A stretch of DNA of 64,000 bases from an uncultured Prochlorococcus sp. (lineage in GTDB: Bacteria > Cyanobacteriota > Cyanobacteriia > PCC-6307 > Cyanobiaceae): NCBI GenBank assembly GCA_902624085.1, contig CACNWD010000002.1, positions 24,166-88,165 of the forward strand, read 5' to 3'. The first letter of the stretch is position 1, and the number at the start of each line of letters is the position of its first letter. Both the position numbers and the translations under genes were made by a program. A model generated the notes under the pieces. That model had not been told where the DNA came from and did no database searches. It saw nothing but the letters and a program-made list of their open reading frames with translations. Positions 1-64,000 of this stretch are shown here, piece after piece.

Positions 1-2
1 CA

Positions 3-1091
3 GGGGGTGATAGTCATACAAGATTTCCATTAGGTATTTCATTCCCAGGAGGCTCAGGAATTGTTGCTTTTGCTGCTGCAATAGGTTCAATGCCATTAAA
101 CGTCCCAGAATCAGTACTAGTAAAATTCCAAGGAGATTTACTTCCAGGCATTACTTTAAGAGATCTAGTCAATGCAATTCCTCTTTTCGCAATAAAAAAA
201 GGACTTTTGACTGTAGAGAAAGCTAATAAAAAAAATATATTTAATGGAAAAATAATGGAAATTGAAGGGCTCCCAAACTTGAAGCTAGAGCAAGCATTTG
301 AACTTACTGACGCAACAGCAGAACGTTCATGCGCTGGAAGCACAATCCTTTTATCAAAGGATACCGTAGAAGAATATTTAAAAAGTAATATTTGTCTTTT
401 GGAGAAAATGATTGAAAGTAATTATGAAGATTCAAAGTCTATTTTAAGAAGAATAAATGATATGAAAAATTGGTTGAAGAATCCAAAATTAATTCAACCT
501 GACGCCAATGCAACTTATGAAGAAACAATAGAGATTGATCTATCAAAAGTTACAGAACCCATAGTTGCTTGTCCTAATGATCCTGACAATGTAAAAGAAA
601 TTTCAGAAGTAGCAAATACCAAAATAGATGAAGTATTTATAGGTTCTTGCATGACAAATATTGGACACTACAGAGCCGCAGCAAAAATCTTAGAGGGAAC
701 AGGCAAAATAAAGTCAAAATTATGGATATGTCCACCTACAAAAATGGATGAAGAAACATTAAAAAAAGAAGGTTATTATAAAATTTTCGAAGATTGTGGG
801 GCAAACTTAGAACTTCCAGGATGCTCATTATGCATGGGGAATCAAGCAAGAGTTGATGACGAAGCAATAGTGTTTTCTACCAGTACAAGAAATTTTGACA
901 ATAGACTTGGAAAAAACGCACAAGTCTTCTTAGGAAGTGCTGAATTAGCTGCTGTTTGTGCCCTTTTTGGTAAAATTCCAACAGTTAATGAATATAAAGA
1001 TATTACTAAAAATAAAATCGATCCATATTCAAAAGAACTTTATCGCTATCTTCAATTTGATGAGATAAAAAATTTCAGTTTATCAAAATGA
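3..1091 (+). CDS. acnB: Aconitate hydratase B, C-terminal part (5' end outside window)
   Basis: Frame open from the window edge ([26 protein letters not shown]...); [14 protein letters not shown] and [14 protein letters not shown] aconitase motifs. Confidence 0.9.
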
Positions 1092-2431
1092 ACCAAAGTA
1101 ATGGATATAAATTAAAAGCAGAAATTAAACAAAAAAGTAGTGATTCAGTCAAAAGCATAAAAAAATTACTAAGGCAACATTCCTTGGTAGTAGCTTTTGC
1201 CCTCTTATTAACAGGCCTTGGAGCTTCAATTACAAGTGTTTCATTCAAAACTGGAATAGCTTTTATAAATAGTTGGAGATTAGAGCTTTTAGAAAGTTAT
1301 CCAGCGTATTTGGTCCTTCCTCTTTTTGGATTAATTGGTGGTGCTATCTCTGCTCTTTTAATAAAAAATCTTGCACCTGCTGCTAAAGGTTCTGGGGTGA
1401 GCCAGATCATGGGCTTTTTAAGACATAAAAGAGTTCCAATGAACTTAAGAGTTGGATTAGTCAAGCTTTTATCTGGAATCATCTCTATAGGAAGTGGCTT
1501 TCCACTTGGGCCAGAAGGCCCTTCCGTACAGATGGGAGGCTCTGTCGCATGGCAAATGGCTAAATGGCTCAAAGCGCCAATTGCATTTAGACGAGTCATT
1601 GTAGCGGCAGGAGGAGGGGCTGGTATCGCTGCAGTATTCAGTGCGCCTTTAGGAGGATTTATTTATGCAATCGAAGAATTATTAAATTCTGCAAGACCAG
1701 TTGTTTTATTATTAGTAATAGTTACTACTTTCATTGCTGATTCTTCAGCTATTTTTCTTCAAGGAGGATCTAATAAACCTGCCTTTATAATTGACCTATC
1801 CTTTTCGCCTAATGACTTTTTTTATCTTGTAATTCTCGGATTAATCATTGGGATATTTGCAGAATTTTATTGCAAATATGTATTAATGATGCAAAATCTC
1901 GGAAAAAAGCTCTATCAAAATAAATTTGTCTTAAAAATGAGCTTATGTGGTTTTATTTTAGGCACTATATACTCTTTACTAGGAGATGAATTTCATGATT
2001 TAGATAAATTAAAAAAAATTATAGCTACACAAAATTTAGATTTCTCTATTAATCCAGCTGAAAATATAATTGTATGGGCTATTTTAGTGGTTTTTATATT
2101 ATTTATTACTTCTGGATTAGCAGCGGCAGTAGGAGCCCCAGGAGGATTATTTTACCCAATGCTAATTTTAGGAGGAGCAACTGGCTTGATAATCGGCAGT
2201 TTGATTCCAGAGAATGCACCAAATACTTATATTTTTGCTGGCATGGGAGCATTTGTTGCTGGATGTTCTAGAACACCCATTACAGCGATGTTTCTCGCAT
2301 TCGCTCTAACTAAAAATTTAATTATATTAAAACCTGTTCTCATAAGTTGTATTACTAGTTTCTTAATAGCGAGATTATTCAATGAGAAATCTATTTATGA
2401 AAGACAAATTCAAATTGAAATAGAAAACTAA
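1088..2431 (+). CDS. ClC-family chloride channel/transporter
   Basis: [17 protein letters not shown] and GSGVSQI-type ClC motifs, multiple TM segments; 4-nt overlap with acnB. Confidence 0.9.
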
Positions 2432-2441
2432 ATATTAGAGA

Positions 2442-3296
2442 TTAATCAAATACAGCTGTTTTTCTGTTATAAACAAAAACTTGATGATTAAGATGCATTC
2501 TTACAGCCCTAGCAAGAGAAATTCTTTCAATATCTCTCCCCTTCCTAATTAAATCATCAACTTCATCTCTATGACTAACTCTAACCGTACACTGATCTAT
2601 GATTGGTCCCTCATCTAAATCTTTTGTGACATAATGAGCGGTTGCTCCAATCAACTTTACTCCTCTTTTCCAAGCACGATGATAGGGCTGAGAACCTTTA
2701 AATGCAGGTAAAAACGAATGATGTATATTAATTATTTCAGAAAATTCATCCAAAAAAGATTCACTTAGAATTTGCATATATTTAGCTAAGATCGCAAATT
2801 TAATATCAAAAAATTTTAACTTATTTAAAACTTGCTTCTCGACCTCTGATCTCTGGGTATTAATTGAATCAAAATAAATAAATTTAGCGTTAAAATCTTT
2901 TGCAAAGTCTTCAAGATCAATGTGATTTGAAATGATTAATGGGACTTTCATCTTTAACTCTCCATTTCTCACCCTCCATAACAAATCGACTAAACAATGA
3001 TTTTGCTTACTTACGAAGATTGCTACATTTGGAATTTCGTCAGAATAATTTATAGAAAAGTTTGCATTAATATTATTTGCAACTTGTTGAAAGCTCTCAA
3101 ATATCTTTAACTTGTTTATTGGAAAACTATTTATATTCCATTCAATCCTACTCAAAAAGAGTTCTGCGTCTGGATCTGTATGATGATCAGAATGTTTGAT
3201 ATTTCCGCCGCAACTAGAAATCCAACTAGTTAGCTTGTAAACCAATCCTGGCTGATCTGGACAAACAGTTCTTAAAATAATTGAAGGATTTTCCAA
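2442..3296 (-). CDS. purU: Formyltetrahydrofolate deformylase
   Basis: N-terminal ACT-like domain plus formyltransferase-like NIHHSFLPAFKGSQPYHRAWKRGVKLIGATAHYVT. Confidence 0.92.
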   Translation of the reverse strand: MENPSIILRTVCPDQPGLVYKLTSWISSCGGNIKHSDHHTDPDAELFLSRIEWNINSFPINKLKIFESFQQVANNINANFSINYSDEIPNVAIFVSKQNHCLVDLLWRVRNGELKMKVPLIISNHIDLEDFAKDFNAKFIYFDSINTQRSEVEKQVLNKLKFFDIKFAILAKYMQILSESFLDEFSEIINIHHSFLPAFKGSQPYHRAWKRGVKLIGATAHYVTKDLDEGPIIDQCTVRVSHRDEVDDLIRKGRDIERISLARAVRMHLNHQVFVYNRKTAVFD

Positions 3297-3342
3297 AAAT
3301 GAATCAGTTTATTTAGATTTTATAATTACTTATAATATAGTA

Positions 3343-4422
3343 ATGAATAAACTAAAAAATAACTTTAATGCGATCAGGATAATAATTGTTGGATCAGGAA
3401 TAATTGGCAAATCAAATGCTTTTGAATTATCAAACTATGGATTTGATATTAAAATAATCGATCAAGATGAAAAACAAAATAGTAGCAATGCTGCACTTGG
3501 GATTTTAATGGGGAAGATATATCAAAAGAGAAAAGGTAGAAGTTGGATGCTAAGACAAAAAAGTTCAGAATTATGGCCTAAATGGATAAATATTTTACAA
3601 AGATATAATCCAAAATTAATATTTGAGAAACCATTATTTAAACTAACTAGTGATCTAGAAAAATTTAAAAAATTAACCACATTTGTCAATAATTATCCAA
3701 ATGATGAGCTTGAGATAGTAGAAGCAAATTCATATATTTTAAGTGACATTAACAAAACATTTAAAGGGAATAAATTCCAAGGAATAATTTCTCATCAGGA
3801 TGGCAGAATTGATCCACGAATATTATTAGAAACACTTAACAAAACTTTAAAAACTAAAAATATTAAAACAATTAATGATCAAGTAATTGAAATTCAAAAA
3901 AAATTGCAAAAATGGAATGTAAAACTTAAATCTGGGGAAGTTTTAACCAGCGAAATTGTTATTCTTTGTAATTCCATTGATTCATTGAAATTAATTAATG
4001 CAGAAATACAAAAAATAAAACTTAAACCTGTACTTGGGCAAGCCGTAGAAATATGTCACGAAGATAAAAATATTAATTTTTTATCGTTACCAAAACTTTT
4101 AAATATTAATGATAAAAATTTAATAACTATCAATAAGGAAAAAATAATTATAGGTTCAACTGATGAATATAACTTTAAACCAGATGAGTTTTACTTAAAT
4201 GGACTATTTGAATTCCTAGAACAAAAACCAAATTGGCTTGACAAAAAAAATATTTCTAGGAAATGGTTTGGAATACGCTCGAGACCAGAAGGTGAGCCAT
4301 CGCCATTATTAAAATCATTAGATCAAGGATTAATATTATGTTCAGGATTTTATAAAAATGGCATACTTCTTGCCCCAGCTTGTTCAGATTGGGTATCTAA
4401 AGAAATTAAAAAACATATATAA
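3343..4422 (+). CDS. FAD-dependent oxidoreductase (DadA/ThiO-like)
   Basis: IIIVGSGIIGKSNAFELSNYGFDIKIID dinucleotide fold, C-terminal GFYKNGILLAP. Confidence 0.8.
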   Translation: MNKLKNNFNAIRIIIVGSGIIGKSNAFELSNYGFDIKIIDQDEKQNSSNAALGILMGKIYQKRKGRSWMLRQKSSELWPKWINILQRYNPKLIFEKPLFKLTSDLEKFKKLTTFVNNYPNDELEIVEANSYILSDINKTFKGNKFQGIISHQDGRIDPRILLETLNKTLKTKNIKTINDQVIEIQKKLQKWNVKLKSGEVLTSEIVILCNSIDSLKLINAEIQKIKLKPVLGQAVEICHEDKNINFLSLPKLLNINDKNLITINKEKIIIGSTDEYNFKPDEFYLNGLFEFLEQKPNWLDKKNISRKWFGIRSRPEGEPSPLLKSLDQGLILCSGFYKNGILLAPACSDWVSKEIKKHI

Positions 4423-4425
4423 TTT

Positions 4426-6315
4426 TTATTTTGATTCAGTAAAATCAGCATCAATGACGTCATCTCCATCATCTTTAGATGTAGATTCTTCTGATGCACT
4501 AGCCGCAGATTGATTACCGGGCTGTTGATAAACAGATGATCCAACAGCGTATAGCTCTTGTTGAAGCTCTTCAAGCAATTTTTTCATTGCATCATAATCT
4601 TCTTTATCAGTCGCCTCTTTTAGTGCTTTGCTTTTCTCTTCTACCTTTTCTTTTGTTGGAGCATCGATTTTATCTCCAAGTTCAGCTAATTGCTTTTCAG
4701 TTTGGTAAACAAGTGTCTCAGACTGATTCTTAAGATCAATACGTTCTCTTTTCTCTTTATCAGATGAAGCATTTGTTTCTGCATCCTTAACCATTTTATC
4801 AACTTCATTATCTGATAATGTTGAAGCACCCGTTATAGAAATACTTTGCTCTTTACCACTACCTTTATCCTTAGCAGTAACACTCAATATCCCATTAGCA
4901 TCGATATCAAAAGTAACTTCAATTTGAGGAACCCCTCTAGGAGCAGAGGGAATTCCATCCAATCTGAAAGTACCTAAGCTTTTATTATCAGAAGCCATTT
5001 CTCTTTCCCCCTGCAAAACATGAATTTCAACATTTGTTTGACCATCTACAGCCGTTGAATAGGTCTCTGATTTCTTTGTGGGCACAGTAGTATTACGTGC
5101 AATCATTTTTGTCATAACACCACCAAGAGTTTCTACACCTAACGAAAGAGGTGTTACATCGAGTAAAAGGATATCTTTGACTTCACCAGCTAAGACTCCA
5201 CCTTGCACAGCTGCTCCAACAGCAACTACTTCGTCAGGATTAACAGTTTGATTGGGATCTTTACCAGTAATTGTTTTAACTAAATCTAGTACTGCAGGAA
5301 TCCTTGAAGAGCCTCCTACCATTACTACTTCATCAATCTCAGTTGTTGAAATTTTTGCGTCCTTAAGAGCTTGCTCTACAGGAATTTTACATCTATCTAT
5401 TAGAGATGCAGCTAATTCTTCAAATTTTGCCCTAGTAAGATTTAAATCAAGGTGTTTAGGTCCTTCTGGAGTAGCAGTAATAAATGGTAAATTGATCTCA
5501 CTTTGAGTGGCATTAGATAATTCAATTTTTGCTTTTTCAGCAGCCTCAGTTAAACGCTGTAATGCTTGCTTATCTTGCCTTAAGTCTATTCCTTCATTTG
5601 ATTTAAATGTACTAGCCAGATGATCTACAATGCATCTATCGAAGTCATCACCACCCAAGTGGGTATCTCCAGATGTAGAGAGAACTTCAGTTACTCCATC
5701 ACCAGCTTCAATAACTGAAACATCAAAAGTACCTCCACCTAAATCAAAGACAAGAATTTTTTCATTTTCCTTATCTAAACCATATGCTAAAGCTGCAGCA
5801 GTTGGCTCATTTACTATTCTAAGAACTTCAAGGCCTGCAATTTTACCAGCATCTTTTGTTGCCTGTCTTTGAGAGTCATTAAAGTAAGCAGGTACAGTAA
5901 TAACAGCTTGTGTTACTGTTTGACCTAAATATTTACCAGCGTCTTCAGCTAATTTTCTTAAAACTTGAGAACTAACTTCTTCTGGTGAAAATTGTTTATC
6001 TAAGACTGGACACTTTAATTTAACGCTAGATCCAGATTTCTCAACTGAATAACTCACTTCCTTAGATTCTTGACTAACTTCATCAACTCTTCGGCCAACA
6101 AATCTCTTAGCAGAATAAAAAGTATTTTCAGGATTCATTACTGCTTGTCGTTTAGCTATTTGACCAACAAGCTTATCTTGATTTTTAGTATATGCAACCA
6201 CTGATGGTGTAGTTCTGAAACCTTCAGCATTTGCGATTACAGTAGGTTTACCACCCTCCATTACAGCAACACAACTATTCGTTGTACCTAAATCAATTCC
6301 AACAACCTTACCCAT
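4426..6315 (-). CDS. dnaK: Hsp70 chaperone DnaK
   Basis: [22 protein letters not shown]..., full-length DnaK with acidic C-terminus. Confidence 0.98.
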
Positions 6316-6429
6316 AGGTAAAAACTCTCCTTAATATTCTCCATAATCGGTCATACTGGTCATTATTGTTACTCAAAAACGGGGTGTGGTTTCCGAACAA
6401 ATCAAAATTTTATACTAAATTCAAAAAAT

Positions 6430-7290
6430 ATGATCACAAGTAAAACAAATTTTCTTGCACTAATAGGAAATCCAGTAAGTCATTCATTATCACCAATAAT
6501 GCATAATGCCGCTATCAAATATTTAGGCCTTGATTTAATATATTTTTCAATTCCTTGCAATGAAAAGGACTTTGAAATTGTTATCAGATCATTAAGCAAA
6601 ATTAATTGTAAAGGTATTAACGTAACAATACCTTTCAAAGAAAAAGTACTTAATTACTGCAGTAAGATATCCCCTCTAGCAGAGCAAATAAAGGCAGTTA
6701 ACACGCTAAAGCCTAATGGTAAAGGAGAATGGCATGGAATTAATACTGACGTAGAAGGTCTAATTTATCCATTGGAGGATTTAAATATTGCTAATAAAAA
6801 AGCAATAATATTAGGTTCAGGAGGAGCCGCAAGATCAGCAATACAAGGACTAATTAATTTAAAAATGTCAGAAATAATAATTATTTCGAGGAATCAACTT
6901 TCTATTGATTCTTTGTTAAGTGATTTTAAAAATCAATTTTTATTGAAAGGCGTATCTTTTAAAAATCCAAATATTTTTAATTTAATTCATACTGCAGATT
7001 TAATTGTAAATACCACCCCAGTAGGAATGATTAATCATAAAATTATAAAAGAGGAACTACCTTTTGGAGATCAATTCTGGAGATCACTTAACTCAAAAAC
7101 AATAATTTATGATTTGATTTACAATCCCCAAGAAACTTACTTATTAAATTTCGCTCGAAAGAAAGGGTGTCATACAATTAATGGGATGAAAATGTTAGTA
7201 GCTCAAGGAGCAAAATCCTTATCTTACTGGACAGATGGTGTAAATATTCCTATTGAAATCATGGAAGAAGCTATAAAAAAATATCTCTAA
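6430..7290 (+). CDS. aroE: Shikimate dehydrogenase
   Basis: IGNPVSHSLSPIMHNAA, NVTIPFKEKV, LGSGGAARSA motifs. Confidence 0.95.
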   Translation: MITSKTNFLALIGNPVSHSLSPIMHNAAIKYLGLDLIYFSIPCNEKDFEIVIRSLSKINCKGINVTIPFKEKVLNYCSKISPLAEQIKAVNTLKPNGKGEWHGINTDVEGLIYPLEDLNIANKKAIILGSGGAARSAIQGLINLKMSEIIIISRNQLSIDSLLSDFKNQFLLKGVSFKNPNIFNLIHTADLIVNTTPVGMINHKIIKEELPFGDQFWRSLNSKTIIYDLIYNPQETYLLNFARKKGCHTINGMKMLVAQGAKSLSYWTDGVNIPIEIMEEAIKKYL

Positions 7291-7411
7291 AAATTTCTTA
7301 ATTTAAGTTAAAAATAATTTATGTATTTAGATATTTACCATAATAATGTATTGTAATTAATGAACAGACGCCCATTATCATTAAATGAGCCTAACGTCCT
7401 AGTCTGAAACC

Positions 7412-7855
7412 ATGAAAAAACAAGAAATCTTCTACGAAACAATGTATATTCTCCGTCCTGATATTGCGGAAGAAGAAGTAAATAAACATATCGAAAAATA
7501 TAATAAATTACTTGAAGATATGGGAGGCAAAATTTTAGACAGTCAAATGAGAGGAAAAAGAAGATTAGCATACACCATCGCAAAAAATAGAGAAGGTATT
7601 TACGTCCAACTAAGTCATCAAGGAGATGGTCAACACATAGAGAAAATTGAAAAAGCCATGAGACTTAGCGAAGATGTAATTAGATATATGACTATAAAAC
7701 AAGATGGGCCTTTACCAACTCCAAAACCGAAGATCAAACCCTCTGAAACTACAAATAATCAAGAAAACGAGAAAAGTGAAAATGATATTACAACGACTAA
7801 TACTTCAGAAGAAAATAACTCAGAAAGTAATGACTCAGATAAACCTAAAGATTAA
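7412..7855 (+). CDS. rpsF: 30S ribosomal protein S6 with acidic low-complexity tail
   Basis: [33 protein letters not shown]. Confidence 0.95.
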
Positions 7856-7860
7856 AAAAT

Positions 7861-9075
7861 TTATTTGACGTTATTGTTGTTAGACTCGGCCCATATTTTA
7901 TTAGACATACCCCACATATAAATAAAACCTTTAGCACTTTCGTGGTCAAAGCTATCATTTTTATTATAAGTAGCTAGATCTTCTCTATACAAGGAATTTT
8001 GAATAGATGATCTTCCAATAACAACTGCATTACCTTTATGCAACCTAATTTTTACCATGCCATTTACTGAATGCTGAGTTGAAGAGATAAACTCATCAAG
8101 AGCAGATTTTAATGGACCATACCAAAAACCTTGATAAACTAATTGTCCCCACTTCTTATCGACTAAACTTTTAAATTCCAAAACATCTGGATTTAAAGTT
8201 AAGCTTTCCATTTCCTTATGAGCTTTAATTAATAAAAGAAGTCCAGGAGTCTCGTAGATTTCTCTACTTTTTATTCCAACAATCCTATCTTCCATCATAT
8301 CTAGCCTGCCAAAACCATGTTTACCAGCAATTAAATTAGCCCTTTTCATTAATTCCAAATGATTTAATTTTTCTTGATTAATAGACACAGGAAATCCATT
8401 AAGAAACTCAATAACAATATCTTCTGACTCTTCTGGTGCTTCTTTAATAGATGATGTCATTTCAAATATATCTTCACTTGGGGGAGACATAGGATCTTCC
8501 AGAACACCTGCCTCAATACTTCTTCCTAATAAATTAACATCAATAGAGTATGGAGATTTTTTAGAAACTGGCGCAGGTATTCCAAATCTTTCTCCATAAT
8601 TAATTGCCTCTTCCCTACTCATTTTCCACTCTCTGGCGGGAGTAATAATTTCTAAATCTGGAGCTAATGCATTTATAGTCAAATCAAATCTAACTTGGTC
8701 ATTACCTTTGCCTGTACAGCCATGAGCGACTGCATCTGCATTGAACTCTCTCGCAATTGCAACTAGATTTTTAGCGATTAAAGGTCTAGCTAAAGCGGTA
8801 GAGAGTGGGTACTTATCTCCATATAACGCGTTTGCTCTAATAGCTGGAAAAGCAAATTCATCAATAAAAGGTTTGAGAAGATCTCCAATTATTGATTTAA
8901 ATGCACCAGATTGAAGCGCTTTTTGTCTTATATTTTCTAAATCTTCACCTTGACCCAAATCAGCTACAAATGTAATAACTTCTGATACCCCATATTTTTC
9001 TCTGAGATAAGGAATGCAAACACTGGTATCAACCCCTCCCGAATATGCTAAAACAACTCTCTTTAAATCTTTCAT
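7861..9075 (-). CDS. argG: Argininosuccinate synthase
   Basis: [33 protein letters not shown]. Confidence 0.97.
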
Positions 9076-9101
9076 TTAGTATTCTCCAAAAGAACAAATA
9101 A

Positions 9102-9296
9102 TTAATTTTTAAAAACTTTTTTAAAAATTATTATCATTGTAACTATCAATGAAGGAGCGAAAACCAATAAAATAACAATCTCATAATTAATTGATAACTG
9201 TTCTGAATGCTTCAAGCCATATATTTTAAAGCCCAGTGACACAGCGATAGAAACAATCCAAATTATGTAATATTTTAAATTTCCTTTATCAAACAA
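9102..9296 (-). CDS. Small membrane protein, hypothetical
   Basis: 64-aa ORF with two hydrophobic segments between argG and the following + strand gene. Confidence 0.6.
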   Translation of the reverse strand: MFDKGNLKYYIIWIVSIAVSLGFKIYGLKHSEQLSINYEIVILLVFAPSLIVTMIIIFKKVFKN

Positions 9297-9307
9297 AGAT
9301 TTTAAAA

Positions 9308-9628
9308 ATGGACAACATGTATTATCTTAATATAAGAGTAATGAATCCTATGACTTCGGATAAACTTCAAATAAGACTAAATGAAATCGCTGAAATCAAT
9401 CCGGCCTTAACCTGTTATAGAAGAGATGACGCTGCACCAGTTTTACCTCTTCGAGAAGAGCCAGATTTATTATCCTGGCTTGAAGATAGTGGAAGATTAG
9501 TAACCGAAGAATCAGGTGAATCCCAAGAAATTAGTACAATAGAAGAAGAAGAATTATCAGCTTTAATGGGTGAGAAAGAAGATTATAAAGGTGAAGATGA
9601 TTTGATAGAAGATGACTGGGAAGAGTAA
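9308..9628 (+). CDS. Conserved cyanobacterial protein (DUF3134-like)
   Basis: INPALTCYRRDDAAPVLPLREEPDLLSWLED plus acidic tail; family name from memory. Confidence 0.65.
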   Translation: MDNMYYLNIRVMNPMTSDKLQIRLNEIAEINPALTCYRRDDAAPVLPLREEPDLLSWLEDSGRLVTEESGESQEISTIEEEELSALMGEKEDYKGEDDLIEDDWEE

Positions 9629-10673
9629 TATTTTTAATTACAGCTTATTATTATTAATAATTTCATTTATTACCTTAATAAATTCAATATACATAAATAA
9701 TCCTTATATTTTTATTGCATATAATTTTTCAATAATAGCAGCATTTTTAACAACAAAATATGGCATAAAGTTTATAAAAAAATATAATTTTTTGCAAACA
9801 ATAAGGACTGAAGGACCAAACTCTCATTTAATTAAAAAAAACACTCCCACCATGGGTGGTTTATTTATTATTTCTATTTTTTTTTTAATACTTATCAGCG
9901 TAAATATTATCTCATTTAAATTTAAATTAGCATTATTAATAACAATATTTGGTTTCTTCTCTATAGGTTTTCTTGATGATTATTTAAGTATAAAAAAACA
10001 AATAAATTTAGGACTTAAAAGCAAAGAAAAATTAATACTTCAAATATTTTTTTCATCACTTTTTGTAATTTTTCTATTTAATAATAATTTAATCAATAAT
10101 AATTTAATTTTGTTAGATCATTTAACAATTAATTTGAAAAACTTCATTATCCCAATTTCAATAATAACAATAATTTCTTTAAGTAATTCTGTAAACTTAA
10201 CTGATGGTCTTGATGGATTAGCAGCTGGATGTAGTTCAATAGTATTTTGCGGATTAGGAACAGAGATACTTCTAAATGATAATGAAACTTACTTAATCTT
10301 TAGCCTTCTTTCATTCTGCATGTCAGGTTTATGTTTAGGGTTTTTAAAGCACAATAAATATCCAGCAAAAATTTTCATGGGTGATACAGGATCATTAACT
10401 ATTGGAGCAATTATCGGTATTATTTGTATTGTTACAAATAGTTTTTTTACGACATTTATAATTTCTGGAATATTTGTTATCGAAGCGGTATCAGTAATTC
10501 TGCAAGTGAGTTACTTCAAAATTACAAAAAAAATATTTAGTCAAGGTAAAAGACTTTTTTTAATGACACCTATTCATCATCATTTTGAATTACAAGGTAT
10601 TAGAGAAGAAAAAATAGTAGAAATATTTTGGTTAATTAACATTATTCTAATAATTTTTAGTATAGTCATGTAA
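9612..10673 (+). CDS. mraY: Phospho-N-acetylmuramoyl-pentapeptide transferase
   Basis: TPTMGGL, GFLDDYL, NLTDGLDGLAAG, AKIFMGDTGSL, MTPIHHHFELQG. Confidence 0.96.
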   Translation: MTGKSNIFNYSLLLLIISFITLINSIYINNPYIFIAYNFSIIAAFLTTKYGIKFIKKYNFLQTIRTEGPNSHLIKKNTPTMGGLFIISIFFLILISVNIISFKFKLALLITIFGFFSIGFLDDYLSIKKQINLGLKSKEKLILQIFFSSLFVIFLFNNNLINNNLILLDHLTINLKNFIIPISIITIISLSNSVNLTDGLDGLAAGCSSIVFCGLGTEILLNDNETYLIFSLLSFCMSGLCLGFLKHNKYPAKIFMGDTGSLTIGAIIGIICIVTNSFFTTFIISGIFVIEAVSVILQVSYFKITKKIFSQGKRLFLMTPIHHHFELQGIREEKIVEIFWLINIILIIFSIVM

Positions 10674-10949
10674 ATGATTGTTCAATCAATGAGCTTTTTT
10701 ACATGGAAAGATAAAGGTTTAACAAGTGATTGTGCGAGCCTTGATGCAATGGCCTCAAGATTTGAGGAGACTGCTAATTTAATGAAAAAACTTTCAAAAA
10801 AAGGTTTTAAATTAAAAAAATATAAAAAAAATCAACTTATCATCCACTCAGATCCAGACATTTTTGATGAATGGGGTTTTATTAGTGAAGAACGTCCATT
10901 CAAACAACTAAGTTTAATTCCAGAAGATGACAACAAATTTAACTTGTGA
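10674..10949 (+). CDS. Hypothetical protein, 3' end overlaps convergent sps gene
   Basis: 91-aa ORF starting directly after mraY. Confidence 0.65.
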   Translation: MIVQSMSFFTWKDKGLTSDCASLDAMASRFEETANLMKKLSKKGFKLKKYKKNQLIIHSDPDIFDEWGFISEERPFKQLSLIPEDDNKFNL

Positions 10950-12280
10950 TCTTGCTGACACATATTAAATAGGTAGTATCTAACATGATTGTTCCAACTA
11001 AAGTGCCTACTAACAGCCTCTATTCCATTTCTGCTCCATAGCCTCCATTGACTTTTACTTGATATTGCTTTTTCAAGTGTATATTTAAATGTATTTAAAT
11101 CAGTTACATCAGCTAATAAACCATTATCACATTTTAAATTAATTTCTTGAGGACCTCCATCATTTGTTGCAACCATGGGCAATCCACAAGAGGCAGCCTC
11201 TAACAAAGTCAATCCAAACGGTTCCGTTAATGCAGGATTAACAAAAATACCTCTCCTGCTTGCAGCCCATCGATAAATTGATGGTATTTGATTGGGTGTA
11301 TGTTTTTTAGGATAAGCTACTTTTCCATATAAATTATATCTATCAATAATTTCAAAAATTTGTTGAAAAACATCTTTTTGCTGAGAATCCATTTTAGATA
11401 AATTATCTCTACATCCCAAAACAAGAATTAAATTATTGTTCTTTTTTAATTTATCTGAGCGTCCAAAAGCTTCAACAAGAGAAGGAACATTTTTGCGCCT
11501 TACTGCTCTAGAGATTGCTAGAAGTGGAGGCTTAAAAGAATTAGTCAAAAAAGGATTCATCATATTATCAATATCACTTGTTTCCGTTGTTGAATTAATA
11601 TGATGAAACTTTTTATAATCAACACCTGGGCAAATCACTCTTACTTTTTGAGATTCAAAAGATTTATAAGCAGAATATTGATAAATAGACTCTTGTTTAG
11701 TACTGGTAACTATCATATCAGCCTCTTTTAATGCCTCTTCTTCCGCCGATATTCTTTTAGAAATACAATATGATTTTTCTATTTGACTCTGAGTTAAGCC
11801 TGCATCTAAAAGTCTTCTTTTCTTTTCTCTCCCTAACGAATGAGCAGTAAAGACTAAAGGTACTCTTAGACTCCTACTCAAACGAACACCTACATAACCT
11901 GCATCAGCGTAATGTGCATGAATCCAATCAGGCTTATTCTCTGGCTTTTCATAAAATTTAGATAATTTATTAATAAGTTCTTCTAAGAAAGGCCACAATA
12001 ACTCTTTTCTCAAATATTTTTGCGGCCCAAATTCAAATCTCAAGATTCTCGCGCCCAATTCTATAAATTCTCTCTCCTTGGAATATTGATCATTTACTCT
12101 TTTATCTTTTATCAGCCTAGTTACTAAATCTACTTGTTCAACTTCAGATGTATTAGCTAAACTTTTTACTAATTCAAGAACATATTGTGTTTGTCCCCCA
12201 GTATCTGGATCACGACCTAGCTCTAAATCGTTAGAACGTATCAAACCATGCAGATGAAGATGTAAAATTTTCAAACCCAA
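10832..12280 (-). CDS. sps: Sucrose-phosphate synthase-type glycosyltransferase
   Basis: LHLHGLIRSNDLELGRDPDTGGQTQYVLELVK and EPFGLTLLEAASCGLPMVATNDGGPQ. Confidence 0.88.
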   Translation of the reverse strand: MGLKILHLHLHGLIRSNDLELGRDPDTGGQTQYVLELVKSLANTSEVEQVDLVTRLIKDKRVNDQYSKEREFIELGARILRFEFGPQKYLRKELLWPFLEELINKLSKFYEKPENKPDWIHAHYADAGYVGVRLSRSLRVPLVFTAHSLGREKKRRLLDAGLTQSQIEKSYCISKRISAEEEALKEADMIVTSTKQESIYQYSAYKSFESQKVRVICPGVDYKKFHHINSTTETSDIDNMMNPFLTNSFKPPLLAISRAVRRKNVPSLVEAFGRSDKLKKNNNLILVLGCRDNLSKMDSQQKDVFQQIFEIIDRYNLYGKVAYPKKHTPNQIPSIYRWAASRRGIFVNPALTEPFGLTLLEAASCGLPMVATNDGGPQEINLKCDNGLLADVTDLNTFKYTLEKAISSKSQWRLWSRNGIEAVSRHFSWNNHVRYYLFNMCQQDHKLNLLSSSGIKLSCLNGRSSLIKPHSSKMSGSEWMIS

Positions 12281-12479
12281 TTACATAACTCCATGTCTGG
12301 TATTAATTAATAAGCTATTTATTTAATTCAAATCTTAAGAAAGGGTTATGTTTTTGAATGATAATTCAAAAAATATACATGAATACTCAGTTATAGCAAT
12401 AGTTCTTATAATTTTTTAAATTAAAAATAATGAATCAAATTATTAATAATACAAAGAAATACAACAAATATTCTTTGTT

Positions 12480-15374
12480 TTAATGCAATACCTCTTTTAA
12501 ATATTTAGCAGTATAACTTGTTGGATGCTTAGACACTTCCTCTGGAGTTCCTTGTGCAATTATTGATCCACCTTTATCTCCCCCTTCTGGTCCTAAATCA
12601 ATTATCCAATCAGAGCAACGTATGACATCTAAATTATGCTCAATAACAATGACTGAATTACCTTTGTCCACAAGTCTCTGAATAACATCCATTAATTTAT
12701 GAACATCATAAAAACTTAGTCCTGTAGTTGGTTCATCAATCAAATAAAGTGTTTTACCAGTTGCTCGTTTAGATAATTCAGTCGCTAATTTAACTCTCTG
12801 AGCCTCTCCCCCAGATAACGTGGGTGCTGGTTGACCTAGCTTTACATATCCGAGACCTACATCAACCAATGTTGTTAGCCTTTCAGAAGCCTGAGGGATT
12901 GCTGAAAAAGCTTCTGCAGCTTGCTCAACAGTCATTTCTAAAACATCTGAGATAGTGAAACCTTTATATTTAACTTGAAGAGTCTCTCTATTAAACCTTG
13001 CGCCTTTACAAACATCGCACTGAACATATACATCAGGTAAAAAATTCATTTCGATAATATTTACACCTTGTCCACGACAAGCCTCACACCTCCCGCCTTT
13101 AACATTAAAACTAAACTGACCTGCTTGATAACCTCTGGCCTTTGCCTCAATAGAAGCAGCAAATACTTGTCGAATAGGATCAAATGCTCCCGTATAAGTC
13201 GCTGGATTTGATCGAGGTGTTCTACCAATAGGCGATTGATCTATTACGATTACTTTATCTATAGCTTTTATGCCTTTAAGCTCCTTGAGTCCTTTTGGAA
13301 ATGGGACTTTTAAACCAAGTGAGTGACTTAAAGCTGGGTGTAATAATTCATTAATTAAAGTACTTTTTCCACTTCCACTGACTCCAGTTATTGAAACAAG
13401 TCTTCCTAATGGAAATTCTATTGAAATATCTTTAAGATTATTTTTATTACAATTATTGAGAATTAAACTCTTTTTTACAGATGAGCGTCTCTCTTTTGGT
13501 GTTGGGATGGTTTTTCTTCCACTTAAATAAGCTCCTGTTAAAGAGTTTTTAGCTTTAACGACATCATCAAAAGAGCCTTTTGCAACTATCTCTCCTCCAT
13601 AAACACCTGCTCCTGGACCAATATCTACAATATAGTCAGCAGCTCTCATAGTATCTTCATCATGTTCAACAACTACTAATGTATTTCCTAAATCTCTAAG
13701 TTTCTTTAAAGTTTCTAATAACCTATCATTATCTCTTTGATGAAGGCCAATGCTTGGTTCATCAAGAACATACAAAACACCAGTTAATCCTGCACCTATT
13801 TGAGTGGCTAACCTTATTCTCTGAGCTTCACCACCAGAGAGAGTCATCGCCGGTCTATCAAGAGTTAAATAATCTAATCCAACATCTATCAAAAACTTTA
13901 ATCTTAATCTTATTTCTTTAAGGACTAACTCTCCTATCTGCTTTTGTCTTTCTGATAAAATAACTTTTTTATCATTACTTAATCCCATAATTCTTTCAAT
14001 ATGTTTTAACGTATCAAAAACACTTATGGAAGTTAAATCAGTAATAGCATAAGGTCCAACTTTGACGGCTAATGCTTCAGGTCGTAATCTTTTACCAGCA
14101 CAAGTTTTACAAGGTACTAACTCTAAATATTTTTCTAACTTTTGTTTTAGTGACTCACCATTAGTCTCCTGCAACTGTCGTTCTAAAATATTTAAAATCC
14201 CTTCGAATGGTCTTTCAAAACCTGAAGAAGTATTGAATCTACTATCAGCCTGAATAAGTATTGGTTTATCAGAACCAAGCAATAAAACTTTTTGCTGAAG
14301 CTCAGTTAGCTTATTCCAAGGAGTTTTTAATTCAAAACCATAAGCTTGGCCAACAGAATATAATAATGAAAAATAATAAGTATTATCTTTCTCGCTCCAA
14401 GGGGCAACTGCTGCATAAACAGGCAGCGAAGGTTCTGGGATAACTCTTTCAAAAGTAAATTTTTTCAAAAACCCAATGCCGTGGCAATCTTGACAAGCTC
14501 CATAAGGACTATTAAAAGAAAATAACCTAGGTGATAACTCTTCAACTATTGAGCCATGTTCAGGACATGCAAAATTTTCTGAATATAATCTTTCTCTCGT
14601 TAAATTAGGTGGTAATTGTTCTCCTTTCTTTGGAACAACCTCAATAATAGTTAAACCATCTCCACGCTTCAAAGAAGTTCTTAATGAATCATTAAGCCTT
14701 TCTTGAATACCCTCCCTCGCAATAAGTCTATCAACTACAACTTCTATGTTATGTATTTGATTTTTATCTAATTCAATGCTATCTGATAATTCCCTTACTT
14801 CCCCATTAATTCTTACTCTCGCAAAACCTTCAGAAGCTAAACCAGCAATTAATTTTGAATGAGTTCCCTTTTTTCCTCTAACGACCGGCGATAGTATCTG
14901 ATATCTAGTTCCTTCTGGTAAAAGGAGAATTTGATCAACCATTTCATCAATAGTCTGAGGGCTGATTTTTCTATTACAATGAGGACAATGAGGCTCGCCT
15001 GCTCTTCCAAATAAAAGTCTCAAATAATCCTGTATTTCAGTTACAGTTCCTACGGTAGATCGAGGGTTGTGGCTAGTGGACTTTTGATCAATAGATATTG
15101 CAGGAGAAAGACCTTCAATATTATCAACATCAGGCTTATCAACTTGTCCTAAAAATTGTCTCGCATAAGCCGAGAGACTTTCTACATACCTCCTTTGACC
15201 TTCAGCAAATATAGTATCGAAAGCTAATGAACTCTTACCACTACCACTTACGCCAGTAAAAACAATGAACTTATTTCTAGGTAGAGAAAGATCTAAATTT
15301 TTTAAATTATGTTGCCTTGCTCCCCTTATAGTAATTAAATTTTCATCTGCTAAGTTATTATTTTTACGTACCAT
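12480..15374 (-). CDS. uvrA: Excinuclease ABC subunit A
   Basis: Two ABC ATPase domains, CxxC zinc motifs, LSGGEAQRIRLATQIGAGLTGVLYVLDEPSIGLHQRD. Confidence 0.98.
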   Translation of the reverse strand: MVRKNNNLADENLITIRGARQHNLKNLDLSLPRNKFIVFTGVSGSGKSSLAFDTIFAEGQRRYVESLSAYARQFLGQVDKPDVDNIEGLSPAISIDQKSTSHNPRSTVGTVTEIQDYLRLLFGRAGEPHCPHCNRKISPQTIDEMVDQILLLPEGTRYQILSPVVRGKKGTHSKLIAGLASEGFARVRINGEVRELSDSIELDKNQIHNIEVVVDRLIAREGIQERLNDSLRTSLKRGDGLTIIEVVPKKGEQLPPNLTRERLYSENFACPEHGSIVEELSPRLFSFNSPYGACQDCHGIGFLKKFTFERVIPEPSLPVYAAVAPWSEKDNTYYFSLLYSVGQAYGFELKTPWNKLTELQQKVLLLGSDKPILIQADSRFNTSSGFERPFEGILNILERQLQETNGESLKQKLEKYLELVPCKTCAGKRLRPEALAVKVGPYAITDLTSISVFDTLKHIERIMGLSNDKKVILSERQKQIGELVLKEIRLRLKFLIDVGLDYLTLDRPAMTLSGGEAQRIRLATQIGAGLTGVLYVLDEPSIGLHQRDNDRLLETLKKLRDLGNTLVVVEHDEDTMRAADYIVDIGPGAGVYGGEIVAKGSFDDVVKAKNSLTGAYLSGRKTIPTPKERRSSVKKSLILNNCNKNNLKDISIEFPLGRLVSITGVSGSGKSTLINELLHPALSHSLGLKVPFPKGLKELKGIKAIDKVIVIDQSPIGRTPRSNPATYTGAFDPIRQVFAASIEAKARGYQAGQFSFNVKGGRCEACRGQGVNIIEMNFLPDVYVQCDVCKGARFNRETLQVKYKGFTISDVLEMTVEQAAEAFSAIPQASERLTTLVDVGLGYVKLGQPAPTLSGGEAQRVKLATELSKRATGKTLYLIDEPTTGLSFYDVHKLMDVIQRLVDKGNSVIVIEHNLDVIRCSDWIIDLGPEGGDKGGSIIAQGTPEEVSKHPTSYTAKYLKEVLH

Positions 15375-15427
15375 TTAAAACCCATATTAATATTAATTAG
15401 TTATTTATTATAGTAAAATTTTTTATT

Positions 15428-17107
15428 TTAAGCGGCTGCTTTATTTAATAATGTTAAAGCATAATTACTTGCTTCCTTAAAACCTCCACCTATTAACTCT
15501 GCTATTTCATTCTGCTTATCTTTTATGGTTATTAGCTTTTTCAAAGAAGTTGATGTATAACCGTTACAAATAGTTTTCTGTACTTTATAGTGACTATCTG
15601 CAGAAGAAGCCAAAAGAGGATGATGCGTAATACATAAAATTTGCTGATTTAAAGCAATTTTTTTAATTAAATTAACTGTAGACAAAAGAGATTGACCACT
15701 AAGACCATTGTCAATTTCATCAAGAAATATTGTATTTGTAATTTTTGATAAATTAAATTTTAAAGCTAATAAAAATCTTGACATCTCACCTCCAGAAATA
15801 ACACTTGATATTGGAGCTAATTTTTGATCAGGATTTGCAGAAAATAAAAATTGTATAAAATCCGAACCATGAGATGAAGGTTCTATTTTTTTGATATTAA
15901 TAGCAAAATTAGCATTACTCAGCCCTAATTCTTTTAGAGTAATAGAAACTAATTCTTCTAATCTAGCAGCAACTTGATTCCTTTCGAAAGATTGTTCATT
16001 TAGTAATTTTTGAAACTTACTATTTAAATAACTTAGCTCATTTTTTAAAGTATTTATCTCTTCATTACTACGATCTAAAGAAGGTAATTTTCTTAATTCA
16101 TCTCTTTTACGAATAAGTGATGGCAATTCGAGAGAAAAAGTTTTTTCAAGATTTTGCAATTTAAATAATCTAGCCTGCACTTCTTCTAAATTATCTTCTT
16201 CGTTTTCAATTGATTCAAGATAGGTTGTTATAGAGAAAACGACTTCCTCAATTTGAATTTGAGAATTTATTAATTTATCAGATAAATTTTGGATTGATTG
16301 ATCATACTTTGTAAGCCTATTTAAGTTTTTAATAGATTCAGATATAAAACTATTTGCACAATTATTTTCATTTCTTAAATCACATAAAAAGGACGAGATC
16401 AGATTTAACTTATTTTTAAGTTCATAATTATTGGATAACATTAGTTGTTTTTTCTTTAATAAAATTATTTCATCTTCATTAACAAGATTTGATTCTTCAA
16501 GTATTTGTAAGATTTTTGTGTTTGCAAAATAATTCTCTTTATTTTTTTCTATTAATTGAGACTTATACTTTATATTTTCTCTTAAATTATTTAATTCTTT
16601 ATAAGTTTCCTGGATCTTAATTTTTAAATCTCTTAATTTTTTAGAGCCAGTCTCATCTAGAATATTTCTTAAATAAGCTTGAGAATTAAATAAAAAAGTA
16701 TCATTTTGCCCAGCAAAATCTATTAATAAAGATCCTAACTCTGATAAAAAACTTTTTTTAACGACCTTTTTATTTATAGTAAATTTTGAAACTATTTTAG
16801 AATCTTTTATATAAGAATTTCTGGAAATTATTAATTTATTAGTTGAGATAAATTGATTGTTATACAGAAGAAAATTTCTAACAATAGGTGTAATTTCAAA
16901 TATTCCCTCAATTAAACATTCATTTTTTCCTGGACGAATTAAATGATTTAGCGGTATATTAGTTCCACCAAACAAAGAATTTAAAGAATCTAAAATCAAA
17001 GATTTACCTGACCCTGATTCCCCTGTAAAAACATTCAAACCTTTTTTGAAATTAATTTCTATAATTTCAATTAAGGCCAAATTATGTAATTTTAATTTTT
17101 TTAACAC
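15428..17107 (-). CDS. recN: DNA repair protein RecN
   Basis: Walker A GESGSGKS, VISGGEMSRFLLALK, FLDEIDNGLSG, central coiled coil. Confidence 0.93.
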   Translation of the reverse strand: MLKKLKLHNLALIEIIEINFKKGLNVFTGESGSGKSLILDSLNSLFGGTNIPLNHLIRPGKNECLIEGIFEITPIVRNFLLYNNQFISTNKLIISRNSYIKDSKIVSKFTINKKVVKKSFLSELGSLLIDFAGQNDTFLFNSQAYLRNILDETGSKKLRDLKIKIQETYKELNNLRENIKYKSQLIEKNKENYFANTKILQILEESNLVNEDEIILLKKKQLMLSNNYELKNKLNLISSFLCDLRNENNCANSFISESIKNLNRLTKYDQSIQNLSDKLINSQIQIEEVVFSITTYLESIENEEDNLEEVQARLFKLQNLEKTFSLELPSLIRKRDELRKLPSLDRSNEEINTLKNELSYLNSKFQKLLNEQSFERNQVAARLEELVSITLKELGLSNANFAINIKKIEPSSHGSDFIQFLFSANPDQKLAPISSVISGGEMSRFLLALKFNLSKITNTIFLDEIDNGLSGQSLLSTVNLIKKIALNQQILCITHHPLLASSADSHYKVQKTICNGYTSTSLKKLITIKDKQNEIAELIGGGFKEASNYALTLLNKAAA

Positions 17108-17178
17108 AGTGAACTATCTCTTAAACAAAAAAATAACCTCTTTTCTAACAATTTAAAAGGTATTTAAAATATAAAGTT

Positions 17179-19035
17179 ATGAAAGAAGATTTTAAAGATT
17201 TTATTGAAGCATCAGGTTTACTTGAATACAATCCTGACACGATCTCTAAAATTTATCGTAAAAATCCAAAAAGATTATTTAAAAGGCTTTGGCAAACATT
17301 AATTCCCATATTTGCTTATATTATTTCTGTCGGCTTAGATAAAATTACAGGTAAATTAAAAAATGAGTCTCAAGCCAGATATAGAGCTAAACAACTTACA
17401 AACTTACTAGTTGAATTAGGTCCAGCTTTTGTAAAAGCTGGACAAGCATTATCAACTAGGCCAGATATAATTCCAGTTATTTTATTAGAGGAATTATCAC
17501 AATTACAAGATCAACTTCCGGGTTTTTCTGGTGATAAAGCTATGGAACTGATTGAAAAAGATTTAGATAAAAATATCAAAGATATTTTCTTAAAAATAGA
17601 TAAAGAACCTATCTCTGCTGCATCATTAGGACAAGTTCATAAAGCTATTCTAAAAGATGGAGAAGTTGTAGCAGTTAAAGTTCAGAGACCAGGACTTAGA
17701 GAGCAAATTACTTTAGATTTATACATCGTAAGAAATATTGCTATTTGGCTAAAAAATAATATAGGTCTAATTAGAAGTGATCTTGTTGCTTTAATAGATG
17801 AACTTGGTAAAAGAGTCTTTGAAGAAATGGATTATATAAATGAAGCAGAAAATGCAGAAAAATTTAGAGATATGCACCAGAAGAATATTAAAATAGCTGT
17901 TCCAAAAATTTATAACGAACTAACATCTAGAAGAGTATTAACTATGGAATGGATAGAAGGAACTAAATTAACAAATCTCGATGATGTAAAAAAACTTGGA
18001 ATTAACCCAGATGAGATGATTGATATTGGAGTTCAATGCAGCTTAGAACAGCTTTTAGAGCATGGCTTTTTTCATGCAGATCCTCATCCAGGTAATTTAT
18101 TAGCATTGGAAGATGGGAGATTATGTTATTTAGATTTTGGAATGATGAGTGAGGTTTCAAGGGATTCACGATCTGGATTAATCCAAGCCGTTGTTCATTT
18201 AGTAAATAAAAATTTTGACAAACTATCTCATGATTTTGTGAAACTTGGTTTTCTCTCTAACGAAGTTAATTTAGAACCAATAGTACCAGCTTTTCAAGAT
18301 GTTTTTGTAAATGCTATTGAACTTGGTGTTTCAAAAATGGATTTTAAAAGTGTTACTGATGATATGTCTGGCGTAATGTATAAATTCCCTTTTAAATTAC
18401 CTCCATACTATGCTCTTATAATCAGATCATTAATAACCTTAGAAGGAATAGCATTAAGCGTTGATCCAAATTTCAAAATCCTCGGTGCTGCCTATCCATA
18501 TTTTGCTAGAAGGTTAATGGAAGATCCTGATCCACAATTAAGAGAAAGTTTAAAAGAAATGCTTTTTGATAATAAAGAATTTAAATGGGATAGGCTTGAA
18601 GATTTATTATCTAATGCTGCAAAACAAACTGATCTAGATTTAGAAAAATTACTTGATGAAGTTATAAATCTACTTTTTTCTCAAAAGGGAGGATTTTTAA
18701 GAGATGAATTAGTAAATGGACTAACAAATCAAATTGATAAAATTAATTTAAAAGTTATTAAAAACATAAATTATTTTTTACCAAAGTCATTAAAAATGAA
18801 TATCATTCAAAATCAAAATACAATGAATGATGTTATTTTTACTATTGAACCATTCACTAAATTTTTAAATGTATTACAAAAAGTGCCAGGATATTCCATA
18901 GAAATTTTTCTTAAACGAATTCCCAGACTTATTAATGAACCATATGCAAAAGAAATGAGTTTAAGAATAGCTCAAAATGTAACAGAAAAAAGTGTTGTTA
19001 GATTGGTAAAGCTAGCAGCAGGAACCAGTATTTAA
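17179..19035 (+). CDS. ABC1/UbiB-family atypical kinase
   Basis: AELGPAFVKAGQALSTRPDI-like, GQVHKA, FHADPHPGNLL. Confidence 0.93.
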   Translation: MKEDFKDFIEASGLLEYNPDTISKIYRKNPKRLFKRLWQTLIPIFAYIISVGLDKITGKLKNESQARYRAKQLTNLLVELGPAFVKAGQALSTRPDIIPVILLEELSQLQDQLPGFSGDKAMELIEKDLDKNIKDIFLKIDKEPISAASLGQVHKAILKDGEVVAVKVQRPGLREQITLDLYIVRNIAIWLKNNIGLIRSDLVALIDELGKRVFEEMDYINEAENAEKFRDMHQKNIKIAVPKIYNELTSRRVLTMEWIEGTKLTNLDDVKKLGINPDEMIDIGVQCSLEQLLEHGFFHADPHPGNLLALEDGRLCYLDFGMMSEVSRDSRSGLIQAVVHLVNKNFDKLSHDFVKLGFLSNEVNLEPIVPAFQDVFVNAIELGVSKMDFKSVTDDMSGVMYKFPFKLPPYYALIIRSLITLEGIALSVDPNFKILGAAYPYFARRLMEDPDPQLRESLKEMLFDNKEFKWDRLEDLLSNAAKQTDLDLEKLLDEVINLLFSQKGGFLRDELVNGLTNQIDKINLKVIKNINYFLPKSLKMNIIQNQNTMNDVIFTIEPFTKFLNVLQKVPGYSIEIFLKRIPRLINEPYAKEMSLRIAQNVTEKSVVRLVKLAAGTSI

Positions 19036-19036
19036 A

Positions 19037-19609
19037 ATGAATCTCACAAAAAGATTAATGTATAATTTATCTTTATGTTTTGTTTTAATAAACCCCTTTC
19101 TTTTGATAAATAAAGTTCAAAGTGCAGATAAAATTAAATTAACATATAGTATTTTTTCTAGAACAATAAGCATTAAATCATTAAAAAGATATTCTTTAAC
19201 AGGTAAAGCTGAAAAAAATTTAGAAAGACTTTTAAGAAGTACAAATGCTTCTAATGAAGACATTCTTAATATTTTAAATAAAAATTATGATATCCCCCTC
19301 CCTATTGCAAGTAAGGTTCTTTACTCTGAAATAGGAAATGTTGTTTTATCAAGGTTATCGAAAGTAATACATACTCCAAATGCAAGAGATGAAATAACTG
19401 GAAAATTAGCATTACGATCTAGCGTTATTAAAGGTATTTATATGGGAGAAGGAAAGATTAATATCATAAGATTTTTTGAAAGTTACCCTACTAAAACTGT
19501 AATTTTAAACGTAAGGGCATTAAATAAAATCTTAAATAAAGTAGAATCAATAAATGAACTTTTAAAATTTTTCACTGATTCCCCTCTTAACAAAATCAAA
19601 GACAGTTAA
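19037..19609 (+). CDS. Exported DUF1400-like protein
   Basis: Signal-like N-terminus; KIKLTYSIFSRTISIKSLKRYSLTGK typical of DUF1400. Confidence 0.65.
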   Translation: MNLTKRLMYNLSLCFVLINPFLLINKVQSADKIKLTYSIFSRTISIKSLKRYSLTGKAEKNLERLLRSTNASNEDILNILNKNYDIPLPIASKVLYSEIGNVVLSRLSKVIHTPNARDEITGKLALRSSVIKGIYMGEGKINIIRFFESYPTKTVILNVRALNKILNKVESINELLKFFTDSPLNKIKDS

Positions 19610-19618
19610 TTCTTAATT

Positions 19619-20719
19619 ATGATATTAAACTCAATTAAACAGAAATTACTCCCTAAATATAAAAAAAGAAATTGGCCAGGTCTTATTAATGCCTATAAAA
19701 GTTATCTACCAGTATCAAATAAAACTCCTATTATTACTCTAAAAGAAGGTAATACTCCTTTAATTTTCAGTGAAAACCTTAGTAATTTAATAGGAAACAA
19801 TACACAAGTTTATCTCAAATATGATGGTTTGAATCCTACAGGATCATTTAAAGACAGAGGGATGACAATGGCTATCAGCAAGGCAAAAGAAGAAGGATGC
19901 GAAGCTGTTATTTGCGCTAGCACAGGCAATACTTCTGCCTCTGCTGCTGCTTATGCTTCTAGAGGCGGTTTAAAATCATTTGTATTAATACCTGATGGGT
20001 ATGTCGCTCAAGGTAAACTTGCGCAGGCTTTAATGTATGGTGCTGAAGTCTTATCAATCAAAGGAAATTTTGATGATGCATTAGAAATTGTTCAAAAACT
20101 TTCAAAAGAATATCCAATAACTCTCGTAAATTCTGTTAATCCCTATAGAATTGAAGGCCAAAAAACTGCTGCTTTCGAAATAATGGATGACTTAAAAGTA
20201 GCACCTGATTGGTTGTGTATTCCAATGGGAAATGCAGGTAACATAACTGCATACTGGAAAGGTTTTAACGAATACTACAAAAAAAATAAAAAATATAAAT
20301 TACCAAAAATGATGGGATTTCAATCTTCAGGATCTGCTCCTTTAGTAGATAATATAATAGTAAAAGACCCTGAGACAATTGCAACTGCAATAAGAATAGG
20401 AAACCCAGTAAATAGAGAAAAAGCAAAAATTGTAAAAAAAGAAAGTAAAGGTGATTTTCAATCTGTAACAGATGATGAAATTATTAATGCCTATAAAACA
20501 CTTGCAAAAGAAGGTATATTCTGTGAACCTGCGAGTGCAGCATCAGTAGCAGGATTAATTAAAAATAAAAATAGAATCAAGAAAGACTCTTTGATTATCT
20601 GCGTGCTTACAGGTAATGGATTAAAAGATCCAGATTGCGCTATTAAAAATAATGATGCAATTTTTCAAAAGAATATTGAACCATCTTTAAATAATATTTC
20701 AAAAATTCTTGGTTATTAA
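19619..20719 (+). CDS. thrC: Threonine synthase
   Basis: YLKYDGLNPTGSFKDRGMTMAISKA PLP-lysine motif; ICASTGNTSASAAAYA. Confidence 0.96.
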   Translation: MILNSIKQKLLPKYKKRNWPGLINAYKSYLPVSNKTPIITLKEGNTPLIFSENLSNLIGNNTQVYLKYDGLNPTGSFKDRGMTMAISKAKEEGCEAVICASTGNTSASAAAYASRGGLKSFVLIPDGYVAQGKLAQALMYGAEVLSIKGNFDDALEIVQKLSKEYPITLVNSVNPYRIEGQKTAAFEIMDDLKVAPDWLCIPMGNAGNITAYWKGFNEYYKKNKKYKLPKMMGFQSSGSAPLVDNIIVKDPETIATAIRIGNPVNREKAKIVKKESKGDFQSVTDDEIINAYKTLAKEGIFCEPASAASVAGLIKNKNRIKKDSLIICVLTGNGLKDPDCAIKNNDAIFQKNIEPSLNNISKILGY

Positions 20720-21066
20720 ACATAGACAAATAAAAAAGTGGTTGTGGAAAAAAAAACTTATCAGCTTAAAACTGTGGAAAACCTCTTAATATAAATCTGA
20801 TAATGTGTAAAAATTTTTATAGAAAAATTAATTTATAAGTTTCATACACAAATAACAAATTTTTTTCACAAAAATAATTTCTCAAAACTTTAATGATAAG
20901 AATTCATTAGTATGTTTATCCACAGTTTCCACATTAACTACTACTACTAAATATATATATTTTAAATTGTTTATTATAGAATATTATTGAAAAATTAAAA
21001 AAAAATAATAGATGGATTTCCTTTCAAAGTAGAACTAATATATATTTATTAAATAAAAATTTTCAG
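20720..21066. other. oriC: Probable chromosomal replication origin (oriC-like DnaA-box cluster)
   Basis: Upstream of dnaN: TGTGGAAAA at 20743-20751 and 20773-20781, TGTGTAAAA at 20804-20812, TTTTTCACA at 20862-20870, adjacent TTATCCACA (20916-20924) and GTTTCCACA (20925-20933), followed by AT-rich stretches. Confidence 0.82.
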
Positions 21067-22230
21067 ATGGAGATAGTTTGTCAACAAAGTGACTTAAATA
21101 TTGCTATTCAATTAGTTAATAAAGCTGTCGCTTCAAGACCTACTCACCCGATATTATCTAATATTTTATTTACGGCTGATGAGGTTACTAATAAAATTAG
21201 TTTGACAGGATTTGATTTGAATCTAGGAATACAAACTTCTTTTGACGCAAATGTTGAAAAAAGTGGTGCTATTACAATTCCTTCAAAAATTTTATCTGAA
21301 ATAGTTTCTAAACTACCCAGTGAATCACCTGTGACCTTAAAAGTCGAAGAAAATACAGAAAATATTTTGCTAAAAAGTGATAGAGGATCTTTTAATTTGA
21401 AAGGTATAGCCTCTGATGATTATCCTAAGTTACCATTTGTTGAAAGTGGTACTTCTCTAGATATAAATCCTGCTGGTTTTTTAAAAGCTTTAAAATTGAC
21501 AATGTTTTCTAGTAGTAATGATGAATCAAAGCAACTACTTACTGGCGTAAATTTTAAATTCAAGGATCAATTCCTTGAATCAGCAGCTACAGATGGACAT
21601 AGGCTATCTGTTGTTTTAACTTCTGAAGGAGAAAATTTTTCTAAATTAGAAATGATTAATAATTTAAATACTAGTGATGATTATTTATCTGTTACGATAC
21701 CGACCAGATCACTAAGAGAAATAGAAAAACTTGTTAACACAAAATTAAAAGAAGACTCTATTAAATTGTTTTATGATAAAGGGCAAGTTGTTTTTATTTC
21801 ATCTAATCAAATAATTACAACGAGAACACTAGAAGGAAATTATCCTAATTACTCACAACTTATTCCTGATACTTTTTCAAAAGTATTTAAATTTGAGAGG
21901 AATTTAATAATTAACTCTTTGGAGCGTATTGCTGTTCTAGCTGATCAACAAAGTAGTGTAGTTAAAATAAATATTAATGATGATAATTTTGCTGCAATAA
22001 GTGCTGATGCTCAAGATATTGGAAATGCGAAAGAATTATTACCTGTTTCTTTTACTTGTGATCAAATAGACATAGCTTTTAATGTGAGATATTTATTAGA
22101 AGGATTGCGAGTTATTTCTTCGGAAAATATTTTATTGAAATGTAACTTACCCACCACACCAGCAGTTTTAGTACCAGATGATAATAGCTCATTCACTTAT
22201 CTAGTTATGCCTGTTCAAGTTAGATCTTAA
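21067..22230 (+). CDS. dnaN: DNA polymerase III beta sliding clamp
   Basis: MEIVCQQSDLNIAIQLVNKAVASRPTHPILSNIL; C-terminal YLVMPVQVRS. Confidence 0.97.
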   Translation: MEIVCQQSDLNIAIQLVNKAVASRPTHPILSNILFTADEVTNKISLTGFDLNLGIQTSFDANVEKSGAITIPSKILSEIVSKLPSESPVTLKVEENTENILLKSDRGSFNLKGIASDDYPKLPFVESGTSLDINPAGFLKALKLTMFSSSNDESKQLLTGVNFKFKDQFLESAATDGHRLSVVLTSEGENFSKLEMINNLNTSDDYLSVTIPTRSLREIEKLVNTKLKEDSIKLFYDKGQVVFISSNQIITTRTLEGNYPNYSQLIPDTFSKVFKFERNLIINSLERIAVLADQQSSVVKININDDNFAAISADAQDIGNAKELLPVSFTCDQIDIAFNVRYLLEGLRVISSENILLKCNLPTTPAVLVPDDNSSFTYLVMPVQVRS

Positions 22231-22231
22231 G

Positions 22232-22957
22232 GTGAAATTACCTCAACAATATCTCTTAAGTGATTTGTTAAGTCATAATGTTCGAAAGAATATGACATTA
22301 TCTTATGGCGTAGGCGAAACTGTATGGATGCATCCTCCTGTTCATAGAATACTGGGTTGGTCGTCAAAACCTTCAAATTTAAATCTAAAAAGGAATGTTT
22401 GGAGATTAAATCAAATAAGACAAATTGTTGATAGTGATATTTTTGTCAAAGGTGAACCAGCAATATCAGATTTGAATACATTGAATAGATTCCCTAATCT
22501 TTTATTCGCAAATTTAATTAATAAGAATGGTGTCAAAATTGGTTCAATTGCCGATTTCATTTTTGATTTTAAAACAGGTAATATTTTAAATTATCTCGTC
22601 TCTAGGTCTAATCCTCGTATCCCTGGATCTAGTCGATGGAAATTAAATATTCAAAGTATTTCCGATCAGCAACCAGGCTTAGTTTTTTGTCGTGAAGAGT
22701 CTCTTGATGATTTTGTTTTGGTAAAATCAAGTATTAAAAATGAATTTTTTAAAAAAGGAAAAAACTTTTTTAATAAATTTGATGATATTAAAAGTATTGC
22801 AACTAACAAGTTAGAAGGCTGGTTAGAAGAGGATGAAGATTATGGCAGAAAGATTTTTTCAGAAGACGATCAATTATTAAATGAAAATAATGACAGTAAT
22901 TCAGATGCTAATAATGCAAATTACTCTAATAATAGAGACAATGATCCTTGGATTTAA
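22232..22957 (+). CDS. PRC-barrel domain protein
   Basis: GTG start; NKNGVKIGSIADFIFDFKTGNILNYLVSRS PRC-barrel-like; dnaN neighbour. Confidence 0.75.
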   Translation: MKLPQQYLLSDLLSHNVRKNMTLSYGVGETVWMHPPVHRILGWSSKPSNLNLKRNVWRLNQIRQIVDSDIFVKGEPAISDLNTLNRFPNLLFANLINKNGVKIGSIADFIFDFKTGNILNYLVSRSNPRIPGSSRWKLNIQSISDQQPGLVFCREESLDDFVLVKSSIKNEFFKKGKNFFNKFDDIKSIATNKLEGWLEEDEDYGRKIFSEDDQLLNENNDSNSDANNANYSNNRDNDPWI

Positions 22958-22960
22958 ATA

Positions 22961-25303
22961 ATGGTAAATTCTTCAAACATGAATTCATATGATGTATCAC
23001 AGGCGCTAAAAACTGAAAATTTAACAAATAATGATTATCAAGAAATTTGTGCAAGATTAGAAAGAGAACCAAATAGAACTGAACTTGGAATGTTTGGTGT
23101 GATGTGGTCTGAGCATTGTTGTTATAGAAATTCAAAACCTTTACTCGCTAAGTTTCCGGTTAAAGGTGAGTTTGTTCTTATTGGCCCAGGTGAAAATGCA
23201 GGAGTTATCGATGTTGGTCGTAATCAAAAATTAGTTTTTAAAATTGAAAGTCATAATCATCCTTCTGCTATAGAACCTTTTCAAGGTGCAGCAACTGGTG
23301 TTGGAGGCATTTTAAGAGATATATTTACGATGGGTGCTAGACCTATAGCAGTTTTGAATTCTTTAAGATTTGGAAAAATTGATAAGCCATCTAATTTATC
23401 TTTATTAAAAGGAGTTGTTTCAGGAATCTCTCATTATGGTAATTGTGTTGGAGTTCCTACCGTTGGTGGTGAAATAAATTTTGATGAAAGTTATTCGGGT
23501 AATCCTTTGGTTAATGTAATGGCTTTAGGCTTATTAGAAACAGATGAAATCGTATGTTCAGGAGCAAAACATATTGGTGCCCCTGTATTATATGTGGGAA
23601 ATACAACAGGAAGAGATGGTGTTGGAGGAGCTAGTTTTGCTAGTTCTGAATTAACATCCTCTTCGTTAGATGATAGACCCGCTGTTCAAGTAGGTGATCC
23701 TTTTTTAGAAAAAAGTTTAATTGAGGCATGTTTAAGTGCTTTTAAAACTGGGGATGTTATAGCTGCTCAAGATATGGGGGCTGCTGGCATTACTTGTAGT
23801 AGCGCAGAAATGGCTGCTAATGGAGGTTTAGGTATTAGTGTTGATTTAGATTTAGTGCCATCAAGAGAACAAAATATGACTGCTTATCAATATTTACTTT
23901 CTGAATCGCAAGAAAGAATGTTGTTAGTAGTTAAAGAGGATAAGCTTAATACTCTTGTTAATGAATTTCATAAATGGGGTTTATATGCTTGTGTGATTGG
24001 AAAAGTTATAAAAGATAAGGAGGTTATAATTTCTCATAAAAAGCAAGTTGTCGCTAAAATTCCAACAACAGCTTTATCTGATAAAACCCCTGTTAATTAT
24101 CATAAAGTTTTAAATGAGACGCCTAACTATTTATTAAATAAGTGGAAGTGGAGTGAAAATGAATTACCTAAAGAGAAGACAAATATAATATATTCATTAA
24201 AGTTTAAAAAAGAATTTTCTTGGTCCGAAGTTATTTTACTTTTGTTATCTAATCCTTCAATAGCTTCAAAAAAATGGGTTTTTCAACAATATGATTATCA
24301 AGTTCAGCTTAATACTATATTTAAACCGGGACAGTCTGATGCCGCCGTTATAAGATTAAGAGATCAAAATGATAAGACAAATAAGATAAATCATGAATAT
24401 TCTGGAATAGCTGCATCAGTTGATTGCAATAATAGATGGGTTTCTTTGGACCCGTTAAGAGGTAGTATTGCTGCAGTTGCTGAATCAGCAAGAAATGTAA
24501 GTTGTGTAGGTGCTTTGCCAGTAGCAATTACAAATAATTTAAATTTTGCATCTCCTCAGACAGAAATAGGCTATTGGCAGTTATATAATTCTTGCGAAGG
24601 TATTTCGATTGCATGCGAAGCCTTAGAAACTCCAGTAACCGGTGGAAATGTTTCTTTATATAATGAATCTATAGATGATGAAGGCAATAAAAAACCAATT
24701 CAACCGACACCAGTTATTGGAATGGTTGGTGTCTTAGATAATGTAAAACAAGCAGTTTCATCAGGATGGAAAAATATTAATGATGAGATATGGATTGTTG
24801 GATCAAAAGATTCAGGTTTAACTTTAGGAGCGACTTCTTATCTAGAGTATTTCCATGGACAAGTGACAGGCAGGCCTCCTAGTTTAAATTTAATAGATGA
24901 AAAATTATGTCAGTTGTTTATCAGAAATGGAATTTTAAATAATCTAATCATATCTAGTCATGATATTAGTGATGGTGGTTTAGCCATTGCATTAGCAGAA
25001 GCATGTATTTTGTCAGATAAAGGTGCTTCAATAAATCTCACAGCAGATGATAGAAAAGATAGTCTTCTTTTTAGTGAAGGTGGATCAAGAATTATTTTTT
25101 CAATATCACATATGAAAAAAAATGAATGGCTTAAATTTGTTTCTGAAGAAAGTAAAAACTTTACTGATAGTATTTACGTAACAAAAATTGGAACTGTGTT
25201 ACAAGACACATTAAAAATAAAAATATCAGACAATATTATTTGTGATTTAAAAATTAGCACACTAGCTGATAAATTTAATAATGGTCTATCAAATAATTTT
25301 TAA
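22961..25303 (+). CDS. purL: Phosphoribosylformylglycinamidine synthase II
   Basis: GMFGVMWSEHCCYRNSKPLL, ESHNHPSAIEPFQGAATGVGGI. Confidence 0.97.
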   Translation: MVNSSNMNSYDVSQALKTENLTNNDYQEICARLEREPNRTELGMFGVMWSEHCCYRNSKPLLAKFPVKGEFVLIGPGENAGVIDVGRNQKLVFKIESHNHPSAIEPFQGAATGVGGILRDIFTMGARPIAVLNSLRFGKIDKPSNLSLLKGVVSGISHYGNCVGVPTVGGEINFDESYSGNPLVNVMALGLLETDEIVCSGAKHIGAPVLYVGNTTGRDGVGGASFASSELTSSSLDDRPAVQVGDPFLEKSLIEACLSAFKTGDVIAAQDMGAAGITCSSAEMAANGGLGISVDLDLVPSREQNMTAYQYLLSESQERMLLVVKEDKLNTLVNEFHKWGLYACVIGKVIKDKEVIISHKKQVVAKIPTTALSDKTPVNYHKVLNETPNYLLNKWKWSENELPKEKTNIIYSLKFKKEFSWSEVILLLLSNPSIASKKWVFQQYDYQVQLNTIFKPGQSDAAVIRLRDQNDKTNKINHEYSGIAASVDCNNRWVSLDPLRGSIAAVAESARNVSCVGALPVAITNNLNFASPQTEIGYWQLYNSCEGISIACEALETPVTGGNVSLYNESIDDEGNKKPIQPTPVIGMVGVLDNVKQAVSSGWKNINDEIWIVGSKDSGLTLGATSYLEYFHGQVTGRPPSLNLIDEKLCQLFIRNGILNNLIISSHDISDGGLAIALAEACILSDKGASINLTADDRKDSLLFSEGGSRIIFSISHMKKNEWLKFVSEESKNFTDSIYVTKIGTVLQDTLKIKISDNIICDLKISTLADKFNNGLSNNF

Positions 25304-25343
25304 TAATGAATGAAATTTATAAATTTAAATTAAAAAATTAATT

Positions 25344-26801
25344 ATGTGTGGAATTGTAGGGATCGTTTCTTCAGAAGATGTAAATCAACAAATATATGAC
25401 AGTCTTTTACTTCTTCAGCACAGAGGTCAAGATTCAACTGGAATTGCTACCATGGACAGTTCTATGTTTCATATTTATAAAGCAAAAGGTCAAGTTAGTA
25501 CTGCTTATAGAACAAGAGATATGAGAAATCTTATTGGTAAAATTGGATTAGGGCATGTGAGATATGCTACAAAAGGTTCTGCTGAAAGTATTGAGGAAGC
25601 TCAACCATTTTATGTAAATGCACCTTACGGAATAGTTTTAATTCATAATGGAAATCTTACTAATACTAGAGAATTAGAAAAACAATTATTTAATGTCGAT
25701 AGACGTCATACAAATTCATCTAGCGATACAGAAATGTTATTAAATGTTTTAGCTACTGAATTGCAATCTCAAGTGCAAAATCAAGAATTAGACCCTAATC
25801 ATATTTTTAAAGCAGTCCGGTCTTTACATAAAAGAATTCAAGGATCATATGCTGCAATTTCATTGATTTCTGGGCATGGAATATTAGCATTTAGAGATCC
25901 TTTTGGTATAAGACCTTTGGTAATTGGCAAAAGAGTATCTGTAGAAAATAAAGAGGAATGGATGATCGCAAGTGAATCTTTGGTTTTAGAAAATAATGAC
26001 TATAAAATTGAAAGAGATGTTAAACCTGGTGAAGCTATTTTTATAAGTGATCAAGGAGAGTTTTTTTCGCAGCAATGTTCAGAAAATCCTAAATTATTTC
26101 CTTGTTCGTTCGAGTATGTTTATTTAGCTAGACCAGATTCAATAATGAATGGCATCTCTGTGTATAAAGCGAGATTAAAGATGGGTGATTTTTTAGCAGA
26201 AACAATTAAAAAAACAATAAAAAGTGGTGATGTCGATGTTGTGATGCCGATTCCTGATTCCTCTAGGCCTGCAGCCATGCAAGTTGCTCGTCAACTAGCA
26301 ATCGAATATAGGGAGGGTTTCTTCAAAAATAGATATGTAGGAAGAACGTTCATTATGCCTGGGCAACAAAAAAGAAAGAAATCAGTTAGGCAAAAACTTA
26401 ATGCAATGAGCACAGAGTTTAAAAATAAAAATGTATTAATAGTAGATGATTCAATTGTTAGAGGTACTACTTCTAAAGAAATTGTTCAAATGGCAAAAGA
26501 TGCGGGGGCAAATAAAGTATTTTTCACCTCTGCAGCACCACCAGTTCGTTATCCTCATGTTTATGGGATTAATATGCCAACTCGTGGTGAATTAATAGCT
26601 CATAATAGATCGATAAGTCAAATAGCTGAAAAATTAGAAATTGATAATTTAGTTTATCAAAATGTAGAAAATTTAAAAAAATCAATTATTGAAGGTTCTT
26701 TAATTAAAGATTTGGATATGTGTTGCTTTACTGGATCTTATGTAACGGGGAATATTAATGAAGAGTATTTAGATTGGCTAGAAGTGGAGTATAGATCTTA
26801 A
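25344..26801 (+). CDS. purF: Amidophosphoribosyltransferase
   Basis: [44 protein letters not shown]. Confidence 0.98.
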
Positions 26802-29236
26802 TCAATTAGGTAATTTGAAAAATAAACGTTATTAATATACTCATCATTATCAAAATCTAAAAAATCAATTTGAAATTTTTTAGTATTTATATTTATTTTT
26901 GAAAAATTAATTTTTGCAGATCTTTCCTTATTTGTTACAATTTCACAGTATTTATTATCCGTAATTATCCCTAAAAAAGTATTATTTTTAATTTGTAATT
27001 TTTTATCTATGAAACCTAATTTTGAATTGCAAGAATTGTATATTTCACTTTCATTAAGTCTAAAAAAGATTCCTTTTTTTGTAATTATTATAATTTGATC
27101 GTCAGTTTTGCATTCACAGCAGGATATTATTTCTTCACGCGGAAAAAGTTTATTTAAAATGGTTCCTTGAGCTTGTTTAGATACGGGAACAATATATTTA
27201 TTGTCAAGTTTATATTTAAATATTCTTCCAATTGATGTAAGTATAATTAATATCATATTTTGTTTTGATATGAATGAATTTATGATTTTATTTTCTTTAT
27301 TTGTCTTTATAACAGAGAAAGCTCTATTTGTTTTAATCATTTCACTGTCATATAAAACTTTTTTAAATCTTCCATCTTTACAAAGAATACATAAATAATT
27401 ATCTGTATTACTATCAAAATTATGAAAATTAATTATTTCGTATGGATTAATATTGCTTAATAATTTACTATCTAATTTATAATCAGAATTTAGATATTTT
27501 TTCCAGTCAATATTAATAACTTTTCCAGAATATGTTAATGCACATAGATTCAAATTATTATTCATATTACATATGAATTGATATATATTCTTTTTATTAA
27601 TTAATTTATTATCATTTTCAATTAATTTTTTGTAATTATTAACTAATAAATTTTTTACATTAAATTTATTATCAATTGAAATTTTTGTTTTATTATTAAT
27701 CAATTCATCAAGTATTTGTTTATTAATAATTTTATTTTCTTTATCTAGATTAATATTTTTAATTATTTTTGTAGATCTTTTAGTATTATACTTATCCTTT
27801 AATCTTAATAATTCATCTTCTAAAATATTTAATAATACTGTTCTTTGATTTAATACATTATCAAGTGATTCTTTTTTATCTTTTAAATCTATAATATTTT
27901 GATCAATTTGAATCCTTTCTAGGTTAGTTAATTTTTTTATAGGCATACTTAGAACTGCATTGCTTTGTTTACTTGTTAATTTAAGATTTTTTTCTAATAA
28001 AGATTTTGCTTCAATAGTATTTTCAGAACTTTGAACTATTTCAATAATTTTCTTTATATTTTTAACTGCCAAAGCAAAACCTTGTAATATTTCTAACTTC
28101 TCTTTTGTTAACTCTAAAAAATGTTTTGTTCTTTTTAAAACAGTTAATTCTCTGAATTCTAAAAATTGTTTTAAATATTCTTTTAAAGAGAGTTGAACTG
28201 GTTTTCCATTGACTAAGGCTAAAAATATAGCTCCAAAATTAGTTTGTAATGATGTTTTTTTGTATAGGTCAGATATAACTAAATCGATATTTATGTTTTT
28301 TTTGATTTCTATTATTATTCTCATGCCGTCTCTATCACTTTCGTCGCGGATATCAGAAATACCATTTATTTTTCCAGTGTTTACTAGATCAGCTAACTTT
28401 TCAATCCAAGCTGCTTTGTTGATCTGGTAAGGAAGTTCGGTAACAACAAGGGCATTTCTCTTATGCCGACCTTTTCCATTATTAATTTCTTCCTGATGTA
28501 CAACTCCTCTAAGGGTTAGTGATCCTCTTCCGGTTCTGTATATATTCTCGATATTGTCTGAATAAATTAATTCTCCTCCTGTCGGGAAATCTGGGCCTTT
28601 AACTATTGAAATTAACTTCGAGTCGTTAATTTCAGGATTTTTAATAAGTTGTACTAATGCATCTATAATTTCTCCTAAGTTATGAGGCGGAATATTTGTC
28701 GCCATTCCTACTGCAATTCCAGAAGACCCGTTTAGTAACAAAAAAGGTAATTGAGCGGGCAGAACATCAGGCTCCTTTTGTGAACCATCAAAATTATCAG
28801 AGTAAGTAACTGTTTCTGATTCAATTTCTTTTAGCAATGCTTCATTTGCTATAGGAGCTAGTCTTGTTTCCGTATATCTCATAGCAGCAGGTGGGTCATC
28901 ATCTACTGATCCGAAATTTCCATGGCCATGAAGAGTTGGGTATTTCGTTGAGAAACTTTGTACTAATCTAACTAAAGCATCATATACTGCTTGATCTCCA
29001 TGTGGATGGTATTTGCCTAAAACATCTCCAACAACTCTTGCGCATTTTCTGAAAGGCCTGTCAGGCGTTAAGCCGAGCTCATGCATAGCGAAAAGAATTC
29101 TTCTCTGTACTGGCTTGAGGCCGTCTCTTGCGTCTGGTAGAGCCCTGCCTACTATTACACTCATTGCATATTCTAGATATGAGCGTTGCATCTCATGATG
29201 CAGAGATATAGAGATGAATTTTTCCTTAGCCATCAA
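26798..29236 (-). CDS. DNA gyrase/topoisomerase IV subunit A
   Basis: [40 protein letters not shown]; divergent C-terminal domain. Confidence 0.92.
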
Positions 29237-29319
29237 TTAGGAAAATTGAGTAATTCTGAAAATAACTAAGCTTAGATTAGTAGGAAAAAAAATATTTTCC
29301 AGTAGAAATGTTAATAAAG

Positions 29320-30180
29320 CTAATTTTTATATAAATTTGCAATAGAAATATCTTTCGTCAATTCTTCTAATTTAAAAAGTTCTTCAGTTGCTTTTTGTAG
29401 CTTTTCTCCCCAAAGTTGCTCTTCTCTAAATTTAAAAGAAACATAATTTGGGTTTTTTTGTAAAGCTTCTCTTACAAGTAATATAGACTTTTTTTTATTT
29501 GAATCTTTTAATGATACACCCAGAGCGAGTAATGATTCAGCATTTTTTTTAATTTCTATCGCTTTTGTAAAATTATTAATAGCCAAAAGAATTTCGTCCT
29601 GCTCAAAATATATCAAACCTTTGTTATTAATCGCCTGCCAAAAATTTGCTTTGATCTCAATAATTTCATTGTATTTTGATAAAGCTTTTTTATAATTTTT
29701 CTCCATTAAAAATATATTTCCATATTGAAAGAGAGCGTTTGTGTTTTTCGGTTGTATTTCTAAACCTTGTTTTAATGATTTTTTTGCTTTTTGCTTTTTG
29801 TTTTGATTTAAATATATTGATCCTTCAGCAAAATATAATTCACTGACAAGAGGATTGATTAATTTACCTTTTTCAATTGATGAAAGAGCATCATCAAAAA
29901 GTTTATTATTTATTTGAGCTTCTGCTAAAAGAGCCCAAAGATTTACATCTTCTGGATTTAGTGAGATTGCTAATTTAGCCAATGCTAATCCTTCCTTTAA
30001 TTGCCCAAAGTATAAAAGTTGATATGCATTTTTTCCTATTTCTGATCCCTTTAATTTTAAAAATTTTTTAGAAGGTAAATAATAATAAGGTATAAAAGCA
30101 TTTGTTTTTTTTACTTGAAAAATATTTATTCCAATTAAATGAAAAAAAATTATTTTGAATATTAAAAGTTTTTTAAACAT
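29320..30180 (-). CDS. TPR-repeat exported protein
   Basis: Hydrophobic N-terminus plus several TPR repeats. Confidence 0.8.
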   Translation of the reverse strand: MFKKLLIFKIIFFHLIGINIFQVKKTNAFIPYYYLPSKKFLKLKGSEIGKNAYQLLYFGQLKEGLALAKLAISLNPEDVNLWALLAEAQINNKLFDDALSSIEKGKLINPLVSELYFAEGSIYLNQNKKQKAKKSLKQGLEIQPKNTNALFQYGNIFLMEKNYKKALSKYNEIIEIKANFWQAINNKGLIYFEQDEILLAINNFTKAIEIKKNAESLLALGVSLKDSNKKKSILLVREALQKNPNYVSFKFREEQLWGEKLQKATEELFKLEELTKDISIANLYKN

Positions 30181-30186
30181 ACTAGA

Positions 30187-31116
30187 TCACTGGTTATGAA
30201 TAGAAGCTCTTATATTTCGTCTCCACATCCATGGCTTGATTCTTTTAAGTGTAGTTCCTTGCAACTTTTCAGACCATTCATGATCTTTCCATTTTAATGC
30301 ATCTAAATTGAGTTCTTGCATCCATTGTTTTGGATTTGCCTCAATGGTTTTATTCGTTGGGGTAGATTTATTCCATGGACAAATATCTTGGCAAATATCA
30401 CAACCTGCAATCCAGCCGCTAAGATTGTTTTCAATATTAGAAGGTAAATTTAAATCTCTATTTTCTATAGTGTGGTATGCAATGCATAGTTGAGAATTAA
30501 TAACAAATGGTTCAGTAATTGCTTTAGTAGGGCATTTATCTATACATTTTTCACATTGTCCGCATTGAGGTTTTGCAGGTTTATCCGCTTCAAATTTTGT
30601 ATTAAAAATCATAAAGCCTAAAGAAATCCAAGACCCATATTTCTTATTTATTAAATTACTATTTTTGCCAATCCATCCTAATCCTGATTCTTCTGCCCAT
30701 GCTTTTTCTAATAATGGAGAGCTGTCAACACAAATTTTCCATTTGCATGTAGGTAATTCAGAATTAATCCAATTACCAATATTTTTTAATCTCTTATTTA
30801 TTAATTTATGATAATCATCGCCTTGGCCAAATTTGGCAATTTTAAGATTATTTCCTTTAATACTTTTTTCACTCAAATAGTTGTATCCAACAGCTAAAAC
30901 ACTTTTTGCATCCTCAAGAAGTAAATTTATATTTTTTCTTTTTTCAGCTTCCATCCATTTCATCTCGCTATGGAAATTATTTTCTAACCATCTATCTAAA
31001 GCTTTAGTTCTTAAATTTATTCTAGAACTACCTGGAATACTAGCAATTCCTGCAATTGAAAAGCCTTCATCTATCGCTTTTTGTTTCAGTCTTTTACTTA
31101 TTTCTTTCGTGTTCAT
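30187..31116 (-). CDS. queG: Epoxyqueuosine reductase
   Basis: Two 4Fe-4S motifs CGQCEKCIDKCPTKAI and CDICQDICPWN. Confidence 0.93.
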   Translation of the reverse strand: MNTKEISKRLKQKAIDEGFSIAGIASIPGSSRINLRTKALDRWLENNFHSEMKWMEAEKRKNINLLLEDAKSVLAVGYNYLSEKSIKGNNLKIAKFGQGDDYHKLINKRLKNIGNWINSELPTCKWKICVDSSPLLEKAWAEESGLGWIGKNSNLINKKYGSWISLGFMIFNTKFEADKPAKPQCGQCEKCIDKCPTKAITEPFVINSQLCIAYHTIENRDLNLPSNIENNLSGWIAGCDICQDICPWNKSTPTNKTIEANPKQWMQELNLDALKWKDHEWSEKLQGTTLKRIKPWMWRRNIRASIHNQ

Positions 31117-31268
31117 TATTTGAATAATGGAGCCGCAATTTTCAGATTTTTTTTATTATTTGATAATTACCTCATAAATTTTATGGAAATTATCAAATAA
31201 ATACTTTAAATAATTAGTTAACTTGTTAATTTACTTGTAAAGTATAATCATATTATACGAATTTTATT

Positions 31269-32003
31269 TTGGTTCAATCTACTCCTAAACAAGATTCGAA
31301 CTTGGCTTCTAGGCTTCAACAGGATCTTAAAAATGATCTTATTGCTGGATTGTTGGTTGTTATACCTTTAGCAACAACTATCTGGTTATCATCTGTTGTC
31401 AGTAAATTTGTTTTAACTTTAGTTACATCTATACCAAAACAACTTAATCCATTTATTACATTAAATCCCCTTTTGCAAGATTTAATAAATTTAAGTTTAG
31501 GTTTAACTGTTCCGCTTTTAGCAATATTGTTAATAGGTTTAATGGCAAGAAATTTTGTAGGAAGATGGTTATTAGAGTTTGGAGAGGGCACTTTATCAAA
31601 AATACCGGTAGCAGGTTCAGTATATAAGACTTTAAAACAATTATTAGAAACGTTTTTAAGAGATAATTCAAAAAGGTTCAGAAGAGTTGTATTAGTTGAG
31701 TATCCTAGGGAGGGATTATTTAGTGTTGGATTTGTTACTGGAGTAGTCGGACCCTCTCTTCAACCAGAATTAGAACAAAAATTGTTGAGTGTTTTTATAC
31801 CTACAGCTCCAAATCCTACGACTGGTTGGTATACATTAGTTCCTGAAACATCTGTAAAAGATTTGAACATTTCTGTAGAGGATGCATTTAGAACAATTAT
31901 TTCAGCCGGCATAGTAAATCCTGACGAAAAGAATAGTTCTAGTAATCCAACTTTTTCTAAATTATTTTCTCAATTTAGAGCAGCCACTAATACCTCTAAT
32001 TAA
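31269..32003 (+). CDS. DUF502-family membrane protein
   Basis: GLLVVIPLATTIWL, GLMARNFVGRWLLEFGEGTLSKIPVAGSVYKTLKQ; start near 31269. Confidence 0.85.
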   Translation: MVQSTPKQDSNLASRLQQDLKNDLIAGLLVVIPLATTIWLSSVVSKFVLTLVTSIPKQLNPFITLNPLLQDLINLSLGLTVPLLAILLIGLMARNFVGRWLLEFGEGTLSKIPVAGSVYKTLKQLLETFLRDNSKRFRRVVLVEYPREGLFSVGFVTGVVGPSLQPELEQKLLSVFIPTAPNPTTGWYTLVPETSVKDLNISVEDAFRTIISAGIVNPDEKNSSSNPTFSKLFSQFRAATNTSN

Positions 32004-32010
32004 CAAATTT

Positions 32011-32646
32011 ATGGATAATAGATCTCTTTCAAGAGAGCTGTCGCTAATATCACTTGGCCTCATAAACGATAATATTGATAAACAAAATTTTGATATTGAT
32101 GGTATTAATTTAGAAAGTATTTTTGATTCCGGAATTGAATTAATGATTAATCATTGCCGAGAAGAATTAGCTGAATGTGAAGATAATTTAGAGAAAACAT
32201 ATAGTAAAATTCTAGAAAGTGAATTATCTGAAATTAAAAATGCGCTTTTTGAGAAATCAAGAAATGAGATAAAAGAGACTGTTTCTCATATTGAGATTGT
32301 AATGAATACTTTGTCAGGTATTTTAGATTTACCTAAATTAATTGCAATTAGTGATCATATAGAAGTAAGAAATGATATGAAAACTAGAATTTCAAAAGTT
32401 CTAAAAAATATTTTCCATATTGATAGCAAAATTGATAACGTTATGGAGGGTTGGAGATTTAAAAGATTACCAAGGATAGATAGAGATATTCTTCGTTTGG
32501 CTTTTGTTGATATTGAATATTTAAATATTCCTGTATCAGTTGCCTGTAATGAGGCAGTCAATTTAGCTAATAAATATAGTGATCAACAAGGTAGAAAGAT
32601 GATAAACGGGATTTTAAGAAGATTGCAAAACGAAACACTTAATTAG
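32011..32646 (+). CDS. nusB: Transcription antitermination protein NusB
   Basis: LPRIDRDILRLAFVDIEYLNIPVSVACNEAVNLANKYSDQQGRKMINGILRRL. Confidence 0.93.
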   Translation: MDNRSLSRELSLISLGLINDNIDKQNFDIDGINLESIFDSGIELMINHCREELAECEDNLEKTYSKILESELSEIKNALFEKSRNEIKETVSHIEIVMNTLSGILDLPKLIAISDHIEVRNDMKTRISKVLKNIFHIDSKIDNVMEGWRFKRLPRIDRDILRLAFVDIEYLNIPVSVACNEAVNLANKYSDQQGRKMINGILRRLQNETLN

Positions 32647-32698
32647 ACATAAACATGAGTTAAGATGTTTTTAATGTGATTTTGATTATTAATACTTT

Positions 32699-33991
32699 AT
32701 GGAAAATAGTAATTTAGATAATTCTACTGATTGGGCAAAACAAGCTTATGCTCAATTAAAACAAAAGCAAGAGCAACAAAAATTAGAGCAACAAAAATTA
32801 GAGCAACAAAAATTAGAGGAGCAAAAGTTAGAGGAGCAAAAGCAAGAGGAACAAAAATTAGAGCAACAAAAATTAGAGCAACAAAAGTTAGAGCAACAAA
32901 AGTTAGAGGAGCAAAAGCAAGAGGAACAAATAATAAATAAAGATAAAGATTTTATTAATGACACCAAACCAAAATTAGGCAAATTTGATGAAGAATTTAC
33001 ATGGTCAGCTATGGTCTTAGCTGCGCAAGGGAAAAAAGCAGATCAAATTTCATTAGAAGAGATTGATTGGTTAAGTCGATTAAGGAGAGGTTTAGAAGAG
33101 ACTAGAAAAGGATTTGTATCAGAATTATTAGATAAACTAGGAGATGATCCTTTAACTCCTGAAACTTTAGATGATCTCGAAACTTTATTATTAAGAGCTG
33201 ATGCAGGGATCAATTCCACAGATAAAGTAATGAGTTCTTTAAGGAAGAAACTTAATGAAGAAGTTGTGGGAGGTGAAGAGGGAATAAAATTTTTAAAAGA
33301 AGAATTAATATCAATCCTAGAAGAACCAATCAAAAATTCTAGCAGAACGATTCTTGTTCCTGAAGAAGGTAAGTTAAATATTTGGTTAATTGTTGGTGTT
33401 AATGGCGTTGGAAAAACAACTACTATTGGCAAGTTAGCGCATTTGTCGACTACGAGTAATTGTAAAACTTTAATTGCAGCAGCAGATACATTTAGAGCAG
33501 CAGCTGTTGAGCAATTAATGGTTTGGGGAGAAAGAAGTAATGTTGATGTTATTTCGAATCAATCTAAAAATGCTGATCCAGCAGCGGTTGTATTCGACTC
33601 TATCAATTCTGCTTTAAAGAGGGGAACTGAATTATTATTGGTTGATACCGCAGGACGTCTACAAAATAAAAATAATTTAATGGATGAATTGTCAAAAATA
33701 AGGAAAATAATTGATAAAAAAGTTCCTAATGCAAATGTTGAATCATTATTAGTTCTTGATGCGAGTCAAGGTCAAAATGGATTAAAACAAGCAAAAGGAT
33801 TTGCTAGGTCGGCAAATCTTTCTGGTGCAATTATTACCAAATTAGATGGATCTTCACGAGGAGGTGTTTCGCTAGCAGTATCTTTGGAGGTTGGTTTGCC
33901 TATTAGATTTATTGGTGCTGGCGAAGGCTTAAGAGATCTAAGGCCTTTTAATAGCTTTGAATTTATTGAAGCTTTGTTAGCAGATAAATGA
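32699..33991 (+). CDS. ftsY: Signal recognition particle receptor FtsY with repetitive E/Q/K-rich N-terminus
   Basis: GVNGVGKTTTIGKLA, LLVDTAGRLQNK, ITKLDGSSRGG. Confidence 0.97.
   Translation: MENSNLDNSTDWAKQAYAQLKQKQEQQKLEQQKLEQQKLEEQKLEEQKQEEQKLEQQKLEQQKLEQQKLEEQKQEEQIINKDKDFINDTKPKLGKFDEEFTWSAMVLAAQGKKADQISLEEIDWLSRLRRGLEETRKGFVSELLDKLGDDPLTPETLDDLETLLLRADAGINSTDKVMSSLRKKLNEEVVGGEEGIKFLKEELISILEEPIKNSSRTILVPEEGKLNIWLIVGVNGVGKTTTIGKLAHLSTTSNCKTLIAAADTFRAAAVEQLMVWGERSNVDVISNQSKNADPAAVVFDSINSALKRGTELLLVDTAGRLQNKNNLMDELSKIRKIIDKKVPNANVESLLVLDASQGQNGLKQAKGFARSANLSGAIITKLDGSSRGGVSLAVSLEVGLPIRFIGAGEGLRDLRPFNSFEFIEALLADK
32760..32934. repeat. 15-bp-unit tandem repeat (GAGCAACAAAAATTA-like) inside ftsY
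   Basis: Repeated (E/Q)QKLE codon units seen directly. Confidence 0.9.
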
Positions 33992-34037
33992 ATCTTTTAA
34001 AAAATTTTTTTTGTGTTAGAACATAATATATATATAT

Positions 34038-35333
34038 ATGTTTTTGAAAATAAACAAAAGTTTAGTAAACAATCAAGATAAATTTTTAGAATTAATTTTA
34101 TCTTTAACTTATTATTTAAAATTATTCTCAAGTTTAAAAAGATTTTTAGAATATGTTTCTTTAGTTTCGAAATATTTTATAACTCAGGAGTTTTCTTTAA
34201 TAATTCCATTAGATGAAAAAAGGCAAATTTGGGCTGAGAATATTTCTATTTCTAGTAATAAGTTTAAAGATCAAACTATTATAGATTTGCAAGAATTCTG
34301 TAAGAATAATGGACTCTTAAATAACTTTAAATTAAAAAATATTAATATTTTTGAAAAATATCTAGAAGAAAAATTTGATTTATTTGTTTTTAAGAGTCAT
34401 AAAATAATTTCTAGAGGTAAATGTAGAGGTTTTTTTTATGTTTTTTATAAAAAATCTGATCCTAAAAAGTTTGAATTAGATAAAAATAGTATTAACATTT
34501 TAGTTAACTTATTGGCAGTTGGAATTGAGAATTATTTATTAATAAAGATTAATAAAAAGCATGAAAATGTTGATAGAGAGATTTCAAGTGGTGCAGAAAT
34601 ACAATCTAGATTGTTACCTGATTTTTGTCCTAAAATATTTGGAATAGATTTAGCTGCGCATTGCAGACCAGCTTTGCAACTTGGCGGAGATTATTTTGAT
34701 TTTATGTCTATAAAACCTAATGTTGGAGAGCAAAGACGCCAACGTGGACGATGGGCTTTAGTTATTGGTGATGTAATGGGAAAAGGGATTCCAGCTGGTT
34801 TATTAATGACCATGCTTAGAGGCATGCTTAGAGCAGAAGTTTTAACAGGCCTTCCTCCGGATAGAATACTTCATGATTTAAATCAACTTGCAATTTATGA
34901 TTTGGATCAGTCTCACAGATTTATAACTCTATTTTATTCAGACTATGATCCAAGAACAAGAAAATTAAGATTTGCAAATGCAGGACATAATCCTCCTTTA
35001 TTGTGGTGCAACTCAACAAAAAAAATAATAAAACTAGATTCGGAAGGTTATGTTATTGGTCTTCAAAAGGATGCAGAATATCAATGCGGAGAGATACAGT
35101 TAGAAGCTTCTGATTTAATTTTATATTATACAGATGGAATAACCGAAACTTCTAATTCTTCTGGCGAAAGATTTGGTGAAAAGAATTTAATAAACACTTT
35201 TACTAAGTTATGCAAAAAAACTTTATGTTCTCAGGAGATATTAAATGAAATTTTTAATACATTAGATAATTATTCTGGAAAAAAGAAAACATTTGATGAT
35301 GATGCTTCAATTGTAATTTTTAAATTAGAATAA
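34038..35333 (+). CDS. PP2C-type (RsbU/SpoIIE-like) protein phosphatase
   Basis: SGAEIQSRLLPDFCPKIFGIDLAAHCRPALQLGGDYFDF, VIGDVMGKGIPAGLLM, LYYTDGITE. Confidence 0.92.
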   Translation: MFLKINKSLVNNQDKFLELILSLTYYLKLFSSLKRFLEYVSLVSKYFITQEFSLIIPLDEKRQIWAENISISSNKFKDQTIIDLQEFCKNNGLLNNFKLKNINIFEKYLEEKFDLFVFKSHKIISRGKCRGFFYVFYKKSDPKKFELDKNSINILVNLLAVGIENYLLIKINKKHENVDREISSGAEIQSRLLPDFCPKIFGIDLAAHCRPALQLGGDYFDFMSIKPNVGEQRRQRGRWALVIGDVMGKGIPAGLLMTMLRGMLRAEVLTGLPPDRILHDLNQLAIYDLDQSHRFITLFYSDYDPRTRKLRFANAGHNPPLLWCNSTKKIIKLDSEGYVIGLQKDAEYQCGEIQLEASDLILYYTDGITETSNSSGERFGEKNLINTFTKLCKKTLCSQEILNEIFNTLDNYSGKKKTFDDDASIVIFKLE

Positions 35334-35390
35334 TTAATGGCAGTTAGAAAAAAAAATGCTTTATTAGATGTAACTAGGTAAATTTTAAAT

Positions 35391-36770
35391 ATGTCAAAAA
35401 CTTGGAGTGCAAGATTTGAAACTAGCCTTAATCCATTTATTCAAGAATTTAATGCTTCTATTCAATTTGATAAGACTTTAATTATAGAAGATATTGATTG
35501 TTCAATCGCACATGCAAGAATGCTAGGTAACCAGCATGTTATTACCAAAGAAGAATCTCAAAAAATAATAGAAGGTTTAAAGCAGATAAAAATTGATTAT
35601 CAAAAATGTATCTTTGAACCTGCCTTTCCATCGGAAGATATTCATTATGCTATTGAAAATCTACTAATTTCTAAAATCGGAGACTTAGGTAAGAAATTAC
35701 ATACTGGGAGGAGTAGAAACGATCAAGTAGCAACTGATATAAGACTATGGCTTAGAAAGAAAATCAATGAAATAGATGAGCTTCTTTTTTCTTTTCAAAA
35801 ATCTTTATTAAAAATTGCGCAACAAAATATTAATGTACTAATTCCTGGATATACACATTTGCAACGAGCTCAACCTCTTTCACTATCACACCATATACTT
35901 GCTTATCTAGAAATGTTTCAACGAGATAGAGATAGGCTGAGAGAAGTTCAAACTAGAGTGAACATTTCACCTCTAGGAGCAGCTGCATTAGCAGGTACAA
36001 AAATCAATATTGATCGATATATGACTGCTCAAGAATTAGGTTTTAAAAATATATATATGAATAGTATTGATGCAGTTAGTGATCGAGATTTTGCAATAGA
36101 ATTTCTTTCCTCATCATCTTTAATTATGACTCATTTAAGTCGTTTATCCGAAGAAATAATATTTTGGGTTACAGATGAATTTGCATTCGCACAACTAACT
36201 GATACTTGTGCTACTGGAAGTAGCTTAATGCCTCAGAAAAAGAATCCTGATGTTCCAGAACTAATTAGGGGTAAAACAGGAAGAGTTTTTGGACATTTGC
36301 AAGGATTATTGACAACTATAAAAGGCTTACCGCTTGCATATAATAAGGACTTACAAGAAGATAAAGAACCTATTTTTGATACTGCAAAAACAGTCTCTGA
36401 TTGTCTAAAGGCAATGACAATATTATTTGATGAAGGCCTAAAATTTAATGAGTTTAATTTGATGCGATCTGTTGAAGAAGATTTTTCTAATGCAACAGAC
36501 TTAGCGGATTATTTAGTAAATAAAGGAGTAGCATTTCGAGAGGCCTATCAAATTGTTGGGAGTATTGTAATGTTTTGCGTATCCAAAAAAATATTATTTA
36601 AAGAACTTCCTTTAAATGAATTTAGAAGATTTCATCAAGCTTTTGATGAAGATATATATGAAAATATCTTGCCAAAAAATGTAGTTAATTCTCGTAATAG
36701 TGTTGGAGGTACAAGTTTTAAGAGGGTTGAAGAAGAATTGCTTAGCTGGGAAAATAGATTATTAAACTAA
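35391..36770 (+). CDS. argH: Argininosuccinate lyase
   Basis: [35 protein letters not shown]. Confidence 0.98.
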
Positions 36771-36875
36771 TCGAGTCATATTCTTACAATTAGTTATATA
36801 TTTAAGTAATATGGGTTAATAGTTTAATCGCATCTATTGTGATTGAAATATAGTTTAATTTTAATTGAGTTTAAA

Positions 36876-37436
36876 GTGAGTATTTTTGTTGGAAATTTAC
36901 CATTTCGCGCAGAGCGTGAAGATGTACTAGAGTTATTCACTCCTTTTGGTGAGGTAAATAACTGTTCTCTTCCTCTTGAAAGGGATACTGGTAGAAAGAG
37001 AGGTTTTGCTTTTATCGAGATGGCTGATGAAGCTCTTGAGTCTACAGTTATAGAGTCTTTGCAAGGATCTGAAATGATGGGTAGACCCTTACGTATAAAT
37101 AAAGCTGAACCAAGAGGAAATTCTCCTCGAAGGAATTATTCTAATGGTAATTCTCGTCAATATAATAATGGCGGTTACAACGCAGGCCAAAGTGGCGGAT
37201 ATAGAGATAATACTTCCAATGGATATAATAATAATTCTTACAACGGAGGTTATAGTTCAACGAATAATCAAGGAGGGGATCAAAATTCTAACTATGTAAA
37301 TAGAACTTCTGGTGCTAAGGGATGGGAAGATAGAAGTTACTCTAGTAATCCAGAAAATTCTGAATATGAGAATGGTAGAAGCAGGAGAAGGAGGGGAGGC
37401 TCAAATGAATTAGATGTAAATCAGGAAGAAAGTTAA
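36876..37436 (+). CDS. RRM RNA-binding protein with G/N/Y-rich tail
   Basis: GTG at 36876 gives MSIFVGNLPFRAEREDVLELF; RNP1 KRGFAFIEM; supplied ORF starts upstream at 36843. Confidence 0.88.
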   Translation: MSIFVGNLPFRAEREDVLELFTPFGEVNNCSLPLERDTGRKRGFAFIEMADEALESTVIESLQGSEMMGRPLRINKAEPRGNSPRRNYSNGNSRQYNNGGYNAGQSGGYRDNTSNGYNNNSYNGGYSSTNNQGGDQNSNYVNRTSGAKGWEDRSYSSNPENSEYENGRSRRRRGGSNELDVNQEES

Positions 37437-38437
37437 TAACCCATTGACTTAAGCTCACTTGTTAAAGTTATAAGCTTTTCTATACTTAATGATCCTTTGA
37501 TTGATAATAGTGAAATATTATTTCTCCATTTTTTTGCATTGGGTATGCTTTCTACGATGTTTATCAAATGTTTACAAATGTCCCATGATTTCTTCTTTTT
37601 CTCTAAATGATTTTCTATATAGGGAATTAAAGAAAAAATAATATCCGATGCTTTTATAGGTAAGGATTTCTCCCCATAAATTTTATTATCAATTTCATTC
37701 CATCTTAGAGGGTATTTATAAGCACTTCTTCCAATCATTATGCCATCAAAGAATTTTAAGCCATCAATACATTGATTTATATTTGTAAAACCACCATTTA
37801 TTTCAATGAGAAGTGAAGGATTTTCATCTTTTAATCTTTTAACAATATCGTATCTTAGAGGCGGAATATTTCTGTTTTCTTTGGGGTTTAATCCTTTTAG
37901 GAAGGCTTTTCTTGCATGAATGGTAAATCTTTCAGTTCCTGCTTGAGATATATGTCTAACAAAATTATTTAAATTTGAAAAACTATCATTATTATCTACA
38001 CCTATTCTATGTTTTATTGTGACAGGTAAATTACAATTATTTTTCATTGCTTCAATACATCTTGCAACTTTAGATGGATAATTCATTAGCGATGCGCCAA
38101 AATTGCCAGCACAAACCCTTGAACTAGGGCATCCAACATTAAAATTTATTTCATCATATCCCCAGTCTTGGGCCATTTTTGCGGCTTCTTTTAAGTACTC
38201 TGGATTGTCTCCACCAAATTGTATTGATAATGGATGCTCTTCTTTATTAAAATTTAAAAATTTCTCTCTATTATCTGTATATATCAAGCTTTGTGCGACA
38301 ATCATTTCTGTGTATAGGAGTGCTTTAGAACTTATTTTTCTCATAATCATGCGAAAATGTGCATCTGTGCAATCCATCATTGGTGCAATACTGATTTTAT
38401 GTAATTTGCTTATAGAATTAGAGATATCCCTCACCAT
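37433..38437 (-). CDS. dusA: tRNA-dihydrouridine synthase A
   Basis: SIAPMMDCTDAHFRMIMRKIS, INFNVGCPSSRVCAGNFGASLM. Confidence 0.93.
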   Translation of the reverse strand: MVRDISNSISKLHKISIAPMMDCTDAHFRMIMRKISSKALLYTEMIVAQSLIYTDNREKFLNFNKEEHPLSIQFGGDNPEYLKEAAKMAQDWGYDEINFNVGCPSSRVCAGNFGASLMNYPSKVARCIEAMKNNCNLPVTIKHRIGVDNNDSFSNLNNFVRHISQAGTERFTIHARKAFLKGLNPKENRNIPPLRYDIVKRLKDENPSLLIEINGGFTNINQCIDGLKFFDGIMIGRSAYKYPLRWNEIDNKIYGEKSLPIKASDIIFSLIPYIENHLEKKKKSWDICKHLINIVESIPNAKKWRNNISLLSIKGSLSIEKLITLTSELKSMGY

Positions 38438-38448
38438 AGATTAAAAAG

Positions 38449-38943
38449 ATGAATCAGTTTCTTAGCAGGAGATTTTTTATTTTAATTCCTTTTGTACCAT
38501 TTTTAAAATCTGTATTAAAACCTCTTAAAGTTTATGCTGCTTCAAAAGAATTAATTGAAGATTGGTCTTTATCTAAAGATGAGTGGAGGAAAAGACTATC
38601 TCCTGAAAGTTTTAACATTCTAAGAGAAGAAGGGACAGAACGTCCTTTTAGTAGCCCTTTAAATAATGAGAAGAGAAAAGGTGTATTTTACTGCGCAGGA
38701 TGTAATCTTGGTTTATTTTCTTCTAATACAAAATATGATAGTGGTACTGGTTGGCCTAGCTTTTGGGATTCTTTAGAAAACGCGATTGAAACTAAAGTTG
38801 ATTTTAAATTAATTGTTCCAAGGACTGAATATCATTGTTCAAGATGTGGAGGACATCAAGGGCATGTATTTAATGATGGCCCTAAGCCTACTGGAAAAAG
38901 ATATTGTAATAATGGATTGGCTTTAACTTTTAAACCGGAATAA
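38449..38943 (+). CDS. msrB: Peptide-methionine (R)-S-oxide reductase
   Basis: [56 protein letters not shown]. Confidence 0.95.
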
Positions 38944-39019
38944 ATATATTGGTGCGGGCTTCCGCAACTTGTTTTGTGAATTGTTTTCAGACAATATAGT
39001 TAGATATTTAAAAAATATA

Positions 39020-39754
39020 ATGATTGAGAATCATTCTGATAAAGTAGAGAATACTGAAGAATTTTTAGAAGATAACCCTTCGAAAAATACTTCTGATTCT
39101 AGTAATAAAGTCAATATTAAGTCGGATGAAAACATAGATGTTGATTCTGAAGTTAGCTCAAAAGAAGTCAAAGAAAATTCTAATAATTCAGAAGATGTTT
39201 TAAATACTGTGGCTAGACTTGAACAGCTTGAAAAAGAACACCAAACTTTAAAAAATCAATATGTAAGAATTGCTGCAGATTTTGATAATTTCAGAAAAAG
39301 GCAATCCCGTGATCAAGATGATCTTAAAGTACAGTTAATTTCCAAATCATTAAGCGCAATTCTCCCTATTGTAGATAATTTTGAAAGAGCTAGACAGCAG
39401 TTAAAACCTGAAAGTGAAGAAGCACAGACTCTTCATAGAAGTTATCAAGGCTTATATAAACAACTTGTTGAAGTTCTCAAACAACAAGGAGTTGCACCTA
39501 TGAGAGTATTAGGTCAGCAATTCGATCCTAATTTGCATGAAGCTGTCCTTAGAGAACCAAGTGAAAAGGAGAATGAAGATATAATAATTGAAGAATTGCA
39601 AAGAGGATATCATTTAGATGGCAAAGTCTTAAGACATGCTTTAGTTAAAGTTTCAATGGGACCTGGTCCAACCAAAATTTCACAAGAAGAAACAGAAAAA
39701 GATAAAGTTGAAGAGGATCTCACTTCAAATCAAAATTTGACTGATGAGAAATAA
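39020..39754 (+). CDS. grpE: Nucleotide exchange factor GrpE
   Basis: [17 protein letters not shown] at 39020 likelier than the supplied 38969 start. Confidence 0.93.
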
Positions 39755-39784
39755 TTATTCTATCTTTCGTTTAAAAAATTTCTA

Positions 39785-40909
39785 ATGGCTGATTTTTATC
39801 AATTACTTGGTGTTTCAAGAGGTGCAGATCCTGATACCTTGAAAAGAGCCTATAGAAAATTAGCTAGACAATATCATCCTGATATCAACAAAGAACCTGG
39901 GGCTGAAGAAAAATTTAAAGAAATCGGTCGTGCTTATGAAGTCTTAGCTGATCCAGATACTAGAGCAAGATATGATCAGTTTGGTGAGGCAGGTTTAGGT
40001 GGAGCAGCAGGTATGCCTGATATGGGTGATATGGGAGGCTTCGCCGATTTGTTTGAAACTTTTTTTAATGGTTTTGGTGGACAAGGTTCTCAAAGTGCAA
40101 GAACTCAAAGAAGAGGTCCTCAGCAAGGAGATGATCTTAGGTATGATTTAAATATTGAATTTAAACAGGCTATATTTGGTGAACAAAGAGAAATTAAAAT
40201 ACCACATTTAGAAACTTGTCTGACATGTAAGGGAGTTGGTGCTAAACCTGGAACTGGCCCTACTAATTGTTCTACTTGTGGAGGAAGTGGCCAAGTTAGA
40301 AGAGCAACTAGAACTCCTTTTGGCAATTTCACACAAGTAGCAGAATGTCCTTCATGCGCAGGTGCAGGTCAAATAATTTCTGATCCATGTGTAAATTGTG
40401 GGGGAAATGGTGTCAAACAAGTCCGTAAAAAATTGCGTATAAATATCCCCCCGGGAGTTGACTCTGGTACTAAACTAAGAGTGTCTGGGGAAGGAAATGC
40501 AGGATTAAAAGGAGGTCCATCAGGTGATCTTTATGTATTTATAAAGGTTAAAAAAGATCCTAAGCTTAGAAGAGATGGTATTAATATTTATTCTGAAATT
40601 TCAATAAGTTATCTTCAAGCGATTTTAGGAGATACTGTTTCAATAGATACTGTTGATGGAAAAGTTGAATTAAAAATACCTGGAGGAACTCAGCCAAATA
40701 GTACTCTTACTTTGGATAACAAGGGAGTGCCAAGATTAGGGAACCCTGTTGCTAGAGGTTGTCAAGAAGTCCTTATAAAAGTTAAGTTGCCTACCAGAAT
40801 AAATGAAGAGGAAAGAAATCTCTTAGAAAAATTAGCTTCATATTATTCTATTCAAAATCAAACTACAAATAGTGGATTATTTAGTAAATTCTTTGGAAAA
40901 GATTCTTGA
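39785..40909 (+). CDS. dnaJ: Chaperone DnaJ
   Basis: J domain with HPD, four CxxCxGxG-type zinc repeats. Confidence 0.97.
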   Translation: MADFYQLLGVSRGADPDTLKRAYRKLARQYHPDINKEPGAEEKFKEIGRAYEVLADPDTRARYDQFGEAGLGGAAGMPDMGDMGGFADLFETFFNGFGGQGSQSARTQRRGPQQGDDLRYDLNIEFKQAIFGEQREIKIPHLETCLTCKGVGAKPGTGPTNCSTCGGSGQVRRATRTPFGNFTQVAECPSCAGAGQIISDPCVNCGGNGVKQVRKKLRINIPPGVDSGTKLRVSGEGNAGLKGGPSGDLYVFIKVKKDPKLRRDGINIYSEISISYLQAILGDTVSIDTVDGKVELKIPGGTQPNSTLTLDNKGVPRLGNPVARGCQEVLIKVKLPTRINEEERNLLEKLASYYSIQNQTTNSGLFSKFFGKDS

Positions 40910-41142
40910 TTTTGGATTTTAATTTTATTGATTTGAAATCAGTCCCTTGTCCTTTAAATGTAGTTAAATGTAAGTTAGCGTTAGAGAAAATTCCTAAAGA
41001 AGATAATCTTGTTGTAGATCTTGATAAGGGTGAGCCGGAAATTATGGTTAAAAAAACCTTAGAAAGTATGGGATATAAGCTAGAGATCGTTAAATCTGGA
41101 AAAGATTGGATTAGATTTAAAATAAATTATGAATTTAGTTAG
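40906..41142 (+). CDS. TusA/SirA-like sulfurtransferase-fold protein
   Basis: DLKSVPCPLNVVKCKLALEK CPxP-type motif. Confidence 0.8.
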   Translation: MILDFNFIDLKSVPCPLNVVKCKLALEKIPKEDNLVVDLDKGEPEIMVKKTLESMGYKLEIVKSGKDWIRFKINYEFS

Positions 41143-42046
41143 TGTAAAGAAGGGTTTAGTAACAAAAAAATTCAATCAGTTTTTTTATGTTGACATAATT
41201 GAAAATGGGACGAATTTAGAATATAAGAGATTTTTATGTAAAAGTAGAAAAAATATTACATATCAACAAAAATATATTTTGGTTGGAGATAAAGTTATAT
41301 TGAGTGAAATTAACTATAGAGATAAAACAGCAGTAATAGAAACTTTATTAGAAAGAAAGAATTTTATTAATAGGCCTGCGGTCGCAAATATTTCAGATAT
41401 TTATATTATTCATTCCGTTGAGCATCCTAAATTAAGTTATTCACAATTAAGTGATTTTTTGATTAACGCCGAGTCCCTAAATGTTAATGTATCATTAATT
41501 CTGACAAAATCTGATCTAATTCCTCTTGAACAGCATTCTTACTTATTTGAAAAATTTAAAGCTTGGGGGTACGAGCCAGCAATACTTTCTTTAATTTCAA
41601 ATGATCAATTGAAGAATCTTAAATATGAATTAAAAACAAAAAAATGCTCAATATTTATGGGTCCTTCTGGTGTTGGTAAAACTACATTATTGAATAAGAT
41701 CATCCCAAATATTAAAAGAGCAACATCAGCAGTTTCAAATAAAATTAAGAGAGGTATAAATACAACAAGGAATATTGAGTTATTTCAGCTCTCTAGAGAA
41801 AGTTATATTGTAGATACACCAGGCTTCAACATAATAAATAACTATATTAAACCAAAAGATATTGCGCTTCTTTTCCCTGAATTTAAAAATCAAATTATGT
41901 TAAATGGAGTTAGATGTAAGTTTAGAGATTGTTTACATATTGATGAACCCGGATGTAATTTAAATAAAAAATTTGAGAGGTATAAATTTTATAAAAATTT
42001 AATAAGAGATTCTAAGAATCTTTGTCATCAAACCCAGGCAAATTAA
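41129..42046 (+). CDS. rsgA: Small ribosomal subunit biogenesis GTPase RsgA
   Basis: [31 protein letters not shown] zinc motif; circularly permuted GTPase order. Confidence 0.92.
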
Positions 42047-42362
42047 AATTCAAACCTCCGGTCAAATCATTCATTCTATCTTTCATTGTTTTAGTAGAGC
42101 TTTCATGAGCTTTTTGAATAGCATCTAAAATATTTTTTTCGACAGTTTCTTTATTAGAATTTAAAAAACTTTCGCTGACCTCTACACGTAAAGGTACTTG
42201 ATTGCCGCTAATCCATACTTTGATTGAAGCATCTTCGCTTTCTCCCTCAATTTCCATTAATTCAAGTTCTTCTTGCAATTTTTGAGCATCTTGTTGAATT
42301 TGTTTCGCTTTTTTAAAAGCCTCTGTTATTTGTCCAAAGTTTGGAAGTCCGAAACCAGCCAT
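42012..42362 (-). CDS. YbaB/EbfC nucleoid-associated protein
   Basis: [30 protein letters not shown]; converges on rsgA with 35-bp overlap. Confidence 0.9.
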
Positions 42363-42392
42363 TTTAGAAATATATTATATATTTAAGGATAG

Positions 42393-43274
42393 TCAATATC
42401 CAATCATTCTTACTTCAGGATGAAGAAATATTCCTTTCTTTTGTAGTACTTTTTGTTGAATCACAGTTATTAATTGATAAATTTCTTCAGATGTAGCGTC
42501 TCCATTATTAACTATGAAATTCGAATGCATATTAGATACTTGAGCGCCACCAATTGAAAATCCTTTTAAACCTACCTCTTCAATAAGTTTTCCGGCATAA
42601 TTATCTTTTGGATTTTTAAATACGCTCCCAAAGCTTGGAAGATGATAGGGTTGTTTATCAGTTTTATTTTTAAGATTTTGTTTTGTTTTATCTGTAATTT
42701 TTTTAATGTTTTTGTTAGGTTTAAACATAAAATTAGCTTTCAATATAACAAATTCATTTGTTTGAAATGAACTAAATCTATATTTAAAAATAAGATTTTC
42801 CTTGTTTAAATTATAAATTGATAGATTTTTTGTATCAAAAACTTGAACAGATAGTAAATATTTTGAAGTCCAAAGATTGCCAGAGCCTGCGTTCATAAAA
42901 ATTGCTCCACCAGTAGTGCCTGGAATTCCTATAAGCCATTCCCCTCCTTCACATCCATTTTGAGCAAGTAGATTTGCCATTACAGGTAACATGACACCAC
43001 ATTCGGTTTCTACATATCCTGAAAGTTTATTGATTGTTATTTTTTTTAATTTTCTAGTACAAATTGTTAATCCCTTATGAAAAGTGTTGTTAATTAGTAG
43101 ATTTGAACCGGCCCCAATAATTCTAAATTTTAGATTATTTAATTTAACCCATTTTAAATATTCTATTAAATCATATATGCTGCTTGGCTCTGCAAAAAAT
43201 TCTGTATAGCCGCCGATTTTTATCGTTGTATAATTTAAAAGATTTATATTTTTTTTAACTTTTATATTATTCAT
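42393..43274 (-). CDS. murB: UDP-N-acetylenolpyruvoylglucosamine reductase
   Basis: GAGSNLLI, GIPGTTGGAIFMNAG, FGSVFKNP. Confidence 0.95.
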   Translation of the reverse strand: MNNIKVKKNINLLNYTTIKIGGYTEFFAEPSSIYDLIEYLKWVKLNNLKFRIIGAGSNLLINNTFHKGLTICTRKLKKITINKLSGYVETECGVMLPVMANLLAQNGCEGGEWLIGIPGTTGGAIFMNAGSGNLWTSKYLLSVQVFDTKNLSIYNLNKENLIFKYRFSSFQTNEFVILKANFMFKPNKNIKKITDKTKQNLKNKTDKQPYHLPSFGSVFKNPKDNYAGKLIEEVGLKGFSIGGAQVSNMHSNFIVNNGDATSEEIYQLITVIQQKVLQKKGIFLHPEVRMIGY

Positions 43275-43280
43275 AAAAAA

Positions 43281-44663
43281 TTATTGAGAGTGTAATATTG
43301 ACCATAAGTTATGACAATCACCTGCACCCATATTCAAAATTAAATCTCCTTTATTTGTTATATCAAAAAAGTTTTTAGCCACTTCATAATTATTTTCTAG
43401 AAATTTAACATTTTTATTTATTTTATTTATTTCATTTACAATAATTTGAGAATTTATATTATTTAAGTTATTTTCTCCTGCACCAAAAATATTAGTAATT
43501 ATAATAAAATCAGCCTTTGAAAGTTCTATTATAAATTGTTTTAAAAACATATTAATCCTACTGTATCTATGAGGTTGAAAAACTATAACGAGTCTATTTA
43601 TACAATTATCTCTTTTATGTATAAATAATCTAGCTAACTCAATAGTTGCTTTGATCTCATTAGGGTGATGTCCGTAATCATCAATTATTTTCCTTCCTAA
43701 AATCTCACCTCTTAACTCAAATCTTTTTCTGGGTAATTGTAGGAACTGAATATTTTTTAAAATGCAATTAATGTCAATATTTATAATTCTGCAAGCTGAA
43801 ATTGCTGCAGTTATGTTTGATAGATTATGAATTCCAGGTACAGGAATTTTGATTCTTTTGATTATCTGTCCTTTTTCGTAATAATCTGCAATTGTATGTT
43901 CTGGATCAAATTTTTTTGAAATCAATGCAAAGTCTACATTATTTGTTTTTTTGATAGACCATGAATATTCTGAGGCGATATATTTTTTTGTAATTTTGCA
44001 ATCATCATTTATTAATAATATTTTTGAATTTGATCCAAATTCATTAAATGATGAGATTAACTCCTCCATATCTGAATAATAGTCGCAGTGATCAAAATCA
44101 ATGTTATTTATAATTCCTAAATAAGGCGTATATTTACAAGTTGTCCCATCTGATTCATCAATTTCTGCTATGAGATACTTACTTTTTTTTATTATTGCGT
44201 TTGACTCATATCTAGGAAGAATTCCACCTACTATTGATGAGGTGTCTTGTGTGCATAAATCTAATAAGGTTGTTAAAAGAGTGCTCGTTGTAGTTTTGCC
44301 ATGAGATCCTGCGATTGCTATTGATTGAAAAGATTTCATGATCAATGATAAAATTTCAGACCTATGTTTGATTATTATTTGGTTTTCAATGCAATAATTT
44401 AACTCCTTGTTTTTATTACTTATTGCAGAACTGATAACGATTGTAATATTTTTATTACTGAATTTTTTCTTGATTAAGTCTATATTTTGAGGGTTTTGTG
44501 AGTTAAATATAATACCACCATTCTTTGCAATTTCTGTTAAACGATCATTTTTTATAATATCAGACCCTGAAACAGATAATCCTTTTTTTAATAGTGCTAA
44601 AGCAATCCCTGACATACCTATACCGCCTATGCCAATAAAGTGATAATGATCTTGATTAAGCAA
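43281..44663 (-). CDS. murC: UDP-N-acetylmuramate--L-alanine ligase
   Basis: HFIGIGGIGMSGIA, AGSHGKTTTSTLL, FQPHRYSR. Confidence 0.96.
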   Translation of the reverse strand: MLNQDHYHFIGIGGIGMSGIALALLKKGLSVSGSDIIKNDRLTEIAKNGGIIFNSQNPQNIDLIKKKFSNKNITIVISSAISNKNKELNYCIENQIIIKHRSEILSLIMKSFQSIAIAGSHGKTTTSTLLTTLLDLCTQDTSSIVGGILPRYESNAIIKKSKYLIAEIDESDGTTCKYTPYLGIINNIDFDHCDYYSDMEELISSFNEFGSNSKILLINDDCKITKKYIASEYSWSIKKTNNVDFALISKKFDPEHTIADYYEKGQIIKRIKIPVPGIHNLSNITAAISACRIINIDINCILKNIQFLQLPRKRFELRGEILGRKIIDDYGHHPNEIKATIELARLFIHKRDNCINRLVIVFQPHRYSRINMFLKQFIIELSKADFIIITNIFGAGENNLNNINSQIIVNEINKINKNVKFLENNYEVAKNFFDITNKGDLILNMGAGDCHNLWSILHSQ

Positions 44664-44865
44664 TTTATTTTAGATAAATCTTTAAACTTCAGATTTAAGA
44701 TAACTTCCAAAAAACTTTTTGGCTTTTAAATTTACAAATATGGACTTAAATAAGATTGGAATTAATACAATTATCGTTTTTTTGCTTAACAAAACAAAAA
44801 ATGCTTACGATATTGCAAATTATTCAGTATGATCAGCAGCTTAGGTACTAATTAGAAATTATTTT

Positions 44866-45888
44866 ATGACTTTGCGAGTTGCTATTAATGGGTTCGGTAG
44901 AATCGGTAGAAATTTCATGCGTTGTTGGCTTAGTAGGGGCGCATATACAAACATAGAAGTTGTGGGGATTAACGTCACCTCAGATCCAAAAACAAATGCC
45001 CATCTTCTGAAATATGATTCCGTGTTAGGTTCTCTAGAAGATGTGGACATTAAATACACAGATGATACTTTTATCATCAACAATAAAACCATTAAATGCT
45101 TTTCAGATAGAAATATTTTGAATTTACCCTGGAAAGATTGGGGCGTTGACTTAGTTATTGAATCTACTGGTGTTTTTAATACAGATGTTGCCGCAAGTAA
45201 ACACCTTGAAGTTGGAGCTAAGAAAGTTATATTAACTGCTCCCGGTAAAGGTGACGGCGTTGGGACTTACGTTGTTGGAGTCAACGCAGATACTTATGAG
45301 CATAATGATTTTGACATTTTAAGTAACGCAAGTTGTACAACAAATTGCTTGGCTCCAGTTGTAAAAGTTTTAGACCAAAATTTTGGTATTAATAAAGGTT
45401 TAATGACAACAATTCATAGTTATACTGGCGATCAGAGAATTTTAGACAATAGTCATAGAGATCTTAGAAGAGCTAGAGCTGCTGCTACCAATATTGTGCC
45501 TACCTCAACTGGTGCTGCAAAAGCAGTAGCTTTAGTTTATCCAGAGATGAAGGGTAAATTAACAGGAATTGCTATGCGAGTTCCTACTCCAAATGTTTCT
45601 GCTGTTGATTTTGTTTTTGAATCCTCAAGAGCAGTTACTACTGAAGAGGTTAATAATGTGCTAAAAGAAGCATCCATTAATGGAATGAAAGGTATTATTA
45701 AATATGGAGATCTTCCATTGGTTTCTAGCGATTATGCAGGAACTAATGAGTCTTCAATTGTTGATAGTGATCTTACTATGACTATTGGAGATAACCTTGT
45801 TAAAGTTCTAGCATGGTATGACAATGAATGGGGTTATAGTCAAAGGGTCGTTGATTTAGCAGAAATTGTTGCTAATAAGTGGCAATAA
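44866..45888 (+). CDS. gap2: Glyceraldehyde-3-phosphate dehydrogenase, Gap2-type
   Basis: [28 protein letters not shown]. Confidence 0.97.
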
Positions 45889-45889
45889 T

Positions 45890-46876
45890 TTAGAAATGAG
45901 AGTATGAATTATTATCCAAATTATATTTTTTTGGATAATTTTTTATCTCTACATTTGGACTGCCTTCAATAAAATATCCTATTTCTGTAACTTCTTCGTC
46001 CATTTCTATTAATTTATTTGCCCAATTCCTTGGCAGTGAAATTAATAATTCATAATCCTCTCCTCCAAAGAAATAAAATTGGTCCCATTTTTTACCATTC
46101 GGCCAAGCATTGTTTTTTGGAATTTTTTGATAATCAATTACAGCTTTACATTTGCTTTCTTTAGATAAATCAAAAATTGCTTGGTAAAAACCGTCGCTGC
46201 TATCAGTACAGCCAATCTCTCTTTCTAAAAAAAATTCACTTGAATGTAATATTGTTTTTAAAACATTGTACTTAGGTTTTGGTCTGCAAAACGCATTCAT
46301 AGATAGATTAATTAATTTTTCGCTAAGGTTTAAATCTTCTTTAATTATTTTATTTGTCTTTAACAGTAAACCTAGTTTGCTTAAACCGTGAATTCCAGTT
46401 GTAAGTAGTATTTCTCCAGGTTTACATGCATTTCTTCGGAGTTTAAGTCTACTTTGCAATCCTATAGCAGTTATGGAAATTATTTTATTTTCTCCTCTTG
46501 AGCAATCTCCTCCTAATATTGAACCTCCAAAGTTATTTAGTGCTTCACTAAAACCTTCATATAGTTCTTGAACCCATTCCCATTCAGTACTAGGAGTAAG
46601 AACTAATCCAATATTTATGCCAATAAATTCCATGCATCCGCTAGAAATTAAATCTGAATAGTTTGCTGTAACTGCCTTCCATCCAATATCTCTAGGAGAA
46701 ATTATTTTATGATTAAAATGGGTGTTCTCAACCATTAAATCAGTATTTATAAGTAAATCTTGTCTTTTGTTTTCTACGAACGCGCAATCATCAGATGCTT
46801 GATTGGCTGGCATATATTTTGCGATTCTTCTTATTAACTCTTTTTCTCCAATATCTTTTATTATTTCTTTATGCAT
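45890..46876 (-). CDS. thiL: Thiamine-monophosphate kinase
   Basis: DDCAFVENKRQDLLINTDLMVENTHF, GGDCSRG, FGGEDYELL. Confidence 0.93.
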   Translation of the reverse strand: MHKEIIKDIGEKELIRRIAKYMPANQASDDCAFVENKRQDLLINTDLMVENTHFNHKIISPRDIGWKAVTANYSDLISSGCMEFIGINIGLVLTPSTEWEWVQELYEGFSEALNNFGGSILGGDCSRGENKIISITAIGLQSRLKLRRNACKPGEILLTTGIHGLSKLGLLLKTNKIIKEDLNLSEKLINLSMNAFCRPKPKYNVLKTILHSSEFFLEREIGCTDSSDGFYQAIFDLSKESKCKAVIDYQKIPKNNAWPNGKKWDQFYFFGGEDYELLISLPRNWANKLIEMDEEVTEIGYFIEGSPNVEIKNYPKKYNLDNNSYSHF

Positions 46877-47969
46877 GTGCTTTTAAATTTTCTTCTCCTT
46901 CAATTACTTCTATAGAAATTATCTTATCATCCATTTTGAGCTCTTCCAGGATGTCCGCACCGTCTATAACATATCCAAAAGCAGCGTTTCGACCATCAAT
47001 TAAATTTCTGCCCGCAGGATTAAGTTCTGCTTCATAAAGAAAAAAGAAAAATTGTGAAGAGCCATCATTTACAGCTTCGTTTGAATGGGACCAGCCTAAA
47101 GTCCCCAATGTAGCGAAAGGTAATGTTGGGGTTTCAGTATAAAAACCTAAATCCTCAAAAGTCTCATTGTAAAAAGTTTCCGGCTCTCCTGGAACTCTTA
47201 TCTCTAAAGGTACTAGTCTTTGTTGATTTGTCTCTGGATCGACATAGCCAATGTTATCTCCCTTGGGATCTCCTGTTTGTAAAACAAAAAACTCTTCAGC
47301 TCTATTAATTGGCAGATCATTATAAAAGTTTTTGCTTACAAGATCTATAAAAGCCCCTCCAGTGAGTGGTGCATTGTAGCCATCTATTATTGCTTCCATA
47401 TTTCCTTTAGTAGTACTGATTTTGACACTTGCTCTTCCAAGTAATCTTGGAAGATCATCAAATTCGCTAGGAATTGTATATGGGAATTTACTTGGTAAGA
47501 AAAATTTTTCTAATTTTCCAATTTTTTCAAGAGCTTCCTTCCTAACCTGAATAAATGCGTACTTGTCCTTGATTTTTGATATATCTGCAAGATTATCTAA
47601 ATCTGTTTTGAGATCACTTAAGGTATTCTCTGCTGTAGTTTTATTTTCATTTCCAATTTTTTCTAAGATAGAATAATTATATTTTTTAAAGAGAGATTGA
47701 CATTTTGTAACAGTTTTCGATAACGCAGGCCATCTTCCTCCCCTCACCAGATCGCTTGTTTCTTCCAAGCGATGCTGGATGTCTTGAAGTTCTAACTGCT
47801 TGATGGGTAAAGAGTTTCGCAAAATAGCATTTGGGTCCTTAACTGCATTGCCATTAGGTAAATCAGCAAAAACCGCAATAGGATTTATGAAGAATATTTG
47901 AATAAAGATAATTAATACAAAAAAATAATTTTTGTTCAAATTTGATAAAAATTTTTCCATAGGACTCAA
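46869..47969 (-). CDS. Cyclophilin-type peptidyl-prolyl isomerase, exported
   Basis: N-terminal hydrophobic segment; [40 protein letters not shown]. Confidence 0.9.
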
Positions 47970-48003
47970 ACAGGTTTATGATCTCTGGGTATGTAATACA
48001 GGA

Positions 48004-48564
48004 ATGATTTCCAGTAACGATTTTCGCACAGGTACTACCATTGAAATAGATGGACAAGTTTGGCGCGTTGTAGAATTTCTACATGTAAAGCCTGGCAAGG
48101 GATCTGCTTTTGTAAGAACAAAATTAAAATCAGTTCAAAATGGGAATGTAATTGAAAAGACATTCCGAGCTGGTGAATCTGTACAGCAGGCTATTCTAGA
48201 GAAGTCTAACCTCCAGCACACATATGTGGAGTCTGGAGATTATGTTTTTATGAATATGACAAGTTTTGAGGAGACAAGATTGACTCCTGATCAGATTGGT
48301 CAAAGTTCTAAATATTTAAAAGAAGGAATGGAAGTTAATGTTGTTTCTTGGAATGGTAAAGTTTTAGAAGTCGAATTGCCTATCTCAGTGAAACTCAAAG
48401 TTACAGAAACTGATCCTGGTGTAAAAGGTGATACAGCTAGTGGCGGCACGAAACCAGCTATCTTGGAAACAGGAGCTCAAGTAATGGTTCCTTTATTTAT
48501 TTCTGTTGGAGAAATGATTAGAGTTGATACTAGAAACGATAGCTATTTAGGACGGGAAAACTAA
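48004..48564 (+). CDS. efp: Elongation factor P
   Basis: [45 protein letters not shown]-track start 47932 is upstream of the canonical start. Confidence 0.96.
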
Positions 48565-49067
48565 TGGCATTAAAATTAGATCATGATGATTTAAATCATC
48601 TAATAGAAAAGATATCTACTAGTGATATTCAAGAATTTTATCTCGAAGGAGAAGACTTTAAATTAGAAATTAAGAGAAATTTAGGAAATAAGCATCAAGC
48701 TATTCAAAGACAACCTTCAAATGATGATGGGAGTCAGGGTAATGAGAATCAATTAGCCAAAAACGATAATTTCCCTTCACCCCCTCCAGAGGCTGCGCCT
48801 TCTGTGGCTCCTCCAGGACGCCCTGACCTTCTTGATATAACTTCTCCTATGGTTGGAACTTTCTATAGAGCATCGGCTCCAGGAGAGGATCCTTTCGTTG
48901 AGATAGGCAGCTCAATATCTGTTGGTCAAACAATTTGTATCCTAGAAGCAATGAAGCTTATGAATGAAATTGAATCTGAGTTTAATGGAGTAGTCGTTGA
49001 AGTTCTAGTGGATAATGGTACTCCTGTTGAATTTGGCCAAGTTTTAATGCGAGTGAAGAAGTCTTAG
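48564..49067 (+). CDS. accB: Acetyl-CoA carboxylase biotin carboxyl carrier protein
   Basis: ITSPMVGTFYRASAPGEDPFV, ILEAMKLMNEIE. Confidence 0.97.
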   Translation: MALKLDHDDLNHLIEKISTSDIQEFYLEGEDFKLEIKRNLGNKHQAIQRQPSNDDGSQGNENQLAKNDNFPSPPPEAAPSVAPPGRPDLLDITSPMVGTFYRASAPGEDPFVEIGSSISVGQTICILEAMKLMNEIESEFNGVVVEVLVDNGTPVEFGQVLMRVKKS

Positions 49068-50065
49068 TTGATCAATAAATCATTAGCAGTTTTTATTGCT
49101 TCTATCATGCTCTGACATTGAGCGACTCCTTTTCCTGCAATATCAAACCCAGTTCCATGGTCAGGTGATGTCCTGACTATCGGTAATCCTATGGTTGTGT
49201 TTACAGAATAGTTCAATGTGATAATCTTTACTGGGATTAAACCTTGGTCATGGTAAAGAGCGAGTATGCCGTCAGGTGGATTAATGTTATTTTCTCGCCA
49301 TGCTTTTGCAGAAGAGATCCAACAACTATCTGGAGATATTAATTGGCTTAAATTAGCCAGCGGATTTTTAATCTTCCAATGATGTATCGCTTGATTAATA
49401 AAGTCAACTTCTTCAGTTCCTAATATACCTTCTTCTCCGGCATGCGGATTTAATCCAGCAACATGTATGGTTGGCTTATCTTTAAATTTATTGCAGAACT
49501 CGTAAAGTAAATCTAATTTTGAATTTATTAAATTTTTATTTAGTTTATATGGCACTTCTTTGAGAGGAATATGAGTGGTAGCTAAAAGTGTGTTAAATCG
49601 CCATCCTGTAAATGGAGACTTGGCAGTAAACAGCATTCCAACGTTTGGAGAGTTACAGCTTTCAGCTAATAATTCTGTTTGCCCAGAATAATTATGTCCC
49701 GCTGAGTTCCATAGTTTTTTGCAAATAGGGCTGGTGACTAAAGCAGAATTTGGTGACTTTTTAACAATTTCAATGGCATGTTTTAGATACAAAAAACTTG
49801 CATTTCCAGTATCATTTGAAGGTTCTTTTATATTATTAACAGTGATTTTTAAGTCTTCTATATCTAGTTGATTAGGATCAATAATATTCTCTATTCCTAA
49901 AGATTTAAGGAATAAATATTTAGATATAAGATTTTTCTTATTTCCAACTATGAGTATATTAATTTTTTTAGGTATTTCTTTTGAAGCTAATGCTTTTAAA
50001 ATAATTTCAGGCCCAACTCCAGCTTCGTCTCCTACTGTAATAACTATTTTTGGATTATTTTTCAT
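49064..50065 (-). CDS. pdxA: 4-hydroxythreonine-4-phosphate dehydrogenase
   Basis: GDEAGVGPEIILKAL, AGLNPHAGEEGILG, ALYHDQGLIPVK. Confidence 0.95.
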   Translation of the reverse strand: MKNNPKIVITVGDEAGVGPEIILKALASKEIPKKINILIVGNKKNLISKYLFLKSLGIENIIDPNQLDIEDLKITVNNIKEPSNDTGNASFLYLKHAIEIVKKSPNSALVTSPICKKLWNSAGHNYSGQTELLAESCNSPNVGMLFTAKSPFTGWRFNTLLATTHIPLKEVPYKLNKNLINSKLDLLYEFCNKFKDKPTIHVAGLNPHAGEEGILGTEEVDFINQAIHHWKIKNPLANLSQLISPDSCWISSAKAWRENNINPPDGILALYHDQGLIPVKIITLNYSVNTTIGLPIVRTSPDHGTGFDIAGKGVAQCQSMIEAIKTANDLLIN

Positions 50066-50118
50066 ATGGTTATTTATAAATTGATATTACTTTAATTATT
50101 TAGCTTATAAAAACTATA

Positions 50119-51015
50119 TTATCTTAGATTTTTTTCTTTGATTATTTTAAGGCAACTTTTGAGACCAGATTTGTAATTTTTGTGTATAAGTTTGTACCCT
50201 AAGTCTTTACAGAGTAATGTATTGGATACTCTTCTATTTTCCTCCCAAAATGATAAGGCAATAGGAGAAAGTAACTTCTTTGCATCATCAAAATTCATTG
50301 GCTTTGGCATTTTTAGCCCTAATAATTTATAACTATGCTCTATTACTTCAATTTGAGAAGTCGGATGATTATCTGCAATATTTATAATTTGCTTAAAGTT
50401 ATCATTATTAATTTCTAATAATAAATATAGGATTGCATTAGCTATATCTGCGACATGAATTCTTGAAAAAACTTGATTTGGTTTATGAATAACTTTTATG
50501 TTCTTTTTGAATATTGATTCAAATGTTGATCGCCCTGGCCCGTAAATGCCAGGTAATCTGAAAATTTGTACTGGTAAATTTGAATCAATCCAGCTTTTTT
50601 CACATCGTAATCTTCGTTTGCTTCTATTTTGCAAGGGTTTAACGGGGTCCTTCTCTGACACCCATTCGCCAAATGTATTGCCATAAACGCCAGTGGTTGA
50701 AAGATAACCTACCCACTCTAGATCAAGATTTTTTAACTTATTGTGAAGACGTGATAATACCGGATCATTCCCATCCTTGTCAGGAGGGATACAGCTTAAG
50801 ACATGAGTAGTTCCATCAAAAATGTGCTCAGGCGGTAGCACGCTAGATAGGCTGTCAAACACAAAACTTTTGGCATTAGTTTGGATTTGCCTGGAGCTCG
50901 TTAATACTTCGCATCCTAAATTCCTAATTTCATTTGCAATGAATTGACCGCTGAAACCTCCTCCAAATATTATAAATTTCTTTTTTTTTAACGAATTTCT
51001 TGCAAAATTTGCCAT
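50119..51015 (-). CDS. NAD-dependent epimerase/dehydratase-like protein
   Basis: FIIFGGGFSGQFIANEI, YLSTTGVYGN, RLPGIYGPGR. Confidence 0.85.
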   Translation of the reverse strand: MANFARNSLKKKKFIIFGGGFSGQFIANEIRNLGCEVLTSSRQIQTNAKSFVFDSLSSVLPPEHIFDGTTHVLSCIPPDKDGNDPVLSRLHNKLKNLDLEWVGYLSTTGVYGNTFGEWVSEKDPVKPLQNRSKRRLRCEKSWIDSNLPVQIFRLPGIYGPGRSTFESIFKKNIKVIHKPNQVFSRIHVADIANAILYLLLEINNDNFKQIINIADNHPTSQIEVIEHSYKLLGLKMPKPMNFDDAKKLLSPIALSFWEENRRVSNTLLCKDLGYKLIHKNYKSGLKSCLKIIKEKNLR

Positions 51016-51048
51016 GTAAGATTATAACTAGTACAAGTGTATTATTAA

Positions 51049-51288
51049 ATGATGAAGACTTTGGTAAAGCCTCTGGCGAAATTAAATACAGAAATTTATC
51101 TTAACCAGTCATATTCACAAAATAGACTAAAAAGTCGTAGTCTTCAATATAGAAAATTTCACATAAAATGGAAATTTTTACTATTAACGATGTCATTTTT
51201 TACTTTTATTGTCTTTTCTGATTCACCTGAAATTGAAGGAAATATATGTAATAAATTTAATAGCGAAGTAGCCTGTAGTATTTGGTAG
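51049..51288 (+). CDS. Small hypothetical protein with one hydrophobic segment
   Basis: 79-aa ORF, WKFLLLTMSFFTFIVFSD. Confidence 0.6.
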   Translation: MMKTLVKPLAKLNTEIYLNQSYSQNRLKSRSLQYRKFHIKWKFLLLTMSFFTFIVFSDSPEIEGNICNKFNSEVACSIW

Positions 51289-51690
51289 CTAAGCCGCATT
51301 ATATTCGATTATTTGTTCCTCAATAATTTTAGCTTTATTGTCCGTCTGAGGATTAGCCCATTGCAATAATCTTACAGCAAGCCTTATATCTCCATCCATC
51401 CATGCTCTTAATGCCATTGCTCTTCTTGGGTCGTAAAACTTTTGTCCTCGATACCAATAGAACGCCTCACTATTTGACTTGTCTCCATTGCAAGCGAGGC
51501 AAGCTGGGACGCAATTCTCAGTAGTACTTAAACCTCCTTTACTCCTTGGTAGTATATGATCTATAGATTCCGATGTATTTCCGCAATAAATGCAACTTTT
51601 TTTTGTAAATTTATGAATAGATTGTCTCCATTGTCTGAATTTTAATTTAGGGCATAAATCCTCTAAATATACTGCATCATTAATATGCAT
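51289..51690 (-). CDS. HNH endonuclease family protein
   Basis: CIYCGNTSESIDHILPRSKGGLSTTENCVPACLACNGDKSN. Confidence 0.92.
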   Translation of the reverse strand: MHINDAVYLEDLCPKLKFRQWRQSIHKFTKKSCIYCGNTSESIDHILPRSKGGLSTTENCVPACLACNGDKSNSEAFYWYRGQKFYDPRRAMALRAWMDGDIRLAVRLLQWANPQTDNKAKIIEEQIIEYNAA

Positions 51691-51815
51691 TCAGTTTATT
51701 TTATTTAAATAAATAATGGCTTACTATGCTAAAAAGTCAATATTTAAAATATTATTATTTAATAGTAATTATCCTATTAAAGTTTTATTTTGTATATAAA
51801 TATACTTTTATTTTT

Positions 51816-52265
51816 CTAGTAGTCATATCGATCAAATGAATCTTCGTTAATGGTATTTTCTTCTTCAATAAAATCTTCAATTTTTTTTAGTTTATTTTCT
51901 TTCTCGATAGCTTTTATTTTATTTTCTTTTTCTTCTCTTTCTAGTTTTCTTTGCAGTTCTCTATCAGGGTAGAGCTTATCTAAGTACTCTACGCAACCGC
52001 TGAATTTATCTTTTTCTCTTACTACCGTTTCAATGATTTGAGCTGCAGCTTGTTTTGGAGATGTTTTAAAAAAGCCACCTTTTTGTCGTTTAATATAGCT
52101 ATAAGCTGCTTCCCAACTGCTTTCATGATCATTGCCTCCATCTCTCATAGTACAAAAAATTTCGGCTCCAAAGGATCCTGCATATACCCTGGGAGTAAGC
52201 AATGAAAAATGAGTAAGAAATCCTAGTAATAAAAAAAATATTTTTAAATTTTTAACAGTTAACAT
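51816..52265 (-). CDS. Exported hypothetical protein with charged C-terminus
   Basis: Signal-like N-terminus, C-terminal E/K-rich coiled coil. Confidence 0.65.
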   Translation of the reverse strand: MLTVKNLKIFFLLLGFLTHFSLLTPRVYAGSFGAEIFCTMRDGGNDHESSWEAAYSYIKRQKGGFFKTSPKQAAAQIIETVVREKDKFSGCVEYLDKLYPDRELQRKLEREEKENKIKAIEKENKLKKIEDFIEEENTINEDSFDRYDY

Positions 52266-52471
52266 GCAATGAAAGCAAGACTTTATTAAAAAATATCTTT
52301 TATTTAAATTTTGTCTATAGTTTTTAAGAGTTTATAGTTTTCTTTGTAATTTTAATAAGGTGATAATTTAAATATTTTTACAAGATTTGTTTGTAATTCC
52401 AAAATCTTAACAATTATATTGCTGCAAAAAGTACCATTGACTTGGCATAATATTAAAAAATAGAAATTGTT

Positions 52472-52669
52472 ATGTCATCTAAAATTTCTTACAAAGACAA
52501 GAACAGTCACATTAAAAAAAGATTCTCTTTTATAGAAGGAGGTCATCAATTAGAAAAACTCGAATTTGCTTTGGCTGTAGCTCAAACAAAAGGTGAAGGT
52601 AGGAAATCAGAAATTTTGAAAAAAAAGATTGTTGAGCTTGGTGGCAACATTGAGGAGCCTGGGACTTAA
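52472..52669 (+). CDS. Small hypothetical protein
   Basis: 65-aa ORF, KISYKDKNSHIKKRFSFIEGGHQLEKLEFALAVAQ. Confidence 0.6.
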   Translation: MSSKISYKDKNSHIKKRFSFIEGGHQLEKLEFALAVAQTKGEGRKSEILKKKIVELGGNIEEPGT

Positions 52670-52670
52670 T

Positions 52671-53831
52671 TTATTTTTTTAAATGTTTTTTTGCTTCAAC
52701 TAATGCTTGCCCAATATCATTCTCATTAATAATATTTTTTTCGTAAAGAGTTAGACCAATAGCAGTAATAACAGAGATAATATCTATGTCATTTATATAA
52801 CCTAAATGTCCTACTCTAAAGATTTTGCCTTTTAAATGATCTTGTCCGCCAGCTAATTGTATCCCATAATTATCTTGTATAGATTTTCTAAAAGATTCAG
52901 CGTCAAAATTTTGAGCTTCTATTGCTGTTATGGATGGACTAAGAGACTCTTCACTAGCAAATAATTTTAGGCTTAATTTTTTAGCAGCTTCTGAAATTGC
53001 GAGCTTATGTCTTTCATGCTTTTGAAAAATATTTTCTAATCCTTCGTCTTTCATCATTTTTAATGATTCATCTAAAGCGAACATTAAATTAACTGAGGGA
53101 GTAAAAGGATTGCTATTATTTATAAGACTTTTCTTGTAAGATTTTAAATCTAAATAAAATTTTGGTAAGTTTGATAATTCGGCAGCTCTCCAAGCTTTAT
53201 TACTCATAGAAATAAAGCTTAATCCTGGAGGTATCATATATCCTTTCTGAGATCCTGAAGCGACAATATCTAATTCCCATTCATCGGTTGGGACATTAAA
53301 TGCACCTATACTTGTAACACAATCAATTATTGATAAAGCCTGTTTATGTTTTCTTATATATTTACTAATAGTTTTTAAGTCATTAATTACTCCTGTTGAG
53401 GTCTCTGAGTGTGTCAAAATCACTGCTTTAATATCTTTATTAAAATCATTTTCTAAAATATCTTTGAACTTTTCAGGATCTAATGGCTTCCCCCATTCAG
53501 CATTTATTTGTATTACTTTTAAACCAAATTCTTCTGCTACTTTTACCCATCTTTGCCCAAACTTTCCATTTTCCCCACAAATAACTGTATCTCCTCTGCT
53601 TAGTGTATTTATGATGCCAGCCTCCATCGCTGCTGTTCCACTCCCAGTAATTGTTAAAATTTCATTTTTTGTTTGATGAAGCCACTGTAAATTTTCAGTT
53701 GTAGATTTCACGATGTTTTGAAAATCTTTACTTCTGTGACCAATAGGATGCCTTCCTAATGCTTCTAAAGCTCTCTCTGGGACTGGTGTTGGCCCGGGGA
53801 TCATGAGTGATAATTTTTTTTGTATGGCCAC
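52671..53831 (-). CDS. Class V aminotransferase (serine/alanine-glyoxylate aminotransferase-like)
   Basis: MIPGPTPVPERALEALGRHPIGHRSKDF, SGSQKGYMIPPGLSF. Confidence 0.93.
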   Translation of the reverse strand: MAIQKKLSLMIPGPTPVPERALEALGRHPIGHRSKDFQNIVKSTTENLQWLHQTKNEILTITGSGTAAMEAGIINTLSRGDTVICGENGKFGQRWVKVAEEFGLKVIQINAEWGKPLDPEKFKDILENDFNKDIKAVILTHSETSTGVINDLKTISKYIRKHKQALSIIDCVTSIGAFNVPTDEWELDIVASGSQKGYMIPPGLSFISMSNKAWRAAELSNLPKFYLDLKSYKKSLINNSNPFTPSVNLMFALDESLKMMKDEGLENIFQKHERHKLAISEAAKKLSLKLFASEESLSPSITAIEAQNFDAESFRKSIQDNYGIQLAGGQDHLKGKIFRVGHLGYINDIDIISVITAIGLTLYEKNIINENDIGQALVEAKKHLKK

Positions 53832-53891
53832 TTTTTAATAAATAGGTCATTCTAAGAGTAGTTCTCATTACATATTTTTCAATTACTTGAT

Positions 53892-55010
53892 TTGAAAAAA
53901 GGATTTTCTTTACCTTTGTGGGTCGTAGCTTCAGCTAAAGCAGCAGCAAAAAAGTTGCTTGATTTACCCTTTGACAATCATGAATTTATAAAAATACCAA
54001 ATAATAATGATGTAAAAAAAATTAAAGTACATTCTGCTGCTTCTATAAAAGAAAATAATGCAGCACTTGCGATAACCTTTGCAAATTCAGGGTTAGATCT
54101 TGATATTACAAATAATTTAGAAATATGGGTAATTGCTTCATTCGTTAAAATTAAAGATTTAGAAAACGGTTCAAAAGGAATAATCGATCTTGTTCCAGGG
54201 TATGGTGTCGGAATTGATTTCAATACAGAAAAGATATGTATCTCAGATTTTGCAAAAAAAATTATTGAAGTAAATTTGTTAGAACTTATTCCTGAGGGTT
54301 TAAAATTACGCTTGGAAATTATTTTCCCTAGAGGCAAATTTTTAGCAGAAAGAACAAGTAATAAAGCTTTTGGGATAGTAGATGGTTTATCTATTATTGG
54401 GACTACCGCTGATACTCACATTAGTGCATCTCCTGATCAATTAAAAAATGCATTGAATGAATTAGATTTAGCTATACAAGAGAATTCTACTGATGTAATT
54501 ACATTTGTAATTGGAGAAAATGGCTTGGATATTGCCAAGAAAATTGATATTCGATTTCCTATCGTTAAAGTAGGAAACTGGATTGGTCCTTTACTAGTTC
54601 ATGCGGCTACGAAAAAGGTAAAGAAAATTTTATTGTTGGGTTACTATGGAAAGCTAATAAAATTAGCTGGGGGTATTTTTCATACCCATAATCATTTAGC
54701 AGATGCCCGTATTGAAATACTTGTTTATTTAGCAATAAAAGAAAAATTACCCCTTAAGATAATTCATTCATTCATGAATAGCCAAACAATCGATGATGCC
54801 ATAAAAGTTGTTGAAGGATTTAACATGGAAGTTGCTCAAAAGTTAATATCTAAAATTTCTAATCAAGTAGAAATTCGCACAATAGAATACATTCAGAAAT
54901 ACATTTCGAGTGATATCAAAGTAGGAGTAGTTTTGTTTGATCGGAAAAGAAAAATAAGATCAATAAGTCAAAATTCAAAAGAAATGTTTTCAAAAATTTT
55001 TACTTTATAA
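53892..55010 (+). CDS. cbiD: Cobalt-precorrin-5B C1-methyltransferase
   Basis: GLSIIGTTADTHISASPDQLKNAL, ILLLGYYGKLIKLAGGIFHTHNHLADAR. Confidence 0.9.
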   Translation: MKKGFSLPLWVVASAKAAAKKLLDLPFDNHEFIKIPNNNDVKKIKVHSAASIKENNAALAITFANSGLDLDITNNLEIWVIASFVKIKDLENGSKGIIDLVPGYGVGIDFNTEKICISDFAKKIIEVNLLELIPEGLKLRLEIIFPRGKFLAERTSNKAFGIVDGLSIIGTTADTHISASPDQLKNALNELDLAIQENSTDVITFVIGENGLDIAKKIDIRFPIVKVGNWIGPLLVHAATKKVKKILLLGYYGKLIKLAGGIFHTHNHLADARIEILVYLAIKEKLPLKIIHSFMNSQTIDDAIKVVEGFNMEVAQKLISKISNQVEIRTIEYIQKYISSDIKVGVVLFDRKRKIRSISQNSKEMFSKIFTL

Positions 55011-55056
55011 TGTCAAGTGAATTATAATTTGCAATTAATAGATATATAATTCATAT

Positions 55057-56643
55057 ATGTTTGAAAATTTAGATAGAGAAGAGAGATATCCATCTGTTTT
55101 AATAATGGACTTTGGATCGCAATACTCAGAGTTAATTGCTAGAAGAATAAGAGAAGCTAACGTCTTTTCTTTAGTAATAAGTCACCTTACTTCTTATGAT
55201 GAAATAAAAGAGTTAAACCCTAAAGGCATTATTTTAAGCGGTGGTCCAAGCTCAGTTTATGAGAATCATGCTCCCATATGTGATGAGGCAATCTTTAATT
55301 TAGGCATCCCAATCTTAGGTATATGTTATGGAATGCAATTAATGGTGCGACAGCTAGGAGGAGATGTTACTCCTGCTAAAAATAAAGCAGAATATGGAAG
55401 AGCACCTTTATTTATTGATAATGAAAATATACTTTTGAATAAAGTCAAAGACAAATCAATAATGTGGATGAGTCATGGCGATTCAATAAATCAATTACCA
55501 AGCAATTTTTTTCAAATAGCTCATACGGACAATACATCACATGCTGCGATAGCTAATGAAAAGCAAAACCTATTCGGTGTTCAATTTCATCCAGAAGTAG
55601 TTCATTCAGAATATGGATTTACAGTTATCAAGAATTTTGTACATAAAATATGTAATTGTAAAGCTGATTGGAACGCACAAACTTTTATTGAGGAAGCTAT
55701 ACCAATAATTCAAAAACAAGTAGGTAATAAAAAAGTTTTATTAGCTCTTTCAGGAGGAGTGGATTCGTCAACCTTAGCATTTTTATTACATCGAGCAATT
55801 GGAGATCAGCTGGTTTGTATGTTTATTGATCAAGGTTTTATGAGGAAAGGCGAACCAGAATTCCTAATGAATTTTTTTGATGAGAAATTTCACATAAGAG
55901 TTGAGTATATTAACTCTAGGGAACGTTTTATCAATAAACTCGAGGGAGTTACTGATCCTGAACAAAAGAGAAAAATTATAGGTACAGAATTTATTAGAGT
56001 TTTTGAAGAGGAAAGTAAAAGATTAGGACCCTTTGACTATTTAGCTCAAGGTACTCTCTATCCTGATGTAATCGAGAGTGCTGGAACAAACGTAGATCCA
56101 AAAACGGGTGAGAGAATAGCTGTAAAAATTAAAAGTCATCATAATGTCGGAGGTTTGCCAAAAGATTTACAATTTAAGTTAGTAGAGCCATTACGAAAAT
56201 TGTTTAAAGATGAGGTCCGAAAAGTAGGGAAAAATTTAGGTTTGCCAGATGAAATAGTAAAAAGACATCCTTTCCCAGGACCAGGCTTAGCTATAAGAAT
56301 ATTAGGCGAAGTATCTAATGAAAAACTTAACTGCTTGCGCGATGCTGATTGGATAGTTAGAGATGAAATTAAAAAAGCTGGCCTTTATAATGAGATTTGG
56401 CAAGCTTTTGCAGTTCTTTTACCAGTTAAAACTGTTGGAGTGATGGGAGATAAAAGGACATACGCATGGCCTATAGTTTTAAGGTGCGTTTCTAGTGAGG
56501 ATGGTATGACAGCAGATTGGTCAAAAGTTCCTTACCAAATCTTAGAGAAAATTTCAAATAGAATCGTGAATGAAGTGGAGCAAGTAAATAGAGTTGTATT
56601 TGATATAACAAGTAAACCACCAGGAACTATAGAGTGGGAGTAA
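55057..56643 (+). CDS. guaA: GMP synthase (glutamine-hydrolysing)
   Basis: [41 protein letters not shown], terminal [14 protein letters not shown]. Confidence 0.98.
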
Positions 56644-56681
56644 GAAATAGGCTATAAACCTAGTTATAGTCTGAAAAAGTA

Positions 56682-56692
56682 GGTTTCACGTG
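56682..56692 (+). repeat. GGTTTCACGTG direct repeat, candidate arm-type site (left end of element 1)
   Basis: Exact 11-mer also at 60583-60593 and 60594-60604. Confidence 0.75.
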
Positions 56693-56751
56693 GCCATCTT
56701 GATTTTTGTACATTCTTATAATTAATTATCTAAATACCGCAAGACTCTTAT

Positions 56752-58326
56752 TTAATCTAATTCTTGAATATGTTTTTTTATAGTTGAACATATTTTTTTT
56801 AAATTACATTTGAAAAATCCAGAATCTCCATCTTTATATTGTTCCAAATCACGATAGACTGCTTCCTCTACTTTTTGTGGATTCTGTGTAAGCCACTTTG
56901 CTGCAACAATAAATTTTGATTCCTCATTAAAAGCCATCCTGATTTGTTTTGCTCTAATTTCGGGGTTGTTAGCTATTCCTATTTTGAATTTGTCGGGAAT
57001 GGATTCATTCGATAAAACATAAATTTGGCTTTTTCTTTCAGATTTATTTTTTATTGTCATTTTATCTGAATTTAATTCTGTTGTATCGTATCTAAATTCG
57101 TATCTCGTAAATCTTTTGTCTACCTCAGCATTGGCATTTTCTTTTTGAATTTTCATAGCTATCCATACTGGATATATTCTTTTGAAACTTATAACTCCAC
57201 CTTCTAACAAAGATATTCGTTTCATTAAACCTTTACCGCCAGGAATCGCTTCAATTATATTTCTTTCAGGCAAAAATCTTTCATCAATATCAAGCGATTC
57301 CCACTCTTTTTTTGTTTTATTATTATTTAAAAATTCTCTAACTTCTATTAAAAGTTTATTTCTGGTAAGTAGTTCTGATGCTATTCCATCTTTAAATTCA
57401 AAATGATCTAATATGTTTTTGTGTTTTGTTTGCAAAAGTAATAATTGAGATTTTACCACTTTTGCATTATTTAATAATTCATCCCATTTATTGCTATCAA
57501 TATCAATATTTTTAGGAACTAAATTTTTTTGCTTAATTTCTTCTTCAGTATCTTTATAAACCTTTTTAAATAATTCTGTAACATAGTCCTCAAGGTTTGT
57601 ATCGCCATCTTTGGTTTTTATCTTCCAATTAATGTCTTGCTTATCAACTTTTTGAGTTTGTAAATTTAGATAATCAATAGTTGGAGTCTTACCAATACAC
57701 TTTGCGATTTTAAAGTTTATAAACAACTTGAAAATGTCGTTTTTCCTATTGTTATATTCAGGCCTTTGTAGGTTGCCAATAATAATATCTTCTTCAGAAT
57801 CAAAAATATTAACTCGGCCATAAAAATCTTCTTGATTAATATCATGAGTACCTGGCGCTAAAAGTTTTTCTTCAGTTTTTTTGTCAAAAAGTAGAAACCC
57901 ATTTACTTTTGGCCAAGGTAATCTAGGAATTGGCTGAAATTTATCAATGACATTCAGAATATTTATTAAATTATTTAAAGCTATAGTTCCTGTTGGTAAG
58001 GAAATTTTGTTCTCATAATATCCAAATAGATAATTAAAAAGCTTAAGACTTGGATGATTATTTAATTTTTCTAATAGTTCAATAATGTTGCCAAATTGTA
58101 TTTGTTGTGCCTCGAATTCTTTGCCTATTGCTTTGTATATAGTTAGATCCCCATCTAATTTAGTCAATAGGTTTATTAAAGAGTTCTTTACTTCAGAACT
58201 AAGACTATCGATTTTTTCTTGAAGCTCATCCTCTGTAAAATTAGCAAGATCAAAGTTTGATTTAATCGATTCTACTGAGGCTTGATTCATTATTAATAAG
58301 TGCAATTCTTTTTTAATTCTAATCAA
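56752..58326 (-). CDS. T5orf172/GIY-YIG-type domain protein with coiled-coil N-terminal region
   Basis: C-terminal QIYVLSNESIPDKFKIGIANNPEIRAKQIRMAF...KVEEAVYRDLEQYKDGDSGFFKCNLKKI. Confidence 0.7.
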   Translation of the reverse strand: MIRIKKELHLLIMNQASVESIKSNFDLANFTEDELQEKIDSLSSEVKNSLINLLTKLDGDLTIYKAIGKEFEAQQIQFGNIIELLEKLNNHPSLKLFNYLFGYYENKISLPTGTIALNNLINILNVIDKFQPIPRLPWPKVNGFLLFDKKTEEKLLAPGTHDINQEDFYGRVNIFDSEEDIIIGNLQRPEYNNRKNDIFKLFINFKIAKCIGKTPTIDYLNLQTQKVDKQDINWKIKTKDGDTNLEDYVTELFKKVYKDTEEEIKQKNLVPKNIDIDSNKWDELLNNAKVVKSQLLLLQTKHKNILDHFEFKDGIASELLTRNKLLIEVREFLNNNKTKKEWESLDIDERFLPERNIIEAIPGGKGLMKRISLLEGGVISFKRIYPVWIAMKIQKENANAEVDKRFTRYEFRYDTTELNSDKMTIKNKSERKSQIYVLSNESIPDKFKIGIANNPEIRAKQIRMAFNEESKFIVAAKWLTQNPQKVEEAVYRDLEQYKDGDSGFFKCNLKKICSTIKKHIQELD

Positions 58327-58379
58327 AAAATTGACAAATAAGCTTTATTTCAGCATATTTTGATAAAAAAATAATAAAT

Positions 58380-58506
58380 ATCGAGAAAACTCGATTGCAT
58401 AGCTCGAGAAAATTGTGCTATGCTTCAGGTCCAGGCCTTTGGGATTGCTTTAAAGTAAAAAAAACCCGTGAAGTTGACCAGAACTTCACAGGTTTTGCCC
58501 AAAGGC
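58380..58506 (+). other. Structured leader/ncRNA candidate: three consecutive hairpins
   Basis: ATCGAG-AAAA-CTCGAT (58380-58395); GCATAGC/GCTATGC (58397-58423); nested GCCTTTGGG/CCCAAAGGC (58435-58443, 58498-58506) enclosing AAAACCCGTGAAGTT/AACTTCACAGGTTTT (58461-58475, 58482-58496). Confidence 0.7.
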
Positions 58507-58535
58507 TAGTACATAACACCCTAGGAGGTATTACA

Positions 58536-58676
58536 TTGACTATTCAAGCACGATCTGATGAACCTGACAAAGAAAAACAGCGAAAACTAATTTCTTTTAA
58601 AGAATATTTAAAAATTAGAAATTATTTTTTAAGGACTGTTCATAGTCCTGATGCTTTTTATCAGATGGAGGATTAG
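58536..58676 (+). CDS. Small hypothetical protein, probable TTG start
   Basis: CTAGGAGGT Shine-Dalgarno at 58521-58529 before TTG at 58536; upstream part of supplied ORF (58395 on) is the hairpin region. Confidence 0.6.
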   Translation: MTIQARSDEPDKEKQRKLISFKEYLKIRNYFLRTVHSPDAFYQMED

Positions 58677-58679
58677 AAA

Positions 58680-59162
58680 GTGACTCATCCTGAACAAAAT
58701 AGTCTCTTTACGCAATCTAATGAAAGCGATAAGCACCTTTTACTTTGTCATGAAGGAATTTTAAAAGGTGTAAGTGAAAAGGTTTTGCGGAGTGACTATG
58801 GTGATTTCACCTTTGGATCAATTTATGATCCTCTCTCCGGTTCAATTGGAGATTGTCTTATTGATCTTGAGAAAGAATATACACTAACTTTAGCAAAATC
58901 TTTAATCGATCTAAATTTAAAGGTTGAACCTGGAAGTAATCATTTGAGATTAAGAGCACCAGTATTTCAATCTCTAGAGGTTCAAGAACTGGTCAATAAT
59001 TATTTCGCTAAAGAAGTAAATGAATCAAACGGACCAATATCTAGTAATCAATATCAGAAAGAAGACTACTTGGAAAACGTGATTATGAGTATTGCAGAGC
59101 AATGCAAATTAAGGGATATACCTGCTGCACTAGCCATATTTTTACCAACTAATAAAAATTAA
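58680..59162 (+). CDS. Hypothetical protein
   Basis: 160-aa ORF, GTG start preceded by GGAGG; follows the 46-aa ORF closely. Confidence 0.7.
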   Translation: MTHPEQNSLFTQSNESDKHLLLCHEGILKGVSEKVLRSDYGDFTFGSIYDPLSGSIGDCLIDLEKEYTLTLAKSLIDLNLKVEPGSNHLRLRAPVFQSLEVQELVNNYFAKEVNESNGPISSNQYQKEDYLENVIMSIAEQCKLRDIPAALAIFLPTNKN

Positions 59163-59183
59163 ATTTTTAAAAAATACTAAATA

Positions 59184-59906
59184 ATGGAATTTTCACATTT
59201 CAAGAAAAAAGCCAAGGGTTTCGAATGCCTTGGTCCTAGCTCAGTAGCTGAGGCTGCTAGTTACTCTAATTCATGCAATTTATCCTTATGGATGAATACG
59301 AGATATAAAGCTCCTGTAGATCATGAATTTTTAGCAAAATGGGAATTAAGGCATGCTGCTGTTTTGAACCATTTAAAATTGAATATTTTAGATAAGTTTC
59401 CACATGCAGAAATTGATATGGAATTACCATTACAATCCGTAAATTTATGTGGAAATACTTTATTTGGTGTCCCTGATGCAATATGCAGATTTCCAAATGG
59501 TCAATTAATGGTTTGCGATGCGAAATCTGGCAAGAAGCGAGTCTCTCACTGGATTCAGGTCGGTTTGTATGGTCATATGATTCAAGGTTTGGCAAGAGCA
59601 AAAGGTGCACCTATTCCAGATATCTATGGTTTTGCACTTTGCTATGGAAACTTTGATCAAGAAGGAGGATTTAATAAAAATAATATTGAATTTCTTACGA
59701 TTACTGGTCCTCAATCATTAGCTGAGGTTCTTCCAGAACCTACTCGCAAACGTATTCGAGAAATACTTTCAATCTCTGGTAGTGATGACTTGCCACTCGC
59801 TAACCCTAATTCTCAAAATTGTCGTTTTTGTAAGTGGAAAATTGGATGTGATCAAGCGTTTCAAGGGTATGGAAACAAAGTTGTTGATGTTAGTGAATTT
59901 TTTTAA
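59184..59906 (+). CDS. PD-(D/E)XK nuclease, Cas4/RecB-like, with C-terminal cysteine cluster
   Basis: GVPDAICRF ... MVCDAKSGK ... WIQVGLYGHMI; C-terminal CRFCKWKIGC. Confidence 0.75.
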   Translation: MEFSHFKKKAKGFECLGPSSVAEAASYSNSCNLSLWMNTRYKAPVDHEFLAKWELRHAAVLNHLKLNILDKFPHAEIDMELPLQSVNLCGNTLFGVPDAICRFPNGQLMVCDAKSGKKRVSHWIQVGLYGHMIQGLARAKGAPIPDIYGFALCYGNFDQEGGFNKNNIEFLTITGPQSLAEVLPEPTRKRIREILSISGSDDLPLANPNSQNCRFCKWKIGCDQAFQGYGNKVVDVSEFF

Positions 59907-59914
59907 GGAAAGTT

Positions 59915-60241
59915 ATGAATTTATCTATAGCTGAAGAATTTTTAAGATTTAAAAAGTTATTTAATATCAATATTGTTTCCAATAAAGAATCAATATTAGA
60001 TTTAAATAATAAATCTTTTAAAAATAATCAAGAAATTAAGAGTTTAGAAAATAAAGTTTATGCTCTTACCTATAAGATCAAAGGATTACAGGATCAAATT
60101 CTTATACTTGAAGAGAAGTTTTTAAATCTAAATGAAAAGAATCAAGATGCTGCTATTAGACAGTTGCTAGAAAAACTTGATAAAAATATTGTCGGAAAAT
60201 TTATTGAAAAAGGAGGTACAAGTACAAATGGAAAATCTTAG
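59915..60241 (+). CDS. Coiled-coil hypothetical protein
   Basis: NNQEIKSLENKVYALTYKIKGLQDQILILEEKFLNL heptad-like. Confidence 0.65.
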   Translation: MNLSIAEEFLRFKKLFNINIVSNKESILDLNNKSFKNNQEIKSLENKVYALTYKIKGLQDQILILEEKFLNLNEKNQDAAIRQLLEKLDKNIVGKFIEKGGTSTNGKS

Positions 60242-60518
60242 ATCATTATCAATACAGATTAGAAATGATCAATTTAAAAAATTAAAAGAAATGTCTAAAC
60301 CAGGCGTATCAATTTCTCAATTAATTAGGACAGCAATAGATGCTATTCAAAAACCTCTGTCTCCAAGTGTCTCTTTTCAAAAATCTTCTTACAGTGAATA
60401 TGAATCAAACTCAATAATAAATCTTAAACAAATCCATGCTCTTACTACTCTTAAAAAATATGAGTTAATAACTGAGCAAGAATATATCAATATAAAAGAT
60501 AGATTAGATTTGCGATGA
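60228..60518 (+). CDS. Ribbon-helix-helix-like small protein with SHOCT-like C-terminus
   Basis: MENLRSLSIQIRNDQFKKLKEMSKPGVSISQLIRTAIDAI; ALTTLKKYELITEQEYINIKDRL; GGAGG at 60212-60216. Confidence 0.65.
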   Translation: MENLRSLSIQIRNDQFKKLKEMSKPGVSISQLIRTAIDAIQKPLSPSVSFQKSSYSEYESNSIINLKQIHALTTLKKYELITEQEYINIKDRLDLR

Positions 60519-60582
60519 AAATATTTTCATAACTGAAGATATTTTCAACCAAATTTATTATAAATGTAGGTAATCTATACGA

Positions 60583-60604
60583 GGTTTCACGTGGGTTTCA
60601 CGTG
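60583..60604 (+). repeat. Tandem GGTTTCACGTG x2 (11-bp period), candidate arm-type sites (right end of element 1)
   Basis: Two abutting identical 11-mers, same as at 56682-56692. Confidence 0.8.
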
Positions 60605-60641
60605 GGAAAGTACGTGTTATAATATGCTCAAATACATTGCT

Positions 60642-60730
60642 ATGACTGTGTTTTTATATTCAACTTTTGGCGGTACTATTGAGTGGGAATAGTCCAAGAG
60701 TAGAGAACCCAGTTATAACTTGAAAAACGT
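60642..60730 (+). repeat. guaA 3'-end-like copy 2 (candidate attachment core)
   Basis: Reads VFLYSTFGGTIEWE* versus gua[16 protein letters not shown]; followed by AACCCAGTTATAACTTGAAAAACGT resembling AACCTAGTTATAGTCTGAAAAAGT after guaA. Confidence 0.72.
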
Positions 60731-60731
60731 G

Positions 60732-60812
60732 TGCTCACCCGAAGATCACCCGTTATTTTTTTTACCTATTTGCAATGGATCTGACGTGATCCTGCTCACC
60801 CTTGTCTCACCC
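60732..60812 (+). repeat. TCACCC-containing repeats, two pairs with 11-bp period (left end of element 2)
   Basis: TCACCC at 60735/60746 and 60796/60807. Confidence 0.75.
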
Positions 60813-60896
60813 AGAGCATCATGACTGTCTCTATGGAGAAGTCGTGAAAGTCTATGATTCTCTACAGATGATATATTTATAGAAATAAATTTTGTT

Positions 60897-61415
60897 ATGA
60901 AAGATAATAACTTATTCTATGAAGAAGTTTTGTCAAATTCTAAGTCAGTTGACTTTGATCATATGATTGCAGGTTCTACTTGCATAACCACGCCCTCTAC
61001 AACTTCGAGTGGAAAACCTTCTACGAAAGAGATATGTTTTGATGATTTCGCTGGTGATTCATCTGGTCCAATTATCATTGGTGCTTCATTGGGAGTATTT
61101 ACGATTATTATATTGATGATTTTATTGATAAAGAAAAATAATAATAGTTTTGGATCGGTCAAAAGTGATTCTGATAATAAAAGGTTTTCATCAAACGAGC
61201 AAATATCAGATTCCTCATTAACTGATCTTCTTGAAAAATTAAAAAAATCTTACTTTCCGAAGTTGTCTATCGCAGAGAGTTTTCTTAAGGGGAATTATGT
61301 AATTCTTAAAGACTTGTCTGGCAATATTATTAGTGAAAGTAATATCATAGGAAATTATTTAATTTTAAATGATATAAATGGCGAAGTTATTGCAGAAGTA
61401 AAATTTAAAAATTAA
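60897..61415 (+). CDS. Single-pass membrane protein with novel C-terminal domain
   Basis: TM GPIIIGASLGVFTIIILMILLI; C-terminal FPKLSIAESFLKGNYVILKDLSGNIIS shared with the next gene. Confidence 0.65.
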   Translation: MKDNNLFYEEVLSNSKSVDFDHMIAGSTCITTPSTTSSGKPSTKEICFDDFAGDSSGPIIIGASLGVFTIIILMILLIKKNNNSFGSVKSDSDNKRFSSNEQISDSSLTDLLEKLKKSYFPKLSIAESFLKGNYVILKDLSGNIISESNIIGNYLILNDINGEVIAEVKFKN

Positions 61416-61430
61416 AAAGGTTCCTAATAA

Positions 61431-62129
61431 ATGATTTCTTTTGCATTACCTCTTTTATTGTTATTTATCTGCGTAGCAATATTTCCTAAGTTAAAACCTC
61501 TTAATCGAATTTTACTAATATTATTTGAAGTCTTTTACGTATTCTTATTACAAATATTACTAATATATTCTCTCCCCTTAGCATTGTATATACTGATTTC
61601 TTTGTGTAATATCTTGTTTCATGCAAAAGTTTTCAGAGTAAGATTTACTAGAAGCAAATTAATATTTCTAATAATATTTGAATTTATTCTATTAGTAATA
61701 AGTTTTAATCAAATAATTTTTAAATATGGATCAATATTTTATTTAAGTAATATTTTCTTGATACCAGTTTTTCTTTCTGCCAGATTTATATCTAATAGGG
61801 TTATTTATAAGAGTTTATTAAAGACTATTCGAAGTTCTTTGATAATTGGTTCAACTAATCTCCAAAAATTTGGTGAATCTAAAATAATAGGATCCTTGTC
61901 TAATAATTTATTAGGGACCAATCAAAATTCTTTAAGAATTGGTTCAACTAATCTCCAAAGATTTAATGAATCTGAATTGATAAGTTTTATAGATAAAATT
62001 AAAGAAGGAGATTTCCCAAAAGCATCTATTTCAAAAAGTTCAATAGATGGAGATTATGTAATAGTTAGAGATTTAAATGGTGTTGTTTTATCTCAAATAA
62101 AAATTTCTGAAGTTAGTAAATATTTATAA
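61431..62129 (+). CDS. Multi-pass membrane protein with the same C-terminal domain
   Basis: Four or more hydrophobic segments; C-terminal FPKASISKSSIDGDYVIVRDLNGVVLS. Confidence 0.65.
   Translation: MISFALPLLLLFICVAIFPKLKPLNRILLILFEVFYVFLLQILLIYSLPLALYILISLCNILFHAKVFRVRFTRSKLIFLIIFEFILLVISFNQIIFKYGSIFYLSNIFLIPVFLSARFISNRVIYKSLLKTIRSSLIIGSTNLQKFGESKIIGSLSNNLLGTNQNSLRIGSTNLQRFNESELISFIDKIKEGDFPKASISKSSIDGDYVIVRDLNGVVLSQIKISEVSKYL
61835..61976 (+). repeat. 93-bp-offset tandem duplication in the multi-pass protein gene
   Basis: TTCTTTgatAATTGGTTCAACTAATCTCCAAAaATTTggTGAATCTaAA recurs 93 bp later. Confidence 0.85.
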
Positions 62130-62175
62130 ATATACTTTAATAATCTAAGTTGAATTGTACGAATTCTTTACGGAT

Positions 62176-62208
62176 TAATCGTTTTTTTGAATAGTTCAAA
62201 TACGATTA
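62176..62208. terminator. Hairpin, possible bidirectional terminator or recombination structure
   Basis: TAATCGT...TTTGAA-TAG-TTCAAA.ACGATTA inverted repeat. Confidence 0.5.
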
Positions 62209-62220
62209 TTGTCAGATATC

Positions 62221-62253
62221 CATGCTCACCTCATGCTCACCTCATGCTCACCC
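62221..62253 (+). repeat. CATGCTCACCT x3 tandem (11-bp period), candidate arm-type sites (right end of element 2)
   Basis: catgctcacct catgctcacct catgctcaccc. Confidence 0.85.
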
Positions 62254-62298
62254 AAGAAATGTCTGTTAGTATGACCCAACTATCCGTTGCAATAACTG

Positions 62299-62343
62299 AT
62301 GTTTTCTCTTTCTTTAAGACCGAATACCATTGACTGGGAATAG
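62299..62343 (+). repeat. guaA 3'-end-like copy 3 (candidate attachment core)
   Basis: Reads MFSLSLRPNTIDWE*, compare gua[15 protein letters not shown]. Confidence 0.6.
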
Positions 62344-62475
62344 TTTTCCAGGTCAAAATGTAGTCATATTCGTATTCTTGCGGCTTTTCGCCAATTTTTT
62401 TGTCACTCTGTCATCGTTTCTATAGAGAAATTATGAAGCAAAGTTTTTTCCTCTATTCATATTATTATTTGTTGA

Positions 62476-63942
62476 TTAATATTTAAGGTCTTTATATTTA
62501 TCCTTTCCAGTAATTATTTCCATAGCAGGTCTTAGCATCTCCTTATAGTTTTCCCATCCATCTATTGATTTTGAATTTATTGGCGAACGAACTTGAACAT
62601 TGCTTGCTGTAGCAATTGAACGCGTATTGAGATTTGGTGATAAATATTGATCGTCCCACTCCCAACCTAACCAAGAGATCAAAGATTTAATCTCTGGAGT
62701 GGGATTACTGACTAGTGAATCGTAATGCAAGTCATATATTTTTGATCTAAATCTCTTTTTATATTCAGTCATAATTTCCTCTTGATCTAAATAAACTTTT
62801 GCACAGTCAACAAGTGAAGAAGAAAAGTAGTTCCCTTTAGCAAAATTTGCTCGGTAAATTGAAAGAATATTATCTAAAGGATTTCTAAAACAATGAATGA
62901 TTTTTGCATTTGGAATTTGATTAGAGATTATACCTGCATATTGATAGTTGTATAACCATTTATTAATTGTTATGCTTTTTTGATCGTCAACATTTGCTTT
63001 TCTCAAATATAGTTTTGCAAGATTGTGTTTCTTTTTTAAGAATGATTCTTCAAGGATATTAATTTCTCCTAACTCATACGCATTACTATTCATACCAAGA
63101 ATTGACTCAGTTAATGTGGTTCCACTTCTTGGCATCCCTACAATAAAAATACTTTCAGGAAAGTCTTTAATTTTTTTTTCTTGAGCGGTTTTTTGGTTCT
63201 CTAACAGTAAAAGTTGTGATTGATTTAGTAAATATCTACAATTAGATGGATAAAGATTTAATTTGAGATTATTCGCTAATTGGAGATATTCCGAACTTTC
63301 TGCATATTTTTTTTCTTTATGATAAATATTTGATTTTGCAAAATAAATATAAACTTTTTCTTTTTGTGATTTATTTTTTAGCAAATTTTTAGATGCCAAT
63401 TGATTTTGCCAGCTTTGACTTTTATCTGAGTATTGAAAAGTTGATAAGTAAAAATATGCCATCACAAAATTGGGATCTAGTGAAATAGTTTTTACATAAA
63501 ATGATTCTGCTTCTTTTAATTTTCCAAGACTTTGATATAAAATTCAAAGGTTGCAATGCGCCTCCGCAAAATCAGGACTTAATTCAATTGCGTTTTTATA
63601 GAATGATTCTGCCTCTTTTAATTTTCCAACATCACTCAATAAATTGCCAAGGTTGCAATGCGCCTCCGCAAAATCAGGATTTAATTCAATTGCGTTTCTA
63701 AAAAGTGATTCTGCTTCTTTTAATTTTCCGAGGCCCTTTAATATTGAACCATAATTAGAAAATACTCTTTCATCCTTAAAACCTTGTTTTATGAAATATT
63801 TATAATATTCAGATGCTTTTGAAATATTACCTTTTACATGAAATTCTGCTGCATGATTAATTATCTGTTCTTTAGAAGGTATTTTGTGAAAGTTTCTTAT
63901 AAGTTCCTTTTTGGGTTTATTATCCTTTCCAAAACCTCTCAT
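62476..63942 (-). pseudogene. TPR-sulfotransferase gene interrupted by an in-frame TGA at 63544-63546
   Basis: ORFs 63544-63942 and 62476-63465 are in the same frame; TPR reading continues across the TGA; PRSGTT and RNPLDNILS sulfotransferase motifs. Confidence 0.72.
63547..63731 (-). repeat. Near-identical 102-bp (34-aa TPR) tandem repeats
   Basis: TTGCAATGCGCCTCCGCAAAATCAGGAyTTAATTCAATTGCGTTT at 63551 and 63653. Confidence 0.9.
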
Positions 63943-64000
63943 TCATAATCAAATCCTCAAACCTTATTATACGAAGTATTGATTACTATTATAAGAAGTA

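Follow-up and report, generated by a model that had tools for sequence, protein, structure and literature searches.

Probable attachment of tandem, integrase-less elements at the 3' end of guaA in Prochlorococcus

The 3' end of guaA is very probably the attachment site of a family of picocyanobacterial tyrosine-integrase elements, the elements lying behind this gene in the window (the whole stretch of 64,000 nucleotides analysed, from an uncultured Prochlorococcus sp.) being integrase-less relatives that would be moved by the integrase of a related element. The cores, the element ends, the empty sites and the integrases at the same site are all observed. Two complete elements, of 4.05 and 1.65 kb, lie in tandem in the window; of a third, only the left end is present, and this element runs off the contig, which ends where the window ends. 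The sequence directly 3' of core copy 3 looks like the left end of an element, which brings the count to at least three. The initial annotation was thus right in proposing tandem integrative elements at guaA, a reading borne out by empty sites, restored flank-gene spacing, exchanged cargo and the presence at this site of relatives with an integrase, and wrong in counting only two. The following features were delineated:

55057-56643, + strand: guaA (GMP synthase), the target gene; open reading frame intact to GTIEWE*
56626-56643, + strand: core copy 1, guaA 3' end and left boundary of element 1
56644-60674: element 1 (core-to-core 4049 bp), without integrase
56644-56693, + strand: left end of element 1, with conserved block AACCTAGTTATA and arm repeat AGGTTTCACGTGG at 56681-56693
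56752-58326, - strand: element 1 cargo, C-terminal T5orf172/MUG113 domain (GIY-YIG-like; Pfam PF10544, PF13455), start codon uncertain
58680-59162, + strand: element 1 cargo, 160-aa protein, function unknown (61% identity in L058)
59184-59906, + strand: element 1 cargo, PD-(D/E)XK nuclease-superfamily protein (PF12705; 79% identity in L058)
59915-60241, + strand: element 1 cargo, 108-aa protein, probably coiled coil
60228-60518, + strand: element 1 cargo, ribbon-helix-helix-like protein (PF12651 below cut-off; 59% identity in L058), taken from the ATG at 60228 of a listed ORF spanning 60177-60518
60582-60674, + strand: right end of element 1, with arm repeats GGTTTCACGTGGGTTTCACGTGG and block ATTGCTATGACTGTGTTTT
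60675-60692, + strand: core copy 2
60693-62325: element 2 (core-to-core 1651 bp), without integrase, both ends homologous to integrase-bearing L150
near 60732 and 60793: element 2 arm repeats TGCTCACCC, from the offset analysis
60897-61415, + strand: element 2 cargo, 172-aa protein, function unknown, without Pfam or PHROG family
61431-62129, + strand: element 2 cargo, 232-aa protein, C-terminus related to the 172-aa protein (38% over 50 aa)
62223-62325, + strand: right end of element 2, with three TGCTCACC repeats (-103, -92, -81) and block TTGCAATAACTG
62326-62343, + strand: core copy 3 (NTIDWE*)
62344-64000: start of element 3, right end past the contig; left end like those of L039, L148 and integrase-bearing L051
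62476-63942, - strand: element 3 cargo, TPR + sulfotransferase gene, frame broken by a stop

All three guaA-tail copies are present where they had first been annotated (cores at 56626-56643 and from 60675 and 62326), and they are the only exact matches to ACYATWGASTGGGARTA in the whole 1.06-Mb assembly. When up to three mismatches are allowed, the window contains six matches to the tail versus 1.6 expected, a number reached in none of 100 shuffles of the window. In 80 related loci, 33 exact cores are observed in 617 kb downstream of guaA, versus none in 874 kb upstream, and four scrambled core patterns had no match in the same loci. The copies had been attributed to different guaA alleles; we prefer to interpret them as attachment cores that belong to the elements and have stayed compatible with GTIEWE*. 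The differences between copy 2 and guaA are only synonymous, as was claimed for that copy, while copy 3 encodes NTIDWE and thus carries two non-synonymous changes relative to guaA, G>N and E>D. The similarity seen after the stop codons of copies 1 and 2 corresponds to a common left-end block (AACC.AGTTATA), and that preceding copies 2 and 3 to a common right-end block (TTGC.AT.ACTG). The guaA protein ends in KPPGTIEWE* in 80 of 80 relatives; the stop codon varies at occupied sites, and GAG followed by TAA or TAG is kept in 19 of 20 empty sites.

With regard to related genomes, 60 Prochlorococcus genomes exhibit a complete interval between guaA and the next host gene. Twenty of these intervals are empty, as the initial annotation would predict for a mobile element, and 40 carry extra DNA 3' of guaA, including genes for restriction-modification, surface modification and the cell wall. 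One to three extra tails are found in 19 of the 60 intervals, and most of the remaining ones exhibit one mutated tail. In the longer intervals of L006, L015 and L081 no clear second core was found, which counts against our reading. At most occupied sites, the distance from the last core to the flank gene is close to the distance from guaA to the flank gene at empty sites. The predicted swapping of cargo was also found. The commonest cargo at the site is the TPR + sulfotransferase gene. The elements have spread horizontally: element DNA is more alike than guaA (for example, 98.2% over 3.4 kb versus 88.5%). A near-identical segment occupies different array positions in L020 and L036.

The element ends exhibit a rigid layout similar to that of lambda attP, with paired 11-bp direct repeats at fixed offsets. 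These arm repeats are matched inside one element and differ from element to element. The 9-mers shared by the two ends within elements number 171 in total, versus 36 (sd 14) in permutations, none of 20,000 of which reached this value; two cores that had been called automatically within int genes (in L018 and L080) were judged false and left out of this test. The ends of element 2 match those of integrase-bearing L150 with scores of 80 and 56 (null maxima 14.5 and 16.5). At its right end, element 1 matches integrase-bearing L018 with a score of 63.5 (null maximum 19) and L060 with 98% identity over 111 bp. The best matches of its left end are integrase-less elements, which counts against our reading. 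Element 1 thus shares mainly its right end with other elements and element 2 both ends, and the interiors of elements with common ends are unrelated. Gene-less mini-elements of 139-148 bp match the predicted deletion between direct arm repeats.

As initially annotated, no integrase was found in elements 1 and 2, and neither were known transfer genes. PF00589 (tyrosine integrase) is present in L148, L149, L150 and L051, and tyrosine integrases lie directly 3' of guaA in Prochlorococcus and in other picocyanobacterial genera. The integrases of this site form one clade (support 99/99). The Prochlorococcus sample contains only about five independent integrase loci, which weighs against our reading, as do the absence of a guaA-type integrase elsewhere in the window's own assembly (68% complete), the fact that an excised form was not seen, and the lack of matches in viral and phage records. 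The one recombinase found in that genome, a 387-aa protein on contig 14, was rejected as a helper because it lies beside a cobO-like gene and has relatives of about 389 aa in many genomes. The integrase-bearing elements measure 6.5-9.1 kb. Partners of the integrase occur in varying sets, comprising a putative HUH-type Rep, a 314-327-aa protein, a DUF5906/SF3-like helicase and a serine resolvase; no conjugation module was recognised in these elements. The putative Rep exhibits a PF23343 match below the cut-off and an invariant HxH. Its structure model (pLDDT 49) is too poor to establish the HUH fold, the PDB comparison was uninformative, and no solved structure matched its sequence. ARAGORN reported no tRNA in the window or in the stretches analysed around the more distant integrases (L148-L150), and Rfam nothing credible.

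Based on these observations, we propose that the integrase recombines a core that contains GAGTGGGA and lies inside the last guaA codons. The incoming element would bring a new tail and stop codon, which would explain why GTIEWE* is kept, and the old tail would be displaced downstream, giving the tandem copy. Elements without integrase would keep the core and the attP-like ends, carry other cargo, and be mobilised, and possibly excised, by the integrase of a related element, either in trans or, once a neighbour has integrated, in cis; likely helper elements lie at the same guaA spot in related genomes. The N-terminal domain of the integrase may read the arm repeats, and recombination arm by arm could lead to the loss or swapping of cargo.

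Alternatively, the integrase-less segments could be decayed and no longer site-specifically mobile, persisting vertically and being exchanged by homologous recombination, either through guaA and the downstream gene as conserved flanks or through shared ends. We consider this possible but rather unlikely. An integrase remnant in L007/G078 and the many mutated cores are consistent with decay, and homologous exchange could also produce common ends with unrelated interiors; however, elements without int still have precise ends and arm spacing, the near-identical segment of L020 and L036 lies at different array positions, and integrase-bearing elements are intact at guaA in several genera. Less probable still is an origin as phage satellites or prophage remnants carried in helper-phage virions. 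In general terms, the combination of integrase, putative Rep and SF3-like helicase is reminiscent of satellite replicons, but capsid, terminase and packaging genes were not recognised in the proteins scanned, and the IMG/VR and phage records contained none of the integrase, nuclease or end sequences searched; a viral origin or packaging found no support. That the tails match by chance, or reflect tandem duplication of guaA with no mobile element involved, is practically out of the question, as, despite a repeat of only 18 bp, the window shuffles and core counts reject it, and the empty sites, flank spacing and integrases at the site refute it as well.

Within our preferred reading of integrase-mobilised elements, we tentatively suggest a further division of roles, which we hold to be somewhat doubtful. 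One core in an essential gene would serve all elements, whereas arm repeats proper to each lineage, at rigid positions, would be read by the integrase N-terminal domain. If so, many elements could stack at one site, each still being recognised separately, and the matching end repeats would let cargo drop, leaving mobile shells of 139-148 bp, and be replaced.

Prochlorococcus belongs to the most abundant phototrophs, and the route by which genes enter its small genomes remains a question of interest. The guaA site would permit direct tests of arm specificity and of the use of helpers, since it comes with empty controls, deletion series of natural origin and a compact att design. The elements represent a picocyanobacterial version, apparently new, of a kind already known, in which integrative elements at guaA are accompanied by relatives that lack an integrase and resemble CIMEs. 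Among the open-access papers searched, none ties Prochlorococcus to guaA islands.

Among known systems, the staphylococcal SCC-type arrays at rlmH are also tandem, restore the 3' terminus of a housekeeping gene and include members without recombinase. They use large serine recombinases, in contrast to the tyrosine integrases of the guaA elements.

Tycheposons, described at seven tRNA genes, are likewise cargo-carrying tyrosine-recombinase islands of Prochlorococcus (as cited in PMC10872708 and PMC10187409), whereas guaA is a protein gene. The cluster158946 elements, compared by description only, likewise exhibit a picocyanobacterial tyrosine integrase, often with a small serine recombinase nearby, but adjoin tRNA-Phe or tRNA-Cys (PMC10187409), whereas our site is guaA and L148-L150 exhibit no tRNA. 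Islands, ICEs and IMEs integrated in guaA of other bacteria, such as ICERspD18B and GIsul2 (Song et al. 2012, as cited in PMC7775301), exhibit the same target and the same GAGTGGGA core; the insertion point in Prochlorococcus is likewise the guaA 3' end within GAGTGGGA. The integrases of those islands are of the P4 type and accompanied by AlpA, and most of the cargo consists of resistance genes. The picocyanobacterial clade is set apart from the P4 type by description, and no AlpA was noticed among the ORFs read. A tyrosine integrase, typical of guaA-integrated elements, is encoded by the integrase-bearing relatives and not by the window elements.

The closest parallel in organisation is provided by the CIMEs and microCIMEs of Streptococcus, which are accreted with ICEs and IMEs (PMC7563491, PMC5704250). 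Both systems form tandem arrays at a 3' gene end, and elements 1 and 2 resemble CIMEs in being cargo units with att sites and without recombination genes. These two elements are att-flanked and in tandem with related elements, and exhibit neither an integrase nor a known transfer gene. CIMEs derive from conjugative elements, whereas the guaA partners exhibit no recognised conjugation genes and their Rep is putative. The gene-less units measure 130-220 bp in microCIMEs (PMC7563491, PMC5704250) versus 139-148 bp at guaA.

The assembly of the Prochlorococcus that carries the window is fragmented (1.06 Mb, 45 contigs, 68% complete), and the window ends where its contig ends. Its guaA is closest, among the named records, to that of HNLC1 (97% amino-acid identity). 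The three copies of the 18-bp guaA tail, hereafter the core, are the sole exact matches within the whole assembly.

Copies of the guaA tail core, from an exact-match search of the assembly
56626-56643, copy 1, 3' end of guaA
60675-60692, copy 2, between element 1 (56644-60674) and element 2 (60693-62325)
62326-62343, copy 3, before element 3 (start only, 62344-64000)

Of 80 named guaA loci, 60 have a complete interval up to the following host gene, which is of the PD-(D/E)XK type (flank gene). The site is empty in 20 of these, with 41-76 bp from the guaA stop to the flank gene, and 19 exhibit 1-3 additional cores. The other 21 are longer without an exact additional core; most of them contain a core that departs from the exact sequence by 1-3 mismatches and frequently lies about 70 bp upstream of the flank gene (L050, position 2186 in an interval of 2257 bp; L080, position 6543 in one of 6613 bp). 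A mismatched core does not account for the longer intervals of L006, L015, and L081, and a tail copy is absent from the 742-bp interval behind guaA in HNLC1 (L006). The C-terminus KPPGTIEWE* is encoded in all 80 loci. Of the 20 empty sites, 16 have GAGTAA as final codon plus stop, and a TGA stop occurs in none of these 20 versus 26 of the 60 remaining loci, counts that ignore kinship of the genomes. This difference in stop codons fits elements that supply their own last guaA codons.

A left end lies directly behind every core and a right end before each following core. Pairing the left end of each of 41 elements with its own right end gives 171 nine-mers in common, versus 36 (sd 14) for shuffled pairings, and none of 20,000 permutations reaches 171, related members not being independent. 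The nine-mers common to both ends are direct repeats (arms) spaced 11 bp. Their positions are typically +56/+67, and often also +117/+128, relative to the left core and -92/-81 relative to the right core. Their sequence varies among elements (GGTTTCACG, GGTTTCCCG, GGTTACACG, TGCTCACCC, GTTTGTTGCG, and others). Ten gene-less units of 139-148 bp comprise the two ends, left and right, with a single arm set. If the first left arm of a full-size element is joined to a right arm, the predicted length falls within 138-150 bp for 20 of 25 cases and is frequently 148 bp exactly, including element 1. Judged from lengths and sequence, the mini-elements therefore look like products of arm-by-arm deletion.

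L017, L018, L051, and L080 have a tyrosine integrase (Int) downstream of the guaA core, at a distance of about 220-240 bp; in G009 (L150) the distance is about 1.0 kb. G021, G027, and G096 are apparent duplicates of L017, L080, and L018, respectively, and G078 (apparently L007) exhibits a broken Int remnant. In other genera, Int immediately follows guaA in G275 (interrupted by an internal stop), G385, G210, G208, and G413 (partial match). The guaA Ints form a single clade (support 99/99, tree of 25 proteins). Their catalytic part matches PF00589, and an AlphaFold model resembles the Tn1549 and lambda integrases with moderate confidence (pLDDT 63).

Int-bearing elements at guaA
L018/L148, 8.3 kb, both ends present
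L150, 8.6 kb, both ends present
L226, 9.1 kb, both ends present
L227, 7.7 kb, both ends present
L229, 9.0 kb, both ends present
L080, about 6.5 kb, right core with one mismatch

The backbone of L150 and L229 comprises Int, a Rep-like protein, a 327-aa-like protein, a DUF5906-type helicase, and a serine resolvase; it is variable, the other Int-bearing elements being without at least one of these genes by the searches used. A more distant integrase family is found about 10-13 kb downstream of guaA in L173, L175, and L176 (G140, G081, and G111), where it perhaps marks a second integration site.

For eight guaA Ints with hand-placed arms, identity of the N-terminal part rises with similarity of the arms (Mantel rho 0.58, p 0.0014). 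No correlation is observed for the core-binding part (0.14, p 0.30), the catalytic part (0.29, p 0.12), or the N-minus-catalytic difference (-0.02). The modelled N-terminus exhibits a small beta-sheet and a helix, like arm-binding domains. These observations are no more than suggestive of an N-terminal domain that reads the arm repeats.

With regard to the window, both ends of element 2 match those of the Int-bearing L150 (scores of 80 and 56 versus maxima of 14.5 and 16.5 in mononucleotide shuffles, the null used throughout). The right end of element 1 matches the Int-bearing L018 (63.5) and the remnant-bearing L007 (64) versus a null of 19, and its left end best matches integrase-less elements (41 versus 19.5). 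The left end of element 3 is a weaker case, matching L039, L148, and the Int-bearing L051 at 26.5-30 versus 20. No helper integrase was found in the host's own assembly (68% complete), nor was an excised element form found.

L020 and L036 have 3.4 kb in common at 98.2% identity, at different array positions, whereas their guaA genes are 88.5% identical; the corresponding values for L031 and L075 are 4.6 kb, 97.1%, and 88.7%. The right ends of element 1 and L060 are 98% identical over 111 bp, whereas their interiors are unalignable. Element DNA that is closer than guaA, and like ends around unlike interiors, support horizontal spread and swapping of cargo, as read from sequence comparison; homologous recombination may contribute. 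The arrangement is like that of CIMEs and microCIMEs, which are accreted at the 3' end of a gene (PMC7563491), and the guaA elements may work in a similar manner, a likeness of arrangement by which conjugative descent is not claimed. As an integration target, guaA is already known in other bacteria (PMC7775301). The islands described for the organisms studied here use tRNA genes (PMC10872708, PMC10187409).

Searches with the Int, the PD-(D/E)XK nuclease, and selected element ends found no IMG/VR or phage record carrying them. Seven IMG/VR contigs (L240, L248, L262, L269, L271, L280, and L284) contain most of a guaA gene terminating at the core, just 48-57% identical to that of the window; these are probably proviruses that occupy the guaA site of other bacteria.

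The cargo of the relatives includes MreB and EPSP-synthase-family (MurA-like) genes in a 7-kb guaA element (L008:12035-15455, with similar DNA in L025 and L036), type I restriction-modification genes (L064:12298-17152), and a D12-class adenine methylase adjoining a restriction-enzyme-like protein (L050:11816-13550). Downstream of guaA in L023 (14801-18932), several pilin-like proteins with a prepilin N-terminus and one prepilin-peptidase-like protein were recognized by eye from translations.

The cargo set of element 1 (T5orf172 protein, 160-aa protein, PD-(D/E)XK protein, 108-aa protein, and RHH protein) is also present in the L058 guaA element. Relatives of parts of it occur away from guaA in other genomes (L200:9087-12288, also L199 and L201), and the module is therefore also carried by other islands. 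PADLOC matches to defence systems were weak and are not counted as evidence. The spacer that separates the divergent genes of element 1 contains an inverted repeat at 58379-58394 (ATCGAGAAAACTCGAT), a possible operator, and a strong nested RNA hairpin (58433-58508, z -3.6) directly upstream of the rightward genes. In the equivalent place, L058 exhibits a hairpin-like leader whose inner sequence differs. In element 3, the TPR-sulfotransferase gene at 62476-63942 contains an in-frame stop, whereas relatives such as L148 exhibit a single reading frame; it is either a pseudogene or affected by a sequencing error.
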